Shown: positions 1-64,000 of the stretch, one piece after another | Numbering within the stretch: position 1 is the first letter of the stretch | How the letters are laid out: the number at the start of each line of letters is the position of its first letter | Source: Geodermatophilus tzadiensis | GTDB lineage: Bacteria > Actinomycetota > Actinomycetes > Mycobacteriales > Geodermatophilaceae | Reading direction: 5' to 3' | Length of the DNA stretch: 64,000 nucleotides | NCBI RefSeq assembly: GCF_003002915.1 | Contig: NZ_PVTG01000006.1 | Span: 62,001-126,000, forward strand | Notes under the pieces: model-generated | Databases searched by the model: none | The model's input: the letters and a program-made list of their open reading frames with translations, nothing else | Told to the model about the DNA's origin: nothing | Position numbers and translations under genes: made by a program

Positions 1-238
1 CGACCTCCGGGTCCCCCGGGCCACCGGCATGGAGCGCCGGCCGGGGTCGCGCGGCGGTCACCGCGACTGCGAGGTGTTCCTCAAGGGTTGGCCGCTGCGC
101 GAGGACCTGCACGTCGAGGACGACGACGGCGCCCTCGCCCGGCCGAGCACCCGCCGTGTGCCGGGGTCGGCCCCGGCTTCACCCGGCCCTGCGGCAACTG
201 GCGGCCCTGGCGCCGGGACCGCTGGTGACGAGGGCAGG
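1..238. other. Left edge, no gene assigned
   Basis: The plus-strand frame of the following SRPBCC gene stays open here. Between about 80 and 165 its codons have strongly G/C third positions, so the 3' end of an upstream gene or an N-terminal extension is possible. I recognise no conserved protein, and other frames are also open. Sequence left of the window is needed to decide. Confidence 0.3.
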
Positions 239-694
239 ATGGAGGCCATGGGACAGGTCGTGGCCACCGCCGAACGCGTCGTCGCAGCACCGGCAGACCG
301 GGTGCGCGCCGGTCTCGCCGACTACCTGGGCACCCGCTCGCGCGTGCTGCCCGAGCAGTTCAGCGACTACCGGGTGGAGGCCGGCGGCACGGGCGCGGGC
401 ACCCGCGTGCACTGGCGGTTCGCCGCGACGTCCAAGCGGGTCCGCGAGCAGGAGATCGAGGTGAGCGAACCCGAGGGGACGCTCGTCGAGCGCGACACCC
501 GCTCGTCGATGGTCACCACCTGGACCGTCGTCCCGACCGGCGCCGACCGCAGCACCGTGCGGGTGCGCACCACCTGGGACGGTGCCGGGGGCGTCGGCGG
601 CTTCTTCGAGCGGACCTTCGCGCCCAGGGGCCTGCGCCGGGTCTACGACGACCTGCTCGGCCGGCTCGAGCGGGAGCTGGCCACCGTCGTCTGA
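239..694 (+). CDS. SRPBCC family (polyketide cyclase/dehydrase-like) protein
   Basis: A 151-residue protein with the layout of the SRPBCC/START-like helix-grip fold. An early strand (VVATAERVVAAPADRV) is followed by a short helix, alternating strands (TRVHWRF, EIEVSEPEGTLVERD, TTWTVVPT, STVRVRTTWD) and a long C-terminal helix (LRRVYDDLLGRLERELA). Such proteins bind hydrophobic ligands in a central cavity; the ligand cannot be told here. The ATG at 239 is preceded by GAGGGCAGG. A second ATG at 248 is possible and would remove three residues. The frame is open further upstream, but the conserved domain begins right after this start. It lies 40 nt before the sirtuin gene on the same strand, so co-transcription is plausible. 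Confidence 0.75.
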   Translation: MEAMGQVVATAERVVAAPADRVRAGLADYLGTRSRVLPEQFSDYRVEAGGTGAGTRVHWRFAATSKRVREQEIEVSEPEGTLVERDTRSSMVTTWTVVPTGADRSTVRVRTTWDGAGGVGGFFERTFAPRGLRRVYDDLLGRLERELATVV

Positions 695-734
695 GGTCGC
701 GGCGCCGGTCGCCGTCGCGGGGGACCATGGGCCG

Positions 735-1601
735 GTGAGCGCCGCCCTCCCCGCCGTCGAGCCGCCCCGGACCGCGGTCCCCGGTCTCGACGAGCTGGCC
801 GACCTGGTCGCCGACGGCGACGTCCTCGTCCTGTCCGGCGCCGGCCTGTCCACCGACTCCGGCATCCCCGACTACCGGGGCGCGACCGGCTCGCTGCGCC
901 GGCACACGCCGATGACCTGGCAGACCTTCCGCCGCGACCCGCGCGGCCGGCACCGCTACTGGGCGCGCAGCTACGTGGGCTGGCCGCAGATGGCCGCCGC
1001 GCGGCCCAACGCCGGCCACTCCGCCGTCGCCCGGCTGCAGCGGGCCGGCCTGCTCGGCGGGGTGGTGACGCAGAACGTCGACGGGCTGCACCAGGCCGCC
1101 GGCGCCCGGGACGTCGTCGAGCTGCACGGCGGGCTGGACCGCACCGTCTGCCTGGACTGCGGCGACGTCGCCGGGCGCGCCGAGCTGCACCGCCGGCTGC
1201 GGGCGGCCAACCCCGCGTTCGGACCGCGCGTGGACGAGGTGAACCCCGACGGTGACGCCGAGCTGCCCGACGAGGTGCTCGACGGCTTCGTGATGGTCGA
1301 CTGCACCGCGTGCGGCGGCGGTCCGCTCAAGCCCGACGTCGTCTTCTTCGGCGAGACGGTGCCGCGCGACCGGGTGGACGGCTGTTTCCGGCTGCTGGAG
1401 CACTCGGGCAGCCTGTTGGTCCTCGGCTCCTCGCTCACGGTCATGAGCGGCTACCGGTTTGTGCTGCGCGCCGCCGAGCTCGGCATCCCGGTCGGCGTGG
1501 TCAACCTCGGCCCCACCCGCGGCGACGCGAAGGTCGACGTGAAGGTCGACGCGCCGCTCGGCGAGGTGCTGCCGGAGCTGGCCCGCCGCTGCGGGGCGTG
1601 A
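735..1601 (+). CDS. Sir2-family NAD-dependent protein deacylase
   Basis: A 288-residue sirtuin that removes acyl groups from lysine using NAD. The NAD-binding motif GAGLSTDSGIPDYRG lies near residues 35-49. TQNVDGLH lies near 110 and the catalytic-histidine motif ELHG near 129. Two zinc-binding Cys pairs follow (CLDC near 140, CTAC near 187), then VFFGE and the GSSLTV nucleotide-contact segment. The spelling of the first motif resembles the SIRT4-like class II group, so activity on longer acyl groups is possible (inference). The GTG at 735 was chosen because the conserved region starts soon after and a GGGGGACC purine run lies about 10 nt upstream. Its stop overlaps the start of the next small gene (GTGA). 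Confidence 0.92.
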   Translation: MSAALPAVEPPRTAVPGLDELADLVADGDVLVLSGAGLSTDSGIPDYRGATGSLRRHTPMTWQTFRRDPRGRHRYWARSYVGWPQMAAARPNAGHSAVARLQRAGLLGGVVTQNVDGLHQAAGARDVVELHGGLDRTVCLDCGDVAGRAELHRRLRAANPAFGPRVDEVNPDGDAELPDEVLDGFVMVDCTACGGGPLKPDVVFFGETVPRDRVDGCFRLLEHSGSLLVLGSSLTVMSGYRFVLRAAELGIPVGVVNLGPTRGDAKVDVKVDAPLGEVLPELARRCGA

Positions 1602-1963
1602 CCCGGCGGGAGCGGAAGGACCTCCCTGCCCCCCAGCGCTCGCAGGCTCGCGCCGGGCCCCCGCAGGGAGGCCGGCTCACCGACGACGGCCGCTGGCTGG
1701 TCGTCGACGGGCGGCGGTGGCGGGCGGCCGACCCGTCGCTGCCCGACGACGTCCGCGCCCGGCTGCTCTCGCACCTGGGCAGGGCCCGCTCGGCGGTGCG
1801 CACGGGCACCGACCCGGCCGCCGTGCGCGCCGCCCGCGACCGGGTGCAGCTGGCCAAGACCGGCCTCGGCGAGCGCGGCCCGGCCTGGTGGGACCAGGAC
1901 GACGACGCCCGCCGGGCCCGGTGGGAGGCGGCGCTGGCCGCCCTGGACGCGACCGGCGGTTGA
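1598..1963 (+). CDS. Small conserved actinobacterial protein (so-called biopolymer transporter Tol-like family)
   Basis: A 121-residue protein whose core (WLVVDGRRWRAADPSLPDDV, then QLAKTGLGERG and PAWWDQ) matches a small actinobacterial family often labelled biopolymer transporter Tol. That label is not functional evidence; the role is unknown. Family members often carry a C-terminal DUF3253, which is absent here. The only ordinary start codon in frame is GTG 1598, which overlaps the sirtuin stop. From there the first ~25 residues would be encoded by the structured intergenic repeat at 1615-1673. The native start may therefore be lost, non-canonical or downstream. Confidence 0.6.
   Translation: MTRRERKDLPAPQRSQARAGPPQGGRLTDDGRWLVVDGRRWRAADPSLPDDVRARLLSHLGRARSAVRTGTDPAAVRAARDRVQLAKTGLGERGPAWWDQDDDARRARWEAALAALDATGG
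1615..1673. repeat. Structured intergenic repeat, copy 1
   Basis: This 59-nt element begins with AAGGACCTCCCTGC and ends with GCAGGGAGGCC. The outer stem CCTCCCTGC/GCAGGGAGG is a perfect 9 bp. An inner stem CCCAGCG/CGCCGGG has one mismatch, and the loop region includes CTCGCAGGCTCG. It starts 13 nt after the sirtuin stop. Related copies lie at 15166 and 33436, also directly after stop codons, which suggests a terminator or REP-like element. Confidence 0.75.
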
Positions 1964-1994
1964 CGCCCCGCCGCGACGGGCAGGAAGGCCCGCG

Positions 1995-2957
1995 ATGCAG
2001 ACCTTCCTGCCGGTGGCCGACTTCGAGGAGAGCGCGCGGCTGCTCGACTCGCCGCGCCTGGGCAAGCAGCGGGTGGAGACGCTGCAGGTGCTGCGCGCCC
2101 TCGAGCTGCCCGACTACGGCTGGACCTCGCACCCGGTCGTGCACATGTGGCGCGGGCGGACGGCGGCGCTCGTCGTCTACGGCCTGGCCATGGTGCGGGT
2201 GTGGCGCGAGCGCGGGTTCGCCGACAGCACGCACACGCTGATCGCGGAGTTCGCGCCCGACGTCGCGGGCGCCACCCAGGACGAGCTGGCCCGCGCCGGC
2301 CTGCTGCCCTCGTGGGTGGGCGACGAGGCGGTGCACCTGTCGCACCGGTCGAACCTGCTGGCCAAGGACCCGGACTTCTACCGGCCGCTGTTCCGGCCGC
2401 TGTTCGGCGCCGAGCCCGAGGACCTGCCCTACGTGTGGCCGGGCGCCGACGACGTGCCGCCCGCCGCCGAGCCGGAGGGGACCCGGGTGTGGGTGGTGCG
2501 GCCGCGGGCGCACAACGAGCTCGGCGCCTGCCTGGCCGCGGGCGTCGTCGGGCTGGGCACCCAGTCGGGGGTCGACGTCGACGCCACCGGGCTCTCCCCG
2601 GCCGAGTTGCGCGTCCTGGCCAAGGAGCTCTCCGGACGGCGGCCGTCGAAGGACCTGCGGCAGCTGTCGACCTTCCTCGACGAGATCCGCCCCGGCGACC
2701 CGGTGGCGCTGCCCGTCGAGCACGGCGCCGGGCTGCTGGTCGGCGAGGTCCTCGGCGACTACCTGTTCCAGGGCCGCGAGCTGCTGCCGCACCGCCGCCC
2801 CGCCCGCTGGGACCGCGTCGTGCCCCGCGCCGCGGCCCGGCCGCCGGCCACCCTGCAGGATCCCCGAGCGCTGTTCTCCGTCGTCGTCGACCCCGACGTG
2901 CTGCCGCCGGCACAGGCCGGCACCACCTACCGGGAGCCCGCGCTGCCGCTGGTGTGA
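1995..2957 (+). CDS. Pyrimidine-dimer-glycosylase-like (Pyr_excise, MSMEG_6728 type) protein fused to an Mrr-N/EVE-like domain
   Basis: A 320-residue protein. Residues 1-135 (MQTFLPVADFEESARLLDSP, GKQRVETLQVL, HPVVHMWRG, LSHRSNLLAKDPDFY) match the MSMEG_6728/Pyr_excise family related to T4 endonuclease V. Residues ~165-265 (RVWVVRPRAHNELGACLAAG, VVGLG, LSTFLDEIRPGDPVALPV, VGEVLGDYLFQ) resemble the N-terminal sensing module of Mrr-type restriction enzymes, but no Mrr nuclease domain follows. A DNA repair or modified-base sensing role is an inference. The ATG at 1995 has a clear AGGAAGG Shine-Dalgarno 7 nt upstream. Its 3' end overlaps the convergent phosphotransferase gene by 31 nt. Confidence 0.75.
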   Translation: MQTFLPVADFEESARLLDSPRLGKQRVETLQVLRALELPDYGWTSHPVVHMWRGRTAALVVYGLAMVRVWRERGFADSTHTLIAEFAPDVAGATQDELARAGLLPSWVGDEAVHLSHRSNLLAKDPDFYRPLFRPLFGAEPEDLPYVWPGADDVPPAAEPEGTRVWVVRPRAHNELGACLAAGVVGLGTQSGVDVDATGLSPAELRVLAKELSGRRPSKDLRQLSTFLDEIRPGDPVALPVEHGAGLLVGEVLGDYLFQGRELLPHRRPARWDRVVPRAAARPPATLQDPRALFSVVVDPDVLPPAQAGTTYREPALPLV

Positions 2958-3748
2958 GCCGACCGCAGGACGGCCGTCCACGTCTGCGCGTGCAGCCGCC
3001 GCAGCTCCAGCCACGGGGCGAGCTCGGCGTCCGACGGCGCCCCCACGGCGTCCAGGGCGGCCCGGCCGTCCAGCCGCGAGGTGCTGCGCAGGCAGGCGAG
3101 GTCCCAGGCGACCGGGCCGGGACAGGTGTCCTCGAGGTCGGCCCAGCGCCACCCGTCCGGCGTGGCCAGCAGGTTGCCGGGGTGCGCGTCGCCGTGCAGC
3201 GCCTGCACGGGCCCGCTGTCCAGCCGGGGCCGCAGCCGCTCGACGTCGTCCGCCACCCGGGTGCGGACGGCGGGGGAGACGCCCCACCCGCCGGCCCGTT
3301 CCACCCAGGCGGCGAGGTCGTCGAGCGGGGTGTCCAGCGGCGTGCCGGCGGTGGGCAGGTGGCGCAGGGTGGCGTGCAGGTCGGCCAGCGCGGCGGCCAC
3401 CTCGGCCGGTCCCGGCGCCCGCGGCAGCACCTCGACGTGCCGCCAGAAGCTGAGCACCAGGCCGCCGTGCTCGTGCGGGCCGGGCGGCAGCAGGTCACTG
3501 GGCGCGACGACGGCGGCCCCGGCCGCGGCGAGCGCGCCGGCCAGGGCCACCTCGCGTCCGAACGGCCGGGAGGGGTCGGGGCGCAGCAGCGGCGTCAGCG
3601 TGGCGACCCGCGCGACCACCGGCGCGGGCGCGAGGTGCACCACGGCGTTCACCCCGTCGTGCAGCACCCGCGGCTCGCGCGCGGGGACGCCGTGCGCGGC
3701 GGCCACCGCGGAGGCAGCGGCCACCGCGCGGGCGGCGCGCCCGCTCAC
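2927..3748 (-). CDS. APH/ChoK-family phosphotransferase
   Basis: A 273-residue aminoglycoside/choline kinase-like protein. It carries the catalytic HGDAHPGNLL motif near residue 180, followed about 20 residues later by DLEDTCPGPVAWDLA in place of the usual DFE/DWE metal-binding segment. The N-lobe is present (VLHDGVNAVVHLAP, VARVATL). The substrate cannot be predicted. The GTG start at 3748 overlaps the stop of the upstream thioesterase gene (GTGA), so it is probably translated by coupling as the last gene of a three-gene minus-strand operon with the VOC protein and the thioesterase. Confidence 0.82.
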   Translation of the reverse strand: MSGRAARAVAAASAVAAAHGVPAREPRVLHDGVNAVVHLAPAPVVARVATLTPLLRPDPSRPFGREVALAGALAAAGAAVVAPSDLLPPGPHEHGGLVLSFWRHVEVLPRAPGPAEVAAALADLHATLRHLPTAGTPLDTPLDDLAAWVERAGGWGVSPAVRTRVADDVERLRPRLDSGPVQALHGDAHPGNLLATPDGWRWADLEDTCPGPVAWDLACLRSTSRLDGRAALDAVGAPSDAELAPWLELRRLHAQTWTAVLRSAHTSGSAGSR

Positions 3749-4167
3749 GCCCCCGGCAGCGGCACGTTCTGCAGCCGGACCTGGCCGCGGGCGACGAGCT
3801 TGCCGTCCTCCGCGCGGGTCAGCTGCACCAGCCACAGCTGCAGGGTGCGGCCCTGCTGCACGGGCTCGGCCAGCACGTGCAGCCGGCCGGCGGTCACCGG
3901 CCGCAGGAAGTCGGTGCTGTTGTTGACCCCGACGGCGAACTGGCCGCGGTCGGCCACGGCGACGCTGGCGCCGATCGAGGCCGCCGACTCGATGACCGCG
4001 CAGTAGACGCCGCCGTGCACCACGCCCCACGGCGTGTGCTGGTCGGGTCCCAGCTCGACGGTCCCGGTGACCCGGGTGCCGGTCATCTCCTCGGGCTCGA
4101 AACCGGTGGCGGCGACGAAGGCGCTGCTCGACGCGCGGTCCACCCGCGGCAGCTCGGGCCCGCTCAC
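3745..4167 (-). CDS. PaaI-family (hotdog-fold) thioesterase
   Basis: A 140-residue hotdog-fold protein with the family signature PWGVVHGGVYCAVIESAAS, where the HGG loop and downstream acidic residue form the acyl-CoA thioesterase active site. It continues with VGVNNSTDFLRPVTAG and RTLQLWLVQLTRAEDGKLVA. It probably hydrolyses small aryl- or acyl-CoA thioesters. The GTG at 4167 overlaps the stop of the upstream VOC gene, and its own stop overlaps the phosphotransferase start. Three genes joined by 4-nt overlaps imply one mRNA. Confidence 0.88.
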   Translation of the reverse strand: MSGPELPRVDRASSSAFVAATGFEPEEMTGTRVTGTVELGPDQHTPWGVVHGGVYCAVIESAASIGASVAVADRGQFAVGVNNSTDFLRPVTAGRLHVLAEPVQQGRTLQLWLVQLTRAEDGKLVARGQVRLQNVPLPGA

Positions 4168-4526
4168 GCGGCGTCCCACACCAGGCAGAACGGGTGGCCC
4201 ACGGGGTCGGCGTAGACGCGGAAGTCCCCACCGCCGCCGGGCAGCTTGCGGGCACCGAGCGCCAGCGCCTTCGGCTCGGCCTCGTCGATGTCGGTCACGT
4301 AGACGTCCAGGTGGGACTGCTGCGGTCGGGCCGGGTCGGGCCAGTCCGGGGGCACCAGGTCCGGCGCCTGCTGGAAGGCCAGCCGGTACCCCTGGCCGGT
4401 GACCACGACCCAGTCGTCGCCGGGCCCGCCCTTGCTCACCTCCATCCCGAGCAGGCCGGCGTAGAAGGTGGCGAGCGCGTGCGCGTCGGGCGCGTCGATC
4501 ACGACGGAGTGGAGCTGACCGATCAT
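4164..4526 (-). CDS. VOC family (glyoxalase-like) protein
   Basis: A 120-residue vicinal-oxygen-chelate protein with two beta-alpha-beta-beta-beta halves. The first half is LHSVVIDAPDAHALATFYAG with WVVVTGQGYRLAFQQ; the second is QSHLDVYVTDIDEAEPKALA with VYADPVGHPFCLVW. The histidines in LHSV and QSHLDV and the acidic positions could bind a metal, but the substrate is unknown. The ATG at 4526 is preceded by AGGATGGG; ATG 4535 would add three residues. It is the first gene of the coupled VOC/thioesterase/phosphotransferase operon. Confidence 0.85.
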   Translation of the reverse strand: MIGQLHSVVIDAPDAHALATFYAGLLGMEVSKGGPGDDWVVVTGQGYRLAFQQAPDLVPPDWPDPARPQQSHLDVYVTDIDEAEPKALALGARKLPGGGGDFRVYADPVGHPFCLVWDAA

Positions 4527-4603
4527 GGTGCCCATCCTGCTGGCTGCTCGCGCCGCGCACCCGCCGGGGACCGGCCGTCCTCCGCCGGGATCCGGCCAGC
4601 AGG

Positions 4604-4619
4604 CAGGATCGGGTCCGTG
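4604..4619 (+). promoter_or_regulatory. Leaderless -10 box (CAGGAT) before the YbaK-like gene
   Basis: CAGGAT at 4604-4609 lies 7 nt before the GTG start and no Shine-Dalgarno sequence is visible. The geometry matches other leaderless starts in this window. Confidence 0.45.
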
Positions 4620-5309
4620 ACCGACCCCGCCCCGCCCGTGCTGGGCTCGCTGACCTGGGTCCCCGCCGCCGACCGGCCCGACCTGCTCGGCGGGTCCGTG
4701 GCCGCCGCGCTGGCCGCGCTGCCCGGGCCGGCCTGGGTCGCCCCGGTCGACGACGCGCTCGCCGACACCGCCGCCTTCACCGACGCCTACGGGGTGCCGC
4801 TCGAGGCGTCGGCCAACTGCGTGGTCGTCGCCGCGCGCCGCGCCGGGCAGACCACGCTGGCCGCCTGCGTCGTGCTCGCCACCACCCGCGCCGACGTCAA
4901 CGGCCTGGTGCGGCGGCACCTGGGTGCGCGCAAGGCGTCCTTCGCCCCGCAGGACGTCGCCGTCGCCGAGTCCGGGATGGCCTACGGCGGCATCACGCCG
5001 ATCGGGCTGCCCGACGGGTGGCCGGTGCTCGTCGACGCCGCCGTGGCCGCCGCCGACCTCGTCGTCGTCGGCTCGGGCACGCGCGGCGCGAAGCTGGCCC
5101 TCCCCGGCTCCGCGCTGGCCGGGCTGGCCGCCGCGGAGGTGGTCGAGGGGCTGGGGCTCCCGGTGCAGGAGGCGTCGCCCCCGGCGCCGACGCTGCCGGC
5201 GGAGCGGGCACCCGACGACCGCGACGTGGGCTGGGGCGAGCGGCCCGACGAGCGCGACGCGGACCGTCGCTACCTGGAGGACCGGCCCCCGCACTGGGGC
5301 AGCGACTAG
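4617..5309 (+). CDS. YbaK/EbsC-like aminoacyl-tRNA deacylase with an acidic RPPHW tail
   Basis: A 230-residue protein. Residues ~15-185 carry the YbaK/ProX editing fold (ANCVVVAARRAGQTTLAACV, TTRADVNGLVRRHLGARKAS, YGGITPIGLPDGWPVLVD, VVVGSGTRGAKLALPG). Such proteins hydrolyse mischarged aminoacyl-tRNA in trans. The C-terminus adds ~35 polar residues (DRDVGWGERPDERDADRRYL, then RPPHWG) resembling a short stand-alone actinobacterial protein type. This looks like a domain fusion (inference). The GTG at 4617 lacks a Shine-Dalgarno sequence but has a CAGGAT -10-like box 7 nt upstream. The stop overlaps the convergent mscL end by 4 nt. Confidence 0.8.
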   Translation: MTDPAPPVLGSLTWVPAADRPDLLGGSVAAALAALPGPAWVAPVDDALADTAAFTDAYGVPLEASANCVVVAARRAGQTTLAACVVLATTRADVNGLVRRHLGARKASFAPQDVAVAESGMAYGGITPIGLPDGWPVLVDAAVAAADLVVVGSGTRGAKLALPGSALAGLAAAEVVEGLGLPVQEASPPAPTLPAERAPDDRDVGWGERPDERDADRRYLEDRPPHWGSD

Positions 5310-5614
5310 CGGGCCGGCGTCCCCGGACCGCCCGGAGCGGTGGCCAGCAGGTCGCGGATCTCGGCCAGCAGTTCGACCTGCGTGGGCGCCACCAGCCCGG
5401 GCTCCCCGCCCCGCGCCCGCCGCTCGGCGGTGCTGCGCAGCGGCAGGACCACGATGACGTACACGACAGCGGCGGTCAGCACGAAGGTCATCACCTGGCT
5501 GACGAACGCGTCGACGACCGCGGTGAACGCCGCACCGACGACCACGGCGACAGCCAGCTCGACCACGTTGCCGCGCAGCAGGAAGTCCTCGAAGCCCCTC
5601 GGCACGGCACTCAT
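5306..5614 (-). CDS. mscL: MscL-like mechanosensitive channel lacking the periplasmic loop
   Basis: A 102-residue protein; MscL is usually 130-150. The N-terminal helix and TM1 are intact (GFEDFLLRGNVVELAVAVVV, GAAFTAVVDAFV), as are the end of TM2 (AAVVYVIVVLPL) and the C-terminal cytoplasmic helix (QVELLAEIRDLLA). TM1 runs into TM2 at residues ~41-46 (QVMTFVLT), so ~35 residues covering the periplasmic loop and the start of TM2 are missing without a frameshift. Channel function is doubtful or altered. The ATG at 5614 is preceded by GTGAGGTG. It follows the SAF gene by 4 nt, in the usual actinobacterial fmdB-SAF-mscL order. Confidence 0.85.
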   Translation of the reverse strand: MSAVPRGFEDFLLRGNVVELAVAVVVGAAFTAVVDAFVSQVMTFVLTAAVVYVIVVLPLRSTAERRARGGEPGLVAPTQVELLAEIRDLLATAPGGPGTPAR

Positions 5615-5618
5615 CACC

Positions 5619-6230
5619 TCACGGCGGCCCCGGCAGGCTCAACGTGAGCGTGGCGGTGGTGGCGGCAGCGGCGAGAGTGGCGGCGGTGGCCTCGTCGACG
5701 GCGAGCACCAGCAGCCCGCCGTCGTCGCCCTGGGGCGCGGCCAGCACCGGCGCGGCCCGTGCGACCACCTCCGCCCGCGCCGCGCCCGGGGCGGTGGCCA
5801 GCACGTCGACGCGGTCGCCGGCGCCGGCCAGCCCGGCGACGGCGAGGTCGGCCAGCCGCACCGGCGCGGCCACCTGTCCCGCCGGCAGCGACGCGGTCAG
5901 GCCGGGGCCCACCAGGCGCACGTCGGTGACCGGCTCCCCGGCCCGCAGCGGCGCGGCGAGCACCCGGCCGGCGAGCGCGGCGGGGTCGGTGGCTGACCCG
6001 TCGGGGACGGCGCCGGCCGGCAGCTCGGTGGTCGCGAGCCCTGCCGTCGTCAGGACCGCGCCGGCGGGCAGGTCGGTGGCCGCGGTGACCACCGGCGTCC
6101 CGGGCGGCGGAGCAGCGGCCGGCGCGGGTGGTGGCCGCAGGGCGAGCACGAGCGCCCCGGTGACGAGCGCCGCGGCGAGGCAGCGGCGCAGCAGCAGGAC
6201 GGGGGAGCGGGGTCGGCGCAGGCGCGGCAC
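5619..6230 (-). CDS. SAF domain protein (CpaB/RcpC-like)
   Basis: A 203-residue protein with a short basic N-terminus, one membrane segment (CLAAALVTGALVLALRPP, residues ~15-32), an Ala/Pro linker and a SAF domain (TPVVTAATDLPAGAVLT, TTELPAGAVPDG, GRVLAAPLRAGEPVTDVRLV). The C-terminal half is CpaB/RcpC-like (VRLADLAVAGLAGAGDRVDV, VLATAPGAARAEVVARAAPV). CpaB proteins help assemble Flp pili, but no other pilus genes are nearby, so the role is open. The GTG at 6230 gives the expected signal-anchor start. It sits between fmdB and mscL on the same strand. Confidence 0.82.
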   Translation of the reverse strand: MPRLRRPRSPVLLLRRCLAAALVTGALVLALRPPPAPAAAPPPGTPVVTAATDLPAGAVLTTAGLATTELPAGAVPDGSATDPAALAGRVLAAPLRAGEPVTDVRLVGPGLTASLPAGQVAAPVRLADLAVAGLAGAGDRVDVLATAPGAARAEVVARAAPVLAAPQGDDGGLLVLAVDEATAATLAAAATTATLTLSLPGPP

Positions 6231-6315
6231 GCACCCAGGCTGGCCGCCGCGCACGCCCGGGAGGAGCTGTGCCGGGCGGCTGTGGACGGCGCGCCCGGCT
6301 GTGGACGCGCCCCCG

Positions 6316-6648
6316 TCAGGAGGCGGCGGCCTTCGACCCGCCCGAGGAGGACGACGACGAGGCGCTCGACGAGGTCGAGGCCGCCTCCTTCTTCGGCGCC
6401 GCCGTCGACGAGGACGACTCCGAGGAGGTCGAGGACGCCGGGGACGACTCCGAGGACGAGGCCGTCGAGCGGCTGTCCGTGCGGTAGAAACCCGAGCCCT
6501 TGAAGACGACGCCGACCGAGCCGTAGACCTTGCGCACCGTGGCGCCGCAGGTCGGGCACTCGGCCACGGGGGCGTCGGTGAAGGACTGCACGACCTCGAA
6601 CTCGTGCTTGCCCTCGGGGTTGGTGCAGGCGTACTGGTACGTGGGCAC
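6316..6648 (-). CDS. FmdB-family zinc-ribbon protein with Ser-rich tail
   Basis: A 110-residue protein. It starts PTYQYACTNPEGKHEFEVVQ and continues SFTDAPVAECPTCGATVRKV, the FmdB regulatory-type zinc ribbon. The usual first CxxCG pair is reduced to one Cys (CTNPEGKHEFE), while the second pair CPTC is intact. Zinc binding may therefore use a histidine or be weakened. Residues ~60-110 are a Ser/Glu/Ala-rich low-complexity tail. GTG 6648 follows a good AGGAGAACC Shine-Dalgarno. Its complement encodes an Asp/Glu-rich open frame that I regard as a shadow. Confidence 0.85.
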   Translation of the reverse strand: MPTYQYACTNPEGKHEFEVVQSFTDAPVAECPTCGATVRKVYGSVGVVFKGSGFYRTDSRSTASSSESSPASSTSSESSSSTAAPKKEAASTSSSASSSSSSGGSKAAAS

Positions 6649-6831
6649 GGCGGTTCTCCTGGTCGGGCAGGGGCGGGCGGGTCCGGCGCCCGCCGCGGGC
6701 TGGCACTCGGGACCCTCGACTGCCAATGATGCGACACGCCGCGCGTGCCGTCCACGCACTGTGACCCGTTCGCCGGTCCGCGTCGTCCAGCGGCCGCGCC
6801 GGGAGTGGCGGAACGGACCCGTACGCGCCGG

Positions 6832-6847
6832 TAACCTGCCGCGCGTG
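6832..6847 (+). promoter_or_regulatory. Leaderless -10 box (TAACCT) before the MarR gene
   Basis: TAACCT at 6832-6837 lies 7 nt before GTG 6845 with no Shine-Dalgarno sequence between them, consistent with a leaderless transcript. Confidence 0.5.
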
Positions 6848-7339
6848 ACACCGCCCTGGCTGGACGAGACGCAGCAGCGCGCCTGGCGGGCGTGGCTGAC
6901 CGCCGCGGAGCTGCTGCCGCGCGAGCTCGACGCCCAGCTGCAGCGCGACGCCGGGCTCACCCATGCCGCCTACGTCGTGCTCGCGATGCTGTCGGAGGCG
7001 CCGGGGCGCAGCCGCCGGATGAGCGACCTCGCGCGCCGGGCCAACCAGTCGCAGAGCCGGTTGTCGCACACGGTCGCCCGGCTGGAGGACCGCGGCTGGG
7101 TCCGCCGCGAGCGGTCCGCCGAGGACGGCCGCGGCAACCTCGCCGTCCTCACCGACGCCGGCTGGGACGTCGTCCGCTCGGTCGCCCCCGGGCACGTCGC
7201 CGCGGTGCGCGCCGCGCTGTTCGACCCGCTGACCGAGCAGCAGACGCAGGCGCTGTGCGAGGCGCTGGAGACCGTCGTCCAGGGCCTCGACCCCGACGCC
7301 AGCCGCCGGGTGGCGCACGGCAGCGACGTCGCCGGCTGA
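6845..7339 (+). CDS. MarR-family transcriptional regulator
   Basis: A 164-residue winged-helix regulator: an N-terminal dimerisation helix (DETQQRAWRAWLTAAELLPR), recognition helix region (MSDLARRANQSQSRLSHTVA, RLEDRGWVRRERS), the wing (EDGRGNLAVLTDAG) and C-terminal dimerisation helices. MarR proteins usually repress an adjacent or divergent gene until a phenolic or lipophilic ligand binds. Adjacent candidates are the VOC gene at 7379 on the same strand and divergent fmdB. The GTG at 6845 is preceded by TAACCT 7 nt upstream, suggesting leaderless translation. Confidence 0.9.
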   Translation: MTPPWLDETQQRAWRAWLTAAELLPRELDAQLQRDAGLTHAAYVVLAMLSEAPGRSRRMSDLARRANQSQSRLSHTVARLEDRGWVRRERSAEDGRGNLAVLTDAGWDVVRSVAPGHVAAVRAALFDPLTEQQTQALCEALETVVQGLDPDASRRVAHGSDVAG

Positions 7340-7365
7340 CCCTTCCCCGGGCGGTGGAGCGCGAC

Positions 7366-7381
7366 TAGGTTGCGCCCCGTG
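7366..7381 (+). promoter_or_regulatory. Leaderless -10 box (TAGGTT) before the VOC gene
   Basis: TAGGTT at 7366-7371 lies 7 nt before GTG 7379. It falls in the short gap after the MarR gene, so the VOC gene may have its own promoter. Confidence 0.45.
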
Positions 7382-7780
7382 GGAGCGCGACTGGCCGCCT
7401 ACCTGAGCTACCGCGACGCCCCGGCCGCCCTGCGCTGGCTGGAGGCCGTGGGCTTCACCGTCGTCCGGCGGGCCGACGCCGAGGACGGCACGGTCGCCCA
7501 CTCCGAGGTCCGCTGCGACGACGTCGTCCTCATGGTGGCGAGCTACGACGCCGACTACACCCGGCCGCCGCTGGTCGGGCACTCCACGGGCTCGGGCCTC
7601 TACCTGGTGCTCGACGACGCGGCCGACGTCGACGACCGCTTCGCGCGCGGGGTGGACGCCGGCGGCACCGCCGTCCTCGCCCCGCAGGACACCGAGTGGG
7701 GCACCCGCCGCGCCCGCCTGCTCGACCCCGAGGGTCAGGAGTGGAGCTTCGGGACCTACGCCCCCGGCGGCACCTGGTAG
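7379..7780 (+). CDS. VOC family / bleomycin-resistance-like protein
   Basis: A 133-residue glyoxalase-fold protein (LAAYLSYRDAPAALRWLEAV, VGFTVVRRADAEDG, VAHSEVRCDDVVLMVAS, SGLYLVLDDAADVDDRF, WGTRRARLLDPEGQEWSFGT). It resembles PhnB/YdeN-type VOC proteins that bind small ligands or antibiotics. Substrate and metal use are not evident. GTG 7379 was preferred over the in-frame TTG 7370 because the TAGGTT -10-like box ends 7 nt upstream of it. It directly follows the MarR gene and may be its target or partner. Confidence 0.82.
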   Translation: MGARLAAYLSYRDAPAALRWLEAVGFTVVRRADAEDGTVAHSEVRCDDVVLMVASYDADYTRPPLVGHSTGSGLYLVLDDAADVDDRFARGVDAGGTAVLAPQDTEWGTRRARLLDPEGQEWSFGTYAPGGTW

Positions 7781-7786
7781 TCGGGC

Positions 7787-7888
7787 GTGCCCGACGCCGC
7801 GCAGGTGTCCTGCCCCGACCGGGCGGCCTGGCGGCGGTGGCCGGAGCAGCACGCAGCCGCCTCGGGCGGGGTGTGGCCGGTGTTCGAC
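7787..7888 (+). pseudogene. N-terminal remnant of a YdeI/OmdA-family gene
   Basis: From GTG 7787 the first ~34 codons read PDAAQVSCPDRAAWRRWPEQ then HAAASGGVWPVF. This matches the start of YdeI/OmpD-associated proteins, where a conserved KK motif and catalytic-like region should follow. After residue 34 the similarity stops (DTGPSARRGILVRP) and the usual EALCFGWVDS segment is absent. The gene seems truncated by a deletion between here and the CoA-transferase end at 8009. The frame remains open because of high GC, not because it is coding. Confidence 0.55.
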
Positions 7889-7977
7889 ACGGGCCCCTCG
7901 GCCCGCCGCGGGATCCTCGTCCGACCTCACCGCAGCGTGTCCCACCGGACCGCCCACCGTCGGGGAGGACGCGCGAC

Positions 7978-7994
7978 GATCAGGTCACCTGATC
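7978..7994. promoter_or_regulatory. 17-bp perfect palindrome, operator-like
   Basis: GATCAGGT-C-ACCTGATC is a perfect inverted repeat with 8-bp arms. It is unusually AT-rich for this sequence and lies between the truncated YdeI remnant and the 3' end of the CoA-transferase gene. It looks like a dimeric repressor site left without its gene, but no regulator is adjacent. Confidence 0.4.
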
Positions 7995-8008
7995 ATCGCC
8001 GCGACCGC

Positions 8009-9187
8009 TCAGGAGGCCAGCCAGGCGCGGATGGCCTCGTCGGACCCGCCCAGCACCGGCGGTGCTCCGTGGTCGCGGCGCGTCGTCTCGGTCTCGCCGT
8101 CGGGACCCGGGGCGAAGAAGCGCAGCGGGGGACCGGGCAGCTGCACCCGGCCCAGCGTCGCGTGCTCGACGTCGACGAGCAGGCCCTGCGACAGCGTCTG
8201 CTCCCAGCCGTAGACCTCGTCGATCGTGCGCACCCTGCCCGCGGGGACGCCGGCCGCGGCCAGCCGGGCGAGCAGGGTCTCGGCGTCGGTGTCGGCGAAG
8301 ACGCCCTCGAGCAGCTCGATCACCCGCTGCCGGTTGCCCACCCGCTCGCCGTTGGTCGCCAGGCCCTCGGCCTCGGGGTCCAGGCCGAACTCGGCGCACA
8401 GCCGCCGCCACAGCCCCTCCGACCCGCAGGAGAGCTGCACGCTGCCGCCCCGGCAGTGGAACAGGCCGTAGGGCGCGATCGAGGGGTGGTGGTTGCCCTG
8501 CGCGCGGCCGACCTGCCCGCCGACGGTCCACGCCGTCCCCTGGAAGGCGTGCACGCCGACGATCGCGGCCAGCAGCGAGGTGCGCACCACCTGGCCGCGG
8601 CCGGTGCGCTCCCGCTCGTGCAGCGCGGCGAGCACGCCGTAGGCGCCGTACATGCCGGCCAGCAGGTCGCCGATCGGCACGCCGACCCGCTGCGGGTCTT
8701 CCGGGCCGGGGCCGGTGAGCGACATCAGCCCGGCCTCGCCCTGCGCGATCTGGTCGTAGCCGGCCCGGCTGCCCTCGGGCCCGTCGTGGCCGAAGCCGCT
8801 GATCGAGAGGGTGACCAGGCGCGGGTTGAGCTCGGCGAGCACGTCGGTGCCGAAGCCGAGGCGGGCCAGCGTGCCGGGGCGGAAGTTCTCCAGGAGGACG
8901 TCGGCCCGCCGCACCAGCTCGCGCAGCAGTTCCTTGTCGCCCTCGTCCTTGAGGTCGAGGGTCACCGACTCCTTGTTGCGGTTGGCCGACAGGAAGTAGG
9001 TCGACTCCCGCGCACCCTGGTCGGGCTGCACGAACGGCGGGCCCCACCCGCGGGTGTCGTCCCCGCTGCCGGGGTTCTCCACCTTGATCACCCGGGCGCC
9101 GAGGTCACCGAGCATCATCGCCGCGTGCGGGCCGGCCAGCGCGCGGGTCAGGTCGACGACGAGCACGCCGTCCAGCGGTCCGGTCAC
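8009..9187 (-). CDS. CaiB/BaiF family (class III) CoA-transferase
   Basis: A 392-residue family III CoA-transferase. It starts PLDGVLVVDLTRALAGPHAA with GDLGARVIKVENPGSGDDTR, and contains RADVLLENFRPGTLARLG, SISGFGHDG, the catalytic-Asp segment GYDQIAQGEAGLMSLTG, and a C-terminal VPAGRVRTIDEV. These enzymes move CoA between carboxylic acids, such as formyl/oxalyl, succinyl/malate or carnitine pairs. The gene follows the MatC-like transporter by 18 nt on the same strand, so import and CoA activation of the same dicarboxylate is a reasonable inference. Start GTG 9187. The substrate is unresolved. Confidence 0.9.
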   Translation of the reverse strand: MTGPLDGVLVVDLTRALAGPHAAMMLGDLGARVIKVENPGSGDDTRGWGPPFVQPDQGARESTYFLSANRNKESVTLDLKDEGDKELLRELVRRADVLLENFRPGTLARLGFGTDVLAELNPRLVTLSISGFGHDGPEGSRAGYDQIAQGEAGLMSLTGPGPEDPQRVGVPIGDLLAGMYGAYGVLAALHERERTGRGQVVRTSLLAAIVGVHAFQGTAWTVGGQVGRAQGNHHPSIAPYGLFHCRGGSVQLSCGSEGLWRRLCAEFGLDPEAEGLATNGERVGNRQRVIELLEGVFADTDAETLLARLAAAGVPAGRVRTIDEVYGWEQTLSQGLLVDVEHATLGRVQLPGPPLRFFAPGPDGETETTRRDHGAPPVLGGSDEAIRAWLAS

Positions 9188-9205
9188 GACAGCCCTCCCG
9201 GGGTC

Positions 9206-10585
9206 TCAGAGCCAGCCGGGGACGACGAAGACCAGCCAGGCCAGGAACGGCCCGACGACCACGACGATCCCGGAGTAGGCGAGGATCTGCTTGTAGAAGC
9301 GGTCCCGGTCGACGTCCTGCGCGTTGGCCAGCACCAGCGCGCCGTTGGTCGAGAACGGGCTCACGTCGACGATCGTCGAGGCGACCGACAGGGCCACCAC
9401 CACGCCCACCGCGCCGATCGAGCCCTCCTGCAGGAAGGGCACCGCCAGCGCGATGGCGACGCCGATGATCGCCGTCGACGACGCGAAGGCCGACACCACC
9501 CCGCCGATGTAGGCCAGCAGCAGCGCGATGAGCAGCGGCGCGCCCAGCCCGATGACCGCCTCGCCCACGTAGTCGATCGTCCCGGCCTCCTGCAGCACGA
9601 ACACGAAGGTCAGCACGCCGGCGATGAGCAGCACCGTGGACCAGCTGATCTGGCTGACCGCGCCCTTGTGCCGGGCGGCGGCGAACAGCGCCAGCACCGT
9701 GGCCACGGTGATCGAGACGAAGCCGATGTCGAGGTCGAACACCAGCGCCAGGACGGCGACCACCGCCAGCCCGACGAGGGTGAGGACCTGGTCGAGGGTG
9801 ACCCGCTGGGGGCGCTCCGGCCCGCCGTCCCGGTCGCCGCCGCCGTCGCTGCCCCGGTCGCCGTCCCCGCCGCCGACGGCCGGCCCGGGCGGGGCGCCGT
9901 GTCCGCGCACGGGTGCGGTCACCGCGTGCTCGGCGTCGGCGTGCGCGGCCTCGGCCGGCACGGTCGCGCTCACCCGGCGGCCGATCAGCTGCCGGCCGCC
10001 GAGGACGAGGAAGAGGGCCAGCGCGATGGCCAGGTTGAAGACCAGGCTGCCCAGGAACACCGTGACCGGGCTGCTGGGCAGCCCCTCGTCCTCGACGATC
10101 GTGTTCACCGTGACGCCGTAGACGCTGATCGGGGAGAACCCGCCGCCCTGCGCGCCGTGGATGACCATCATGCCCATGAGCAGGGGGTTGATCCCGTAGC
10201 GGGCGGCGAAGCCCAGCGCGATCGGGGCGATGATCGCCACCGCGGCGGGGGAGAGCGCGCCAATCGCGGTCAGCAGGGCGGTGACGGCGAACATCACCCA
10301 CGGGATGGCGGCCACGTATCCGCCGACCAGGCGCAGCGCGCCGCGCACCAGCAGGTCGACGGTGCCGTTGTTCTGCGCGATCGCGAACAGGTAGGTGACG
10401 CCGATCAGCGTCACCACCAGCTCGGCGGGGAAGCCGGCCAGGATGTCGTCGGTGGACAGCCCCACGGAGAGCGTGCCCACGAGGAACGCGGCGACGAACG
10501 CCAGGGCGCCCATGTTGATCGGCAGGAACGTCGCGATCGCGAAGATCACGACGAGCGCCAGGATGGTGACGATCTCCGGTGACAC
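9206..10585 (-). CDS. SLC13/MatC-type dicarboxylate permease
   Basis: A 459-residue membrane protein with about 11-12 helices. The N-terminal half (VSPEIVTILALVVIFAIATF, INMGALAFVAAFLVGTLSVG, ALSPAAVAIIAPIALGFAA) matches the MatC-N dicarboxylate carrier region. A central cytoplasmic loop of ~60 residues rich in Gly/Asp/Arg separates the halves. The C-terminal half includes GGVVSAFASSTAIIGVAIAL and VDVSPFSTNGALVLANA. It probably imports malonate or another dicarboxylate. GTG 10585 has a GGGAGG Shine-Dalgarno 5 nt upstream. It is the first gene of an operon with the CoA-transferase. Confidence 0.85.
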   Translation of the reverse strand: MSPEIVTILALVVIFAIATFLPINMGALAFVAAFLVGTLSVGLSTDDILAGFPAELVVTLIGVTYLFAIAQNNGTVDLLVRGALRLVGGYVAAIPWVMFAVTALLTAIGALSPAAVAIIAPIALGFAARYGINPLLMGMMVIHGAQGGGFSPISVYGVTVNTIVEDEGLPSSPVTVFLGSLVFNLAIALALFLVLGGRQLIGRRVSATVPAEAAHADAEHAVTAPVRGHGAPPGPAVGGGDGDRGSDGGGDRDGGPERPQRVTLDQVLTLVGLAVVAVLALVFDLDIGFVSITVATVLALFAAARHKGAVSQISWSTVLLIAGVLTFVFVLQEAGTIDYVGEAVIGLGAPLLIALLLAYIGGVVSAFASSTAIIGVAIALAVPFLQEGSIGAVGVVVALSVASTIVDVSPFSTNGALVLANAQDVDRDRFYKQILAYSGIVVVVGPFLAWLVFVVPGWL

Positions 10586-10623
10586 GCGGCCTCCCTGTCT
10601 CTCCGGCGGGTCGGCCCACCGTG

Positions 10624-11217
10624 TCACCTACCGGCGGGTAGGGCCTCCCAGCCGCCGGCCGGGGTGACGACGGCGCTGACCGGGCGGTCGTGGTCGAGCG
10701 CGGGCAGCCGGTCGACGAGTTCGTCGTCGAAGACCAGCGCCACCACGACGGCGTCGCGCCGCACGTGCTGCAGCGCCCGGTCGTAGTAGCCGCCGCCCCG
10801 GCCCAGCCGCGTGCCCGCCCGGTCGACGGCGAGCGCGGGGACGACGACGACCTCCGCGGCGCCGATCGCCGTCGGCCCCAGGCGCGGCCCGACCGGCTCG
10901 AGCAGCCCGAAGCGGCCCGGCGCGAGCCGGCCGGTGTCGACCGCCCAGTGCAGCTGCGGGTCGCCGCCGGGGACCACCGGCAGCAGCACCCGCGCGCCGA
11001 GCTGGGTGAACGCGGCCGGCAGCCGGCCGTGGCCCGGCTCGGTCTCGTCGGGGACGAAGGCCGCGAGCGTGCGCACCCGCGCCAGCTGCCGCAGCAGGGC
11101 GGTGGCGACCGCGGCCGACGCCGTCGCGCGTTCGGTGGGGGAGCGGTCCCGGCGGCGGGCCCAGACCCGCTCGCGCAGCGCCGCCTTCACCGGGTCGACG
11201 TCCTGCGGGGCGGTCAC
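10624..11217 (-). CDS. 5-formyltetrahydrofolate cyclo-ligase
   Basis: A 197-residue enzyme that converts 5-formyl-THF to methenyl-THF using ATP. It has KAALRERVWARRRDRSP, FVPDETEPG, the C-terminal phosphate/folate motif LGRGGGYYDRAL, VALVFDDELVDRLP, and ends in an HDRPVSAVVTP-like tail. In many actinobacteria this gene is followed by fmdB, SAF and mscL, facing galU. Here that order is interrupted by the CoA-transferase/MatC and MarR/VOC genes, suggesting an insertion of about 4 kb. GTG start at 11217. Confidence 0.92.
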   Translation of the reverse strand: MTAPQDVDPVKAALRERVWARRRDRSPTERATASAAVATALLRQLARVRTLAAFVPDETEPGHGRLPAAFTQLGARVLLPVVPGGDPQLHWAVDTGRLAPGRFGLLEPVGPRLGPTAIGAAEVVVVPALAVDRAGTRLGRGGGYYDRALQHVRRDAVVVALVFDDELVDRLPALDHDRPVSAVVTPAGGWEALPAGR

Positions 11218-11325
11218 CGCAGCAGGCTAGAGCCCGCCCCTGGCAGCCCGGCGGAACGGCTGCGCCTCCCCAGGCCGCCGCGCGCGCCGTCCCCGGCCGC
11301 CCACGGGGAGCCTGCGGTGCGTGGC

Positions 11326-11340
11326 TAGGCTCCGGGTGTG
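11326..11340 (+). promoter_or_regulatory. Leaderless -10 box (TAGGCT) before galU
   Basis: TAGGCT at 11326-11331 lies 6 nt before GTG 11338 and no Shine-Dalgarno sequence is present. It is one of the clearest leaderless promoters in the window. Confidence 0.55.
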
Positions 11341-12255
11341 GAGACCTCGCGGACCCCCTCGGCGCGCAAGGCCGTCATCCCCGTCGCCGGGATGGGCACC
11401 CGGTTCCTCCCCGCCACCAAGGCGGTGCCCAAGGAGCTGCTGCCGGTCGTCGACCGCCCGGCCCTGCAGTACATCGTCGAGGAGGCCGCACGGGCCGGCC
11501 TGGCCGAGGTGCTCATGGTCACCGGGCGCAACAAGGCCGCCATCGAGGACTACTTCGACCGCGCTCCCGAGCTCGAGGCGGTGCTGGAGAAGAAGGGCGA
11601 CGCCGCCCGGCTGGCCGCCGTCGCGGAGTCCACCGACGTGGCCCAGGTGCACTTCGTCCGGCAGGGCGAGGCCCGCGGCCTCGGGCACGCCGTGCTGCAG
11701 GCGGCCGCCTTCGTCGGCGACGAGCCCTTCGCGGTGCTGCTCGGCGACGACCTGATCGACGCGCGCGACCACCTGCTCGAGGAGATGCTCGCCGTGCAGA
11801 CCGAGCACGGCGGCTCGGTGATCGCACTGCTCGACGTCGGCCGGGAGAACATCGACAAGTACGGCGCGGTCGCCATCCAGGAGGACACCCAGCAGGGCGT
11901 CGTCACGGTCACCGGCCTGGTGGAGAAGCCGCCGGTCGACGAGGCCCCCAGCAGCCTGGCCATCATCGGCCGCTACGTGCTGTCCCCCTCGGTGTTCGAG
12001 GTGCTGCGGCAGACGCCGCCCGGCCGGGGCGGGGAGATCCAGCTGACCGACGCGCTGGCCACCCTGGTCGAGCGCGGCGAGCCGCTGCACGGCGTGGTCT
12101 TCGACGGCCGCCGGTACGACACAGGGGACAAGCTCGACTACCTCAAGGCGGTCGTCCGGCTGGCCGTCGAGCGCGAGGACCTCGGCCCGGCGCTGCGCTC
12201 GTGGCTGACCGAGTTCGTGGCCGACCTGCCCGCCGAGGGCGCGTCGCAGGCCTGA
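11338..12255 (+). CDS. galU: UTP-glucose-1-phosphate uridylyltransferase
   Basis: A 305-residue nucleotidyltransferase that makes UDP-glucose from UTP and glucose-1-phosphate. It has the glycine-rich loop VIPVAGMGTRFLPATKAV with PKELLPVVDRPALQYIVEEA, QGEARGLGHAV, the metal-binding LLGDDLID, GLVEKP and the C-terminal YDTGDKLDYLKA. UDP-glucose feeds wall glycans and the exopolysaccharide locus 30 kb downstream. The GTG at 11338 starts 6 nt after TAGGCT. It is followed by glp, rimJ-like and sepX on the same strand, separated from glp by a small GNRA hairpin. Confidence 0.96.
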   Translation: METSRTPSARKAVIPVAGMGTRFLPATKAVPKELLPVVDRPALQYIVEEAARAGLAEVLMVTGRNKAAIEDYFDRAPELEAVLEKKGDAARLAAVAESTDVAQVHFVRQGEARGLGHAVLQAAAFVGDEPFAVLLGDDLIDARDHLLEEMLAVQTEHGGSVIALLDVGRENIDKYGAVAIQEDTQQGVVTVTGLVEKPPVDEAPSSLAIIGRYVLSPSVFEVLRQTPPGRGGEIQLTDALATLVERGEPLHGVVFDGRRYDTGDKLDYLKAVVRLAVEREDLGPALRSWLTEFVADLPAEGASQA

Positions 12256-12260
12256 CCCGG

Positions 12261-12274
12261 CCCCCGCAAGGGGG
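12261..12274 (+). terminator. CCCCC-GCAA-GGGGG hairpin between galU and glp
   Basis: A perfect 5-bp stem with a GCAA tetraloop starts 6 nt after the galU stop and lies just upstream of glp. There is no U-tract, so it may be an attenuator, stabiliser or weak terminator. Confidence 0.4.
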
Positions 12275-12286
12275 ACCATCGAGGCG

Positions 12287-13678
12287 ATGAGCGAGCACAG
12301 CCCGGGCGGGGCCCCGGCGGCACCCCGGGACACGACGGCGCTGGACCTGCGCAGCGGCGCCACGGTCGACGCGCCGGCGCCGGCCGTGCACGCGACGGCG
12401 GCGATCGACCCCGGCCGGGTGCCCCCGCCGCGCCCGGCGCCCGAGCCGGAGCCGGTGCTGCGGTCGGTGGAGGCCCACCTCGACGAGATCCTCGCCGCGG
12501 TCCCGCAGCCCGAGCCGATCGAGCTCGCCGTCCTCGACGCGCAGGGGCTGCTCTGCGCCGAGGAGGTGGTCAGCGCCCGCGCGCTGCCGGCCTTCGACCA
12601 GGCCGCCCTCGACGGCTACGCCGTCCGTGCCGAGGACGTCGTCGACGCCGCGCCGGACGCGCCGGTCGAGCTCGCGGTGGTGGGGGAGACCGTCGCCGGG
12701 GCGGCCGGCCTGACGTCGCTGGCGCCGGGCCTGGCGCAGAAGGTGGCCGCCGGGGCGATGCTGCCGGCCGGGGCCGACGTCGTCGTCCCGGCCGTGTGGA
12801 CCGACGGCGGCGTCGTGCGGGTGCAGGTGCACGCCGGCCCGGCCGCCGGCAGCTACGTGCGCCGGGCCGGTGACGACGTCTCGCCCGGCACCGCCGCCGT
12901 GCACGTCGGCATGCCGATCGGTCCCGCGCAGATCAGCCTGCTGGCCGCCGTCGGCCGCGACCGGGTGCTGGTGCGCCCGCGCCCGCGGGTCGCCGTCCTG
13001 TCCGCGGGCAGCGAGCTCGTCGACATCACCACCCAGCCGGCGCCGGGCCAGGTGGTCGACGTCAACACCTACGCGCTGGCCGCCGCCGCCCGCGACGCCG
13101 GCGCCTCGGCCTACCGCTGGGGGATCCTGCCCACGGAGCGCCGCCGGCTGACCGAGGTGCTGGAGAGCCAGCTGCTGCGCAGCGACCTGGTGCTCATCGC
13201 CGGCACGCACGCCGCCGAGGGCGACCTGGTGCAGGAGGTGCTCGCCGAACTGGGCCCGATGCGCTTCCGTCAGGTGACGATGCACCCCGGCGCGGTGCAG
13301 GGCTTCGGCCGGCTGGGCCGCGACCAGGTGCCGGTGATCTGCGTGCCCGGCGAGCCGGTGGCGGCGCTGGTCTCCTTCGAGGTCTTCGTGCGCCCGGCCA
13401 TCCGCTCGATGCTGGGCAAGCGGCAGCTGTTCCGCCGCACGGTGCAGGCGATCTCCGCCGAGCGGCTGGTCTCGCCGCTGGGCTACCGGCAGTACCTGCA
13501 CGGCCAGGTCATGCGCCACCCCGACGGCGGCTACGTCGTCGAGCCGCTGGGGGACGGCGAGGAGGCGCTGCTGGCCCGCATGGCCCGCGCCAACTGCCTG
13601 ATCGTCCTGGACGAGGACGTCACCGAGGTCGCCGAGGGCGGGCTGGTGACGGTCATGCCGCTGCTGCTGGGCGGCTGA
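12287..13678 (+). CDS. glp: Molybdotransferase-like divisome protein Glp (gephyrin/MoeA homologue)
   Basis: A 463-residue MoeA/gephyrin-fold protein with a ~60-residue Pro/Ala-rich N-terminal extension. Active-site motifs are changed. The usual FDNSAMDGYA is FDQAALDGYAV (residues ~103-113). GGVSxGxYD is replaced by AGTHAAEGDLVQEVL (~305-319). PGNPVS reads PGEPVAALVSF (~355). Molybdenum insertion is therefore unlikely. The genomic partner is sepX/glpR downstream, matching the actinobacterial Glp-GlpR pair that links FtsZ and Wag31 in Corynebacterium (established for that family). The divisome role here is inferred from context. ATG 12287 follows a GAGGCG run. Confidence 0.88.
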   Translation: MSEHSPGGAPAAPRDTTALDLRSGATVDAPAPAVHATAAIDPGRVPPPRPAPEPEPVLRSVEAHLDEILAAVPQPEPIELAVLDAQGLLCAEEVVSARALPAFDQAALDGYAVRAEDVVDAAPDAPVELAVVGETVAGAAGLTSLAPGLAQKVAAGAMLPAGADVVVPAVWTDGGVVRVQVHAGPAAGSYVRRAGDDVSPGTAAVHVGMPIGPAQISLLAAVGRDRVLVRPRPRVAVLSAGSELVDITTQPAPGQVVDVNTYALAAAARDAGASAYRWGILPTERRRLTEVLESQLLRSDLVLIAGTHAAEGDLVQEVLAELGPMRFRQVTMHPGAVQGFGRLGRDQVPVICVPGEPVAALVSFEVFVRPAIRSMLGKRQLFRRTVQAISAERLVSPLGYRQYLHGQVMRHPDGGYVVEPLGDGEEALLARMARANCLIVLDEDVTEVAEGGLVTVMPLLLGG

Positions 13679-13679
13679 G

Positions 13680-14306
13680 CTGGACCTCGACCCCCTGCAG
13701 CACCCGGGCTGGCCCGCCCACCTGGCCTACGGCCCGGTCGAGCTGCACCCCCTGCGCCGGGGCGACGCCGCCGAGTGGAGCCGGCTGCGGCTGGCCAACG
13801 AGAGCTGGCTGCGCCCGTGGGAGCCCTCCGCCGGGGTGGCGTGGTCGGTGCGGCACACGCCGGCGGCCTACCGGGCGATGCGCCGCTCGGTGACCCGGCG
13901 CGCCCGGAGCGGGAGCTCGCTGCCCTTCGCCGTCCGGATGGAGGGCCGGCTGGCCGGGCAGGTGACGGTGGACAACGTGGTGCGCGGCGCGCTGCGGTCG
14001 GGGTCGCTGGGCTACTGGATCGACCGCGGCGCGGCCGGCCGGGGGATGGCCTCGCTGGCCGTGGCGCTGGTGTGCGACCACGCGTTCGGCGCGGCCGGGC
14101 TGCACCGGCTGCAGGCCGACATCCGGCCGGAGAACCTGCCCAGCCAGCGGCTGGTGGAGCGGCTCGGCTTCCGCCGCGAGGGCCTGCTGCGCCGCTACCT
14201 CGACATCGACGGGGACTGGCGCGACCACCTGTCCTACGCGCTGCTGGCCGAGGACCTCCCGGGCGGCGTCCTGGGCCGCTGGCTCTCCCTCGCGCCCCGC
14301 TCCTAG
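13680..14306 (+). CDS. RimJ/RimL-type GNAT N-acetyltransferase
   Basis: A 208-residue acetyltransferase, probably acting on ribosomal or protein N-termini. Conserved parts are WPAHLAYGPVELHPLRRGDA, ESWLRPWEPS, SLGYWIDRGAAGRGMASLAV (acetyl-CoA loop), HRLQADIRPENLPSQRLVER and LGFRREGLLRRYLDIDGDWR. The conserved N-terminus reaches back to the glp stop, but there is no ATG, GTG or TTG in frame between the upstream stop codon and residue ~52. The best start is CTG 13680, 1 nt after the glp stop and probably coupled. The next standard start, GTG 13836, would delete conserved residues. Confidence 0.8.
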   Translation: MDLDPLQHPGWPAHLAYGPVELHPLRRGDAAEWSRLRLANESWLRPWEPSAGVAWSVRHTPAAYRAMRRSVTRRARSGSSLPFAVRMEGRLAGQVTVDNVVRGALRSGSLGYWIDRGAAGRGMASLAVALVCDHAFGAAGLHRLQADIRPENLPSQRLVERLGFRREGLLRRYLDIDGDWRDHLSYALLAEDLPGGVLGRWLSLAPRS

Positions 14307-14323
14307 CACGCTGACTCAGCGTG
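14307..14323 (+). terminator. CACGCTGA-C-TCAGCGTG palindrome after the acetyltransferase gene
   Basis: A perfect 8-bp inverted repeat begins immediately after the TAG stop. It may terminate the galU operon before sepX or be a protein site; it has no U-tract. Confidence 0.4.
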
Positions 14324-14471
14324 TCCGGGTGACTCCGTGTCGACACGCCGCCACCGGCACCCCAGCCGTCCCACAACGCTCCGGCGACACGCCCGCGCGC
14401 CTCCCTCTCCCGGGTGAGCCGCGTGCATAACCTGCCGCAGCAAGTGACTCGTGTGACGGGTGGTGTTCTCG

Positions 14472-15164
14472 ATGGGGTCAGGCGTGCTGCTCGCCGCTCT
14501 GGTCGTGCTGTGGTTCGTGGTGCTGGTGCCCATGGTGGTGACCCGCGACACCTCGTCGACCCGTGCGGAGGTCGCCGAGGGCCGGACGCTGCAGCGCCGG
14601 CGGGCCGGTGACCCGGTCCGCTCCGCGGCGACCGAGCGGGTCTCGGTCGACCGGGAGACGCTGCGCCGCACCGGCGAGCTGCGGGTCGACGTGCACGCCG
14701 TCCGCCGGCGTGTGCTGACCGGGCTGGTGGCGCTGACGGTGCTCGCGGTGGCCGGCGCGCTGCTCGTCTCGCCGTGGCTGTGGCTGCTGCAGGGGCTGCT
14801 CGACGTCGCGCTGGTCGGCTACCTGGTGGTGCTGCGCGCCGCCGTCCGCCGCGAGCAGGCCGCCGCCCGCCGGGCCGCCCGCGCCGCCGCCCGGGTGCGC
14901 CCCGCCGCCCGGCCGGCCCCGCGGCCGGTCGCCGAGCCGCTGCACGCCGAGCCCGTGGTCGAGGAGGTCGTCCACTCCACCGTCGGCCTGCCGCACCCGA
15001 GCCTGCCGCTCGCCCCGGTGCACCCGCTGCGCCCCGGCCGCGTCGTCGCCGCCCGCACGCCGGCACCGGCCGGCTGGCAGGACAGCGCCGTCGTGGGCCT
15101 CGACGACGACGACATCGGCTTCGCCGACGTCGACCTCTACCAGCCGCGCGTCGTCAACGGTTGA
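14472..15164 (+). CDS. sepX: Divisome membrane protein SepX/GlpR (Glp receptor)
   Basis: A 230-residue protein. An N-terminal membrane segment (VLLAALVVLWFVVLVPMVV, residues ~4-22) is followed by a cytoplasmic stretch, two further helices (LTGLVALTVLAVAGALLV and LLDVALVGYLVVLRAAV), a basic Ala/Arg/Pro-rich region and an acidic C-terminus (VGLDDDDIGFADVDLYQP). Topology and position next to glp match SepX/GlpR, the membrane receptor of the gephyrin-like Glp. GTG codons at 14460 and 14463 are alternative starts; ATG 14472 places the TM at the usual distance. A structured repeat follows the stop directly. Confidence 0.82.
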   Translation: MGSGVLLAALVVLWFVVLVPMVVTRDTSSTRAEVAEGRTLQRRRAGDPVRSAATERVSVDRETLRRTGELRVDVHAVRRRVLTGLVALTVLAVAGALLVSPWLWLLQGLLDVALVGYLVVLRAAVRREQAAARRAARAAARVRPAARPAPRPVAEPLHAEPVVEEVVHSTVGLPHPSLPLAPVHPLRPGRVVAARTPAPAGWQDSAVVGLDDDDIGFADVDLYQPRVVNG

Positions 15165-15165
15165 G

Positions 15166-15222
15166 AGAGGACCTCCCTGCCCCCGCCACTCGCAGGCTCG
15201 CGGCGGGACCCTGCAGGGGGGC
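15166..15222. repeat. Structured intergenic repeat, copy 2
   Basis: This copy is related to those at 1615 and 33436 and starts right after the sepX stop. The outer stem is CCTCCCTGC/GCAGGGGGG with one G-T pair. The inner stem is CCCGCC/GGCGGG around ACTCGCAGGCTCGC. Compared with copy 1 the inner stem is changed yet fully paired. Confidence 0.75.
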
Positions 15223-15268
15223 CACCCACCGGCGCCGCCCCCGTCGCGGCGCCGGGGCGGGCGGGCGG

Positions 15269-15274
15269 TAAGCT
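15269..15274 (+). promoter_or_regulatory. -10 box (TAAGCT) of tRNA-Ala
   Basis: TAAGCT ends 10 nt before the mature tRNA 5' end. No good -35 box is visible. Confidence 0.4.
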
Positions 15275-15284
15275 CGTCCGCGTC

Positions 15285-15360
<76 letters not shown>

Positions 15361-15370
15361 CGCCCCACCT

Positions 15371-15399
15371 CAGGCCGGGCCCACCGCGGGCCCGGCCTG
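15371..15399 (+). terminator. 12-bp perfect hairpin after tRNA-Ala
   Basis: CAGGCCGGGCCC and GGGCCCGGCCTG pair perfectly around ACCGC, 12 nt after the tRNA. It ends the tRNA transcript and separates it from the surface-protein island. Confidence 0.7.
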
Positions 15400-15442
15400 A
15401 CGTGTCTCCGGGGCCGTCCGCGCCGGCCGTCACCCCCCCGAC

Positions 15443-15458
15443 TCACCCGGTCGGGTGA
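15443..15458. promoter_or_regulatory. TCACCCG-GT-CGGGTGA inverted repeat
   Basis: A perfect 7-bp inverted repeat sits about 18 nt before the sigma28-like -35 element of the SipW operon, a position suited to an activator or repressor. Similar CACCC/GGGTG arms occur near several exopolysaccharide genes. Confidence 0.35.
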
Positions 15459-15474
15459 CCCCTCCGCCGTCGCG

Positions 15475-15503
15475 CTCATGGCTCGCGCCGGGACGCCCGA
15501 TGC
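15475..15503 (+). promoter_or_regulatory. Sigma28 (FliA/WhiG)-like promoter of the SipW operon
   Basis: CTCATGG (from 15475) and GCCCGATGC (15495-15503) have the same spacing as CTCAAGT and GGCCGATG upstream of the two downstream paralogues: 21 nt from TCAT/TCAA to CCGAT. The match is weaker than in those two copies. Confidence 0.4.
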
Positions 15504-15557
15504 CTGCTGTGTCCAGCACGCAGACCCCTCTGCGTCCCCTCACGTGAAGGAGGCATC

Positions 15558-16211
15558 GTGCGCGTCTCCCTGCGCCGCGGTCGCCGATCCGTGCTGGCCG
15601 GCGCGGTCCCCGTGGGTCTGGTGCTGAGCATGGCGCTCACCTGGAGCTCGACCCACGCGGCCTTCTCGGCCAGCACGGCCAACCCGGGCAACTCCTGGCA
15701 GACCGGCAGCGTCGCGCTGGCCGACAACGACAGCAACACGGCCCTGTTCCAGAGTGCCGTCGAGACCGGCCTCGTCCCCGGTGCCACGAGGTCCCGCTGC
15801 ATCCGCCTCGACTACACCGGCGACGTCCCCGCCGACATCCGGATGTACGTCGGCACGCCGGCCGGCGGCGCCACCACCCTGGACGGCTACCTCGTGATGA
15901 GCGTGGAGCGCGGGCAGAACGTGACCGCGTCGACCACGGTGGCGCCGGACTGCACCGCCGGGTTCACCCAGAACGCCACCCGGACGTTCCTGTTCAACAC
16001 CCGGCAGGCCAACGACCCCCTCGCCGACCAGGCGGCCACGCTCACCGCGCTGCGCACCCGCGCCGACTACACCACCGGGCTGTCGCTGGGCACCCCGGTC
16101 GCCCCGGGCACGTCGCTGACCCTGCGCATCTCCTACCTGGTCAAGGACGACAACAACGCGCAGCGGTCCCGCTCCGACGCCACCATCACGTGGGAAGCGC
16201 GCAACACGTGA
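15558..16211 (+). CDS. TasA/camelysin-like SipW-dependent secreted protein
   Basis: A 217-residue exported protein. A basic N-terminus (VRVSLRRGRRSVLAG) is followed by a hydrophobic core and the SipW-type processing region SSTHAAFSASTANPGNSW. The mature part (VALADNDSNTALFQS, LVPGATRSRCIRLDYTG, ARTRADYTTG-like region, SYLVKDDNNAQ) resembles TasA/CalY fibre-forming proteins and shares a pattern with the protein at 16896. Its stop overlaps the signal peptidase start (GTGA), so substrate and peptidase are coupled. GTG 15558 has an AAGGAGG Shine-Dalgarno. It probably forms extracellular matrix fibres (inference). Confidence 0.8.
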   Translation: MRVSLRRGRRSVLAGAVPVGLVLSMALTWSSTHAAFSASTANPGNSWQTGSVALADNDSNTALFQSAVETGLVPGATRSRCIRLDYTGDVPADIRMYVGTPAGGATTLDGYLVMSVERGQNVTASTTVAPDCTAGFTQNATRTFLFNTRQANDPLADQAATLTALRTRADYTTGLSLGTPVAPGTSLTLRISYLVKDDNNAQRSRSDATITWEARNT

Positions 16212-16813
16212 CCACGCCTCCCGCTCCCTCGTGGCCGGCCCGGGCGGCGGCCACCGCCCGGATCGCCGTCGCGGTCGTCCTGGTGGCCCTCGCCGGCCTC
16301 GGTGTCCTGGCCCTGGCGCCCCGGCTCGTCGGCTTCGAGGGCCACGTGGTGGTCTCCGGCTCGATGGCACCGCAGCTCGCCGAGGGCGACGTGGTGCTGA
16401 CCCGGCCGGTCGCCGTGCCGGACCTCGAGTCGGGGCAGATCCTGCTGTTCCCCGACCCCTCGGGGGCCGACCGGCTCGTGGTGCACCGGCTGGTGTCCTT
16501 CGACGAGCAGGGCGCCCTGGTCACCCGGGGCGACGCCAACCAGAGCAACGACACCACGCACGTGCCGGCGGCCAGCGTCATCGGCCAGGTGCAGCTGCGG
16601 GTGCCCTACATCGGCCTCCCCGCGTACTGGCGGGCCGAGGGCCGGTGGGGCCCGATCGCGGCGACCGCCGTCCTGCTCGCCGCGGCCGCCGTCGTCGCCG
16701 CCGGCCGGTCCGGCGGCGGCCGGGGCCGCACCACCGCCGACCGCGCCCCCGCACCGCGGGGCCGCACCACCGCCGACCGGCTCGGCGCCCCGGTCGCGGG
16801 CACCGCCGGCTGA
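16208..16813 (+). CDS. Archaeal/ER-type (SipW-like, S26B) signal peptidase I
   Basis: A 201-residue membrane peptidase. It has an N-terminal helix (IAVAVVLVALAGLGVLALAP), catalytic-Ser box VVSGSMAPQLAEGD (~residues 49-62), RLVVHRLVSF (~90-99) with His in place of the bacterial general-base Lys, and VTRGDANQSND (~106-116) with the conserved Asp. A C-terminal helix (IAATAVLLAAAAVVAAG) and basic tail follow. The His variant defines the SipW/ER type that processes TasA-like substrates. GTG 16208 overlaps the substrate gene stop. It is the likely processing enzyme for all four exported proteins of the island. Confidence 0.92.
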   Translation: MTTPPAPSWPARAAATARIAVAVVLVALAGLGVLALAPRLVGFEGHVVVSGSMAPQLAEGDVVLTRPVAVPDLESGQILLFPDPSGADRLVVHRLVSFDEQGALVTRGDANQSNDTTHVPAASVIGQVQLRVPYIGLPAYWRAEGRWGPIAATAVLLAAAAVVAAGRSGGGRGRTTADRAPAPRGRTTADRLGAPVAGTAG

Positions 16814-16895
16814 CCCGTCGCCCGCCCCGCTCAACAACCGCGCCCCGGAGCCGATGACACCAGGAGGCCGGTACCGCGCCGGGGAGGAGGACAGC

Positions 16896-17941
16896 GTGCG
16901 CCGAGCACCGCAGACCGCTCCCCGGCGTGCCACCGGCGGCGGCCGCGTCGCCGCCTGGCTGGTCGGCGCCGCCCTGTTCGCCGCCCTCGCCGCCGAGGGG
17001 CTGCCGGTCGGCACCACCCCCGCGGCCGCCGGCACCAGCGCGGTCAGCCTGGTCGACGACCGCGGCGGCGCCGCGCTGTTCCGCTCCACCGGCCTGACCC
17101 CCGGGCGCACCGAGACCGCCTGCGTCGCCCTCGCGGTCACCGGGTCGGCCGAGTCGCTCGGCGAGGTCGAGCTCAGCGCCACGGGCACCGGCGGCGACCT
17201 CGCCCCGTACCTGCGGGTCGGCATCGAGGCCGGCACCCTCGCCGACCCGGCCCGGTGCGCCACCTTCACGGGCGTCCCCGTCTGGAGCGGGACGCTCGCC
17301 GAGGTGCCCACCGACGCCACCGCCGGCATCCCGACGGGCTGGCGGCCGGACGCGGCGTCCCGGGCCGTCTTCCGGCTCACCGTCTCCGTCCCCGACGACC
17401 CCCGGGCGCAGGGCCGCCGCGCCGCGGCCACCTTCGTCTGGGCGCTCGACGTCGAACCCCACCCGCCGGCACCGGAGCCGACCCCGGAGCCCACGCCGTC
17501 CGCGGTCCCGGCCCGCACGCCGGTGCCGCCACCGGAACCCACGCCCACGCCGACGCCCACCCCGGAGCCGACGCCGGAGGTGCTCCCCGTGCCTCCGCCG
17601 GAGCCGACCCCCACCCCGGAGGTCCCGAGCCCGACGCCGTCGCCGCCGGACGACCCGCCGCGGACCGGTGACGTCGTCCAGGCCGAGCCGCTGGCGGCCC
17701 CGCCGGCGACGGTCGCCGAGGCGGTCGCCGAGGCGGTCGCGGAGGTGGCCGCCGCGGTGGGGGAGACCGCGGTCGCCGTGGCCCAGGACGGCCAGTTCCC
17801 CCTCGCGCTGGTGGGCGGGGTGGTCGGCTTCCTCTTCGTCCAGGGCCGGCTCGACCAGCGGGACCCCAAGCTGGCGCTGGCCCGGGTCAGCTCCGACGTG
17901 CACGACTTCCAGGACTTCCCCCGAACGCCGAGGACCACGAC

Positions 17942-17945
<4 letters not shown>
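16896..17945 (+). CDS. TasA-like surface protein with Pro/Thr/Glu stalk and C-terminal membrane anchor
   Basis: A 349-residue protein. An export signal (VAAWLVGAALFAALAAEG) precedes a TasA-like domain (SAVSLVDDRGGAALFRSTG, LTPGRTETACVALAVTG, LRVGIEAGTL) that parallels the protein at 15558. Residues ~190-260 form a PEPTPEPTP-type stalk. An Ala/Val helix and a C-terminal membrane segment (FPLALVGGVVGFLFVQG) end in a charged cytoplasmic tail. The layout suggests a surface anchor for the fibre (inference). GTG 16896 has a GGGGAGGAGG Shine-Dalgarno; ATG 16854 in frame would lengthen the N-terminus. Its stop overlaps the cyclase start (ATGA). Confidence 0.78.
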
Positions 17946-19591
<1,646 letters not shown>

Positions 19592-19600
19592 GCGCCGGCA

Positions 19601-19626
19601 CGGGTCCTCCCTCCGGGGAGGGCCCG
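19601..19626 (+). terminator. 11-bp hairpin after the cyclase gene
   Basis: CGGGTCCTCCC pairs with GGGAGGGCCCG (one G-U pair) around a TCCG tetraloop, 9 nt after the cyclase stop. It probably ends the SipW operon just before the next promoter. Confidence 0.6.
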
Positions 19627-19637
19627 TGCAGCGGCCG

Positions 19638-19666
19638 CTCAAGTCGGCAGGGTCCGCGGCCGATGC
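19638..19666 (+). promoter_or_regulatory. Sigma28 (FliA/WhiG)-like promoter, paralogue A
   Basis: CTCAAGT (19638-19644) and GGCCGATG (19658-19665) agree with the FliA/WhiG consensus TAAA-N15-GCCGATAA; 15 nt separate TCAAG from GCCGAT. It is repeated almost exactly before the next paralogue. Confidence 0.6.
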
Positions 19667-19713
19667 ACCGTCGAGGACCCCCGCCACCGGGCGGGACCGG
19701 ACGGAGGACGGCG

Positions 19714-20754
19714 ATGACACGGTCGAGGCGCCCGCGGCGGCTGCCCCGCCACGCGCTCGCCGCCGTCGTCAGCGCCCTGGCCCTCCTGGCCCTGACGGTG
19801 CTGCTGCCCGGCGCCTCCGCGCGGTTCACCGCGGTGACCGGCAACCCGGCCGGCGCCTGGGCCACCGACGGCGTGGCCCCTCCGACCGGGCTGACGGCGG
19901 TCCAGACCTGCACCCGGACGCCCATCACGTTCCGCGGTGCCGCCTCGTCGACGAGCCAGTCACCACTCACCCTCAGCCCTCCCGCCACGACCCAGGTGGG
20001 CGACGTCCTGGTGGCCCAGGTCTCCTACTACGGGGCCTCGACGATCAGCGCGACCGGCGACTGGACCCTCCTGTTCACGGACACGAGCGGCGGACTCGTG
20101 ACCTCCGCCGTCTACCACAAGGTCGCCACGGGCACCGACACCGCGACCTTCACCCGTCCCGAGTCCAGCCCCGGGGACATGGTGGGCGGGATCCTCGCCT
20201 ACGGCGGCGTCGACCGGAGCAGCCCCGTCGCCGTCTCCGCCCGGGTCACGAGTGCCGGTGAGACGGCCACCCTGCCGGCGGTGACGACGACGGTGAAGGA
20301 CACGATGGTCGTGTACCTCCTGGCCAAGCGGGTCGCGCCGTTCCCGACGCCGGGGGGCCTCCGGGAACGCTGGAAGCTCAGCTCCGACAGCGAGGGCGTC
20401 ACCGCGGCGGACGAGTCCTTCGTCGGGCCGGGGACGACACCGTCCCGCTCCACCGCGCTGGCCGGCTCCACCACCGAGTACGTCGCCCAGACGATCGCCC
20501 TGCGTCCCGTGCCCCCCGTGGTCGAGGCGTCCCTGTCCTGGACGGCCAGCCCCAGCACGTGGGCGACCGGCTACCGCCTCGAGCGCAGCTCCGGCGGCAC
20601 GGTGCAGTCGACCCGGTCGATCACGCCGGTGGAGACGACGTCCGCCACCGAGGGGCCGCTGGTCAACGGCACCGCGTACTCCTTCCGCCTGTGGGCCCAC
20701 CGCGGCACCTGGACCTCCAGCGTGGTCACCGCGCCGCTGACGCCCTCCTGCTGA
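19714..20754 (+). CDS. SipW-type secreted protein, paralogue A
   Basis: A 346-residue exported protein with signal RRLPRHALAAVVSALALLAL and SipW-type processing motif ASARFTAVTGNPAGAW. A variable central beta-rich domain (residues ~60-265) includes VGDVLVAQVSYYG and VGGILAYGGVDRSSPV, which resemble the start and middle of a galactose-binding-like or collagen-binding surface fold; the family is not certain. The last ~75 residues (LSWTASPSTWATGYRLERSS, TAYSFRLWAHRGTWTSSVVT) look like an FN3-type module and are practically identical to paralogue B. It ends in Cys. ATG 19714 follows GGAGGACGGCG. It has its own sigma28-like promoter. Confidence 0.8.
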   Translation: MTRSRRPRRLPRHALAAVVSALALLALTVLLPGASARFTAVTGNPAGAWATDGVAPPTGLTAVQTCTRTPITFRGAASSTSQSPLTLSPPATTQVGDVLVAQVSYYGASTISATGDWTLLFTDTSGGLVTSAVYHKVATGTDTATFTRPESSPGDMVGGILAYGGVDRSSPVAVSARVTSAGETATLPAVTTTVKDTMVVYLLAKRVAPFPTPGGLRERWKLSSDSEGVTAADESFVGPGTTPSRSTALAGSTTEYVAQTIALRPVPPVVEASLSWTASPSTWATGYRLERSSGGTVQSTRSITPVETTSATEGPLVNGTAYSFRLWAHRGTWTSSVVTAPLTPSC

Positions 20755-20761
20755 CGCCGCC
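20526..20761 (+). repeat. 236-bp direct repeat (copy 1) over the C-terminal module
   Basis: This block is identical to 21703-21938 except for two adjacent bases (20733-20734). It covers the FN3-like end, the stop codon and a few bases beyond. Upstream, the two genes are clearly diverged, which points to gene conversion or a recent cassette duplication. Confidence 0.9.
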
Positions 20762-20776
20762 CCACCTCCCTCGGCT

Positions 20777-20793
20777 CCTCCCTCCGGGGGAGG
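20777..20793 (+). terminator. CCTCCC/GGGAGG hairpin after paralogue A
   Basis: A short hairpin lies in the same place as the cyclase-gene terminator, just before the second sigma28-like promoter; the outer part of the stem is less well paired. Confidence 0.45.
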
Positions 20794-20806
20794 GCCCGCA
20801 CGGCCG

Positions 20807-20835
20807 CTCAAGTCGGCCCGGGGCGCGGCCGATGG
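20807..20835 (+). promoter_or_regulatory. Sigma28 (FliA/WhiG)-like promoter, paralogue B
   Basis: CTCAAGT and GGCCGATG occur with the same 15-nt spacing as the promoter at 19638. Bases between the boxes differ (GGCAGGGTCC versus GGCCCGGGGC), so the two boxes themselves appear conserved. Confidence 0.6.
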
Positions 20836-20881
20836 ACGGCGAGGACCCCGCCACCGGGCGGGACCCGGACGGAGGACGGCG

Positions 20882-21931
20882 ATGACACGGTCGAGGCGCC
20901 CGCGGCGGCTGCCCCGCCGCGCGCTTGCCGCCACCGCCGGCGCCCTCGCCCTCCTGGTCCTCACGGTGGTGTTCCCCGGCGCCTCCGCGCGGTTCACAGC
21001 GGTGACGGCCAACCCCGCCGGTGTCTGGACCACCGACGGCGTGGCGGCGCCGACCGGCTTCTCGGCGGCCACGGCCTGCGTGACCACACCCATCGTCTTC
21101 CGTGACGTGACGACCGCCACCGGCACCGAGGTGCTCACGCTGCCGGTCCCCGCCGGCACGGCGGCCGGCGACCTGCTGGTGGTCCACATCACCCACAACT
21201 GGACCGGGGCGCCCTTCAGCACCCCTGCCGGGTGGACCCACGTCCGCACCGACAGCAGCGGGAACGCGATCATCTCCGCCCTCTACTGGAAGAAGGCGGC
21301 GGGGGAGTCGAGCGCGACGTTCAGCTTCCCCACGGGCAGCTCCGTCAGGATGGGCGGCGCCCTGGCGGCCTACACCGGCGCCGACACCACCACGCCCGTC
21401 GACGCCCACACCGGCCAGGCCGGCACCGGGACGACGGCCACCACCCCCGCGGTGACCACCGCGACCGCCGGCACCCTGGTGCTGCGGTTGATCAGCCACG
21501 CCGCCCAGCCCTCCCCGGCGCCGACCGGCACGACCCCGCGGTGGGCCGTCGGCCCGGTGTCCGGCCTGGGCGGGTACAGCGCCGGCGAGGAGCAGGTCGC
21601 CGGCGCCGGTCCGGTGTCCTCCCGGTCCTCGCCGTCGACCGGGACCTCAGCGGCCTGGGTGGGGCAGACGGTGGCGCTGCGGCGGGCCCCCGGCACGCCG
21701 TCGGCGTCCCTGTCCTGGACGGCCAGCCCCAGCACGTGGGCGACCGGCTACCGCCTCGAGCGCAGCTCCGGCGGCACGGTGCAGTCGACCCGGTCGATCA
21801 CGCCGGTGGAGACGACGTCCGCCACCGAGGGGCCGCTGGTCAACGGCACCGCGTACTCCTTCCGCCTGTGGGCCCACCGCGGCACCTGGACCTCCAGCGT
21901 GGTCACCGCCTCGCTGACGCCCTCCTGCTGA
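20882..21931 (+). CDS. SipW-type secreted protein, paralogue B
   Basis: A 349-residue tandem paralogue of the protein at 19714. The first ~12 residues (MTRSRRPRRLPR) and the last ~75 are nearly identical. The signal and processing region ASARFTAVTANPAGVW is closely similar, while the centre (AAGDLLVVHITHNWTGAPFS, MGGALAAYTGADTTTPVDAH) keeps the same plan with much divergence. It ends TPSC like its sister. It should be exported and cut by the SipW peptidase. The constant-variable-constant layout suggests variation of a surface-exposed middle domain (inference). Confidence 0.8.
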   Translation: MTRSRRPRRLPRRALAATAGALALLVLTVVFPGASARFTAVTANPAGVWTTDGVAAPTGFSAATACVTTPIVFRDVTTATGTEVLTLPVPAGTAAGDLLVVHITHNWTGAPFSTPAGWTHVRTDSSGNAIISALYWKKAAGESSATFSFPTGSSVRMGGALAAYTGADTTTPVDAHTGQAGTGTTATTPAVTTATAGTLVLRLISHAAQPSPAPTGTTPRWAVGPVSGLGGYSAGEEQVAGAGPVSSRSSPSTGTSAAWVGQTVALRRAPGTPSASLSWTASPSTWATGYRLERSSGGTVQSTRSITPVETTSATEGPLVNGTAYSFRLWAHRGTWTSSVVTASLTPSC

Positions 21932-21938
21932 CGCCGCC
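21703..21938 (+). repeat. 236-bp direct repeat (copy 2) over the C-terminal module
   Basis: Second copy of the block at 20526-20761, offset by 1177 bp, with two adjacent mismatches. It could mediate deletion or exchange between the two genes. Confidence 0.9.
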
Positions 21939-22038
21939 GGGTCGGGACGGATCGACAGCGCGGCGCCGCCGACTTCGTCAACCCACGCGGTGGCGACCTC
22001 CCCGCCGCGGGCCCGCGAGCGGCCTACCGTTCGTGCCC

Positions 22039-22923
22039 GTGGCACCAGGGGAGCGTCCGGTCGCCCTCCTGCGGGAGGCGCTGGCCGTCGAGGTGCTGCT
22101 CGACGCCACCTGGCACCCGGCCTTGCTGCTCGGCTGGCGGCACGACGGTCCCGACGACGCCCGGCTGCGGGTCCGCCTGGACTGGGACGGCGCCCCGCGG
22201 GTGCTCTGGGTGCCGCTGACGCTTGTGCGGCTGCCCGTGCCCGGCGCCGTCCCGGCACCCCGGCGGTCCTCACCCGCGCTGCCGGCGCCGCACCGGGCCG
22301 CGCACCCCCCGGTCCGCCGGGCGGCCCCCTCCCCGCCCGCCTCGCCGCTCCCCTCCCCGCCGGCCGTCCCGCCGGCCGCCGAGCTGCGGCTGCAGGTCGA
22401 GCTGCTCAAGCTCCAGGCCGGCGTGCGCGAGGAGCGCCGCCGCGTGGTCGTCGTCCTCGAGGGCAGCCGCGACGCCGGCCAGCAGGGCATCGCCACCGCG
22501 CTCGTCGAGCACCTCGACCCGCGGTGGGCGCGGGTGGTGACCGACGCTCCCGACGGCACCGCGCCGCTGCCCCCGCCGGGCGGGATCCTGGTCGCCGACC
22601 GGTGCTGGTGCGGCCCGGCCCCGGTGGCGGTCGACGAGCTCGTCGCGCGCGAGCGGGCGCTCGTCGCCGGCGGCGTGCAGCTGGTCAAGCTGTGGTGCTC
22701 GGTGCGGCGTCCCGACACCGATCCCGTCGCCGAGGCCGCGCTGGTCGGCGCCACCTCGACCCCCGGCGCGCCGTGGACGGTGCTGGCCGCCGACGACGAG
22801 CCGCGGGCCCGGCTGGCGGCACTGCGGCACGTGCTGACGGCGGTGGACTACCGCGGCCGCGACGACGACGTCCTCGGCCCGCCCGACCCGCTGCTGGTGG
22901 CCGCGGTGCCCGCCCGCCCGTGA
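22039..22923 (+). CDS. Degenerate PPK2-like protein
   Basis: A 294-residue protein. Residues ~115-250 follow the polyphosphate kinase 2 plan (ELLKLQAGVREERRRVVVVL, VEHLDPRWARVV, GGVQLVKLWCSV), but key motifs are broken. The Walker A GRDAAGKGG is GSRDAGQQG (~142-150) with no Lys, and the lid/Walker B DRSWYNR is DRCWCGP (~187-193). Kinase activity is therefore unlikely. The N-terminal ~60 residues (LLREALAVEVLLDATWHPAL) form a small separate domain, joined by a Pro-rich linker (~67-113). GTG 22039 was chosen; GTG 22033 is equally possible. TACCGT lies 8 nt upstream. Role unknown. Confidence 0.65.
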   Translation: MAPGERPVALLREALAVEVLLDATWHPALLLGWRHDGPDDARLRVRLDWDGAPRVLWVPLTLVRLPVPGAVPAPRRSSPALPAPHRAAHPPVRRAAPSPPASPLPSPPAVPPAAELRLQVELLKLQAGVREERRRVVVVLEGSRDAGQQGIATALVEHLDPRWARVVTDAPDGTAPLPPPGGILVADRCWCGPAPVAVDELVARERALVAGGVQLVKLWCSVRRPDTDPVAEAALVGATSTPGAPWTVLAADDEPRARLAALRHVLTAVDYRGRDDDVLGPPDPLLVAAVPARP

Positions 22924-22939
22924 GCCCGGCCGCGCGCGG

Positions 22940-23737
22940 CTAGGGCCGGCCCGCGCCGCGGAAGTCGGGCCGGCGCTTCTCGACGAACGCGCGCACGCCC
23001 TCGCGTCCCTCCGGGTCGGCGGCCGACTCGGCGATCAGCCGCGCCTCGTCGTCCAGCTGCTCCTCCAGGGTCCGGATCGCCGCCCGCCGCACCAGCCCCC
23101 GGGTGCGCACCATCGCGCGCACCGGCCCCGCCGCCACCCGGTGGGCCAGGGCGACGGCTGCCTCGCGCAGGTCCTCGTCCTCGACCAGCCGCGCGACCAG
23201 CCCGAACTGGTGGGCCTCGGCGGCGGTGAGCGCGCCGTCGGTCAGCATCAGCTCCAGCGCGCGCGGCGCGCCCAGCGCCCGGGTGAGCGCCCACGAGCTG
23301 CCGCCGTCGGGGGAGAAGCCCAGTGCGCCGTAGGCGGGGCGGAACTTCGTCGAGCGGGCGCAGACGACGACGTCGCAGGCCCCCACCAGCCCGACGGCCG
23401 CGCCGGCCACCGCGCCCTGCACCCCGGCAACCACCGGCACCGGGCTGTAGAGCAGCCGGCGCACCACCTCGTGCCAGTCGTGCGCCAGCCGGCCGACGAA
23501 GGCGCCGGGGTCCTCGGCGCCGGCGAAGGAACGCACGTCACCGCCCACGCAGAACCGCTCGCCGTTGCCCAGCAGCAGCACCGTCCGGGTCTCCTCGGGG
23601 CGGGCGGCCAGCGCGGCGGTGAGCTGCTCGGCCATGGCCGGGTCGAGCGCGTTGCCGGCCTCGGGCCGGTCCAGCGTGATCGTCCAGACGTCCCCGTCGA
23701 GCGCGGTGAGGACGCGGGGGCGGTCGGTGGTGGTCAT
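22940..23737 (-). CDS. Enoyl-CoA hydratase/isomerase family protein
   Basis: A 265-residue crotonase. It has VWTITLDRPEAGNALDPAMA, NGERFCVGGDVRSFAG (oxyanion-hole region), VPVVAGVQGAVAGAAVGLVG (second oxyanion loop), FRPAYGALGFSPDGGSSWAL and an EKRRPDF C-terminus. The position of the usual catalytic glutamates is occupied by Ala/Gly and Asp-Gly, so isomerase or related chemistry is possible as well as hydration. The ATG at 23737 has GGGAGGACGACG upstream. It lies 3' to 3' with the PPK2-like gene and 54 nt downstream of pmt. Confidence 0.9.
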   Translation of the reverse strand: MTTTDRPRVLTALDGDVWTITLDRPEAGNALDPAMAEQLTAALAARPEETRTVLLLGNGERFCVGGDVRSFAGAEDPGAFVGRLAHDWHEVVRRLLYSPVPVVAGVQGAVAGAAVGLVGACDVVVCARSTKFRPAYGALGFSPDGGSSWALTRALGAPRALELMLTDGALTAAEAHQFGLVARLVEDEDLREAAVALAHRVAAGPVRAMVRTRGLVRRAAIRTLEEQLDDEARLIAESAADPEGREGVRAFVEKRRPDFRGAGRP

Positions 23738-23791
23738 CGTCGTCCTCCCGGAGCCGGTGGCGACCACCGTAGGGCCCGGCCGCGCGCCACC

Positions 23792-25321
23792 TCAGAACCA
23801 GGAGGGGAACCACATCCGCAGCAGCCACTCGGCGTGCGAGAGCGGCCGCCCGGCCAGCACCGGGTAGAAGAACGCGAACGTGCCGGCGACGACGGCGACG
23901 TAGCCGCTCACCGCGGCCAGGCCCACCGTGCGCCGCCCCTGCGTCGCCCCGGGCCGGCCGAGGACGTCCTGCAGCACCAGCGTCACGGCGAGGACGAAGA
24001 ACGGCAGCACCGGTGCGGTGTAGAAGGCGAACATGGTGCGCTCGGGGTTGAGGAACCAGGTGCCCCACCCGGCGGCCACGGCGAACGCGACCAGCACCGA
24101 CGCCGGGTCGCGCCGGGCGACGATCCGCCAGAGCAGCCACACCAGGGCGGGCGCGAAGGCCAGCCAGAGGGTCGGCGTCCCCACCATGAGGATGTAGCGG
24201 ATCACCTGGTCGCCGGCCTCGTCGGTGAGGCCCTGCGGGTTCCACAGCAGGATCGGTCGGCCGTTGACCAGCCAGGTCCAGGGGCCGGACTCCCACGGGT
24301 GCGGCGTCGACAGGCCGTTGTGGAAGTCCCACCACTCGACGTGCATGTGCCACCACGAGCGCAGCGCGTCGGGGACCCACGGGAACGCCGTCTTCGGGTT
24401 GCGCTGCGCCCACCAGCGGCCCTGCGCCGTCTCGCCCAGGAACCACCCGGTGAAGCTGGCCAGGTAGGTGAGCACCGGCACGGCCGCCAGCGCCCACGTC
24501 GCGCCGGGCAGGCCGCGGCGCAGGGCGGTCACGGTCGGCCGCGGGACACCGGCCTCGCGCCACGCCGCGCGGTCCCAGAACAGCGACAGCACGGCGAAGA
24601 AGGCGAGGAAGTACAGCCCGCTCCACTTGACCGAGCACGCGCAGCCGAAGAGGACCCCCGCGGCGATCCGCCAGCCGCGCGGCCCGAGCGGGGAGCCGGT
24701 GGCCGGCACCGGCAGCGACGCGCGGACGCGGGCGCGCACCCGGTCGCGGTCGACGACGAGGCAGGCGACCGCGCCGAGCACGAGGACCTGCAGGAACACG
24801 TCGAGCAGGCCGATGCGCGAGACGGTGAACTGGAAGCCGTCGAGGGCCAGGAGCAGGCCGGCGACCAGGCCCAGCAGCGTCGAGCCGGTCAGCCGCCGCG
24901 CCAGCCTCGTGAGGACGACGACGCTGAGCGCCCCGGCCACCGCGGACGGGAACCGCCAGCCGAACGAGTCGTAGCCGAACAGCTGCTCCCCGGCCGCGAT
25001 CAGCCACTTCCCGAGCGGCGGGTGGACGATGAAGGTGTAGCCGCGGTTGTACTCGTGGCCCCAGGTGAGCAGGTCGTGGGCCTCGGGCGGGTAGTACGCC
25101 TCGTCGAACAGCAGCGTGTCGGGGTAGCCGATCCCGACCAGCCGGCTGACCAGCGTCAGCACGCCGAGCACCCCGGCCAGCACCCAGGACAGCAGCCGGT
25201 CGCCGGGCAGCGGCGGGGTGCGGTCGGTGCGCGGGCGGGGGAGCGGCAGGCGGCGGTGCGCGCGCGGCGGCGGGCCCGGCGGGTCCCCGGCGTCCGTGCG
25301 CTCGGGAGCCAGGACCGCCAT
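23792..25321 (-). CDS. pmt: Dolichyl-phosphate-mannose (polyprenyl) protein mannosyltransferase
   Basis: A 509-residue GT39 membrane enzyme that transfers mannose from polyprenyl-phosphate-mannose to Ser/Thr of exported proteins. It has the catalytic acidic loop TLLFDEAYYPPEAHDL, IVHPPLGKWLIAAGE, GLLDVFLQ, and a large extracellular loop (WWHMHVEWWDFHNGL, PWTWLVNGRPI) typical of Mycobacterium Pmt. About eleven membrane helices are present, with a cytoplasmic Pro/Arg-rich N-terminus. It is divergent from rsmI, the conserved actinobacterial arrangement. ATG 25321 has TACCCT 7 nt upstream, suggesting a leaderless mRNA. Confidence 0.93.
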   Translation of the reverse strand: MAVLAPERTDAGDPPGPPPRAHRRLPLPRPRTDRTPPLPGDRLLSWVLAGVLGVLTLVSRLVGIGYPDTLLFDEAYYPPEAHDLLTWGHEYNRGYTFIVHPPLGKWLIAAGEQLFGYDSFGWRFPSAVAGALSVVVLTRLARRLTGSTLLGLVAGLLLALDGFQFTVSRIGLLDVFLQVLVLGAVACLVVDRDRVRARVRASLPVPATGSPLGPRGWRIAAGVLFGCACSVKWSGLYFLAFFAVLSLFWDRAAWREAGVPRPTVTALRRGLPGATWALAAVPVLTYLASFTGWFLGETAQGRWWAQRNPKTAFPWVPDALRSWWHMHVEWWDFHNGLSTPHPWESGPWTWLVNGRPILLWNPQGLTDEAGDQVIRYILMVGTPTLWLAFAPALVWLLWRIVARRDPASVLVAFAVAAGWGTWFLNPERTMFAFYTAPVLPFFVLAVTLVLQDVLGRPGATQGRRTVGLAAVSGYVAVVAGTFAFFYPVLAGRPLSHAEWLLRMWFPSWF

Positions 25322-25334
25322 GCGCCTCAGGGTA
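25319..25334 (-). promoter_or_regulatory. Leaderless -10 box (TACCCT) before pmt
   Basis: On the minus strand TACCCT (25334-25329) lies 7 nt before ATG 25321. It sits back to back with the rsmI promoter. Confidence 0.45.
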
Positions 25335-25362
25335 TGTGCGCCGCCGGGGCGGGCCGGCGTGA

Positions 25363-25377
25363 CAGGCTCGGGACGTG
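25363..25377 (+). promoter_or_regulatory. Leaderless -10 box (CAGGCT) before rsmI
   Basis: CAGGCT at 25363-25368 lies 6 nt before GTG 25375; no Shine-Dalgarno sequence is present. Confidence 0.45.
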
Positions 25378-26214
25378 ACCGGACGGCTGGTGCTCGGTGG
25401 TGCCCCGCTCGGCCAGCCCGGCGACGTGGGCCCGCGGCTGCGCCGGGTGATGGCCGAGGCCGACGTCCTCGCCGTCGAGGACACCCGGCGGCTGCACCGG
25501 CTGGCCACCGACCTCGAGGTGACGCTCACCGGGCGGGTCGTGACGTTCCACGAGTCGGTCGAGCGCGCCCGCCTCCCCGGGCTGCTGTCGGCGCTCGACC
25601 AGGGCCAGACCGTGCTGCTGCTCACCGACGCCGGCATGCCCTCGGTCTCCGACCCCGGCTACACGCTGGTGCGAGCGGCGATCGAGGCCGGGGCCGAGGT
25701 GACGTCGGTGCCCGGGCCGTCCGCGGTGACCACGGCGCTGGCGGTCTCGGGGCTGCCGGTGGACCGGTTCTGCTTCGAGGGCTTCCTGCCCCGCAAGGCC
25801 GGCGAGCGCCGGTCGCGGCTGGCCGGCCTGGCCGCCGAGCGCCGCACGATGGTGTTCTTCGAGTCGCCGCACCGGCTGGCCGACGCCCTCGCCGACTGCG
25901 CCGCCGCGTTCGGCGACTCCCGGGCGGCCGCGGTGTGCCGGGAGCTGACCAAGACCCACGAGGAGGTCCGCCGGGGGGAGCTGGCGGAGCTGGCCTCGTG
26001 GGCGGCCGACGGCGTGCGCGGGGAGATCACGCTCGTCGTCGCGGGGGCGTCACCCGAGCCGGTGGCGCTGTCGGCCGACGAGCTGGCCGCGCTGGTGGCG
26101 GGGGAGGAGGCCGCTGGCGCCACCCGCAAGGACGCCATCCGCGCCGTCGTCACCCGCACCGGCCTGCCCCGCCGCACCGTCTACGACGCCGTCGTCGCCA
26201 CCAAGGACGCCTGA
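25375..26214 (+). CDS. rsmI: 16S rRNA (cytidine1402-2'-O)-methyltransferase
   Basis: A 279-residue SAM-dependent tetrapyrrole-methylase-fold enzyme that 2'-O-methylates C1402 in the ribosomal decoding centre. It has LVLGGAPLGQPGDVGPRLRR, ADVLAVEDTRRLHRL, LLLTDAGMPSVSDPGYTLVR, SVPGPSAVTTALAVSGLP, FEGFLPRKAGER, and FFESPHRLADAL. The C-terminal DNA-binding-like tail ends in RRTVYDAVVATKDA. Divergent from pmt by 53 nt. GTG 25375. Confidence 0.96.
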   Translation: MTGRLVLGGAPLGQPGDVGPRLRRVMAEADVLAVEDTRRLHRLATDLEVTLTGRVVTFHESVERARLPGLLSALDQGQTVLLLTDAGMPSVSDPGYTLVRAAIEAGAEVTSVPGPSAVTTALAVSGLPVDRFCFEGFLPRKAGERRSRLAGLAAERRTMVFFESPHRLADALADCAAAFGDSRAAAVCRELTKTHEEVRRGELAELASWAADGVRGEITLVVAGASPEPVALSADELAALVAGEEAAGATRKDAIRAVVTRTGLPRRTVYDAVVATKDA

Positions 26215-26332
26215 CCTCCGACTGTGCGCTCGTCGGGGCCCTCGGTGCGGGCGACGCCCCGACAGGTGCACGGTCGCACCGACCTGTGGACGACGCCGAC
26301 GGAGGAGCCGCCCCGTACGGCACGGTGCCGCG

Positions 26333-27244
26333 GTGTCCCGACCCCCGGCGCAGCCGTCGCGCCTGACCACCGGCCCGTTCCGGGGCACCACCGCGGTCAC
26401 CCGGGGGTTGCTCACCGCCGACCAGCTCCGCAGCAGCGCCTGGCGGCGACTGTTCCGGGACGTCTACCTGCACCGGGACGTCCCGGTCACCCACGAGCTG
26501 CGCGCGGTGGCCGCGGCGGGGCTGCTGCTCCCCGGCGCCGTCGTCTCGGGCCGGAGCGCGGCGGTGCTCTGGGGCGTCGAGCTGGCCAGGACCGACGACG
26601 ACGTCGAGCTCACGCTCCCGCCGGGACGCCACCCCGTGCGGGCCGGCGGCTTGCGCGTCCGCCGGGCCTCGCTGGCCGGGGACGACGTCGAGCGCCGCCG
26701 AGGCGTCCCGGCCACCACGCCGGAGACCACCGCCCTCGACCTGGCCCGCCAGGTGGACGGGGACGAGGCAGTGGTCGCGGTCGACCGCGTCCTGGCGTCC
26801 GGTCTCGTCGACCTCGCAGACCTCCGCGCCCGTGCGGCACGGTGCCGGGGCCGCGGGAGCGCCCGGGCGCGCGCCGTCTGTGCGCTGGCGGACGAGCGGT
26901 CCGAGTCCCCTCAGGAGACACGACTCCGCGTCCTCGTCGTCCGGTCCGGCCTACCCGTGCCGGTCCCGCAGTTCACCATCCGGGTCGGCGGCCGCTTCGT
27001 CGCTCGGGTCGACCTGGCCTGGCCGGACCTACGGGTGGCCGTCGAGTACGACGGTCGCTGGCACGGCGGGGCGGGGCAGTTCGTACGTGACCGGCAGCGG
27101 CTCAACCGGCTGCAGGAGGCGGGGTGGCGGGTGGTCTTCGTGACCGCCGAGGACCTCCACCGGCCCGGCGAGCTGGTCGCACGAGTTGACCGTGCCCTCG
27201 CGGTCGCGAGTGTGCGGTCCTCGGGCTCACCCGCCCGCAGGTGA
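26333..27244 (+). CDS. DUF559 (Vsr-like endonuclease domain) protein with AbiEi-like N-terminus
   Basis: A 303-residue protein. The N-terminal ~170 residues (AVTRGLLTADQLRSSAWRRL, FRDVYLHRDVPVTHELRAVA, GAVVSGRSAAVLWGVEL) resemble the AbiEi/transcriptional-regulator-like region common in actinobacteria. The C-terminal ~100 residues form a DUF559 domain (VPQFTIRVGGRFVARVDLAW, VAVEYDGRWH, LNRLQEAGWRVVFVTAEDL), related to Vsr/PD-(D/E)XK nucleases. The D of VDLAW and E of VEYDG are in the expected places. Function is unknown; it is not next to a restriction or toxin gene. GTG 26333. Confidence 0.8.
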   Translation: MSRPPAQPSRLTTGPFRGTTAVTRGLLTADQLRSSAWRRLFRDVYLHRDVPVTHELRAVAAAGLLLPGAVVSGRSAAVLWGVELARTDDDVELTLPPGRHPVRAGGLRVRRASLAGDDVERRRGVPATTPETTALDLARQVDGDEAVVAVDRVLASGLVDLADLRARAARCRGRGSARARAVCALADERSESPQETRLRVLVVRSGLPVPVPQFTIRVGGRFVARVDLAWPDLRVAVEYDGRWHGGAGQFVRDRQRLNRLQEAGWRVVFVTAEDLHRPGELVARVDRALAVASVRSSGSPARR

Positions 27245-27271
27245 CCCCGCCGACCGCACACCCGCCCCGGG

Positions 27272-28366
27272 CTAGAGCCAGCCGTTGCGCTTGAAGCCGC
27301 GGTAGAGCAGCAGGCAGGCGGTGGCGATCACCAGCAGGACCATCGGGTAGCCCCACCGCCACTGCAGCTCGGGCATGAACTCGAAGTTCATCCCGTAGAT
27401 GCCGGCGATCGCGGTGGGGACGGCGACGATGCCGGCCCACGCCGAGATCTTGCGCATGTCCTCGTTGTCGGCCATCGAGGTGCGCGCCAGCGACGCCTGC
27501 AGGATCGACGACAGCAGCTCGTCGAGCGAGCCCACCTGGTCGCGCACCCGGATGGCGTGGTCGAGCACGTCGCGGAAGTAGGAGCGCATCGCCTCCGGGA
27601 CGACGTCGACGGGCCGCTCGGAGAGCTTCTGCAGCGGCACCTCCAGCGGCCCCACCGCCCGCCGCAGTGACATCAGCTCGCGCTTGAGCTGGTAGAGCCG
27701 GCCGATGTCGTCGGTGCGCTCCGGGCTGAACACCGACGCCTCGAGCTCGTCGACGTCGTCCTGCACCTGCTCGACGACGTCGACGAAGGTGTCGACGACG
27801 AGGTCGGCCACCGCGTACAGCACCGCCGCGGGCCCGTGGCAGAGCAGGTCGCGGTCCTCCTCCATCCGGTGCCGCAGGTCGGTCAGGTCGTTGTGGTCGC
27901 CGTGCCGCACGGTGATCACGTGGTGGGTGCCCACGAACACCATGACCTCGCCGGTGTCGACCACCTCGCTGGTGGCGGTCAGCTGCTCGTGCTCCACGTA
28001 CCGCGCGGTCTTGAGCACCATGAACAGGTCGTCGTCGTAGCGCTCGAGCTTGGGCCGCTGGTGGGCGTAGACGGCGTCCTCGACGGCCAGCGGGTGCAGG
28101 TGGTAGCGGCCGGCGATCGCGTCGAGCTCGGCCTCGGTGGGCTCGAACAGCCCGAGCCACACGAACCCGCCGCGCTCGACGGCGGTGTCGAGCGCCTCCA
28201 TCGGGTCCACCGGCGGCTCGCGCCGGCCCTGTACGTAGACCGCGCAGTCGACGACCGCGCCGGTGCCCTGCGGCCGGCCCCGGGGCGGCCGTGGGGCCCC
28301 GGCCGGCCGCGGTCGGGGGCTGGGCGCGTACAGCTCCGGCGCGCCCTCGGTTCGCGGGTCGCCCAC
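27272..28366 (-). CDS. corA: CorA-family Mg2+/Co2+ transporter
   Basis: A 364-residue channel. The N-terminal cytoplasmic domain (FVWLGLFEPTEAELDAIAGR, HPLAVEDAVYAHQRPKLERY, TGEVMVFVGTHHVITVRHGD) is followed by long acidic helices, then two C-terminal helices with the signature YGMNFEFMPEL between them. The C-terminus is basic (RGFKRNGWL). It should conduct Mg2+ as a pentamer. A ~40-residue Pro/Arg-rich N-terminal extension precedes the domain. GTG 28366 has GGAGGAGGC upstream. It is divergent from the amino-acid permease. Confidence 0.94.
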   Translation of the reverse strand: MGDPRTEGAPELYAPSPRPRPAGAPRPPRGRPQGTGAVVDCAVYVQGRREPPVDPMEALDTAVERGGFVWLGLFEPTEAELDAIAGRYHLHPLAVEDAVYAHQRPKLERYDDDLFMVLKTARYVEHEQLTATSEVVDTGEVMVFVGTHHVITVRHGDHNDLTDLRHRMEEDRDLLCHGPAAVLYAVADLVVDTFVDVVEQVQDDVDELEASVFSPERTDDIGRLYQLKRELMSLRRAVGPLEVPLQKLSERPVDVVPEAMRSYFRDVLDHAIRVRDQVGSLDELLSSILQASLARTSMADNEDMRKISAWAGIVAVPTAIAGIYGMNFEFMPELQWRWGYPMVLLVIATACLLLYRGFKRNGWL

Positions 28367-28497
28367 CGTCTGCCTCCTCCCGTCCCGCCGGGACGGCGGG
28401 CGAGGAGAGCGTAGGCGTGCGGCGTCCGCGGCCCCGTGCCACGCTGCCTCCGGGACCGGCCGAGGACGGGCCGCTCCGTGCGCACGAGGAGGACGCC

Positions 28498-30015
28498 GTG
28501 GCAGCAGGGACCCGCCGGATCAAGTCCGTCGAGGACTCCATCCGCGACACCGAGGAACCCGAACACCGGCTCAAGAAGAACCTCTCCGGCCTCGACCTCG
28601 CCGTCTTCGGCGTCGGGGTGATCATCGGGACCGGCATCTTCGTGCTCACCGGCGAGGTCGCGAAGACCACCGCCGGGCCGGCCGTGGCCCTCTCGTTCGT
28701 CATCGCCGGCGTCGTCTGCGGACTGGCGGCCGTCTGCTACGCCGAGTTCGCGTCCACCGTGCCGGTGGCGGGCTCGGCGTACACGTTCTCCTACGCCACC
28801 CTCGGCGAGACGGTCGCCTGGATCATCGGCTGGGACCTCGTGCTCGAGCTGGCCCTGGGCGCCGCGACGGTCTCGGTCGGCTGGTCGGGCTACCTCAACC
28901 AGCTGCTCGGCGACCTCGGCATCCCGCTGCCGACGTCGATCGCCGGGGAGACCGCGACGGTCAACATCCCGGCCATCTTCATCGCCCTGGCGATGACCGC
29001 GGTCCTGGTGCTGGGCATCAAGCTGTCCTCACGGGTGACCAGCGTGATCGTCGCGATCAAGGTCGCCATCGTGCTGCTGGTCATCGTGCTCGGCCTCTTC
29101 TACCTGACGGCCGACAACTACACGCCGTTCGTCCCGCCGGCCGAGCCCGCCGCGGAGGGGGAGGGCGGCTGGCACGCCCCGCTCATCCAGCTGCTCGGCT
29201 TCACCCAGGGCAGCTTCGGCTGGGGCGGCGTCATCGCCGGTGCCTCGATCGTGTTCTTCGCCTTCATCGGCTTCGACATCGTCGCGACCGCCGCCGAGGA
29301 GACCAAGGACCCGCGGAAGGACCTGCCGCGCGGGATCATCGGCTCGCTGGTGGTCTGCACGCTGCTCTACGTCGCCGTCTCGCTGGTCGTCGTCGGCATG
29401 CAGCCCTACTCGGAGCTGTCCACCGAGGCACCGCTGGCCGAGGCGTTCAGCAGCGTCGGGCTGTCCTTCGTCTCCAGCGTCATCTCCCTCGGCGCGCTGG
29501 CCGGCCTGACGTCGGTCGTCATGATCCTCATGCTCGGGCAGTCGCGGGTGCTGTTCGCGATGAGCCGGGACCACCTGCTGCCGCCGGGCATGGCCGCCGT
29601 CCACCCGCGGTACGGCACGCCGTACAAGATCACCATCGGGACGGGGATCTTCGTGGCCCTGCTCGCCGGCTTCCTGCCGCTGGGGACGCTCGCCGAGCTG
29701 GTCAACATCGGCACGCTGTTCGCCTTCGTGCTCGTCTCGCTCGGCGTCATCGTGCTGCGGCGCACCCGGCCCGACCTGCACCGCGCCTTCCGGGTGCCGC
29801 TGGTCCCGCTCCTGCCGATCGCCTCGGCGCTGGCCTGCTTCTACCTGATGCTGAACCTCCCGGCCGACACCTGGGTCCGGTTCGCCGTCTGGATGGTGCT
29901 GGGGGTCGCCATCTACTTCCTGTACGGACGGCGGCACAGCCGGCTCGCGGGCGCCGAGGGGGAGGCCGCGGCCGAGCGGGCGGTCGCCGACCGCGCGGCC
30001 CGCGGCGGGCGGTGA
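28498..30015 (+). CDS. APC-family (CAT-type) amino acid permease
   Basis: A 505-residue transporter with 12-13 helices. HRLKKNLSGLDLAVFGVGVI with IGTGIFVLTGEVA is the classic APC glycine-rich TM1 substrate site. It continues with YAEFASTVPVAGSAYTFSYA, WIIGWDLVLELALGAATVSV, FFAFIGFDIVATAAEETKDP and FAMSRDHLLPPGMAAVHPRY. This spelling matches cationic amino-acid (CAT-like) or YfnA-type permeases; substrate not resolved. GTG 28498 has GAGGAGGACGCC. A strong hairpin follows the gene. Confidence 0.92.
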   Translation: MAAGTRRIKSVEDSIRDTEEPEHRLKKNLSGLDLAVFGVGVIIGTGIFVLTGEVAKTTAGPAVALSFVIAGVVCGLAAVCYAEFASTVPVAGSAYTFSYATLGETVAWIIGWDLVLELALGAATVSVGWSGYLNQLLGDLGIPLPTSIAGETATVNIPAIFIALAMTAVLVLGIKLSSRVTSVIVAIKVAIVLLVIVLGLFYLTADNYTPFVPPAEPAAEGEGGWHAPLIQLLGFTQGSFGWGGVIAGASIVFFAFIGFDIVATAAEETKDPRKDLPRGIIGSLVVCTLLYVAVSLVVVGMQPYSELSTEAPLAEAFSSVGLSFVSSVISLGALAGLTSVVMILMLGQSRVLFAMSRDHLLPPGMAAVHPRYGTPYKITIGTGIFVALLAGFLPLGTLAELVNIGTLFAFVLVSLGVIVLRRTRPDLHRAFRVPLVPLLPIASALACFYLMLNLPADTWVRFAVWMVLGVAIYFLYGRRHSRLAGAEGEAAAERAVADRAARGGR

Positions 30016-30032
30016 TCCCCCCGGAGGGGTGA

Positions 30033-30063
30033 GGCGGGCTCCGGCGCACCTCCGGAGCCCGCC
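30033..30063 (+). terminator. 12-bp perfect hairpin after the permease
   Basis: GGCGGGCTCCGG pairs with CCGGAGCCCGCC around CGCACCT, 18 nt after the stop. No U-tract, as is usual at this GC content. Confidence 0.65.
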
Positions 30064-30114
30064 CCCGCGCGACGACCTGACCGGTGACCGACGTCCCCGG
30101 CCAGGAGCACACCC

Positions 30115-30729
30115 GTGGCGACCAGCGTCCTCGACGCCCCCCTCCCGACCACCCCCGCCGCCGCCCCCCGGTGGCCCGCGGCCGTGCTCGCGCTCGCCGC
30201 GGTGTGCGGGCTGGAGTCGCTGGCCCTGCTCGCGGTCGGGCTGACCGGGCTCGACGGGCTGCTCACCGCCACCCCGGCGCCGCCGGCGCCCGTGGTGGTC
30301 GTCGTGCTCGGCGGGCTGGCCGGCTGGATCGTCGCCTGCGCCGGCAGCGCGCTCACCGTTCTCGAGGGGCCGGGACGGCGGATGGCGGCCGTCGTCGCCG
30401 GCGCCGAGGTCGGGCTGGTCGTCGCGCTGCTCGCCGTCAGCGAGTTCACCGCGCTGCTGGACCGGCTGCCCGCTCCCGTGCCGGTCCCCGCGGCGGCGCT
30501 GCTCGCCCTCGCCGTCCCCGTCGGCAAGCTGCTGCTCGCCTCGGCGCCCTCGGTCCTCGCCTGGGCGCAGACCGCCCCGCCGCGGCAGCGGGAGCCCGAG
30601 CCGGTGGCCCACCCGCGGCTGCGGGTGCTCACCGTGGCGGTCATCGGGCTGGCGCTGTGCGGGCTGGCGGTCACCACCCCGGTGGCCGGCGAGCCGCCGG
30701 TCCCGGCCACGGCCGTCGCCGGCGGCTGA
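30115..30729 (+). CDS. Hypothetical membrane protein (4-5 TM)
   Basis: A 204-residue protein with hydrophobic segments AAVLALAAVCGLESLALLAV, VVVVVLGGLAGWIVACAGSA, MAAVVAGAEVGLVVALLAVS, AALLALAVPVGKLLLASAPS and LTVAVIGLALCGLAVTTP. No motif identifies a function. The GTG at 30115 follows GGCCAGGAGC, a weak Shine-Dalgarno. It is flanked by the permease terminator and the metG promoter, so it is probably monocistronic. Confidence 0.7.
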   Translation: MATSVLDAPLPTTPAAAPRWPAAVLALAAVCGLESLALLAVGLTGLDGLLTATPAPPAPVVVVVLGGLAGWIVACAGSALTVLEGPGRRMAAVVAGAEVGLVVALLAVSEFTALLDRLPAPVPVPAAALLALAVPVGKLLLASAPSVLAWAQTAPPRQREPEPVAHPRLRVLTVAVIGLALCGLAVTTPVAGEPPVPATAVAGG

Positions 30730-30759
30730 CGGCCGGTCAACCGGGTGGACGCCGCCACC

Positions 30760-30774
30760 TAGGCTCGGGGCGTG
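30760..30774 (+). promoter_or_regulatory. Leaderless -10 box (TAGGCT) before metG
   Basis: TAGGCT at 30760-30765 lies 6 nt before GTG 30772. It has the same box and spacing as galU. Confidence 0.55.
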
Positions 30775-32568
30775 AGTGATCGGCACATCCTGACCGCCGT
30801 CGCGTGGCCCTACGCCAACGGCCCGCGGCACATCGGCCACGTCTCCGGCTTCGGCGTCCCCTCCGACGTCTTCAGCCGCTACCAGCGGATGGCCGGCAAC
30901 CGGGTGCTGATGGTCAGCGGCACCGACGAGCACGGGACCCCGATCACCGTCGCCGCCGACGCCGAGGGCGTGTCCCCGCGCGAGATCGCCGACCGCAACA
31001 ACCGGCTCATCGTGGGCGACCTGCAGGCGCTGGGGTTGTCCTACGACCTGTTCACCCGGACGACGACGGCCAACCACGCCGCGATCAGCCAGGAGATCTT
31101 CCTGGGGCTGCTGAAGAACGGCTACGTCTTCCCGAAGACGACGCTCGGCGCCATCAGCCCGAGCACCGGCCGCACGCTGCCCGACCGCTACATCGAGGGC
31201 ACCTGCCCCATCTGCGGTTACGACGGCGCCCGCGGCGACCAGTGCGACAACTGCGGCAACCAGCTCGACCCGGTGGACCTCATCAACCCGCGGAGCCGGA
31301 TCAACGGCGAGACGCCGAGGTTCGTCGAGGAGGAGCACTACTTCCTCGACCTGCCGGCCTTCACCCGCTCGCTGGGCGACTGGCTCGACACCCGCCGCGG
31401 CTGGCGGCCCAACGTCCTCAACTTCGCGCGGAACCTGCTCACCGACCTCAAGCCGCGCAGCTACACCCGCGACATCGACTGGGGCGTGCCGGTGCCCCTC
31501 GACGGCTGGCGCGACCGCCTGGACAAGCGGATCTACGTGTGGTTCGACGCGGTCGTCGGCTACCTGTCGGCGTCCATCGAGTGGGCCCGCCGCTCCGGGG
31601 ACGCCGACGCGTGGCGGCAGTGGTGGCAGACGCCGGACGCCGACGCCTACTACTTCATGGGCAAGGACAACATCGTCTTCCACGCCGAGATCTGGCCTGC
31701 TCAGCTGCTCGGCTACGACGGAGAGGGCGACAAGGGCGGCAGCCCCGGCTCGCTCGGCCGGCTGAACCTGCCCACCGAGGTGGTCTCCAGCGAGTTCCTC
31801 ACCATGGAGGGGCGCAAGTTCTCCTCCTCGCGGCAGGTGGTCATCTACGTCCGCGACTTCCTGGCCCGCTACGACGCCGACGCGCTGCGCTACTTCGTCG
31901 CCGCCGCCGGGCCCGAGACCCAGGACACCGACTTCACCTGGGCGGAGTTCCTGCGCCGCAACAACGACGAGCTGGTCGCCGGCTGGGGCAACCTGGTCAA
32001 CCGCACGGTGTCGATGGCGGCCAAGAACGTCGGCGCCGTCCCGACGCCGGGGGAGCTGACCGACGCCGACCGGGCCCTCCTGTCGGCCACGCAGGGCGCC
32101 TTCGGCCCGATCGGGGAGATGCTGTCGCGCAACCGGCAGAAGGCGGCGGCCACCGAGGCGATGCGGGTGGTCGGCGAGGCGAACAAGTACCTGTCCGACC
32201 AGGCGCCGTGGAAGCTCAAGGAGGACCCGGCCCGCCGCGACACGGTCCTGCACACCGCCCTGCAGGCGGTCAGCGACTGCAACGCGCTGCTCACGCCGTT
32301 CCTGCCGCACTCGGCGCAGAAGGTGCACGAGCTGCTCGGCGGCACCGGCGTGTGGTCGCCGGCCCCGCGCATCGAGGAGGTCACCGACCTCGACGACGGC
32401 TCGCCGTACCCGGTGATCACCGGCGACTACGGCGACGCGCAGGCGGTGTGGGCCTCCCGGCCGCTGCCGTCGGGGACCCCGCTGAGCCCGCCCACCCCGG
32501 TGTTCCGCAAGCTCGACGAGTCGATCGTGGCCGAGGAGCTGGCCCGGCTGGAGGACGGCGCGCAGTGA
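30772..32568 (+). CDS. metG: Methionyl-tRNA synthetase
   Basis: A 598-residue class I synthetase. The HIGH-type motif is [14 protein letters not shown], the zinc knuckle [20 protein letters not shown], tRNA/Met pocket [15 protein letters not shown], and the KMSKS-type loop reads KFSSSR. An anticodon-binding helical domain follows (residues ~400-560, [13 protein letters not shown]). The C-terminal tRNA-binding dimer domain of some MetRS is absent, as in the mycobacterial short form. Leaderless GTG 30772. Its stop overlaps the tatD-like start (GTGA). Confidence 0.96.
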
Positions 32569-33437
32569 GTCGCTCGGCCGCGTCCCGCGCGAACCGGCGG
32601 GGTGAGCCGCCGCCGTCCCCGGAGCCGCTGCCGGCCCCGGCGGTCGACAGCCACACCCACCTCGACATCGTGCTGAACGGGTTCCGCACCGAGGAGCCCG
32701 CCGACGACGCGGCGGTGGACGCCGAGGTCGCCGCCGCGGCCGCCGTCGGCGTCCCCCGGCTGGTGCAGGTCGGCGTGGACGTCGCCTCCTCGCGGTGGTC
32801 GGCCGCGTTGGCGGAGCGGCACCCGCAGGTGCTCGCCGCCGTCGCCGTCCACCCCAACGAGGCCGGCGAGGGGTTGGCCGACGACGACGCGCTGGCCGAG
32901 ATCGACCGGCTGGCCGCGCTGCCCCGGGTGCGCGCGGTGGGGGAGACCGGCCTGGACCGCTACCGCACCGGGCCCGAGGGCTGGGCGGCCCAGGAGGCGT
33001 CGTTCCGGGCGCACGTGCGGATCGCCAAGGAGCACGGTGTCGCGCTGGTGGTCCACGACCGCGACGCGCACGACGAGGTGCTGCGCGTGCTCGACGACGA
33101 GGGCGCGCCCGAGCACGTCGTGATGCACTGCTTCTCCGGCGACGCCGCGTTCGCGGCGGCCTGTGTCGAGCGCGGCTTCGTGCTGTCCTTCGCCGGGACG
33201 CTGACCTTCGGCAACGCCGGCTACCTGCGCGAGGCCGCGGCGGCCACCCCGGTCGGGCAGCTGCTCGTCGAGACCGACGCGCCCTTCCTCACCCCGGCGC
33301 CGCACCGCGGCCGGCCCAACGCCTCGCGGCTGGTGCCGTACACCGTCCGGGCGCTGGCCGAGGTCACCGGCGTGGAGCTCCCGCAGCTGTGCGACGCGCT
33401 CACCGGGAACGCCGAGCGCGTGTTCGGCGGCTGGTGA
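32565..33437 (+). CDS. TatD-family metal-dependent hydrolase
   Basis: A 290-residue TIM-barrel nuclease/hydrolase with [12 protein letters not shown] (first His pair), [19 protein letters not shown] (bridging Glu), [18 protein letters not shown] and [19 protein letters not shown]. All TatD metal ligands are visible. In actinobacteria it lies between metG and rpf, as here. GTG 32565 overlaps the metG stop. The third copy of the structured repeat abuts its own stop. Confidence 0.93.
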
Positions 33438-33484
33438 AGGACCCCCTGCCCCCGCACGCTCGCGCCGGGCCCCTGCAGGGGGCC
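33436..33484. repeat. Structured intergenic repeat, copy 3
   Basis: Shorter copy overlapping the tatD stop. The outer stem CCCCCTGC/GCAGGGGG is perfect (A-T of copies 1 and 2 changed to C-G, compensated). The centre reads CGCACGCTCGCGCCGGG, lacking the CAGGCTCG part of copies 1 and 2. Confidence 0.7.
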
Positions 33485-33541
33485 GACCGATCGGACCTCA
33501 CGGGCAGCCGTCCACCCGACCGGCTGAGCCGTGCGGCGATG

Positions 33542-33556
33542 CACACTGGTGGCGTG
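33542..33556 (+). promoter_or_regulatory. Leaderless -10-like box (CACACT)
   Basis: CACACT lies 6 nt before GTG 33554, supporting that start over ATG 33539. Confidence 0.35.
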
Positions 33557-34393
33557 GGTCGCCTCATCGCCGTCGTGCTCTTCATCGCCGTCCTGGTGCC
33601 CGGCGTGCTGCTCGCGCGGGCCTGGGCCCTGGCGGCCGGCCGCCGCGCCGTCGCCTCGGCCGCGGTGGAGTTCGCGACCCCCACCCCCGAGGGGCTCGCC
33701 ACGCTGCAGCGACAGGCCCAGCACGGCCGCCGGGTGCGCCGGCTGGGCCTGCTGCTCGGCGTCCTCGCCATCGTGGCCAGCGTCGTGGTGTTCGCCGAGG
33801 CGTCGGTCTTCCTGTGGCTGCCGGCCCTCGTCATCGGGCTGCTCACCGGCGTGGTGCTGGCCGAGGCCACCCGTCCGCGCCCCCGCTGGCGGCTGTCCGC
33901 CCCGCCCCGCCGCCCCCGGCGCGGGGAGCAGATCTCGCCGTGGCTGCTCTGGACGACGCGGGCCGTCGTCGTCGCCGAGGTCGCCGTCGCGGCGGTGATG
34001 TGGCAGCGCGGGGACCTGCCCGACTCGGTCGGCTGGGTGGCGGTCGTGGTGCCGCTCGTCGTGTGGCTGCTCGCCGAGGTCGCCCTGCTGCGCGCGCTGC
34101 TGCGCCCGCTGGCCGGGGAGGGCGCCGACGTGCCGGTCGACGAGGCGCTGCGCACGTGGACCGCGCACCTGGTCGCCGCAGCCACCAGCGTCCTGGCCCT
34201 CCTCCCGCTGGGTGCCCTGCTGCTGGCCGCGGGCATCGACCTCGGCGACCGGGTCACCGAGAACGTCGACCTGCTGCCGGTGGCCCTGGTCGCCGGGGGC
34301 TTCGCCGGCCTCGCCGCGGGCCTGGCCGTCGCGGTCTTCCTCGTCACCTGGCTGCGCCCCGTGAGCACCAGCGAGCGCGCGCTCGCCGGCTGA
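33554..34393 (+). CDS. Hypothetical membrane protein (6-7 TM)
   Basis: A 279-residue polytopic protein. Helices include LIAVVLFIAVLVPGVLLARA, LGLLLGVLAIVASVVVFAEA, VFLWLPALVIGLLTGVVLAE, AVVVAEVAVAAVMW, WVAVVVPLVVWLLAEVALLR, ATSVLALLPLGALLLAAGID and VALVAGGFAGLAAGLAVAVF. There are no catalytic motifs and no family was recognised. It lies between tatD and rpf with its own apparent leaderless promoter. ATG 33539 is an alternative start. Confidence 0.7.
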   Translation: MGRLIAVVLFIAVLVPGVLLARAWALAAGRRAVASAAVEFATPTPEGLATLQRQAQHGRRVRRLGLLLGVLAIVASVVVFAEASVFLWLPALVIGLLTGVVLAEATRPRPRWRLSAPPRRPRRGEQISPWLLWTTRAVVVAEVAVAAVMWQRGDLPDSVGWVAVVVPLVVWLLAEVALLRALLRPLAGEGADVPVDEALRTWTAHLVAAATSVLALLPLGALLLAAGIDLGDRVTENVDLLPVALVAGGFAGLAAGLAVAVFLVTWLRPVSTSERALAG

Positions 34394-36631
<2,238 letters not shown>

Positions 36632-36635
<4 letters not shown>

Positions 36636-37591
36636 GCTGGTCCTCGTCCGGCGGTCCCGGGCACACCCGCGGCGACGGCACGGTCACCGCACACGCCCCG
36701 GCCAAGGTCAACGTCTCGCTCGCCGTCGGGCCGCTGCGGCCCGACGGGTTCCACACGCTGCAGACGGTCTACCTGGCCGTCTCGCTGCTGGACACGGTCA
36801 CCGTGCGCCGCGGCGACGGGCTCTCGGTCACCGTCACCGGGGAGGGCACCGGCGGTCCCGACCCGGTGCCCACCGACCGGCGCAACCTCGTGTGGCGGGC
36901 CGCCGAGCTGCTCGCCGAGCAGGCCGGCGTGGTGGCCGACGCCGCCATCGCGGTGGACAAGGCGATCCCCGCCGCGGCCGGGCTGGCGGGTGGCAGCGCC
37001 GACGCCGCGGCCGCCCTGGTGGCCCTCGACGCGCTGTGGGGGACCCACGCCACCCGCGGCGACCTCACCGCCCTGGCCGCGCGGCTGGGCAGCGACGTGC
37101 CGTTCAGCCTCGCCGGCGGGGTGGCACTGGGCAGCGGCCGCGGGGAGCAGCTGACGCCGGTGCTGGCCCGACGGCAGTGGCACTGGGTGCTGGGCATCGC
37201 GGAGGGCGGCCTGGCGACGCCGGCGGTCTACGCCGAGCTCGACCGGCTGCGCGCCGCGGGGCGGGCACCCGAGGGCGACGGCGCGCCGTCCCCGGAGCCC
37301 GTCGTGGCCGCGCTGCGCAGCGGACCGCCGCGGGCGCTTGCCGCGGCGCTGACCAACGACCTGCAGGCCGCGGCGGTCTCGCTGCGGCCCGCGCTGCGGC
37401 GGGCGCTGCGCGCGGCCACCGACGCCGGGGCGCTGGCCGCGCTGGTCAGCGGGTCCGGCCCGACCGTGGCCGCGCTCGCCGAGGACGAGGACGCCGCCGT
37501 GCGGCTGGCCGCCGTGCTGGCGGGGGAGGGCGTGTTCCGCACCGTCCGCGTGGTGCACGGCCCCGTCCCCGGCGCCCGCCTCGTGGGCTAG
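36632..37591 (+). CDS. ispE: 4-diphosphocytidyl-2-C-methyl-D-erythritol kinase
   Basis: A 319-residue GHMP kinase of the MEP isoprenoid pathway; it phosphorylates CDP-ME. It has [20 protein letters not shown] with [13 protein letters not shown] loop [40 protein letters not shown], and the C-terminal [12 protein letters not shown]. Isoprenoids would also supply the polyprenyl phosphates needed by pmt and the polysaccharide locus. GTG 36632 overlaps the rsmA stop. Its end overlaps the convergent desaturase by 4 nt. Confidence 0.95.
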
Positions 37592-38580
37592 GCGGCGGCG
37601 GGCTGCTGGCGCTTGGCGGCCAGGCGGACCGGGTCGGGCCACTTCACCGAGTGCGCCCAGCCGAGCTTCTCGAACACCCAGATAACCCGGGCGCTGATGT
37701 CGATCTGCCCGCGCAGCACGCCGTGCCGGGCGCAGGTCGGGTCGGCGTGGTGCAGGTTGTGCCAGGACTCACCGCCGCTGAGGACGGCCAGCGGCCAGAA
37801 GTTGGTCGCCCGGTCGCGCGAGGCGAAGGGCCGGCTGCCCACGACGTGGCAGATCGAGTTGATCGACCAGGTGACGTGGTGCAGCAGCGCGGTGCGCACC
37901 AGGCCGGCCCAGAAGAACGCCGTCCAGGCGCCGGCCCAGCTGCCGGTGACCAGACCGCCGATCGCGGTCGGCAGGGCGAGGCTCAGGAACGCCCAGACGA
38001 TGAACAGCCGGCTCGTGACGCGCAGGGCGCCGTCCTTGAGCAGGTCGGGGGCGTAGCGCTCGGCGTTGGTCTGCCGCCGGTCGAACAGCCACCCCAGGTG
38101 CGCGTGGAACATGCCCTTGAGCAGCGCGCGGGTGTCGTCGCCGTAGCGCCAGGGGGAGTGCGGGTCGCCGTCGCGGTCGGAGAAGGCGTGGTGTCGCCGG
38201 TGGTCGGCCACCCACTGCACCACCGGGCCCTGGATCGCCATGCAGCCCACGATCGCCAGCGCGATCCGCAGCGGCCGGGTGGCCTTGAACGACCCGTGCG
38301 TGAAGTACCGGTGGTAGCCCACGGTGACCCCGAGCAGCGGGACGAAGTAGAAGGCGACGAGCAGGCCGACGTCGAGCCAGGACAGTCCCCAGCCCCACAC
38401 CGCCGGCACGACGGCGGCCAGCGCGAGGAACGGGACGACGACGAAGACGTAGAGCGTGAGCTGCTCGAGGTGTCCCTTCTCCTTGCCCAGCGCGTTGGGC
38501 GGCAGGCCGCGGTCGGGGTCGGCCGGGCGGAGGGCCGCGGGCCGGGTGGCCGTCGGCCGGGTGGAGGAGGGAGCGGTCAC
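37588..38580 (-). CDS. Acyl-CoA delta-9-type fatty acid desaturase
   Basis: A 330-residue membrane desaturase with three His boxes (GYHRYFTHGSF, ADHRRHHAFSD, ESWHNLHHADP), a fourth conserved region (TWSINSICHVVG) and four hydrophobic spans (LTLYVFVVVPFLALAAVVPA, LDVGLLVAFYFVPLLGVTVG, FIVWAFLSLALPTAIGGLV). It introduces a double bond into acyl-CoA, so it tunes membrane fluidity. The start at 38580 is GTG on the minus strand. It is divergent from tRNA-Gln and glmU. Confidence 0.93.
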   Translation of the reverse strand: MTAPSSTRPTATRPAALRPADPDRGLPPNALGKEKGHLEQLTLYVFVVVPFLALAAVVPAVWGWGLSWLDVGLLVAFYFVPLLGVTVGYHRYFTHGSFKATRPLRIALAIVGCMAIQGPVVQWVADHRRHHAFSDRDGDPHSPWRYGDDTRALLKGMFHAHLGWLFDRRQTNAERYAPDLLKDGALRVTSRLFIVWAFLSLALPTAIGGLVTGSWAGAWTAFFWAGLVRTALLHHVTWSINSICHVVGSRPFASRDRATNFWPLAVLSGGESWHNLHHADPTCARHGVLRGQIDISARVIWVFEKLGWAHSVKWPDPVRLAAKRQQPAAA

Positions 38581-38737
38581 GGAGTCTCCAGGGGTCGTGC
38601 TGCGGGTGCCCGCTCCGGCGCGACGGCCGGGGCTACGAGGCCGTAACCTACGTCACCGCTGCGCGCCACGCCCCGCGAGGCCGGGGAGCGGGAGGTCTGC
38701 CGGCCCGGCTCCCGTGCCCCCCGCCCGGGCCGCCCCC

Positions 38738-38743
38738 TACGCT
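38738..38743 (+). promoter_or_regulatory. -10 box (TACGCT) of tRNA-Gln
   Basis: TACGCT lies 32 nt before the mature tRNA, a normal distance for a short 5' leader. No clear -35 box. Confidence 0.35.
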
Positions 38744-38775
38744 CGTCCGGTGGCGCCGCACGGGCGGCGCCGCGG

Positions 38776-38848
38776 TGGGGGATGGGGTAATCGGCAGCCC
38801 GCCGGCCTTTGGAGCCGGGAAGTCTCGGTTCGAGTCCGAGTCCCCCAG
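38776..38848 (+). tRNA. tRNA-Gln (anticodon TTG)
   Basis: The acceptor TGGGGGA pairs with TCCCCCA. The anticodon arm CCGGC-CTTTGGA-GCCGG reads TTG. The T arm is CTCGG-TTCGAGT-CCGAG and the discriminator is G. The weak U1-A72 end pair is a known Gln identity feature. The CCA end is not encoded. Confidence 0.96.
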
Positions 38849-38898
38849 CAGCGCCGGGGCCGCGCAGCCGGCGGCCCGCCCACCGTCTGAGGAGATCC

Positions 38899-40389
38899 GT
38901 GAGCCCGCAGCAGGCAGTCGCCGCCGTCGTCGTCCTCGCCGCCGGGCAGGGGACCCGGATGCGCTCGGCCACGCCGAAGGTCCTGCACGAGATCGGCGGG
39001 CGCAGCATGCTCGGCCACGTCCTGGCCGCGGCCGCGCCGCTGGGGGCCGCGGAGACGCTCGTGGTGGTCGGCGCCGGCCGCGAGGCGGTGGCCGACCACC
39101 TGGCCGCGGTCGCGCCGGGGGCCCGGCCGGTGGTGCAGGACGAGCAGCGCGGCTCCGGGCACGCCGCCGCGGTGGCGCTGGCCGCCGTCCCCGACCTGGC
39201 GGGGCCGGTCCTGGTGGTCAACGGCGACGCGCCGCTGCTGCGGGAGCAGACGGTCACCGCGCTGGTCGAGGCGCACCGCGCCGCGGGCGCGGCGCTCACC
39301 GTGCTCACCGCCCGGGTCGAGGACCCGACCGGCCTGGGCCGGATCGTCCGCGACGGCTCCGGCGCGGTCACCGGCATCGTCGAGGAGCGCGACGCCACCC
39401 CGGAGCAGCGGGCGATCACCGAGGTCAACGCCGGCGTCTACGTCGGGGACGCCGCGGCGTTCCGCGGCGCGCTGGCCCGGATCGGCCAGGACAACGACCA
39501 GGGCGAGGTGTACCTCACCGACGTCGTCGGCCTGCTCGTCGGCGACGGTGAGACGGTGGCCGGCGCCCCCGCGGAGGACCCCGACGACGTCCTCGGCTGC
39601 AACGACCGCCGCGAGCTGGCCGCCCGCCGCCGCACCCTCAACGACCGCGTCCTCGACGAGCTGATGCGCGCCGGCGTCACCGTCGTCGACCCCGCCACCA
39701 CCTGGGTCGACGTCACCGCCACCGTCGCCGCCGACGCGCTGCTCGAACCCGGCGTCCAGCTCCGCGGGACGACGTCGGTGGCCGCCGGCGCCGTCGTGGG
39801 GCCCGACTCCACGCTGGTCGACACCACGGTGGGCGAGGGCGCCAGCGTGGTCCGCTCGCACGTGCTCGGCGCGGTCGTCGGCCCGCAGGCCGTGGTCGGC
39901 CCGTTCAGCTACCTGCGGCCCGGCACCGACCTCGCGCGGGGCGCCAAGGTGGGCGCGTTCGTCGAGACGAAGAACGCCCGCGTCGGCGAGGGCTCGAAGG
40001 TGCCGCACCTGTCCTACGTCGGCGACGCCACCCTCGGCCGCGGCACCAACGTCGGGGCGGCCACCGTGTTCGTCAACTACGACGGGATGGCCAAGCACCA
40101 CACGACCGTCGGCGACCACGTGCGGATCGGCTCGGACACGATGCTCGTGGCACCGGTCACCGTGGGCGACGGCGCCTACACCGCGGCGGGGTCGGTGATC
40201 ACCCAGGACGTCCCGCCGGGGGCCATGGGTGTGGCGCGGGCCGCACAGCGCAATGTGGCAGGCTGGGTGCGCCGCCGTAGGCCGGGCTCCGCCGCCGCGC
40301 GGGCCGCCGAGGCGGCCACCGGGCCAGACGTCGGCGCCCAGGCCGACGACGCGGGCGGCGACAGCCCGAACGGACACCACGACCAGTAG
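38899..40389 (+). CDS. glmU: Bifunctional UDP-GlcNAc pyrophosphorylase / GlcN-1-P acetyltransferase
   Basis: A 496-residue enzyme. The N-terminal uridyltransferase has VVLAAGQGTRMRSATPKVLH, QRGSGHAAAVALA and VVNGDAPLL. The C-terminal left-handed beta-helix has FSYLRPGTDLARGAKVGAFV, VETKNARVGEGSKVPHLSYV and FVNYDGMAKHHTTVGDHVRI, plus a variable Ala/Asp-rich tail. It makes UDP-GlcNAc for peptidoglycan and exopolysaccharide. GTG 38899 follows GAGGAGATCC. It precedes prs by 14 nt, the standard actinobacterial pair. Confidence 0.96.
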   Translation: MSPQQAVAAVVVLAAGQGTRMRSATPKVLHEIGGRSMLGHVLAAAAPLGAAETLVVVGAGREAVADHLAAVAPGARPVVQDEQRGSGHAAAVALAAVPDLAGPVLVVNGDAPLLREQTVTALVEAHRAAGAALTVLTARVEDPTGLGRIVRDGSGAVTGIVEERDATPEQRAITEVNAGVYVGDAAAFRGALARIGQDNDQGEVYLTDVVGLLVGDGETVAGAPAEDPDDVLGCNDRRELAARRRTLNDRVLDELMRAGVTVVDPATTWVDVTATVAADALLEPGVQLRGTTSVAAGAVVGPDSTLVDTTVGEGASVVRSHVLGAVVGPQAVVGPFSYLRPGTDLARGAKVGAFVETKNARVGEGSKVPHLSYVGDATLGRGTNVGAATVFVNYDGMAKHHTTVGDHVRIGSDTMLVAPVTVGDGAYTAAGSVITQDVPPGAMGVARAAQRNVAGWVRRRRPGSAAARAAEAATGPDVGAQADDAGGDSPNGHHDQ

Positions 40390-40403
40390 GGGCAGTTGAG
40401 CCG

Positions 40404-41384
40404 ATGAGCGCCATCCGGCAGACCACCAGCAAGAGCCTGATGCTCTTCTCCGGCCGGGCCTTCCCCGAGCTCGCCGCCGAGATCGCCGGCCACCTCGGCG
40501 TCACCCCGACCCCGACCGCGGCCTACGAGTTCGCCAACGGCGAGCTGTTCGTCCGGTTCGAGGAGTCGGTCCGCGGGTCCGACGCGTTCATCGTCCAGAG
40601 CCACGCCGCGCCGATCAACACCTGGCTCATGGAGCAGCTGCTCATGGTGGACGCCGCCAAGCGCGCGTCGGCCAAGCGGATCACCGTCGTCGTCCCGTTC
40701 TTCCCCTACGCCCGGCAGGACAAGAAGCACCGCGGCCGCGAGCCCATCTCCGCCCGCCTGGTCGCCGACATGTTCAAGACCGCCGGCGCCGACCGGCTGA
40801 TGACCGTCGACCTGCACACCGCGCAGATCCAGGGCTTCTTCGACGGCCCGGTCGACCACCTCTTCGCCCTCGACCTGCTCGTCGACCACGTCAAGGACCG
40901 CTGGGGCGACCGCGACATCACGGTGGTCTCGCCGGACTCGGGCCGCGTACGGGTGTCGGAGCGCTGGTCGGACAAGCTCGGCGGCGTCCCGCTGGCCTTC
41001 ATCCACAAGACCCGCGACCCGCTCAAGCCCAACGAGGTCGTCGCCAACCGCGTCGTCGGCGAGGTCGAGGGCCGGGTCTGCATCCTGGTCGACGACATGA
41101 TCGACACCGGCGGCACGATCGTGAAGGCCGCCGAGACGCTGTTCGACGCCGGCGCCGCCGACGTCATCGTCTGCGCCACCCACGGCGTGCTCTCCGGCCC
41201 GGCGGTCGACCGGCTCAAGAACAGCCGGGTCAGCGAGGTCATCGTGACCAACACGCTGCCCATCGAGGCGTCCCGCCAGTTCGACAAGCTCACCGTCCTG
41301 TCCATCGCCCCGCTGCTCGCCCGGGCGATCAAGGAGGTCTTCGAGGACGGCTCGGTCACGAGCCTCTTCGGCGGCGCGAGCTGA
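40404..41384 (+). CDS. prs: Ribose-phosphate pyrophosphokinase (PRPP synthetase)
   Basis: A 326-residue class I PRPP synthetase. It has LMLFSGRAFPELAAEIAGHL, FANGELFVRFEESVRGSDAF, YARQDKKHRGREPISARLVA (ATP loop), VDLHTAQIQGFF, and the PRPP/ribose-5-P loop CILVDDMIDTGGTIVKAAET. It supplies PRPP for nucleotides, His and Trp. ATG 40404 with GGGGCAG upstream. It forms an operon with glmU. Confidence 0.96.
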   Translation: MSAIRQTTSKSLMLFSGRAFPELAAEIAGHLGVTPTPTAAYEFANGELFVRFEESVRGSDAFIVQSHAAPINTWLMEQLLMVDAAKRASAKRITVVVPFFPYARQDKKHRGREPISARLVADMFKTAGADRLMTVDLHTAQIQGFFDGPVDHLFALDLLVDHVKDRWGDRDITVVSPDSGRVRVSERWSDKLGGVPLAFIHKTRDPLKPNEVVANRVVGEVEGRVCILVDDMIDTGGTIVKAAETLFDAGAADVIVCATHGVLSGPAVDRLKNSRVSEVIVTNTLPIEASRQFDKLTVLSIAPLLARAIKEVFEDGSVTSLFGGAS

Positions 41385-41495
41385 GCTCGTCGTCGGCCCA
41401 CCGGCCGACACCGCGGCCACGTACCGTCCCCGGCCTGCGCCGAGCTCGTCCGTCGGGGGCGGCTCACGTCGTGCGCCGCGGCGCCGTGGGGCGAA

Positions 41496-41544
41496 CACAC
41501 GCTGGTGGCCCACTCGCGCGGTGTGAGGGGGCCACTGGCGTGTG
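41496..41544 (+). terminator. 16-bp inverted repeat downstream of prs
   Basis: CACACGCTGGTGGCCC and GGGCCACTGGCGTGTG match as inverted arms at 14 of 16 positions, with a 17-nt loop. It lies ~110 nt after prs. It could terminate the glmU-prs transcript or be a regulator site for rplY. Confidence 0.45.
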
Positions 41545-41584
41545 CTCGGGTCGTCCTGCGTCCGGGCGGCCGGGGTGCAGCGCG

Positions 41585-41590
41585 TACACT
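41585..41590 (+). promoter_or_regulatory. -10 box (TACACT) of rplY
   Basis: TACACT lies ~125 nt before the rplY start. It would give a ~115-nt leader containing the nested hairpin. The -35 region is not recognisable. Confidence 0.4.
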
Positions 41591-41641
41591 CGTCGGAAGC
41601 CCGGCGAGGGAGCGGTCCGTCCGACTCCGTGATCGACGTGC

Positions 41642-41709
41642 GTGTGCTCCTCGTGAGGTGTGCCGCGCGCGGCCGCCGGCACACCGGCCGACCCACCTGA
41701 GGAGCACAC
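41642..41709 (+). promoter_or_regulatory. Nested hairpin in the rplY leader masking its Shine-Dalgarno
   Basis: The outer arms GTGTGCTCCTC (41642-41652) and GAGGAGCACAC (41699-41709) pair perfectly. The inner arms GGTGTGCCG (41657-41665) and CGGCACACC (41677-41685) also pair perfectly. The Shine-Dalgarno GAGGAG is inside the outer 3' arm, 4 nt from GTG 41714. This is the layout expected for translational autocontrol of a ribosomal protein, or for ribosome-binding-site masking. Confidence 0.6.
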
Positions 41710-41713
41710 CACC

Positions 41714-42418
41714 GTGGCTGACTTCCGCCTCGCCGCCGAGGCCCGCACCGAGTTCGGCAAGGGCAGCGCCCGCCGGACCCGCCGTGCGGGCCGCGTCCCC
41801 GCCGTCCTCTACGGGCACGGCCAGGACGTCGTCCACCTGTCGCTGCCGGCCCGCGAGTTCGCCGCGGTGCTGCGCAACGGCGGCACCAACGCCCTGATCA
41901 CCCTGACCCTCGACGGCCAGGAGCACCTCGCGCTCACCAAGGCCGTGCAGCGCGACCCGCTCACCCGCGTGCACGAGCACGTCGACCTGCTGGTCGTCCG
42001 GCGCGGCGAGCGCGTGACCGTCGACGTCCCCGTCGTGGTCGTGGGCGAGGCCGCCGCCGAGACCCTCGTCAGCGTCGAGCTGAACACCGTCTCGGTCGAG
42101 GCGCCGGCCACCTCGATCCCCGAGACCATCGAGGTCGACGTCACCGGCCGCGCCGCCGGCAACGGCGTCACCGCCGCCGAGCTGTCCGTGGGCGGTGGCG
42201 CCACGGTGCTGACCGACCCCGAGGCGCTGGTCGTCAACCTCATGGCCGCCCCGAGCGCCGAGCAGCTCGACGCGGAGCTCGCCGAGGCCGAGGCCGAGGC
42301 CGGCATCGAGCGCGAGGAGTCCGCGCCCGCCGAGTCGGGCGTCGGCCAGGGCGACGTCGTCCCCGAGCCGCTGGCGCAGGGCAGCGGCGAGTCGGTCGAG
42401 TCGACCGAGAACAGCTGA
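41714..42418 (+). CDS. rplY: 50S ribosomal protein L25 / general stress protein Ctc
   Basis: A 234-residue long-form L25 (CTC/TL5 type) that binds 5S rRNA. The N-terminal domain has [40 protein letters not shown] and [20 protein letters not shown]. The C-terminal beta domain has [20 protein letters not shown], followed by an acidic tail (~185-234). GTG 41714 has GAGGAG upstream, but that site is paired within a leader hairpin. In the actinobacterial order glmU-prs-rplY-pth. Confidence 0.95.
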
Positions 42419-42426
42419 GGTCCCCG

Positions 42427-43074
42427 CTGACCGAGAGCACCACCCGCAGGGGCGCCGGCACCGCCGGCGCCCCTGCGGCGTCCGCTCCCTCCGAGGGGCC
42501 CTTCCTCGTCGTGGGCCTGGGCAACCCCGGCCCGGGCTACGCCGGCAACCGGCACAACGTCGGCGCGATGGTCCTCGACGAGCTCGCCGCCCGCGCCGGG
42601 GTGAAGCTGGCCCCCGGCAAGGGGGCGCGCGCCCGCGCGCTGTCCGGCGAGGGCCGGCTGGCCGGTCGCCGCGTCGTCCTCGCCCGGCCGACGGCGTACA
42701 TGAACGAGTCCGGCGGGCCCGTCCGCGGCCTGCTCGACTACCACAAGCTGCCGGCCACCGACCTCGTCGTCGTCCACGACGAGCTCGACATCCCCTTCGC
42801 CGCGGTCCGGCTCAAGCGCGGCGGCGGTGAGGGCGGCCACAACGGCCTGCGCTCCATCAGCCGGGCCACCGGGACGAAGGACTACCTGCGCGTGCGGGTC
42901 GGCATCGGCCGCCCGCCCGGCCGCCAGGACCCGGCCGACTTCGTCCTCAAGGACTTCTCCGCCACCGAGCGCAAGGAACTCGACCTGCTCGTCGCGGAGG
43001 CCGCCGACGCCGCCGAGGAGCTGGTCGCCCTCGGTCTGGAGGCGGCGCAGAACGTGGTGCACCCCCGCAGCTGA
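42427..43074 (+). CDS. pth: Peptidyl-tRNA hydrolase
   Basis: A 215-residue Pth from CTG 42427, or 187 residues from GTG 42511. It has [20 protein letters not shown] (catalytic His), [49 protein letters not shown] and [20 protein letters not shown]. It frees stalled peptidyl-tRNA. GTG 42511 would begin inside the first beta-strand, so an upstream start is likely. CTG 42427 is in frame and has TGAGGT about 8 nt before it. A perfect 14-bp hairpin lies within the ~25 codons between the two options. Confidence 0.9.
42446..42476 (+). terminator. 14-bp perfect hairpin between rplY and pth
   Basis: GCAGGGGCGCCGGC pairs with GCCGGCGCCCCTGC around ACC. It is terminator-like for rplY, yet it lies inside pth if translation starts at CTG 42427. 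Confidence 0.6.
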
Positions 43075-43083
43075 CGGGTGGGC

Positions 43084-43102
43084 CACCCTCCCCTTCGGGG
43101 TG
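43084..43102 (+). terminator. UUCG hairpin after pth
   Basis: CCCC-TTCG-GGG forms a stable tetraloop hairpin 15-20 nt after the stop; CACCC and GGGTG flank it. It is probably the pth terminator at the border of the exopolysaccharide locus. Confidence 0.5.
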
Positions 43103-43258
43103 AACGGTCACTCTCCGCATTGACCCTGCGATGACCCTCTGTGAGTGTCCTCCGTGCGTCGGGGGACGTGTCTCCGGTAACGGGACACGAGACGAGTGCA
43201 CGCTCCGTGACTGCTCCGCCCTCCGCGCACGCAGAGTGACGCAGTCCGAGGGGGAGAC

Positions 43259-44761
43259 GTGCTGCTGGACCACCGAGGTGCCGGACGGGCCACCACCCGC
43301 CGCCCACCCATGCCGCGACCGGCGCCCGACGACCTGACGGGCGCCCTGCCCGCCGCGGTCCCCGCGACCCGGCCCTGGGCCGGCCGGTACACCGCCGGGC
43401 TGGTGACCCTCGACGTCGCCGTCGCCGCGGCGGCCGCCAGCGCCGTGCTGCTGGCCCGCCCGACGCTGCTCGCGGACGTCGCCCCGCTGGCCTGGGCGGT
43501 CGCCGTGCTGGTGGCGGCCTGGCCGCTGCTGCTCGCCGGGACCGGCGCCTACGACGAGCGGGTCCACGGCACCGGCAGCGACGAGTACCGCCGCGTCGGC
43601 CGCGCCGGCCTGCTGCTGCTCGCGCTGACCAGCACCGTGTCCTACGCCGCGCAGCTCGACCTCAGCCGCGCGCTGGTCGTGCTCGCCATCCCGTCGCTCA
43701 CCGTGCTCACCCTCGCCGGGCGCGTCGTGGCCCGCACCCACCTGCGGCAGCTGCGCGCCCAGGGCCGGTGCACCAAGCGGGTCGTCGTGGTCGGCCGCGG
43801 CGGCGCGGTCGTCGAGCTGGCCACGCGGGTGCGGCGGGAGAACTACGCCGGGCTGGAGGTGGTGGCCGCCTGCGTGACGCCGGAGAGCCGCGAGCTCGTC
43901 GCCGGGGCCCTCGGGGTGCCGGTCGGCGGCCTCGACGACGTCGCCGCGACCGCCGCCCGGCTCGGCGCCGACACCGTGGCGGTCACCTCCGCCAGCGAGA
44001 CCGCCGCGGAGTACCTGCGCCGGCTGTCCTGGCAGCTCGAGGGCACCGGGGTGGAGCTCCTCGTGGCGCCGGGCCTCATCGAGGTGGCCGGACCGCGGCT
44101 GCACATCCGCCCCTTCGAGGGCCTGCCGCTGCTGTCGGTCGAGCAGCCCCGCTTCGCCGGCTGGCGCCGGGTGGCCAAGGGCTGCGTGGACCGCGTCGCC
44201 GCCGCGCTGGCGCTGGTGGTCGTCGCGCCCGTCCTCCTCGCGCTGGCCCTCGCCGTCCGGCTGGACGGTCCCGGGCCGGTGCTCTACCGGCAGGAGCGGG
44301 TCGGGGTGAACGGTCGGCGCTTCACCATGCTGAAGTTCCGCAGCATGGTGGTCGACGCCGACCGCCGGGTCGAGGAGCTCGCCGCGCTCAACGCCTCCGA
44401 CGGGCTGCTGTTCAAGGTGCGCGCCGACCCGCGGGTCACCCGCGTCGGGCGCTGGATGCGGGCCCTGTCCCTCGACGAGCTGCCGCAGCTGCTCAACGTG
44501 CTCGGCGGCTCGATGTCCCTCGTCGGCCCGCGCCCGCCGCTGCCGCGCGAGGTGGCCCGGTACGACTCCTCGGTCAGCCGCCGGCTGCTGGTCAAGCCGG
44601 GCCTGACCGGCCTGTGGCAGATCTCGGGCCGCAGCGACCTGTCCTGGGAGGAGAGCGTGCGGCTGGACCTGCGCTACGTGGAGAACTGGTCGCTCGCGCT
44701 CGACGTGCTGATCCTCGTCAAGACCGTGCGCGCCGTCCTCAGCCGCTCCGGCGCGTACTGA
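43259..44761 (+). CDS. Exopolysaccharide polyprenyl glycosylphosphotransferase (initiating sugar transferase)
   Basis: A 500-residue WbaP/WcaJ-type enzyme that starts glycan assembly by moving sugar-1-phosphate to polyprenyl phosphate. It has four N-terminal helices, a CoA-binding/NAD-like domain (KRVVVVGRGGAVVELATRVR), another helix (AAALALVVVAPVLLALALAV) and the bacterial sugar transferase domain (RVGVNGRRFTMLKFRSMVVD, LSLDELPQLLNVLGGSMSLV, GPRPPLPREV, KPGLTGLWQISGRSDLSWEE). GTG 43259 follows GAGGGGGAGAC, a strong Shine-Dalgarno; ATG 43310 is less likely. First gene of the polysaccharide locus. Confidence 0.94.
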   Translation: MLLDHRGAGRATTRRPPMPRPAPDDLTGALPAAVPATRPWAGRYTAGLVTLDVAVAAAAASAVLLARPTLLADVAPLAWAVAVLVAAWPLLLAGTGAYDERVHGTGSDEYRRVGRAGLLLLALTSTVSYAAQLDLSRALVVLAIPSLTVLTLAGRVVARTHLRQLRAQGRCTKRVVVVGRGGAVVELATRVRRENYAGLEVVAACVTPESRELVAGALGVPVGGLDDVAATAARLGADTVAVTSASETAAEYLRRLSWQLEGTGVELLVAPGLIEVAGPRLHIRPFEGLPLLSVEQPRFAGWRRVAKGCVDRVAAALALVVVAPVLLALALAVRLDGPGPVLYRQERVGVNGRRFTMLKFRSMVVDADRRVEELAALNASDGLLFKVRADPRVTRVGRWMRALSLDELPQLLNVLGGSMSLVGPRPPLPREVARYDSSVSRRLLVKPGLTGLWQISGRSDLSWEESVRLDLRYVENWSLALDVLILVKTVRAVLSRSGAY

Positions 44762-44774
44762 CCGCGCCGCTCCG

Positions 44775-44797
44775 CTCACCCCACCCCGCGGGGTGAG
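44775..44797. promoter_or_regulatory. CTCACCCC/GGGGTGAG inverted repeat
   Basis: Perfect 8-bp arms around ACCCCGC, 14 nt after the sugar transferase stop and ~80 nt before the next glycosyltransferase start. It could be a terminator or an operator; similar arms recur near other genes of the locus. Confidence 0.4.
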
Positions 44798-44877
44798 GCG
44801 CCGCCCGGCGCCCGCTCCCTAGCGTCGTCCGCACCCCCGGCCGGAGGGCTCTGCCCTCCGCCGGACCGACCGAACGG

Positions 44878-46203
44878 ATGGACCCGATGGACCACCTGAG
44901 CATCGCCATGCTGGGGACCCGCGGCGTGCCGGCCCGCTACGGCGGCTTCGAGACCGCCGTCGAGGAGGTCGGCCGGCGCCTCGTCGAGCGCGGGCACCGG
45001 GTGGTGGTCTACTGCCGGACCGTCCCGGGCACCGACCGGTACCCCGCCGAGCACCTGGGCATGGAGCTGGTGCACCTGCCCGCGGCCCGCCGCCGGTCGC
45101 TGGAGACGCTGAGCCACTCGGCCCTGTCGGTGCGCCACCTGCTCACCCACCGCACCGACGCGGCCTTCGTCTTCAACGCCGCCAACGCGCCGCTGCTGCC
45201 GGCGCTGCGGGCCGCGCGCATCCCCGTGGCCACCCACGTCGACGGCCTGGAGTGGAAGCGCGCCAAGTGGAACGGCGTCGGCCGCCGCTACTACCGGGTG
45301 GCCGAGTCGCTCGCCGTCCGCTGGTCCGACGTGCTCATCGCCGACGCGCAGGGCATCGCCGACTACTACCGCGACGCCTTCGCCGCGCCCACCACGCTGC
45401 TCACCTACGGGGCCCCGCTCATCACGCCCGGCCGCTCCCGGCTGGCCGAGCTGGGCCTCGAGCCCGGCGGCTACCACCTGGCCGTGGCCCGCTTCGAGCC
45501 GGAGAACCACGTCGACGTCGTCGTCGAGGGCTACGCCGCCAGCGACGCCGCCCTGCCCCTGGTCGTCGTCGGCTCGGCGCCCTACGCCGACGACTACACC
45601 CGCCGCGTGCACGCGCTGGCCGACCACCGGGTCCGCTTCCTCGGCGGCGTGTGGGACCAGGAGCTGCTCGACCAGCTCTACGCGAACTGCTGCACCTACC
45701 TGCACGGCCACTCGGTCGGCGGCACCAACCCCTCTCTCCTGCGCGCCATCGGCGCCGGCGCGGCGGTGACCGCCTACGACGTCGACTTCAACCGCGAGGT
45801 CGTCGGCGACGCCGGCCGCTACTTCCGCACCGCGGCCGACGTGGCCCGCGAGGTCGCCGCGGTCGAGGCCGACCCCGGCTGGGTGGCCCGCGCCGGCCGG
45901 TGCGCCCGGGAGCGGGCCCGCGGCTACGACTGGGACGAGGTCGCCGTGGGCTACGAGGACCTCGCCCGCGACCTGGCCGGGCGTCGCTTCCCGGTGCGGC
46001 GACCCTCCGGACGCCGGACGGCGACCGCCGCGGACGCCCCCACCCGCCCCGTGCCCACTGTCCCCACCGGTGCCCCGGTGCCCGCGGTGGTGCCGCCGCG
46101 GGCCGGCCGCAGCCCGGAGCGTCCCCTGGCCGCCGCGCTGGTCGCGGCCTCCCTGCTGTCCCTCCCCCCGCGGACCCGGATCTCCAGGAGCTCGTCCCGA
46201 TGA
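44878..46203 (+). CDS. GT4-family glycosyltransferase with DUF1972 N-terminal domain
   Basis: A 441-residue glycosyltransferase. The N-terminal DUF1972 has LSIAMLGTRGVPARYGGFET, AVEEVGRRLVERGHRVVVYC and VATHVDGLEWKRAKW. The C-terminal GT-B half has YHLAVARFEPENHVDVVVEG, FLGGVWDQELLDQLYANC and HSVGGTNPSLLRAIGAGAAV. It resembles rhamnosyltransferase-like enzymes of EPS clusters. A ~70-residue Pro/Ala-rich tail follows. ATG 44878 or 44887. Its stop overlaps the next gene (ATGA). Confidence 0.9.
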   Translation: MDPMDHLSIAMLGTRGVPARYGGFETAVEEVGRRLVERGHRVVVYCRTVPGTDRYPAEHLGMELVHLPAARRRSLETLSHSALSVRHLLTHRTDAAFVFNAANAPLLPALRAARIPVATHVDGLEWKRAKWNGVGRRYYRVAESLAVRWSDVLIADAQGIADYYRDAFAAPTTLLTYGAPLITPGRSRLAELGLEPGGYHLAVARFEPENHVDVVVEGYAASDAALPLVVVGSAPYADDYTRRVHALADHRVRFLGGVWDQELLDQLYANCCTYLHGHSVGGTNPSLLRAIGAGAAVTAYDVDFNREVVGDAGRYFRTAADVAREVAAVEADPGWVARAGRCARERARGYDWDEVAVGYEDLARDLAGRRFPVRRPSGRRTATAADAPTRPVPTVPTGAPVPAVVPPRAGRSPERPLAAALVAASLLSLPPRTRISRSSSR

Positions 46204-46838
46204 ACGCCCCGCGCCCCGACGCCCGCCCGCGCCCGCGCCGGGTGGTGCTCCTCGCCACGCTGGCCGCGGTCGTCGTCCTGGCCGGGCTGGCACTCGTCCT
46301 GGGCCGCGGCGGCTCGGCCGAGCCGGCGTCCGCCGCGCCGGACGCCGCCACCTCCGGTGGCCCGGCGGCCGCCCCGTCGCCGGACCCGCAGACTCCCGTG
46401 CCGGTCGTCCCCGGGCCCACCGAGGGCGGGGACCAGCCGCCTCCCGTCCTGTCGGCCGTCGGTCTCGACGAGCCGGCCGCGGTCGGGGACGGCGTCCGCG
46501 CCACGGTCCGGTCCGTCGAGGCGATCGACGGCACCGGCTACGGCCCCGGGAACATCGCCGGGCCGGCGTTGCGGGTCACCGTGCGGCTGGACAACGGCAC
46601 CGCCGAGCCGGTGTCCCTGGACGGCGTCGCGGTGGACCTCGCCTACGGCGCCGACTCGACCCCCGGCTCACCGCTGGACGACCCGTCGCGGGCACCGTTC
46701 TCCGGCACGCTCGCGGCCGGCTCCTCCGCCGAGGGCGTCTACGTCTTCACCGTGCCCGCCGACCAGCGGGACACGGTCACCGTGCAGGTCGGCTACCGGC
46801 CCGGCGCGCCCGTGCTCGCCTTCACCGGCGCTCCCTGA
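46200..46838 (+). CDS. Exported protein with a DUF4352-like beta domain
   Basis: A 212-residue protein with an N-terminal membrane anchor or uncleaved signal (VVLLATLAAVVVLAGLALVL), an Ala/Pro-rich linker (~35-85) and a C-terminal Ig-like domain (RATVRSVEAIDGTGYGPGNI, LRVTVRLDNGTAEPVSLDGV, EGVYVFTVPADQRDTVTVQV). This matches DUF4352/telomeric-repeat-type extracellular immunoglobulin-like domains. There is no lipobox Cys. It is coupled by ATGA to the glycosyltransferase, so it probably acts in the same export or assembly route (inference). Confidence 0.72.
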   Translation: MNAPRPDARPRPRRVVLLATLAAVVVLAGLALVLGRGGSAEPASAAPDAATSGGPAAAPSPDPQTPVPVVPGPTEGGDQPPPVLSAVGLDEPAAVGDGVRATVRSVEAIDGTGYGPGNIAGPALRVTVRLDNGTAEPVSLDGVAVDLAYGADSTPGSPLDDPSRAPFSGTLAAGSSAEGVYVFTVPADQRDTVTVQVGYRPGAPVLAFTGAP

Positions 46839-46879
46839 GCCCCGGCCGGCCGAGCCCCACCACACACAGACCACCCGCC

Positions 46880-46924
46880 GGTGCCCCCGCCCGGCCCGCC
46901 CTCGGCGGGCCGGGCGGGGGCACC
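46880..46924 (+). terminator. 21-bp perfect hairpin
   Basis: The arms 46880-46900 and 46904-46924 are perfectly complementary over 21 bp with a CTC loop, in the gap between the exported protein and the acyltransferase gene. It is the strongest intrinsic hairpin in the window. Confidence 0.75.
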
Positions 46925-46946
46925 GCTCGCACCCCAGGAGGGGACC

Positions 46947-47741
46947 GTGGCAGCCAGCACCGCGACGACCACCGGCGGGCCGGCGCCGCACCGCCCCGGG
47001 CCAGCCCCGGCGCTGCCCGGCGGCGCGCTGCCCGGCGGCGCGGTCCTCCGGCGGTGGGTGATCCGGCGGGCCGGGGAGCTGCGCGGCCGGCCCCTCGCCA
47101 TCGACGAGCGGATCGGCGTGGGGTACCTCGCCTCGCTGGTCGTCGAACGCGGGGTGATGGCCGCGCGCGGGGCGGTCCGCTTCCCGGGCCGTCCGTCGCG
47201 GCCGTTCGTGGGGCGCGGCGTCCGCCTGCGCGGCAAGCGGCAGCTGACCCTGGGCCGCGGCGTCACCCTCGGGCACGGCTGCCTGGTCGACGCCACCTCC
47301 GTCGAGGGCGTGCACCTGGGCGACGGCGTCACCGTCGGCCGCAACACCCGGGTCGAGTGCACCGGGAGCGTGGCGACCCTGGGTCGGGGCCTCGTCGTCG
47401 GGGCCGGGGCCGGGCTGGGGTCGGACAACCTCTACGGCTGCGCCGGCGGCGTGCGCATCGGCGCGGACACCATCGTGGGCGAGTTCGTGTCCTTCCACTC
47501 CGAGGACCACGTGTTCACCAGCCGCGAGGTCCCCATCCGCGACCAGGGCGTCACGCACCGGGGCATCGAGGTCGGCGCCGGCTGCTGGATCGGGTCACGG
47601 GTCACCGTCCTGGACGGCGCCCGGATCGGCGACGGGTGCGTGATCGCCGCCGGGGCGGTCGTGGTGGCGGGGGAGTACCCGGCCCACGGCGTCTACGGCG
47701 GCGTGCCCGCCCGGCTCCTCCGGATGCGTCCCGAGGACTGA
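46947..47741 (+). CDS. Hexapeptide-repeat (LbH) acyltransferase
   Basis: A 264-residue protein. After a ~75-residue Ala/Pro-rich and basic N-terminal part come the left-handed beta-helix repeats: VGRGVRLRGKRQLTLGRGVT, LGHGCLVDATSVEGVHLGDG, VRIGADTIVGEFVSFHSEDH, IEVGAGCWIGSRVTVLDGAR and VIAAGAVVVAGEYPAHGVYG, ending in GVPARLLR. The order and the catalytic-type His (FHSEDHVF) fit WbbJ/maltose-acetyltransferase-like enzymes that O-acetylate sugars. GTG 46947 follows AGGAGGGGACC. It probably decorates the exopolysaccharide. Confidence 0.88.
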   Translation: MAASTATTTGGPAPHRPGPAPALPGGALPGGAVLRRWVIRRAGELRGRPLAIDERIGVGYLASLVVERGVMAARGAVRFPGRPSRPFVGRGVRLRGKRQLTLGRGVTLGHGCLVDATSVEGVHLGDGVTVGRNTRVECTGSVATLGRGLVVGAGAGLGSDNLYGCAGGVRIGADTIVGEFVSFHSEDHVFTSREVPIRDQGVTHRGIEVGAGCWIGSRVTVLDGARIGDGCVIAAGAVVVAGEYPAHGVYGGVPARLLRMRPED

Positions 47742-47753
47742 GCCGGGCCGGCT

Positions 47754-47782
47754 CCCCGCGACCGTCGGGGTCCCGCGCGGGG
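47754..47782. terminator. GC hairpin between convergent genes
   Basis: CCCCGCG and CGCGGGG pair around 15 nt, with an alternative inner CCCCG/CGGGG pairing, between the acyltransferase and the CDP-alcohol transferase ends. Confidence 0.4.
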
Positions 47783-48550
47783 TCAGCGCGCCGCGTCGAG
47801 GGCGGCGAGCTGCCGGCGCCAGCGCACCAGGCCGGCGGCGAGGTAGGCCGTCGTCCCGAGGAGGAGGACGGCGTAGGCGACGAGGAAGGCCGGGAGCCAG
47901 CCGAACAGGGCGAAGGCCACGCACAGCAGCCCGTGGTCCGCGGGCGCGGTGAGGAAGGACCGGGCGGCCGACCGGGGACCCGGCTCCGCCGTCGCCCCGG
48001 CCCCCGCCCCGCGGCGCAGCTGGTCGGTCAGCACCGTGCCGAAGAACACGACGGTGGTCACCAGCCCGAAGGCGGCCGGCAGCACGAGCAGCGCCGGCCC
48101 CGCGGGCTCGGCGAAGCGGTAGAAGGACACCAGGACGGCGAGGTGGACCGCCGCGCCCTTGGCGCAGTCGATCATGTGGTCCAGCCACTCACCGGTCAGG
48201 GTCCCGCCGCCGCGCAGCCGGGCCAGCTGGCCGTCCGCGGAGTCCAGCGCGTACCCGGTGACGAGCAGCAGCGCCGCGACCACGCCCACCAGGGGCGTCG
48301 GGCGGGCGGCCGCCACCAGGCCGATGCCGGCGAAGGTGACCACCCCGCTCACGGCGGTGACCTGGTCGGGCGTCAGGCCCACGCGCGCGGCCACCGCCGC
48401 CAGGCGGCGGCCCAGGGGGCGGTTGACCCACCGGGAGTACAGCGGGGCGTGGTGCGACGGCTTGCCCGCCGCACGCAGCTCGGCCATCGTCTCGGCGATC
48501 GACCGGCGGGGCGGCGCTGCGGACGGCGCTGCGGACGGCGCTGCGGACAT
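47783..48550 (-). CDS. CDP-alcohol phosphatidyltransferase family protein
   Basis: A 255-residue membrane enzyme with the complete D(x2)DG(x2)AR(x8)G(x3)D(x3)D signature (starts DSADGQLARLRGGG, ends EWLDHMID) and about six helices (VTAVSGVVTFAGIGLVAAAR, GVVAALLLVTGYALDSADGQ, LLCVAFALFGWLPAFLVAYA). It moves a phospho-alcohol from CDP to an acceptor such as inositol, glycerol phosphate or a polyprenol. Its place in the polysaccharide locus hints at glycan modification (inference). A GGCGCTGCGGAC 12-mer repeated three times encodes the AAPSAAPS N-terminus. ATG 48550. Confidence 0.9.
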   Translation of the reverse strand: MSAAPSAAPSAAPPRRSIAETMAELRAAGKPSHHAPLYSRWVNRPLGRRLAAVAARVGLTPDQVTAVSGVVTFAGIGLVAAARPTPLVGVVAALLLVTGYALDSADGQLARLRGGGTLTGEWLDHMIDCAKGAAVHLAVLVSFYRFAEPAGPALLVLPAAFGLVTTVVFFGTVLTDQLRRGAGAGATAEPGPRSAARSFLTAPADHGLLCVAFALFGWLPAFLVAYAVLLLGTTAYLAAGLVRWRRQLAALDAAR

Positions 48551-48948
48551 GGCGTGACTCCTCGGTCGGCGGACCGGGGTCGTCCCCCCGGGACGGCGGA
48601 GGCCGCGCACCGGGCGCCGTGGTGCCGGGACGGACCCCCGCGGGCAGTCTCACCGAGCACCGCAGGCGGTGGGGCGCCGCAGCCGGCCGGCCTCCCCCCA
48701 AGGCGGGAGACCGGCCCCCCGGCACCTCCGCCCGACCGGTCCGGGCGCAGGGCCCGGACCGGTCCGGCGGTCACCCTCCGCAGTCATCGGCCGGTGTCGC
48801 GTCTCCCTCCTGAGGGGGAGAAACCGCAGTTCGTCACTGGATCGTGGGACGTCGTCACCCTGGTCGCTGCTCCGTCGTCACTCATAGTGTCGGCCGGCCG
48901 CCCCGTGGACCGGGGTGGGCGCTTCGACGAACGACTGGGGGAACGATC
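48551..48948. other. Intergenic region between divergent genes
   Basis: A 398-nt gap with no convincing gene. It holds a 13-bp hairpin (48734-48764), a smaller CTCCC/GGGGGAG hairpin near 48806, and a CACTCATAGTG element near 48880 that could include the -10 box of the long surface-protein gene. The start ATG 48949 is preceded by GGGGGAACGATC. Confidence 0.55.
48734..48764. terminator. 13-bp perfect hairpin
   Basis: GACCGGTCCGGGC pairs with GCCCGGACCGGTC around GCAGG. It lies between two divergent promoters, so it may be a regulatory site rather than a terminator. Confidence 0.45.
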
Positions 48949-51900
48949 ATGCCCGCACGCGTGGCGACCACGCTGAGGAAGGCGCTGGCCGGCGTCCTGG
49001 GCCTGCTGCTGGTGGCCGGGGTCCTGGCCCTGGCCGTGCCGACGGCGGCCCGGGCCGACAGCGCCCCCCTGGACCCGGCGGACCCGGCCACGCCGACCAC
49101 CGTCACCGCCGACCCGCTGCCCACGGTGCAGGTCGACGGGATCGTCTGGTCGCAGGTGGTGGTCGGGAACACCGTCTACGCGGCGGGCAAGTTCGACAAC
49201 GCCCGCCCGGCCGGCGCGGCACCGGGGACCCAGCTGACGCCCCGGGGCAACCTGCTGGCCTACGACATCCGCACCGGCGAGCTCGTCCCGTCGTTCGCCC
49301 CCAGCCTCAACGCGCAGGCGCTGGTCGTCGCGGCCTCGCCGGACGGCTCGCGGGTCTACGTCGGCGGCGACTTCACCACGGCCGACGGGCAGACCCGCCA
49401 GCGCGTCGCGGCCTACAGCACCGCCACCGGCCGGCTGGTCGCCGAGTTCCGCCCGCCGGTCGCCGGCCAGGTGCGCGCCATCGCCGCCACCGACACGACC
49501 GTCTACCTCGGCGGGGACATCTCCGCGGTGGGGTCGGCCGGCCGCAACCGGCTCGCCGCGGTCTCGGCGGCCACCGGTGCGCTCCTGCCGTGGGCCCCGC
49601 AGCCGGGGACCGGCTCCACCGCCGGCAACGTGCTGCCGAACGACGACCCCCGCAACCGGGAGACCAGCAACGCGGTGATGGCCCTCGTGGTGGCCGGCCC
49701 CGACGGCCAGGTGGTCGCGGCCGGCCGCTTCGACGGCCTCAACGGGGTGCCGGCGACCGGGGTGGGTGCCCTCGACGGGGTCACCGGTGCCACCCGGCCC
49801 TTCGAGATCGGCCGGCTGGTCACCAACCAGGGCGTCAACTCCGGGATCTGGAGCCTGAGCACGGACGGGACCAACGTCTACGGCACCGGCTACGACTTCT
49901 ACGGGCCGGGCAACCTCGAGGGCTCCTTCGCCGTGACCGCCGACGGCGGCACGGTGCGCTGGATCAACGACTGCCGTGGCGACAGCTTCGCCGCCGTCGC
50001 CGTCAACGGCGCGGTCTACATGGCCGGCCACCCGCACGAGTGCAGCCAGATCGGCGGCTACCCCGAGCAGAACCCGCGGGTGCACCAGTTCGGCACCGCG
50101 CTGAGCCTCGCCGCGACCGGCAAGGTCGGCCCGTACGGGCTGCGCAACAACAACCTCGTCGGCCGGCCGGCGCCGTCCCTGCTGGCCTGGTTCCCGACCT
50201 TCTCCCCGGGTGCGGTCAGCGGTGCCTCGCAGGCCACCTGGCACGTGACCGGCACCAGCCGGTACGTGGTCTACGGCGGCGAGTTCCCCACGGTCAACGG
50301 CAGCACCCAGCAGGGCCTGGTGCGCTTCGCCGCCCGCGACCTCGCGCCGAACGCGGTCGCGCCGCGTGCCGTCGGCACCTTCGCGCCGACGGTGACCGCG
50401 GTCTCCGGCGCGGTCCGGGTCTCCTGGCCGGCGGCGGTCGACCGCGACAACGAGCACCTCACCTACCGCGTGCACCGCGACAGCGACACCGCCGCGCCGG
50501 TGTGCCAGGTCACCCGCCCGTCGACGTTCTGGAGGGCGCCGACCTACGCCTGCCTGGACCGCGGCGCCGCGGCCGGCTCGCACCGCTACCTGGTGACCGC
50601 GACCGACCCGGCGGGCAACCGGCTGGCCTCGGCGTGGGTCACGGCCGAGGTCCCGGCGGGTGCCACCAGCAGCCCCCGGCCCTACGCGCAGCAGGTCGCC
50701 GCGGACGGCGCGGTCGGCCACTGGTCGCTCGGCGAGGCCGCCGGCGCCACCGCGTTCGACGCCGCCGGCGCCCAGGACATGACGGTCAACGCCGGGGTGA
50801 CCCGGGGTCAGGCCGGCGCGATCGGCGGCGACCGGGACACCGCCGTCGCCACCAACGGCAGCAGCACCGGCTTCCTGGCCACCCGGACGGCGGTCCCCAG
50901 CCCGGACGTCTTCTCCGTGGAGGCCTGGTTCCGGACGACGTCGACCCGGGGCGGGAAGATCGTCGGCTTCGGCAACGCCGCCACCGGGTCGAGCACCGCC
51001 TACGACCGGCACGTCTTCCTGGACCCGATGGGCCGGGTGTACTTCGGCGTGCACAACGGGGCCGCCGCGGAGGTCCGCAGCGACACCGCGTACAACGACG
51101 GCCGCTGGCACCACGTCGTCGGGTCGCTGAGCCCGCGCGGCCTGGAGATGTACGTGGACGGCGTCCGCATCGGGATCCGCGGCGACGTCACCACCGCGAC
51201 GTCCTACGCCGGCTACTGGCGCGTCGGCGGCGACACCAGCTGGTGGGTCGGCTCCGACTGGTTCAACGGCCAGGTCGACGAGGTGGCGCTGTATCCCCAG
51301 GCCCTGTCGGCCCAGCAGATCGGCACGCACCTCACCCTCGGCCGGGGCGCGAACCTCGCGCCGACGGCGGCCGTCGACGTGGCCGTGAGCGACCTGACCG
51401 CCACGGTGAACGGCACGTCGTCCGCCGACGTCGACGGCACGGTGGCCGGGTACGCGTGGGAGTTCGGGGACGGTGTCACCGGCACCGGGCCGACGGCGTC
51501 GCACACCTACGCGGCGGCCGGCACCTACACCGTCCGGCTGACCGTGACCGACGACGACGGCGCCACCGGGACGACCACCCGCGTGGTGACCGTCACCCAG
51601 GCCCCGGCCGGGGCGGGCTCGGTCGCGTCGGACTCCTTCGAGCGCAGCGTCGTCTCGGGGTGGGGATCGGCCGACCGCGGCGGCGCCTGGACCGTCGGCG
51701 GGACCACGGCGGTGACCGGTGGCGCCGGTCAGCTCACCGCGGCGGCGGGGCGCAACGCCTCGGCCCTGCTGGGCGGCGTCTCGCGCAGCGACGTGGCGGT
51801 GCAGGCGGCCCTCACGCTGCCGCAGACGGCGACCGGGGGCGGCACGTACCTCAGCGTGGCCACCCGGCGGGTGGGCACGACCGACTACCGGGTGCTGCTG

Positions 51901-54150
51901 CGCTACCGCGGCGACGGCCAGGCCGAGGTCATGCTGGCCCGGCACGTCGACGGGGTCGAGACCGTCCTCACCGGCACGGTGCTGCCCGGCGGCTACACGC
52001 CGGGGACCTCGCTCACGGTGCGCTTCGAGACCGAGGGCACCGGCACGACGACGCTGCGCACCAAGGTGTGGGCCACCGGCACCGCCGAGCCCGCGGCCTG
52101 GCTGCTGACCCGCACCGACGCCACCGCGGCGCTGCAGCGGCCGGGTGCGCTGTACCTCTACGAGTACGTCTCGGGCAGCGCGACCCGGACCTCTGCCGTG
52201 CGGGTCGACGACCTGCGGGCGGAGCCGGCGGGCACGGTCGTGCCCCAGCCCCCGGCGAACACGGCTCCGACGGCGGCGTTCACCGCCGCCACGACAGGGC
52301 TGGCGGTGGCCGTGGACGGCACGTCCTCCGCCGACGCCGACGGCACGGTGGCCGGGTACGCGTGGGAGTTCGGGGACGGTGCCACCGGCACCGGGGCCAC
52401 GGCGTCGCACACCTACGCGGCGGCCGGCACCTACACCGTCCGGCTGACCGTGACCGACGACGACGGCGCCACCGGCACGACCACCCGCGGGGTGACCGTC
52501 ACCGCCCCCGCACCGCAGCCCCAGCCGCAGCCGGGCGACACGGCGGTCGCGGCGGACTCCTTCGAGCGCAGCGTCGTCTCGGGGTGGGGATCGGCCGACC
52601 GCGGCGGCGCCTGGACCGCCGGCGGGACCACGGCGGTGACCGGCGGCGCCGGCCAGCTCACCGCGGCGGCGGGGCGCAACGCCTCGGCGCTGCTGGGCGG
52701 GCTGTCCCAGGCAGATGCGGCCGTCCAGGCCGAGCTGGTCCTCCCGCAGGTCGCCACCGGTGGCGGCACCTACGTCAGCGTGGCCGCCCGCCGGGTGGGC
52801 ACGAGTGACTACCGGGTGCTGCTGCGCTTCCGCGGCGACGGGCAGGCCGAGGTGATGCTCGCCCGCTACGTCGACGGGGTGGAGACCATCCTCACCGGCA
52901 CGGTGCTGCCCGGCGGGTACACGCCGGGAGGCTCGCTCACGGTCCGGTTCGAGACCGAGGGCACCGGGACGACGACGCTGCGGGCCAAGCTGTGGGCCAC
53001 CGGCACCGCCGAGCCCGCGGCCTGGCTGCTGACCCGCACCGACGCCACGGCGGCGCTGCAGCGGCCGGGCGCGCTGTACCTGTACGAGTACGTCTCGGGC
53101 AGCGCGACCCGGACCTCCACGGTCTCGGTCGACGACCTGTGGGTCGGCCCCGCCGGCACCGTGCCGGGCGTGCCGGCCGGGCCGGGAGGCCCTGAGCAGC
53201 CGGCCAACCAGGCGCCGACGGCGGCGTTCACCGCCGCCGCGACGGGACTGGCGGTGGCGGTGGACGCCGCCGGCTCGGCCGACGCCGACGGCCGGGTGGT
53301 CGCCCAGGCGTGGGAGTTCGGGGACGGTGCCACCGGCACCGGGCCGACGGCGTCGCACACCTACGCGGCGGCCGGCACCTACACCGTCCGGCTGACCGTG
53401 ACCGACGACGACGGCGCCACCGGCACGACCACCCGCGCGGTGACCGTCACCGCCCCCGCACCGCAGCCCCAGCCGGAGCCGCAGCCGGAGCCGCAGCCGC
53501 AGCCGGGTGACCAGGCGCTGGCCGCCGACGCCTTCGGCCGCGAGCTGGCGGCGGGCTGGGGCACCGCCGACCGGGGTGGGGAGTGGACCGTCGGCGGGAC
53601 CACGTCGGTCACCGGCGGCGCCGGTCAGCTGGTCGCGGCGGCGGGGCGCAACGCGTCGGCCCTGCTGGCCGGGGTGTCGCAGGCCGACGTGGCGGTGCAG
53701 GCGAGGGTCACCCTGCCGCAGACGGCGACCGGCGGCGGCACCTACGTCAGCCTGGCCGCCCGGCGGGTGGGCACGAGCGACCACCGGGTGCTGCTGCGCT
53801 ACCGCGGCGACGGGCAGGCCGAGGTGATGCTCGCCCGCTACGTCGACGGGGTGGAGACGATCCTGGCCGGGACGGTGCTGCCCGGCGGCTACGCGCCGGG
53901 GACGTCGCTCACCGTCCGCTTTGAGACCGCGGGCACCGGCACGACGACGCTGCGCACCAAGCTGTGGGCGACCGGGACCGCGGAGCCGGCGGCCTGGCTG
54001 GTGACCGCGACGGACGCCACGGCGGCGCTGCAGCGGCCGGGTGCGGTCTACCTGTACGAGTACGTCTCGGGCAGCGCGACCGCCCCGTCGACCGTCCGCG
54101 TCGACGACCTGTGGGTGGGGCCCGCCGGCACCGCTCCGCCGGCCGGCTGA
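48949..54150 (+). CDS. Large exported PKD/LamG repeat surface protein
   Basis: A 1733-residue protein with a signal peptide (LAGVLGLLLVAGVLALAVPT). A propeller-like region (~60-470) has recurring VYVGGDF/VYLGGDI/VVAAGRFDGLNG blades. An FN3-like part (~475-585) and a LamG/concanavalin-like domain (~590-800; WSLGEAAGATAFDAAG, VEAWFRTTS, WHHVVGSLSPRGLEMYVDGV, FNGQVDEVALYPQALS) follow. Then come three alternating PKD domains (~803, ~1103, ~1419) and three ~210-residue jelly-roll-like modules (~890, ~1200, ~1523; SFERSVVSGWGSADRGGAWT). There is no sortase motif or C-terminal TM. It probably binds or builds the glycan matrix. Confidence 0.88.
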   Translation: MPARVATTLRKALAGVLGLLLVAGVLALAVPTAARADSAPLDPADPATPTTVTADPLPTVQVDGIVWSQVVVGNTVYAAGKFDNARPAGAAPGTQLTPRGNLLAYDIRTGELVPSFAPSLNAQALVVAASPDGSRVYVGGDFTTADGQTRQRVAAYSTATGRLVAEFRPPVAGQVRAIAATDTTVYLGGDISAVGSAGRNRLAAVSAATGALLPWAPQPGTGSTAGNVLPNDDPRNRETSNAVMALVVAGPDGQVVAAGRFDGLNGVPATGVGALDGVTGATRPFEIGRLVTNQGVNSGIWSLSTDGTNVYGTGYDFYGPGNLEGSFAVTADGGTVRWINDCRGDSFAAVAVNGAVYMAGHPHECSQIGGYPEQNPRVHQFGTALSLAATGKVGPYGLRNNNLVGRPAPSLLAWFPTFSPGAVSGASQATWHVTGTSRYVVYGGEFPTVNGSTQQGLVRFAARDLAPNAVAPRAVGTFAPTVTAVSGAVRVSWPAAVDRDNEHLTYRVHRDSDTAAPVCQVTRPSTFWRAPTYACLDRGAAAGSHRYLVTATDPAGNRLASAWVTAEVPAGATSSPRPYAQQVAADGAVGHWSLGEAAGATAFDAAGAQDMTVNAGVTRGQAGAIGGDRDTAVATNGSSTGFLATRTAVPSPDVFSVEAWFRTTSTRGGKIVGFGNAATGSSTAYDRHVFLDPMGRVYFGVHNGAAAEVRSDTAYNDGRWHHVVGSLSPRGLEMYVDGVRIGIRGDVTTATSYAGYWRVGGDTSWWVGSDWFNGQVDEVALYPQALSAQQIGTHLTLGRGANLAPTAAVDVAVSDLTATVNGTSSADVDGTVAGYAWEFGDGVTGTGPTASHTYAAAGTYTVRLTVTDDDGATGTTTRVVTVTQAPAGAGSVASDSFERSVVSGWGSADRGGAWTVGGTTAVTGGAGQLTAAAGRNASALLGGVSRSDVAVQAALTLPQTATGGGTYLSVATRRVGTTDYRVLLRYRGDGQAEVMLARHVDGVETVLTGTVLPGGYTPGTSLTVRFETEGTGTTTLRTKVWATGTAEPAAWLLTRTDATAALQRPGALYLYEYVSGSATRTSAVRVDDLRAEPAGTVVPQPPANTAPTAAFTAATTGLAVAVDGTSSADADGTVAGYAWEFGDGATGTGATASHTYAAAGTYTVRLTVTDDDGATGTTTRGVTVTAPAPQPQPQPGDTAVAADSFERSVVSGWGSADRGGAWTAGGTTAVTGGAGQLTAAAGRNASALLGGLSQADAAVQAELVLPQVATGGGTYVSVAARRVGTSDYRVLLRFRGDGQAEVMLARYVDGVETILTGTVLPGGYTPGGSLTVRFETEGTGTTTLRAKLWATGTAEPAAWLLTRTDATAALQRPGALYLYEYVSGSATRTSTVSVDDLWVGPAGTVPGVPAGPGGPEQPANQAPTAAFTAAATGLAVAVDAAGSADADGRVVAQAWEFGDGATGTGPTASHTYAAAGTYTVRLTVTDDDGATGTTTRAVTVTAPAPQPQPEPQPEPQPQPGDQALAADAFGRELAAGWGTADRGGEWTVGGTTSVTGGAGQLVAAAGRNASALLAGVSQADVAVQARVTLPQTATGGGTYVSLAARRVGTSDHRVLLRYRGDGQAEVMLARYVDGVETILAGTVLPGGYAPGTSLTVRFETAGTGTTTLRTKLWATGTAEPAAWLVTATDATAALQRPGAVYLYEYVSGSATAPSTVRVDDLWVGPAGTAPPAG
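51357..52257 (+). repeat. PKD + jelly-roll-like module, unit 1 of the long surface protein
   Basis: First of three ~0.9-kb tandem units. Long stretches are identical at DNA level to unit 2 (about 52258-53202) and unit 3 (about 53203-54150), for example the EFGDG-to-TTTR part of each PKD domain. This implies recent duplication or conversion. Confidence 0.8.
52258..53202 (+). repeat. PKD + jelly-roll-like module, unit 2
   Basis: The SFERSVVSGWGSADRGGAWT start is encoded almost identically to unit 1. The linker between PKD and module is PQPQPQPGDT. Confidence 0.8.
53203..54150 (+). repeat. PKD + jelly-roll-like module, unit 3
   Basis: The linker is expanded to a PQPEPQPEPQPQPGD run and the module start has drifted to AFGRELAAGWGTADRGGEWT. 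The PKD coding part remains nearly identical to unit 2. Confidence 0.8.
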
Positions 54151-54155
54151 GCGGA

Positions 54156-54171
54156 CACCCCAACTCGGGTG
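54156..54171. promoter_or_regulatory. CACCC-CAACTC-GGGTG inverted repeat
   Basis: A short inverted repeat 5 nt after the surface-protein stop, ~55 nt before the next start. It is related in arms to the elements at 15443 and 44775. Confidence 0.3.
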
Positions 54172-54174
54172 AGC

Positions 54175-54200
54175 GGCGCCGGCGGATCCACGCCGGCGCC
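54175..54200 (+). terminator. GGCGCCGGC/GCCGGCGCC hairpin
   Basis: A perfect 9-bp stem with an 8-nt loop between the long surface protein and the glycosyltransferase fusion gene. Confidence 0.5.
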
Positions 54201-54224
54201 GCACCGGGCCGGGACCATCGCGGG

Positions 54225-56378
54225 GTGACCGTCGAAGCCCCCCTCGTGGCCGAGGCCGGAGCGGCCCCGCCCACCGCCGCGCGGTGGGCGGGGCCGCTCG
54301 GCGTCGTCGTCGTCAACTACGGCTCGTCGGCGCTGCTGCGGCGCAACCTCGTCCCCCTCGGCCGCACCGGCCTGCCGGTCGTGGTCGTGGACAACCTCTC
54401 CACGCCCGAGGAACGGCGGGCCGTGACCGGGCTGGCCGCCGAGGAGGGGTGGGAGCTCGTGGCCCTCCCGGACAACCGGGGCTTCGGCGCGGGCGTCAAC
54501 GCCGGCGTCGCCGCGGCCCGCGCGCAGGGCTGCACCACCGTCCTGCTGCTCAACCCCGACGCCGTCGTGGAGCGCGACGTGGTCGACCGGCTCGCCGAGC
54601 GCAGCCTGGCCGACCCCCTGGCGCTGCTGAGCCCGCGGATCGTCGACTCCGCCGGTGGCGTCTACTTCGCCGGCTCGCGACTGCGGCTGCGCGACGGGCG
54701 CACCGGACGGCGCGCCGCCGACCCGGCCGCACCGGCGACCGTGCGCGAGTGGCTGACCGGCGCCTGCCTGGTCGTGCACGGCACGCTGTTCGACCTGCTC
54801 GGCGGCCTCGACGACTCCTACTTCCTCTACTGGGAGGACGTCGACCTCAGCTACCGCGCCCAGCTCGCCGGCGGCCGGACGGTCCTGTGCGACGACCTGG
54901 TCGCGGTGCACGACGAGGGCGGCACGCAGCACCGGCGCGGGACGGCCAAGTCCGACCTCTACTACTACTGGAACTGCCGCAACCGGCTGGCGTTCGCCGC
55001 CCGGCACCTCGGCCGCCGGGCGATGCTCGGCTGGCTGCTGCGCACCCCCGCGGCCGGCTGGGAGGTCGTGCTCCGGGGCGGGCGGCGGCAGCTGCTGCAC
55101 TCGCCCCGGCCCCTCCTGGCCGCGGCGCGCGGCTCGCTGGCCGGCGCCGCGCTCGTCGTCCGCGCGGTCCTCCGACCCGCCGCCCGCCACCGCCGCCCGC
55201 CGGTGCTCGTCGTCCACCCGGGCGCCGACCTCTACGGAGCCGACCGGATGCTGCTGGAGTCGGTCGACGCGCTGCGCTCGGAGTTCGACGTCACGGTCGC
55301 CGTGCCGGGCCCCGGGCCGCTGGTCGGCGCGCTCGAGGCCCGCGGGGTGCGGGTGGTGCGGTGCCCCATGCCGGTGCTGCGCAACGCCGCGCTGCGCCCG
55401 CGCGGGGCGGTGCGGCTGGCCGCCGACGCCGTCCGCGGCGTGCTCCCGGCGCTGCGGCTGGTCCGCCGGCACGGCGCGGCGGGCGTCTACGTCAACACCG
55501 TCACCGTCCCGACGTGGCCGCTGCTGGCCCGCCTGGCCCGGCGGCCCTGCGTCGTCCACGTCCACGAGGCCGAGCGCTCGCTGCCCGGCCCGCTCCGCCG
55601 CGCCCTCGCGCTGTCCCCGGCGCTGGCCACGCGCGTCCTGGTCAACAGCGGCTTCACGCACGAGGTGCTCACCGAGGTCGCGCCGCGGCTGCACCGGCGC
55701 AGCACCGTCCTGCACAACGCCGTCCGCGGACCGGCCGCCCCGGTCCCGGCCCGGCCGCGACCGCACGACCCGGTGCGGCTGCTGTTCGTCGGCCGGCTCT
55801 CGCCGCGCAAGGGGCCGCAGGTCGCGGTGGCGGCCCTCGCCGACCTGGTGGCCCGCGGCGTCGACGCCCGGCTGGACCTGGTCGGTTCGGTGTTCCCCGG
55901 CTACGAGTGGTTCGAGGCCGAGCTCCGCGCGCAGGTCGTGGCCGCCGGGGTGGCCGACCGGGTGGCGTTCCTCGGCTTCCGGCCCGACGTGGCCCCGGCC
56001 CTCGCGGCCGCGGACGTCGTGCTGGTGCCCTCGGTGGCCGAGGAGTCGTTCGGCAACGCCGCGGTCGAGGCGGTCCTCGCCGCCCGCCCGCTGGTGGTCA
56101 GCGACTCCAGCGGGCTGCGGGAGGCGGTGGCCGGCTTCGGCAGCGTGCAGGTCGTCGCGCCGGGCCGGCCCGCGGCCTGGGCCGACGCCGTCGAGCGGCT
56201 GCTCGCCGACTGGCCGCGGGTCCGCGACCTGGCGGTGGCCGACGCGGCCGAGGCCCGGCGCCGGCACGCGCCCGAGCGGTACCGGGCCGGGCTGGTCGCG
56301 ACGGTGGCCGCGCTGACCGGCGCGCCCGGCCGGCCGTCGCCCGCCCGGGCCGTTCCCGGACCGAGGAGGAGCGCATGA
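54225..56378 (+). CDS. Bifunctional GT2-GT4 glycosyltransferase fusion
   Basis: A 717-residue protein. Residues ~20-300 form a WbbL-like GT2 (rhamnosyltransferase type) domain (GVVVVNYGSSALLRRNLVPL, LPDNRGFGAGVNAGVAAARA, LLLNPDAVVERDVVDRL, YFLYWEDVDLSYRAQLAGGR). Residues ~322-700 form a GT4 GT-B domain (VLVVHPGADLYGADRMLLES, VRLLFVGRLSPRKGPQVAVA, EESFGNAAVEAVLAARPLVV). Both catalytic sets look intact, so it may add two sugars in sequence. GTG 54225. Its stop overlaps the next glycosyltransferase (ATGA). Confidence 0.9.
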   Translation: MTVEAPLVAEAGAAPPTAARWAGPLGVVVVNYGSSALLRRNLVPLGRTGLPVVVVDNLSTPEERRAVTGLAAEEGWELVALPDNRGFGAGVNAGVAAARAQGCTTVLLLNPDAVVERDVVDRLAERSLADPLALLSPRIVDSAGGVYFAGSRLRLRDGRTGRRAADPAAPATVREWLTGACLVVHGTLFDLLGGLDDSYFLYWEDVDLSYRAQLAGGRTVLCDDLVAVHDEGGTQHRRGTAKSDLYYYWNCRNRLAFAARHLGRRAMLGWLLRTPAAGWEVVLRGGRRQLLHSPRPLLAAARGSLAGAALVVRAVLRPAARHRRPPVLVVHPGADLYGADRMLLESVDALRSEFDVTVAVPGPGPLVGALEARGVRVVRCPMPVLRNAALRPRGAVRLAADAVRGVLPALRLVRRHGAAGVYVNTVTVPTWPLLARLARRPCVVHVHEAERSLPGPLRRALALSPALATRVLVNSGFTHEVLTEVAPRLHRRSTVLHNAVRGPAAPVPARPRPHDPVRLLFVGRLSPRKGPQVAVAALADLVARGVDARLDLVGSVFPGYEWFEAELRAQVVAAGVADRVAFLGFRPDVAPALAAADVVLVPSVAEESFGNAAVEAVLAARPLVVSDSSGLREAVAGFGSVQVVAPGRPAAWADAVERLLADWPRVRDLAVADAAEARRRHAPERYRAGLVATVAALTGAPGRPSPARAVPGPRRSA

Positions 56379-57400
56379 CCGCGTCCGCCGTGCCCGCCGC
56401 CGTGCCCGCCGCCGCGCGGGCCACCGTGCACGTCACCGTGGCGGTGCCCACCTACCGTCGCCCGGACGACCTGCGCGCCCTGCTGCCGGTGCTGTGCCAC
56501 CAGGCGGCCGAGGTGACCGCGGGGTCCGCGGGGCGGTACGCCGTCGACGTCCTCGTGGTGGACAACGACCCCGAGCGCGGTGCCGCCGGCGTGGTCGCCG
56601 AGGCCGGCGGCCCCGGGGTCTGCTACGCCGCCGAACCGACGCCGGGCATCGCCGCGGTGCGCAACCGGGCGATGGACGAGGCCGCGGGGTCCCGGCTCCT
56701 GGCCTTCATCGACGACGACGAGCGGCCGCGCGAGCAGTGGCTGGCCGCGCTGCTCGACACCTGGGCGGACAGCGGCGCCGCGGCGGTGTCCGGCCGGGTC
56801 CTCGCCGAGTACGCCGGCCAGCTCGACCCGTGGCTCGAGGCGGGCGGCTTCTTCGTCCGCCGCAACCTGCCCAGCGGGACCGGGATCGACACCGCCGCCG
56901 CGGGCAACCTGCTCCTCGACCTCGACCAGGTGCGCGCCTGTGGCACGCGCTTCGAGTCGGCGCTGGGCCTGGGCGGGGGAGAGGACACCCTCTTCAGCCG
57001 GTCCCTGGCCCGGGCCGGGGGACGCATGGTGTGGTGCGCGGAGTCCGCCGTCGTCGACCAGGTGCCCGCCGAGCGCATGACCCGCCGGTGGGTGCTCACC
57101 CGCGCGTGGAGCCACGGCAACGGCGCGGTCCTCACCGAGCTGCGGCTCACCGCGGGGACGGCGCCGCGCCTGGCGGTGCGGGCGCGGGGGCTGGTCCGGG
57201 GGCTGCTGCGCATGGCCGGGGGGACGGCGCGCTGGGCGCTCGGTCTGCTGGCGCGCGCGCCCCGCCACCGGGCCCGCGGGCTCCGGGCCCTGTGCCGGGG
57301 CGCCGGGATGGTCGGCGGCGCCCTCGGCGTCGTCTACCAGGAGTACGCCCGCGGCGGGCGCCGGTGGCGGCTGGCCCGGCTGCCGGAGCCGCGCCGGTGA
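56375..57400 (+). CDS. GT2-family glycosyltransferase
   Basis: A 341-residue GT-A enzyme with VAVPTYRRPDDLRALLPVLC, VLVVDNDPERGAAG, AVRNRAMDEAAGSRLLAFID with DDDERPREQWLAALL (DxD-like metal site) and LGLGGGEDTLFSRSLARAG (acceptor/base region). The C-terminal part has hydrophobic amphipathic helices (RMAGGTARWALGLLARA) likely to touch the membrane. ATG 56375 with GAGGAGGAGCGC upstream overlaps the previous stop. It is coupled to the deacetylase gene by GTGA. Confidence 0.9.
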   Translation: MTASAVPAAVPAAARATVHVTVAVPTYRRPDDLRALLPVLCHQAAEVTAGSAGRYAVDVLVVDNDPERGAAGVVAEAGGPGVCYAAEPTPGIAAVRNRAMDEAAGSRLLAFIDDDERPREQWLAALLDTWADSGAAAVSGRVLAEYAGQLDPWLEAGGFFVRRNLPSGTGIDTAAAGNLLLDLDQVRACGTRFESALGLGGGEDTLFSRSLARAGGRMVWCAESAVVDQVPAERMTRRWVLTRAWSHGNGAVLTELRLTAGTAPRLAVRARGLVRGLLRMAGGTARWALGLLARAPRHRARGLRALCRGAGMVGGALGVVYQEYARGGRRWRLARLPEPRR

Positions 57401-58161
57401 GCGTCGTGGCCGCCGGGGCCGCACCGGGGAGCGCCCTCGCGGCCGGGCGGCGGGCCGCCGCCCGGCGGCTGCGCCGGGCCGCCGCGCCCCTGGCGGGCTC
57501 GGTCGTCGGCGTGCGCACGGTCGCCCCGCAGGTGGTGCTCACCTTCGACGACGGCCCCGAGCCCGGGGGCACCGACCGGGTGCTGGCCGCCCTGGCCGAC
57601 GCGGGCGCCACCGCCACCTTCTTCGTGCTGCTCACCCGCGTCCGCCGGTACCCCAGCCTGCTCGACGAGGTCGTCGCCGCCGGGCACGAGGTGGCCCTGC
57701 ACGGCGTCGACCACCGGCCGCTGCCGGCCGTCCCGGTCGAGGAGGTGGCCCGGCTGACCCGGTCCGGCCGCGCCGAGCTCGAGGACGCCACCGGCCTCCC
57801 GGTCCGCTGGCACCGCCCGCCCTACGGCCGGCAGACCCTCGCCACCCGGCGGGCGGTGGCCCGGGCCGGCCTCGAACCGGTCCTGTGGGGCCCGTCCACC
57901 TGGGACTGGAAGGACGTCCCCCCGGCCGACCGGATCGCCCGGTCCCGCCTGGGGCTGCGCCCGGGGGCGATCGTGCTGGCGCACGACGGCACCGCCGGTC
58001 CCGACGACCTCGCCGACGACGGCCCGGCCCCGGTGCTCGACCGGGGGGCGCTGGTCGCGGAGGTGCTCGCCGGCTACGCCGAGCGCGGGCTGGCCGCCCG
58101 CTCGCTGCGGGAGGTGGCCCAGGGCGGGCGCCTGGTCCGCGAGCTCCGGCTCACCCGCTGA
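57397..58161 (+). CDS. Polysaccharide deacetylase (NodB, CE4)
   Basis: A 254-residue carbohydrate esterase. It has TVAPQVVLTFDDGPEPGGTD (catalytic Asp pair), ATFFVLLTRV, EVALHGVDHRPLP (zinc His; the usual HTxxHP is altered to HGVDHRP), VRWHRPPYGRQTL and GAIVLAHDGT. It removes N-acetyl groups from glycans. Export signals are not obvious, so it may act on lipid-linked intermediates in the cytoplasm or leave with a weak N-terminal hydrophobic stretch. GTG 57397 overlaps the glycosyltransferase stop. Confidence 0.9.
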   Translation: MSVVAAGAAPGSALAAGRRAAARRLRRAAAPLAGSVVGVRTVAPQVVLTFDDGPEPGGTDRVLAALADAGATATFFVLLTRVRRYPSLLDEVVAAGHEVALHGVDHRPLPAVPVEEVARLTRSGRAELEDATGLPVRWHRPPYGRQTLATRRAVARAGLEPVLWGPSTWDWKDVPPADRIARSRLGLRPGAIVLAHDGTAGPDDLADDGPAPVLDRGALVAEVLAGYAERGLAARSLREVAQGGRLVRELRLTR

Positions 58162-58166
58162 CCGGC

Positions 58167-58186
58167 CGGCGACCCCGCGGTCGCCG
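58167..58186. terminator. CGGCGACC/GGTCGCCG hairpin between convergent genes
   Basis: A perfect 8-bp stem with a CCGC loop between the deacetylase and the minus-strand glycosyltransferase. It is probably a two-way terminator. Confidence 0.55.
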
Positions 58187-59221
58187 TCAGCCGCGCAGCT
58201 CGCCCAGCGCCTGCCGGTAGGCGGCCGCGTGCGCCTCCCCGACGCGGTCCCAGTCCCGCCCGGAGAGGTCGGGTGGTGCGGCCGGCGGCGCCGCCCGGAG
58301 AGCGGTCACGGCGTCGACCAGGTGCCCGGCGGTGAGCTCACCCGCGTAGCGGTGCACCCACCCCGGGCCGACCTCCGCGGCGAGCCGCTCGTTGACGGGG
58401 TTGTCGGGCACCAGCACCGGCCGGTCCAGCGACAGCGCCGCGAGCGTCCCGCCGGAGTTGTGCATCTCCCGGTAGGGCAGGACGACGAGCTCCGCCGCGG
58501 TCACCTCCGCGACCAGGTCGTCGTCCGCGAGGAAGCCCAGGGACACCGACACCCGGGGGTCCGCGGCCGCGGCCGCGACCAGCTCGGCGCCCAGCTCCGG
58601 GGTGGAGGGGCTGCCGGACACCCGCAGCTCCAGCGGGTGCTCCGTCCGCCCGGCGGTCCCGGCGAAGGCGGCGACCAGCCGGTCGACGCCCTTGTAGTGG
58701 CGCAGCAGCCCGACGAAGGCCAGCCGCCCGGGGCGCGCGGCCGCGCGGGGCCGGCCGGCGAACCAGTCGCGGTAGTGGCCGTGGACGACGGTCCGGGCCG
58801 GTGCGCCCGCGGGCACCGGGGTCTCGTCGTTGAGCCGGATGCGCAGCGTCGTCCACCGCTCGGCCCAGCGCAGCAGGGCCACCTCCCGCCGGGAGATGCC
58901 GGCGGGGAGCTCCAGGTTGTGCACCGTGCGGACCAGCGGCGTGCGGGTGGCCCGCAGCCGGAGGAGCAGCACCGCGAAGAGCAGCTGCCGCACCGCCTTC
59001 TTGAGGGGACCGGTCCCCGACACGAGGATCTCCGGCCAGTGCACGTGGAAGACCGAGTAGCCGCCGCGCAGCGCCCGCCGCCAGGAGAAGGTCAGGACCC
59101 GCACGTCGGGCAGCTCGGCGAGGCTGCGGCCGAGCATGACCAGGTAGGGGTTGGTCGTCGGCCGCGGGCGCGGGAACGACTGCAGCACCACGAGGGCCCC
59201 GTCCCGCTGTCTCGAGCGCAC
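58187..59221 (-). CDS. Glycosyltransferase (GT-B, GumK/GT4-like)
   Basis: A 344-residue GT-B protein with GALVVLQSFPRPRPTTNPYL, YSVFHVHWPEILVSG, PLVRTVHNLELPAGISRREV, GRLAFVGLLRHYKGVDRLVA, VSLGFLADDDLVAEVTAAEL and LPYREMHNSGGTLAALSLDR. This resembles GumK-like or beta-1,4-glucuronosyl/mannosyl transferases. The GTG at 59221 was chosen because the domain starts at once and GGGGGACGC lies upstream. The frame is open to 59431 with a Pro/Arg-rich extension I do not trust. Confidence 0.85.
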   Translation of the reverse strand: MRSRQRDGALVVLQSFPRPRPTTNPYLVMLGRSLAELPDVRVLTFSWRRALRGGYSVFHVHWPEILVSGTGPLKKAVRQLLFAVLLLRLRATRTPLVRTVHNLELPAGISRREVALLRWAERWTTLRIRLNDETPVPAGAPARTVVHGHYRDWFAGRPRAAARPGRLAFVGLLRHYKGVDRLVAAFAGTAGRTEHPLELRVSGSPSTPELGAELVAAAAADPRVSVSLGFLADDDLVAEVTAAELVVLPYREMHNSGGTLAALSLDRPVLVPDNPVNERLAAEVGPGWVHRYAGELTAGHLVDAVTALRAAPPAAPPDLSGRDWDRVGEAHAAAYRQALGELRG

Positions 59222-59475
59222 GACGCGTCCCCCGTCCCGTCGGACCGGCACGCCGGCGGACGCCGGCACCGGTGGTCCACTCTGCCCGGCGGGCGGCCGC
59301 ACGGCCTCGCCCGTCCTGGTGAGATCCGCCGGCGGACCGGGGGCCGGGCGCGGGAGGGCGTGGTCTGATCGCCGGGGTCGCCCCACCGCCGGTCCGGGGC
59401 TCTCGATCGGGAGGACCCGGTGCCTGGACACCCGCGCGGGGACGAGCCGCGCCCGCCGTTCCCGAGGGCGGCGGG
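59222..59475. other. Divergent intergenic region
   Basis: A 254-nt stretch between a glycosyltransferase and the flippase. It is partly covered if the glycosyltransferase starts at 59431. I see no clear promoter or conserved element. Confidence 0.4.
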
Positions 59476-60999
59476 ATGACCGCCACCACCCGGCCGGTGC
59501 ACGACGGCGCGGACGACGGCACGGACGACGGTGCGGACGGCGGCGCGCTCGGGCGCCGGGCGGCCCGCGGGGTCCTCGTCGCCCTGGGCGGACAGGGGCT
59601 GCGGATCGGTGTCCAGGTCCTCTCCGTGGTCCTGCTCTCCCGCCTGCTGGGGCCGACGGACTACGGCCTGCTGGCGATGGTCATGGCGGTCATCGGGGTC
59701 GCCGACGTCTTCCGCGACCTCGGCCTGTCGACGGCGGCGGTGCAGGCGCGGACCCTCTCGGCGGCGCAGCGCAGCAACCTCTTCTGGATCAACACCGGCA
59801 CCGGCCTGCTGCTGAGCGTGCTGGCCGTGGGTTCCGCCCCGCTGGTGCAGGCCCTCTACGGCCGTCCGGAGCTCGGCGCAATGACCCAGGCGCTGGCCGC
59901 GGTCTTCCTGCTCAACGGCATCGCCACCCAGTACCGGGCCGACCTGACCCGGCGGCTGTGCTTCGGCCGGCTCGCCGTCGTGGACGTGGCCGCACCGGCG
60001 GCCGGGCTGGTGGCGGGACTGGCCCTGGCCGGCTCGGGCGCCGGGTACTGGGCCCTGGTCGGCCAGCAGCTGGTGCAGTACCTGGTGATGACGGTCCTCG
60101 TCGTGGCCTCGGGCCGGTGGGTGCCCGGCCGGCCGGACCGGCGGACGCCCATGGACGGCCTGCTGCGCTTCGGCTGGCACATGGTCGGCATCGAGCTGCT
60201 CGGGTACGCCAGCCGCAACGCCGACTCCCTCCTCATCGGCACCCGCTCCGGTGCCGCCGCGCTGGGCCTCTACAACCGGGCCTACCAGCTGCTGATGGCC
60301 CCGCTCGGGCAGGTGCGCGCGCCCACGACGCAGGTCGCGCTCCCCGTGCTGGCCCGGTTGCAGGACGACCCCCTTCGGTGGGCGGGCTACGTCCGCCGCG
60401 GCCAGCAGGCCCTCGGCTACACGCTGGTCGCCGGCCTCGCGCTCGTGCTGGGCGCGGCGGACCCGGTCACCGCCGTGTTCCTCGGCGACCGCTGGGACGG
60501 CGTGGCCCCGGTGCTGCGGCTCATGGCCGTGGGCGGCATCTGCCAGACGTTGGCCTTCGTCGGCTACTGGGTCTACCTGTCCCGCGGGCTGACGTCCGCC
60601 CTGATCCGCTACTCGCTGTTCGAGACCGCCGTGCGGCTGGTCTGCATCGTGGTCGGCAGCGGCCACGGGGTCGTGGGGGTCGCCGCGGGCTTCGCGGTCG
60701 CGCCCGCCCTGACCTGGCCGGTGTCGCTGTGGTGGCTGTCCCGGCTCGCGCCGATCCCGCTGCGGCAGCTGGTCACCGGCGCCCTGCGGATCCTCGCGCT
60801 GGCGGCCGTCGTCGTCGGGTGCTCGTGGACGGCGGCCCTCGGCGTGGCCGGGATCCCGGCGCCGCTGGTCCTGCTCACCGCCGTGGCCGCGGGCGTCGCC
60901 GGCTACGCCGCGCTCCTGGCCGTGGCACCGCCGGTCCGGCGCGACCTGCGCGCCGTGGTCGACGCCGTCCGCACCGGCCTCGGCCGCCGGCCGGCCTGA
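59476..60999 (+). CDS. Wzx-type flippase (MOP superfamily)
   Basis: A 507-residue membrane protein with about 12-14 helices that moves polyprenyl-linked glycan units across the membrane. It has GRRAARGVLVALGGQGLRIG, VLLSRLLGPTDYGLLAMVMA, RDLGLSTAAVQARTLSAAQR, RNADSLLIGTRSGAAALGLY and YNRAYQLLMAPLGQVRAPTT. This spelling is the RfbX/lipopolysaccharide-flippase group. An Asp-rich ~25-residue N-terminal tail precedes TM1. ATG 59476. Convergent with the Wzz/Wzy fusion gene. Confidence 0.92.
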   Translation: MTATTRPVHDGADDGTDDGADGGALGRRAARGVLVALGGQGLRIGVQVLSVVLLSRLLGPTDYGLLAMVMAVIGVADVFRDLGLSTAAVQARTLSAAQRSNLFWINTGTGLLLSVLAVGSAPLVQALYGRPELGAMTQALAAVFLLNGIATQYRADLTRRLCFGRLAVVDVAAPAAGLVAGLALAGSGAGYWALVGQQLVQYLVMTVLVVASGRWVPGRPDRRTPMDGLLRFGWHMVGIELLGYASRNADSLLIGTRSGAAALGLYNRAYQLLMAPLGQVRAPTTQVALPVLARLQDDPLRWAGYVRRGQQALGYTLVAGLALVLGAADPVTAVFLGDRWDGVAPVLRLMAVGGICQTLAFVGYWVYLSRGLTSALIRYSLFETAVRLVCIVVGSGHGVVGVAAGFAVAPALTWPVSLWWLSRLAPIPLRQLVTGALRILALAAVVVGCSWTAALGVAGIPAPLVLLTAVAAGVAGYAALLAVAPPVRRDLRAVVDAVRTGLGRRPA

Positions 61000-61015
61000 G
61001 GGCTCCCGGCCCCGG

Positions 61016-61030
61016 CCGCGGGACCCGCGG
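61016..61030. terminator. CCGCGGG-A-CCCGCGG palindrome between convergent genes
   Basis: A 15-nt perfect palindrome abutting the minus-strand stop. It is the only likely terminator between flippase and polymerase genes. Confidence 0.4.
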
Positions 61031-63265
61031 TCAGCCCGCCGGCGTCCCCACCGGGACGCGCCCGCGCACCGGACCCGGCTCGGCGACGGCCGGGGGCTGC
61101 GCCACCGGGGGAGCGGCCGCGGCCCGGGGCAGCAGCGCCAGCCCCACGGCCAGGGTCACCGCGTCCAGGTCCGTGGGCAGCGGGCCGAAGGCGAGGAACC
61201 ACAGCGCGGTGGGCACCAGGAAGCACAGCAGGGCCGGGGCCTCGCGGCGGGCGAGCCGCACGGCGAGGGCGGCGACGAGCAGCCCGGCCATCGTGAGGCC
61301 GAGGAGGAGCCCGAGCGGGCCGAGGTTGGACCACAGGTCGGCGACCACGGAGTGCAGCTCGAACCGGCCGTCCAGCAGGTAGTGCTGCAGGTAGCCCTCG
61401 GCCGTGGGGTCGTTCACCGCCGCGATGCCGGACGCGCCGAGCTGGACGTCGCCGGGGGAGGGGACGGTCCCCAGCCCGAACCCGAGGGGCCGGGACTGCA
61501 CGAGCGACCACGTGGCGGTCCACTCGGGCCGCCCGCCGACCAGCAGGGAGCCGCTCTGGGCGACCTGCGCCGCGCTGCGGGCCTGCAGGCCCGCCCCGAG
61601 GGCGCCGGAGACCAGCAGCTCGGAGAGCAGGGCGTAGGCGGCCGTGCCGCCCACGAGCAGCAGGACGGCGCCGCGTCCCCAGCGCACCGCCCGGCCCGCG
61701 ACCCCGGGCCGCGCCTGCCAGACGACCGCGGCGGCCGCGGCCAGGCACAGGGCGAAGGCGCTGCGCGCGTCGTTGAGGACGTTGAGCAGGCCCATCCCCC
61801 CGAGGACGGCGAGGGAGGCCCCGGGGCGCCGGCGGCCGACCACCAGGGACAGCAGGACGACGGTGAGCGGGAACGACAGCTCGAACTTGACCGGGTTGTC
61901 GGAGACGGGCACCCGGAGCAGGCCGTGCACGAGCTGCCCGACGCCGAAGGCCACCCCGACGGCGCGCAGGGGGAGCACCGTCCGGGCCCACAGCAGCAGG
62001 CCGACGGTGCCGAGGCCGGTCAGCACGGCGAACCCGGTGGCCGCGGCCTCGAGGGGGGCGACGGCGTGGTCGACCGCCGACCACCGCGCGAGGAGCAGCC
62101 CGGAGAGCAGTCCCAGGCCGGTGAGGACGGCGAGGGGGACCCCGCCGCGGTAGCGCCGGAGAGCCGGTCCCCACAGGGGCAGCAGGAGCGCGGTGACCAC
62201 CAGCCCCGACGTCGCGGCGAGCGGGAGCGAGAGGTCGGCGCCGGCGACCGCGAGGGCGAGCAGCGCGCACCAGCCGGTCGGCGACGTCCAGGGCCGGACC
62301 GCTGCCCGCGGCTCCACCCGGTCCAGGAGGGCGGCGAGCCGGCCGCCGCGCGCGTGCCCGTCCACGACCACGCCCCGGACCGCCGCGCCGCCGTCCCGGA
62401 CGGCGGCGAGGTCCGCGTCGAGCTGCCGGACCGTCGTCCGTCCCGCCTCGGCGACCACGACGACGCCGCCCGGGCTCCGGCCCGGGCCGTCCACGACGTC
62501 GAGCACGCCACCGGCGGCCAGCTCGCGGGTCAGCCCGGCCCGGTGCGGCGAGCTCCCGACCAGGGCGACCGGCCGGCCGCCGGCGCCGGATCCCAGGAGG
62601 GTGCGCAGGCGGTCGACGCGGACGGCCCGGCGCGCCGCGCGCCGGCGGCCGCGGCCCCCCGGCGCGGCCAGGACGGGAGCGCCGGGAACCTGGGCCGCGG
62701 TGTGCACCCGCGGGCGGGCTCCCTCGAGCAGCCCGGCTCCCAGGGCCGCGAGCGCCGCTCCGCCGGCCGTCCCCAGGGCGGCCAGGGTCGTCCCGTCCCG
62801 GGACGCCGGGACCCGCGGCGGGGTCGCCGGGGCGACGGTGGCCACGGTGAGCAGGGGGGCGCCGTCCGCGTCCCGGTAGGTCGTGCGGGCCCGGTCACGG
62901 ACGGCGTCGGCGACCGCGTCGGCCCGCGCGGCGGCCAGCTGCGGGGTGGCTGCGCCGACCGAGACGCGCAGGACGGAGGTGTCCTCCACCAGCTCGGCGC
63001 GGACGGTCGTGCCCTCGGCCCCCGCCCCGTCCGGGGCAGAGCGGGCGAGCTCGGCCAGGGTGGGCAGGACCTCCTCGCGGAGCAGCGCGGCGTACACGGC
63101 GTCCTCCCGGTCGTCGACCCGGGCGACCCCCACGTACAGCTCCGTGCCGGCCTCGTAGGTGGCCGCGGGGGCCAGACCGGGGCCGAGCAGCGCGCCCACC
63201 AGTCCGGCCAGCACCACCCACGGCCAGCGACGGACGACCGCGGCGGCGTAGGCCGTCAGCGTCAT
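61031..63265 (-). CDS. Wzz - degenerate BY-kinase-like - Wzy (O-antigen polymerase) fusion protein
   Basis: A 744-residue protein. Residues 1-185 look like a Wzz/chain-length determinant domain: TM at ~12-32, extracytoplasmic part (ATYEAGTELYVGVARVDDRE, LRVSVGAATPQLAAARADAV), second TM at ~160-182. Residues ~215-305 resemble a BY-kinase: RPVALVGSSPHRAGLTREL has no GKS Walker A, and GGVVVVAEAGRTTVRQLDAD with GVVVDG resembles its C-terminal half. Residues ~330-720 form a ten-helix Wzy/ligase-like domain (GGRPEWTATWSLVQSRPLGF, GFGLGT). ATG 63265. It may control and perform polymerisation in one chain. Confidence 0.8.
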   Translation of the reverse strand: MTLTAYAAAVVRRWPWVVLAGLVGALLGPGLAPAATYEAGTELYVGVARVDDREDAVYAALLREEVLPTLAELARSAPDGAGAEGTTVRAELVEDTSVLRVSVGAATPQLAAARADAVADAVRDRARTTYRDADGAPLLTVATVAPATPPRVPASRDGTTLAALGTAGGAALAALGAGLLEGARPRVHTAAQVPGAPVLAAPGGRGRRRAARRAVRVDRLRTLLGSGAGGRPVALVGSSPHRAGLTRELAAGGVLDVVDGPGRSPGGVVVVAEAGRTTVRQLDADLAAVRDGGAAVRGVVVDGHARGGRLAALLDRVEPRAAVRPWTSPTGWCALLALAVAGADLSLPLAATSGLVVTALLLPLWGPALRRYRGGVPLAVLTGLGLLSGLLLARWSAVDHAVAPLEAAATGFAVLTGLGTVGLLLWARTVLPLRAVGVAFGVGQLVHGLLRVPVSDNPVKFELSFPLTVVLLSLVVGRRRPGASLAVLGGMGLLNVLNDARSAFALCLAAAAAVVWQARPGVAGRAVRWGRGAVLLLVGGTAAYALLSELLVSGALGAGLQARSAAQVAQSGSLLVGGRPEWTATWSLVQSRPLGFGLGTVPSPGDVQLGASGIAAVNDPTAEGYLQHYLLDGRFELHSVVADLWSNLGPLGLLLGLTMAGLLVAALAVRLARREAPALLCFLVPTALWFLAFGPLPTDLDAVTLAVGLALLPRAAAAPPVAQPPAVAEPGPVRGRVPVGTPAG

Positions 63266-63489
63266 GCACACCCCCTGGAGATCGAGCCGCCATCGTCACC
63301 CCCCGTCCGCCCCGGGACGAGGGTGCCGACCGGATGGGGCCGGCGGGATGACCCCATGGGGTGGCGTCGGGCCCACCGGCGTCGCCAGGAGCGGTCCCGA
63401 CCACGGAGGCTCGCCGGGATGCGCGACGCGCGGGCCGTCGGCCGGTGCGAGCGCACGACGCAGCCGCTCAGCGGCGGAGGGGGAGTCGG
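63266..63489. other. Divergent promoter region between two Wzz-type genes
   Basis: A 224-nt gap with no gene. It contains the perfect palindrome ACCCCATGGGGT (63351-63362) roughly midway, a good place for a regulator acting on both directions. Confidence 0.5.
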
Positions 63490-64000
63490 ATGGGCAGCGC
63501 GGTCGTGGTCGGGGCGGTCCGGAGGCGGTGGCGCTGGGTCGTCGCCGCGGTCTGCGTCTGCCTGCTCGGGGCGGTGCTGCACACCCAGGTCGCGGCCAAG
63601 AGCTACCGGGCGACGGCCGAGGTGTTCTTCACCCTGCAGTACGGCGACTCCGCCTCGGACCTGGTCCAGGGGGCCACGTACACCCGCAACCAGGTCGCCT
63701 CCTTCGCCCGGCTGGCCACCACCCCCGCCGTCCTCGGCCCGGTGGTCGACGACCTCGGCCTGGACGTCCCGGTCTCCGAGCTCGCCGGCCGCGTGCAGGC
63801 CGCGGCGCCCGTGGACACGGTCCTCGTGGAGATCACCGTCACCGAGTCCTCGGCGACCGGCAGCGCCCGGGTGGCCAACGCCGTGGCCGCCTCCCTGGCC
63901 GACGTGGTGGAGGACCTCGCGCCCGAGGACGCCGAGGGCCGGCCCACCATCGCCGCCGCGACGGTGACGCCCGCGGAGGAACCGCCCGGCCAGGCCTCCC
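63490..64000 (+). CDS. Wzz-type chain-length determinant / possible BY-kinase, partial
   Basis: The first 170 residues of a protein cut by the window end. It has a basic N-terminus, TM (RWVVAAVCVCLLGAVLHTQV), then a periplasmic Wzz domain (YRATAEVFFTLQYGDSASDL, YTRNQVASFARLATTPAVLG, LAGRVQAAAPVDTVLVEITV, ARVANAVAASLADVVEDLAP). In actinobacteria such proteins often continue into a second TM and a cytoplasmic BY-kinase domain. ATG 63490 follows GGAGGGGGAGTC, a strong Shine-Dalgarno. Confidence 0.88.
   Translation, partial: MGSAVVVGAVRRRWRWVVAAVCVCLLGAVLHTQVAAKSYRATAEVFFTLQYGDSASDLVQGATYTRNQVASFARLATTPAVLGPVVDDLGLDVPVSELAGRVQAAAPVDTVLVEITVTESSATGSARVANAVAASLADVVEDLAPEDAEGRPTIAAATVTPAEEPPGQAS

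What the first reader, a model, noticed from the sequence alone, without database searches (positions are those of the whole stretch)
15475..21938. Self-contained SipW/TasA-like surface-fibre island with its own c-di-GMP synthase and sigma28-type promoters
Seen: a TasA-like substrate, an ER/archaeal-type signal peptidase (SGSM...H...D), a second TasA-like protein with a Pro stalk and a C-terminal TM, and an intact GGDEF cyclase are joined by 4-nt overlaps, except for 82 nt before the stalk gene. Two further proteins with the same ARFTAxTxNPAG processing region follow. Known: SipW processes TasA/camelysin fibre proteins in Firmicutes and c-di-GMP drives biofilm formation. Inference: this is a compact actinobacterial matrix-fibre system in which fibre, processing enzyme, wall anchor and second-messenger output are encoded together, and sigma28 may tie it to motility. 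I know of no described actinobacterial system with this composition.
Basis: partly seen in the sequence, partly recalled or inferred. Interest (0 to 1): 0.75.

Follow-up and report, generated by a model that had tools for sequence, protein, structure and literature searches.

The report
Surface-fibre operon wired to c-di-GMP signalling
In the desert soil bacterium Geodermatophilus, a conserved gene island appears to build TasA-like surface fibres and to pair the fibre's membrane anchor with a c-di-GMP-making enzyme under flagellar-type promoters, which would tie swimming to clumping; it also supplies candidate genes for an amyloid seen in this genus whose protein the genome paper does not name.

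Summary
The genus is Geodermatophilus. The order TasA-like substrate, SipW peptidase, stalk protein, cyclase, FN3-type secreted proteins is kept in 10 further species, largely in Modestobacter, and at a different site in Blastococcus. Sigma28-type promoters precede the stalk gene in 17 of 17 relatives (0.02 expected from shuffles). The substrate model's best solved matches are TasA. The genome encodes WhiG, a FliA-like sigma and twin-motif RsiG, the c-di-GMP-dependent anti-sigma. The most novel part: the stalk protein ends in a membrane helix plus a conserved D-R/Q-R-D-P-K-L-A tail, and across the phylum this tail gene is followed, almost always with a 4-nt overlap, by a membrane-GAF-GGDEF cyclase, or in two genomes a membrane-GAF histidine kinase, while the ectodomain varies. 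I read this as a surface-protein/transducer pair used here by a TasA-type fibre. Fibre formation, the signalling contact and the sigma factor are inferred, not shown. Type strain G. obscurus G-20T carries the island and reportedly makes abundant extracellular amyloid.

The parts
15443..15458 (.). palindrome TCACCCGGTCGGGTGA, operator-like, just upstream of the subA promoter
   Evidence: found at this place in all 11 island-bearing Geodermatophilus genomes; in 7 of them the only copy in the genome at up to 1 mismatch. Binder unknown.
15475..15502 (+). sigma28-type promoter of subA-sipW (CTCA...GCCCGATG)
   Evidence: conserved position in orthologous islands; the window's -10 has one extra C.
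15558..16211 (+). subA: TasA-like secreted substrate with SipW-type processing region (HAAFSASTANPG)
   Evidence: AF2 model best solved matches TasA 5of2 Z 8.4, 5of1 Z 8.3, 8aur Z 6.7.
16208..16813 (+). sipW: ER/archaeal-type signal peptidase (Ser-His class)
   Evidence: TIGR02228 above cut-off; SEC11C/SEC11A best solved relatives; SGSM and VHR.
16830..16855 (+). sigma28-type promoter of stalk-cyclase (CTCA-N16-GCCGAT)
   Evidence: present in 17/17 orthologous regions, 0.02 expected.
16896..17945 (+). stalk: TasA-like ectodomain, Pro-rich stalk, C-terminal membrane helix, conserved cytoplasmic tail DQRDPKLALARV
17942..19591 (+). membrane diguanylate cyclase: about 6 TM, GAF-like region, GGDEF with RxxD-N5-GGEEF
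19638..19664 (+). sigma28-type promoter of parE (CTCAAGTC-N13-GCCGAT), same CTCAAGTC as upstream of the flagellin gene
19714..20754 (+). parE: secreted protein with SipW-type processing region (ARFTAVTGNPAG) and FN3/Ig-like beta-sandwich domains
20807..20833 (+). sigma28-type promoter of parF (CTCAAGTC-N13-GCCGAT)
20882..21931 (+). parF: paralogue of parE with the same processing region

Best explanation
The island encodes a TasA-type surface fibre system in which the fibre's membrane anchor and a diguanylate cyclase form a receptor-transducer pair, expressed from sigma28-family promoters. Shown by sequence: gene content, order, overlaps, promoters, conservation, intact catalytic motifs, and presence of WhiG, a FliA-like sigma and twin-motif RsiG in the same genome. 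Inferred: (1) SubA and the Par proteins are exported by Sec and trimmed by SipW near their AxFxAxTxNP region. (2) Mature SubA polymerises like TasA. (3) The stalk protein's TasA-like head docks to or caps the fibre, and its Pro stalk spans the wall. (4) Its cytoplasmic D-R/Q-R-D-P-K-L-A tail contacts the membrane/GAF half of the co-translated cyclase, so that fibre or surface status sets c-di-GMP. (5) Transcription is by a sigma28-family factor; if that is WhiG, high c-di-GMP would let RsiG sequester it and give negative feedback. The likely biological role is in the switch between the motile zoosporic form and the aggregating thalloid form. My confidence: conserved unit 0.95; TasA-type fibre 0.6; tail-cyclase signalling 0.5; control through WhiG-RsiG rather than FliA 0.4.
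For: Gene order in 10 more Geodermatophilus species at the same tRNA-Ala site and, for subA to cyclase, in Modestobacter; same order at a different locus after ndk in genomes of sister genera including Blastococcus litoris. SipW family. TasA structures rank first, second and third by Z for the SubA model, above unrelated rows at 6.2; TasA is rank 2 and Pyrobaculum bundling pili rank 11 in Foldseek. Promoter enrichment. In the own genome, intergenic CTCA-N16/17-GCCGAT sites also precede a motAB operon, a PilZ protein, a second GGDEF protein and a secreted FN3 protein with a SipW-like signal; the flagellin upstream region has the same CTCAAGTC. WhiG 284 bits, closest to the solved sigma factor 6pfj; RsiG PF22802 twice with both E3S2R3Q3D motifs. 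Tail gene followed by the transducer with a 4-nt overlap across the phylum, with a HisKA_3/HATPase kinase as partner in two genomes. PMC8325347: twin-motif RsiG in 16/16 Geodermatophilaceae; Rubrobacter WhiG-type promoters precede pilus and DGC/PDE genes. PMC3035280: G. obscurus G-20T makes abundant extracellular amyloid, and the genus may alternate motile R-form and thalloid C-form.
Against: No Pfam or NCBIfam TasA/camelysin match for the window's SubA, and the TasA fold match is at the edge of what unrelated folds give (model pLDDT 65; Foldseek E 0.02). No direct evidence of fibres from these genes, of tail-cyclase contact, or of cyclase activity. All 26 Geodermatophilus genomes have flagellin, WhiG and the FliA-like sigma, so the data cannot tell which sigma reads the promoters. 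Four-nt overlaps are common in high-GC genomes. Two tail loci (L163, L209) have no transducer next to them. Some Geodermatophilus genomes lack the island, so it is not essential to the genus.
Confidence: 0.55

Rival explanations
1. An ordinary SipW/TasA matrix operon that happens to include a diguanylate cyclase as a general biofilm output; the stalk tail only anchors the protein and does not signal.
For: SipW/TasA and c-di-GMP are both classic biofilm elements; the order is conserved, which co-expression alone could explain.
Against: The tail-cyclase pair occurs without any TasA-like domain (Ig-like proteins of about 1200-2400 aa, or short linkers) and with a kinase in place of the cyclase, so the pair looks like a unit independent of the fibre.
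Confidence: 0.25
2. Not fibres: SubA, stalk and Par are monomeric surface or zoospore-coat adhesins made during the motile phase under FliA and processed by SipW.
For: Par proteins are FN3/Ig-like; promoters share the flagellin CTCAAGTC; sigma28 sites precede motAB. Tail loci are also found in Pilimelia, Spirilliplanes and Paractinoplanes, which I know as zoosporic or motile-spore genera.
Against: SubA fold is nearest to TasA; strong amyloid production is reported for G. obscurus G-20T (PMC3035280).
Confidence: 0.25
3. The sigma28-type promoters are served by FliA only, and WhiG-RsiG acts elsewhere, so there is no c-di-GMP feedback on this island (compatible with the best explanation except its step 5).
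For: The FliA-like sigma gene lies next to flagellin, whose upstream region resembles those of parE and parF.
Against: WhiG shares flagellar promoter specificity (PMC8325347) and is present with RsiG; spacing of 16 at stalk versus 17 at flagellin does not decide.
Confidence: 0.45

Closest known systems
Bacillus subtilis tapA-sipW-tasA operon
   Same: ER-type signal peptidase next to a substrate whose model is closest to TasA; secreted matrix role assumed.
   Different: No TapA homologue identified; a TasA-like protein with a Pro stalk, membrane helix and conserved cytoplasmic tail; a co-translated diguanylate cyclase; extra FN3-type substrates; sigma28-type promoters instead of SinR/SlrR control (the last from general knowledge).
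Archaeal bundling pili (Pyrobaculum calidifontis 7ueg) and Sulfolobus 0406 filament (7pnb)
   Same: Beta-sandwich pilins; weak structural matches to SubA (Z about 5).
   Different: Other domain of life; no SipW-cyclase operon known to me.
[quoted passage not shown] PMC8325347)
   Same: The genome has twin-motif RsiG and WhiG; flagellar-type promoters precede surface-appendage and c-di-GMP genes, as for the Rubrobacter pili.
   Different: Targets here would be a SipW/TasA island rather than type IV pili; binding of WhiG to these promoters is untested.
FliA-family sigma regulons of zoosporic actinomycetes (Actinoplanes missouriensis)
   Same: Flagellar-type sigma factors act in spore and zoospore stages; three FliA-family factors are known there (PMC13293333).
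   Different: No SipW/TasA-cyclase island is described for it in the papers I could read.

Membership tests
ER/archaeal-type signal peptidase (SipW class, TIGR02228) | Match to TIGR02228 above curated cut-off; catalytic Ser and His | tested here: met
   70.9 bits vs 51.85; SGSM and VHR in P0002.
Bacillus SipW equivalog (NF046067) | Score above curated cut-off | tested here: not met
   48.5 bits vs cut-off 190.
TasA/camelysin family (PF12389, NF046066) | Sequence match of SubA to the family model | tested here: not met
   No match for the window protein; only weak matches in distant homologues, best E 3.3e-4 to PF12389 in 3 of 14 members.
TasA/camelysin family (PF12389, NF046066) | TasA jelly-roll fold | tested here: inconclusive
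   TasA tops the list at Z 8.4, 8.3 and 6.7 with the next unrelated row at 6.2, but model pLDDT is 65 and Z 8 is near background.
TasA/camelysin family (PF12389, NF046066) | Gene next to a SipW-type peptidase | tested here: met
   4-nt overlap in the window, adjacency in relatives.
TasA/camelysin family (PF12389, NF046066) | Forms extracellular fibres | not testable with these tools
   Needs electron microscopy.
Diguanylate cyclase | GGDEF domain with intact GG[DE]EF and I-site RxxD | tested here: met
   PF00990 152.2 bits; RLGDVVARYGGEEF.
Sigma28-family (FliA/WhiG) regulon | Promoter -35/-10 with conserved spacing upstream of transcription units | tested here: met
   17/17 stalk, 12/16 par, 9/15 subA regions vs 0.01-0.02 expected.
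Sigma28-family (FliA/WhiG) regulon | Dependence of transcription on WhiG or FliA | not testable with these tools
   Both factors are present in all 26 genus genomes; needs mutants.
RsiG-WhiG c-di-GMP switch | RsiG with two E(X)3S(X)2R(X)3Q(X)3D motifs and a WhiG in the genome | tested here: met
   EVNLSYTRRLLQGRLD and EGQLSERRRGVQQVMD; WhiG.
RsiG-WhiG c-di-GMP switch | WhiG transcribes this island | not testable with these tools
   Promoters fit the flagellar-type consensus that WhiG shares with FliA (PMC8325347); needs mutants or in vitro transcription.
Sortase-anchored wall protein | C-terminal LPXTG-type signal on the stalk protein | tested here: not met
   Read from P0003: the C-terminus is a membrane helix followed by DQRDPKLALARVSSDVHDFQDFPRTPRTTT.

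The most novel reading that the evidence does not exclude
A previously undescribed outside-in signalling module of Actinobacteria: a surface protein of any architecture carrying a C-terminal membrane helix and a D-R/Q-R-D-P-K-L-A tail, co-translated with a membrane-GAF transducer whose output is a diguanylate cyclase or a histidine kinase. Here it reads the state of a TasA-type fibre and feeds c-di-GMP into the RsiG-WhiG switch that drives the fibre genes themselves.
Probability: 0.3. Interest if true: 0.9.

Novelty: new variant of a known kind. Interest (0 to 1): 0.75.

Why it matters
If right, it gives candidate genes for the abundant extracellular amyloid reported for Geodermatophilus obscurus, a candidate control circuit for the old observation that this genus switches between motile zoospores and sticky thalli, and a biological role for the RsiG-WhiG switch in Geodermatophilaceae, where RsiG was found in every species examined (PMC8325347) but I found no assigned function. 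The tail-transducer pair would be a general way for Gram-positive bacteria to report on surface structures to intracellular signalling.

Tried and rejected
Pfam, NCBIfam and PDB sequence searches for a direct TasA match of SubA failed; PF12389 has no match in the genome. Looking for a genus member that lacks flagella but keeps the island, to separate WhiG from FliA, failed because all 26 have flagellin and both sigmas. The palindrome upstream of subA was followed genus-wide: in genomes lacking the island it lies before unrelated genes, so I make no claim on its binder; its half-sites resemble BldD half-sites but the spacing differs, so I rejected a BldD reading (from general knowledge). Papers on SipW/TasA in Actinobacteria: none found describing such a system in the held library. 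The paper on amyloid in Gram-positives (PMC2698375) is not held. A first PDB search with a reference read on the wrong strand gave nothing and was repeated with the protein. In one search the RsiG sequence was pasted with an altered start; I rely instead.

Full report
WHAT WAS CLAIMED AND WHAT IS THERE. All of it is in the sequence.

ORGANISM. One genus member, G024, is a single 5,322,497-bp contig, the published genome length of G. obscurus G-20T (PMC3035280); it carries the island (L026).

PROTEINS. SipW matches the archaeal/ER-type model TIGR02228 above cut-off and the eukaryotic SEC11 subunits among solved structures. SubA has no family match, but its AF2 model (pLDDT 65) gives TasA crystal and fibre structures as the three best matches by Z (8.4, 8.3, 6.7; next unrelated 6.2), and distant homologues brush the camelysin/TasA models. 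This is fair but not strong evidence. SubA and the stalk head are related to each other (about 25-35% identity, E 1e-4 to 1e-8). ParE (pLDDT 84) is a run of FN3/Ig-like beta sandwiches. The cyclase has intact GGEEF and RxxD sites, about six membrane helices and a GAF-like middle.

CONSERVATION. The order subA-sipW-stalk-cyclase, followed in most by one or two par genes, is kept in ten further Geodermatophilus genomes next to tRNA-Ala, between galU-moeA-rimJ and, in most, ech-pmt-rsmI. Modestobacter has it without par. In two genomes of sister genera, one of them Blastococcus litoris, the whole set sits elsewhere, after ndk (L157, L158), so the block is a unit in its own right. In the order-level search 103 of 399 genomes match the stalk model, but many matches are to the Pro-rich part only; full-length orthologues are far fewer. 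In family f2 the order is TasA-like protein, sipW, stalk, cyclase (L036, L161). In f14 (L033), Pilimelia and Paractinoplanes the stalk-cyclase and SipW units lie side by side in divergent orientation.

PROMOTERS. CTCA-N16/17-G[CT]CGA[TA] sits before stalk in 17 of 17 regions, before par in 12 of 16, and before subA in 9 of 15, against about 0.01-0.02 expected after dinucleotide shuffling, and never before the operon-internal genes. In the whole genome the pattern CTCA-N16/17-GCCGAT occurs 23 times against 6 for the reversed control. Intergenic sites outside the island include those before a FlbD-motA-motB-fliL-like run, a PilZ protein, a second GGDEF protein, a GAF-like protein and a 1197-aa secreted FN3-like protein with a SipW-like signal; several other sites lie inside genes and are probably chance. 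The flagellin upstream region has CTCAAGTC...GGCCGTAA. In relatives, similar sites precede further SipW-type substrates and, in G. obscurus, a glycosyltransferase plus exosortase-like operon. The promoters therefore appear to belong to a motility, c-di-GMP and surface-protein regulon.

WHICH SIGMA. The genome has WhiG (284 bits, between xerC-like and M23-peptidase-like genes) and a FliA-like sigma beside flagellin. It also has RsiG with both c-di-GMP motifs. RsiG was found in 16 of 16 Geodermatophilaceae, and in Rubrobacter flagellar-type promoters precede pilus and DGC/PDE genes (PMC8325347). Since every genus member has flagellin and both sigmas, sequence alone cannot choose. If WhiG, the cyclase could feed back on its own promoter through RsiG; if FliA, the island is simply timed with flagella.

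THE TAIL-TRANSDUCER PAIR. The stalk protein ends in a membrane helix and a tail (DRRDPKLALAPV-like). A scan of genome contigs (84,980 species) with two conserved peptides found 25 relatives, from Geodermatophilaceae to Micromonosporaceae genera, Kineococcus, Frankiaceae MAGs and a Solirubrobacteraceae MAG. In nearly all, the next gene starts with a 4-nt overlap and encodes a membrane-GGDEF protein of the same subfamily. The ectodomain is a TasA-like head with a Pro stalk in some, an Ig-like protein of about 1,200-2,400 residues in others (L165, L203, L204, L206, L208), or a short linker. In L207 and L210 the partner keeps the same membrane/GAF half (29% identity over 381 residues for L210) but ends in HisKA_3 and HATPase_c. 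Exchange of ectodomain and of output around a constant tail and membrane half is what one expects of a receptor-transducer pair. The contact itself is not shown. Two tail loci (L163, L209) lack the partner.

BIOLOGY. G. obscurus G-20T shows remarkable production of extracellular functional amyloid by the WO2 antibody test, and the genus is described as alternating between motile zoospores and thalloid aggregates, although others could not see the motile form (PMC3035280). The island is a good candidate for the first and a possible control point for the second. Both links are inference.

VERDICT. Real, conserved and more interesting than first described; the fibre part is a new variant of the SipW/TasA kind, and the tail-transducer pair may be a new kind of signalling module.

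Noticed in passing
window 20526-20732 and 21703-21909: parE and parF share a 207-bp identical run at their 3' ends although the rest is about 56-58% identical in protein: recent gene conversion.
   Followed up: partly
window 15443-15458: Palindrome TCACCCGGTCGGGTGA, 16-18 nt upstream of the subA -35, at this place in all 11 island-bearing Geodermatophilus genomes and the only copy at up to 1 mismatch in seven; binder unknown.
   Followed up: partly
L032 (G000:C11:133000-152000), about 8603-10704: A second SubA-like/SipW pair in the same genome, without stalk-tail or cyclase orthologue found beside it; related pairs in other Geodermatophilus genomes (L030, L031).
   Followed up: partly
L117 (G. 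obscurus, G024:C1:4915000-4930000): Divergent sigma28-like sites between a glycosyltransferase plus exosortase-like operon and two small secreted proteins with SipW-like signals.
   Followed up: no
L207 and L210, about 5540-8110: Tail proteins paired with a membrane-GAF-HisKA_3 histidine kinase instead of a cyclase.
   Followed up: partly
L070 (G000:C2:93000-106000), 5142-8735: 1197-aa FN3-repeat-like secreted protein with an ASFADP SipW-like signal behind a CTCAACA...GCCGAT site.
   Followed up: partly
L075 (G000:C17:38000-50000), 4733-6320: PilZ protein and response regulator behind a sigma28-like site; a possible c-di-GMP effector of the same regulon.
   Followed up: partly

Follow-up and report, generated by a model that had tools for sequence, protein, structure and literature searches.

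Can one bacterial protein carry a chain-length regulator, a kinase-like segment, and a polysaccharide polymerase in a single chain, and what would such a protein do? The question is raised by a gene near the end of the window, i.e., the whole stretch of 64,000 nucleotides from Geodermatophilus tzadiensis analyzed here. We report that the fusion of three parts in one protein, a Wzz-type domain, a pseudokinase, and a Wzy/WaaL-type polymerase of the sort that links sugar units into surface polysaccharides, is real and occurs in several soil actinobacteria.

One open frame in nine genomes

A sequence-only reading of the window had described a single 744-residue frame as a covalent fusion. The frame runs on the minus strand from an ATG at 63265 to a stop at 61031-61033; it has 744 codons and zero internal stops, and its third-position GC is 0.95-1.00 over the full length, in agreement with that reading (Table 1). 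The same domain order, which the reading had suggested seeking in other actinobacteria, was found in nine genomes in total: the window's own, Modestobacter sp. VKM Ac-2985, Modestobacter sp. VKM Ac-2977, Blastococcus sp. LR1, Blastococcus aurantiacus, Geodermatophilus sabuli, and three genomes labeled G012, G019, and G020. All nine have the same build in one frame, the G020 copy being cut at its 5' end by a contig edge. Six of the fusion loci came from a scan of a genome-contig collection, two of them being G020 (L002) and G025 (L007), and the rest came from the genomes of relatives. Modestobacter, Blastococcus, and Geodermatophilus belong to the Geodermatophilaceae, which we assume is also that of the window. 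An artifact of sequencing or assembly joining two genes, a possibility raised by the sequence-only reading itself, is virtually ruled out because nine different genomes keep the part order in one open frame and the coding signal is clean across the joint.

Table 1. Features of the fusion gene and its surroundings, in window coordinates
Feature	Position	Strand	Basis
Whole fusion gene, 744 aa: Wzz-type domain, BY-pseudokinase, Wzy/WaaL-type polymerase	61031..63265	-	open frame, order kept in nine genomes
Putative Wzz-type co-polymerase domain, residues 1-183: TM1, small periplasmic/outside domain, TM2	62717..63265	-	family profiles, hhalign, fold, hydropathy
BY-pseudokinase by fold and motif comparison, residues 184-318, ~100 residues shorter than a BY-kinase	62312..62716	-	alignment, hhalign, homologue fold, Lys/Tyr count
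Predicted Wzy/WaaL-type membrane polymerase, residues 330-715	61121..62278	-	PF04932, WaaL fold match, free-standing relatives in G059 and G050
R501, invariant; candidate first diphosphate-binding Arg, role inferred	61763..61765	-	alignment
GN1 motif R-x15-GFG with invariant R579 (loop RPEW...PLGFGLG)	61469..61534	-	11/11 sequences
GN2-like motif HS-x9-GPLG with invariant H638	61310..61354	-	11/11 sequences, S or A for N
Region of 224 bp between the divergent start codons	63266..63489	.	sequence
Start of partner gene: Wzz and active BY-kinase, 486 aa, extends past window end (L008:5491-6951)	63490..64000	+	Pfam, TIGR01007, Walker A
Wzx-type flippase	59476..60999	+	PF13440 9.4e-71, PF01943 3.4e-48
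Initiating sugar-phosphate transferase, same cluster	43307..44761	+	PF02397 3.8e-67

In a tree, the fusions form one clade (9/9, support 100/100). The full fusion was found in 5 of the 43 distinct family genomes examined (G000, G012, G019, G020, and G025), and the other 38/43 are without it, so the pathway as such can do without the fusion. Outside the family, 0/74 genomes (37 + 37) gave a fusion at E up to 0.001, and a tblastn search against 72,556 Actinobacteria plasmids returned one record, with 13% coverage. Two of the 74 outside genomes, G059 (413 residues) and G050, encode free-standing relatives of the polymerase half, with 35% and 38% identity to the window, respectively, indicating that this half can exist alone and is joined to a co-polymerase in this family.

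A pair of neighboring Wzz-pseudokinase and Wzy genes, such as that in G033, is a conceivable source of the fusion; the tree does not put the G033 pseudokinase, which sits on a long branch, beside the fusion. In G033 (L022:1423-3009), an unfused Wzz protein of 528 residues has a kinase-like part without Walker A, and the overlapping next frame looks Wzy-like by its sequence. G028 (L053:6152-9256) has an unfused Wzz with a BY-kinase from which the Walker A lysine has gone; upstream, its long frame looks non-coding. A similar joint was also sought in other long BY-kinase frames: the upstream parts in G022 and G028 look non-coding, and in G021 polymerase and kinase are in different frames. G005 (L012:61-2946, L027:6012-8894) has a 961-residue frame in the reverse order, i.e., a Wzy-looking membrane part followed by Wzz and a BY-kinase that retains Walker A; its cluster shows no other BY-kinase in the 16 kb examined. 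Pfam gave no match for the membrane part. This G005 fusion may stem from a frame error, because the coding signal dips at the joint, the corresponding genes lie side by side in different frames in G007 and G021, and they are fused in only one genome of 21.

Three parts by profile and fold

As a single query, the window fusion protein gave one chance match against Pfam and no match against NCBIfam or PDB sequences; all three parts are visible only in the family alignment of the nine genomes. The Wzz-like N-terminus, the BY-kinase-like center without the Walker A lysine, and the Wzy/ligase-like C-terminus that the sequence-only reading had proposed all hold up at this family level. The fold model of the whole protein has a mean pLDDT of 67. 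Mean pairwise identity by part, over 8/9 fusions, is 0.43 for the Wzz part, 0.44 for the pseudokinase, 0.41 for the linker, 0.56 for the polymerase, and 0.67 for the active loop; L010, in which ~35 N-terminal residues are missing at a contig end, was left out of these means and of the Mantel test described below.

For the N-terminal part, at a loose threshold (E up to 10), PF02706 (Wzz) matches 6/9 fusion members with a best E of 1.1e-5, and TIGR01006 (polysaccharide chain-length determinant) matches 8/9 with a best E of 1.5e-19. At curated cut-offs, the window protein matches neither PF02706 nor TIGR01006; among the matches listed with bits, only L006 passes the PF02706 cut-off (26.1 bits against 25.5), and the TIGR01006 scores of the fusions are far under the cut-off of 296 bits. 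Profile-profile alignment of the fusion with Wzz-BY-kinases from the same bacterial family (hhalign) gave an E of 8.8e-31, and residues 1-188 of the model match KpsE, Wzz, and Wzc with Z of ~10-12. The model, the hydropathy, and the hhalign result agree on two predicted transmembrane helices around an alpha/beta outside domain, as in a co-polymerase. Fold and profile together support a Wzz-type assignment of this part, though under the curated cut-offs.

The central part was compared with BY-kinases in several ways. By hhalign, residues 1-332 align with Wzz-BY-kinases over 340 columns with 99.9% probability and the kinase-like domain alone reaches 96.3% against BY-kinases, in contrast to 0.4% for the polymerase half used as a control. 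With an E of 10 as the limit, the family profile matched six PDB sequences; four are BY-kinases, the best at 0.011. A first fold search with the whole model left the center tied between BY-kinases (Z 9.0) and phosphoribosyltransferases (Z 8.9). The kinase-like domain of the G012 homologue was then folded alone, the window sequence being in the alignment, and gave a mean pLDDT of 77; this is the homologue's domain and not the window's own. Every one of its 14 Foldseek matches at an E of 0.001 or lower is a BY-kinase, as is each of the best 18 matches in structural alignment (Z 10.7-15.3), the next standing at 7.2. The idea that the center is a chance Rossmann-like linker was rejected on these 18 BY-kinase matches at the top.

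The motifs of an active BY-kinase or PCP-2a protein, i.e., Walker A, A', and B and a Tyr-rich C-terminal tail, were sought in the fusions and are absent. Walker A is lacking in 9/9, and the alignment shows that ~100 residues holding Walker A' and B are missing. The only lysine of the whole window protein is K460 (position via the alignment), so that the protein has no Walker A lysine; there is no Tyr between residues 130 and 372, and the polymerase stands in place of the Tyr tail. Strict motif comparison places the fusion outside the active BY-kinase/PCP-2a family; by sequence and model, its central part is a predicted kinase fold without kinase motifs, i.e., a BY-pseudokinase.

For the C-terminal part, PF04932 matches 3/9 fusion members by hmmscan; in the genome scan, the window gene scored an E of 2.4e-6 and 28.9 bits, below the curated cut-off of 31.7. 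The model of this part has a polytopic WaaL-like fold, and the whole model finds its closest structural match in WaaL 7TPG (Z 14.2, 332 residues, rmsd 5.5, 12% identity), although the loop 544-637 is of low confidence. Helical proteins without kinship can reach Z of ~13, so the WaaL match is support and not proof. The loop W...PLGFGLGT noted in the sequence-only reading is present, and R501, R579, and H638 are invariant in the alignment of the fusions. The GN1 motif of type-B Wzy, RX(11-24)GXG (PMC12502699), occurs in 11/11 sequences; the strict GN2 motif HNX9GX(2-4)G does not, the His and the Gly spacing being kept in 11/11 and the N replaced by S or A. The correspondence with type-B Wzy is one of motif and spacing, not of residue-level alignment. 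Fold and profile thus support a Wzy/WaaL-type part, though under the PF04932 cut-off, with a predicted polymerase activity. If type B holds, the linkage formed would more likely be beta.

A partner kinase gene in head-to-head orientation

The second, divergently encoded Wzz-type protein of the sequence-only reading turned out to be a complete Wzz-BY-kinase starting with an ATG at 63490, which is recognized by Pfam, matches NCBIfam TIGR01007 with an E of 6.4e-53, and has an intact Walker A in the alignment. An active Wzz-BY-kinase gene stands head-to-head with the fusion in 8/8 loci with enough flank, and Walker A is intact in 8/8 of these partners. They form one clade in the tree (8/8, 100/100), separate from the remaining family BY-kinases sampled for it. 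A Mantel test on part-to-part distances over 8 loci gave r of 0.87-0.94. Such a correlation between fusion and partner is expected for a pair passed on together and may be plain linkage, as the Mantel test does not separate functional pairing from shared ancestry.

The cluster contains a sugar-phosphate transferase, glycosyltransferases, Wzx, the Wzz-BY-kinase, and a low-molecular-weight tyrosine phosphatase, and no polytopic polymerase candidate other than the fusion lies in the part of it covered by the window. Wzx lies near the fusion in 7/9 loci within the flank examined, with none in L006 and L007. Two further proteins of the window are recorded here. A 1768-residue protein with PKD and laminin-G-like domains (48844-54150) lies inside the polysaccharide cluster, and a 742-residue stretch (54150-56378) holds two glycosyltransferase domains in one frame, GT2-like and then GT4-like. 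The other PF04932 protein of the window genome is on contig C25 (G000, L029:1957-8474); the cluster there, a second one in this genome, encodes a Wzx-like protein, a BY-kinase, and a free-standing Wzy and is of ordinary unfused build.

A possible role for the fusion

Our preferred reading, to which we give about an even chance, is that the fusion acts as the polymerase of a Wzx/Wzy pathway, brings a co-polymerase subunit along in the same chain, and would join a ring made mostly of the partner kinase. The points that count for this reading are the domain evidence, the nine-genome clade, the head-to-head partner in 8/8 loci, with its own clade and intact Walker A, a pseudokinase as conserved as the Wzz part, the lack of a second polymerase candidate in the window's part of the cluster, the invariant R501, R579, and H638, and the published ratio and timer described below. 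The Wzz part would insert its two helices and small outside domain into the co-polymerase ring, and these helices would return the chain to the cytoplasm, where the pseudokinase and the start of the polymerase part would be located. The pseudokinase, with no ATP-binding motifs and no Tyr tail to phosphorylate, would sit in the cytoplasmic kinase ring, and the C-terminal polymerase would thereby be placed in the membrane cavity of the ring. With a single fusion subunit in each ring, there would be one Wzy per ring, and the make-and-break cycle of the ring, driven by the partner kinase and the phosphatase, would set the chain length.

The numbers behind this reading come from WzzE-WzyE, for which a ratio of 8:1, a membrane cavity ~57 Å wide, and a Wzy of ~50 Å were found (PMC10030265), in an enterobacterial PCP-1 system and not a kinase-bearing actinobacterial one. 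Because the cavity is reported there to hold one Wzy, one fusion per ring would fix the stoichiometry. Eight fused polymerases would not fit one such cavity, and a mixed ring of ~7 active kinase subunits and 1 fusion is the simplest reading. According to the same source, the ring of Wzc systems comes apart on phosphorylation, which is likened to a timer. It is possible, and we propose it only tentatively, that the fusion is a built-in seed: with 1 fusion and ~7 active kinase subunits, there would be one polymerase per ring by covalent design, and the tail-less pseudokinase may lower the number of phosphorylatable subunits and so tune the timer and the chain length.

The main rival is that the fusion makes its own oligomer without the partner kinase, as a phosphorylation-independent co-polymerase and polymerase of the EcpK kind, the divergent kinase acting on another step; we consider this unlikely. 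The EcpK and HfsB pseudokinases have been proposed as scaffolds without active kinases, the EcpK authors arguing that the pseudokinases there are independent of active BY-kinases (PMC12004946), which counts against the mixed ring, and the fusion itself is without any phosphorylation motif. Against a fusion-only oligomer, however, the active Wzz-BY-kinase is head-to-head in every locus that could be judged and is inherited with the fusion, and eight polymerases would probably not fit one cavity of the dimensions given in PMC10030265.

It seems improbable that the Wzz-pseudokinase part is a mere anchor or a relic of co-expression on an ordinary Wzy, the link having no regulatory role. The free-standing relatives of the polymerase half and its better conservation (0.56 vs 0.43-0.44) speak for a relic, but the Wzz and the pseudokinase part are both retained in 9/9 genomes and have kept their length and fold, as a relic would not be expected to.

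A ligase of the WaaL kind, which would move finished chains to an acceptor, is quite improbable as the C-terminal enzyme. Its best fold match is WaaL, but the window's part of the cluster is without another polymerase candidate and, to our knowledge, Actinobacteria have no lipid A acceptor. The fusion has His, as in O-antigen ligases, at a place where most polymerase families of the clan have Asp or Glu (PMC10920833), but the His motif GN2 is also described in Gram-positive type-B Wzy (PMC12502699).

Comparison with known systems

In the open-licence literature, we did not find a printed report of a natural fusion of co-polymerase, pseudokinase, and Wzy. The fusion resembles PCP-2a proteins of the Wzc type, in which Wzz and BY-kinase are in one chain, with residues 1-332 as the shared region, but it is without Walker A, A', or B or a Tyr tail, and the polymerase occupies the position of the tail. 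With the BY-pseudokinase co-polymerases EcpK/EpsV, HfsB/HfsA, and the fused SMc01795, it has in common a motif-less kinase fold joined to, or working with, a Wzz-type part; in contrast to the fusion, these systems, as described in PMC12004946, have no polymerase in them, and the fusion also adjoins an active Wzz-BY-kinase gene. It shares the WaaL fold, GN1, and two invariant Arg and one His with Wzy polymerases and O-antigen ligases (PF04932, WaaL 7TPG, type-B Wzy), which are normally separate proteins; its GN2 has S or A for N, and the window score is below the PF04932 cut-off.

As in WzzE-WzyE, polymerase and co-polymerase are expected in one complex, but there the association is non-covalent, with eight co-polymerase chains per polymerase (PMC10030265), whereas in the fusion Wzy is covalently continuous with one co-polymerase chain. 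How Wzy and co-polymerase fit and in what ratio is an open question in that source, where the 8:1 complex came from tagged proteins, its native function is unconfirmed, and an atomic view is called for. When the join is natural and covalent, it is settled which termini are neighbors and how many polymerases come with each such co-polymerase subunit; the fusion would be a ready-made construct for structural studies and would directly test whether a ring has one polymerase, and its layout could reveal the number of polymerases per regulator ring. It also shows that a pseudokinase can persist in a co-polymerase beside an active sister kinase. The sequence-only reading had suggested that a covalent fusion with an inactive kinase-like sensor would be a new way to control polymerization; sensing and control by this part are a possibility, and the novelty stands for the link to Wzy and not for the inactive kinase. 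Wzz-BY-kinases, BY-pseudokinases in co-polymerases (PMC12004946), and Wzy are known already, and what is new in the literature covered is the covalent join to Wzy.
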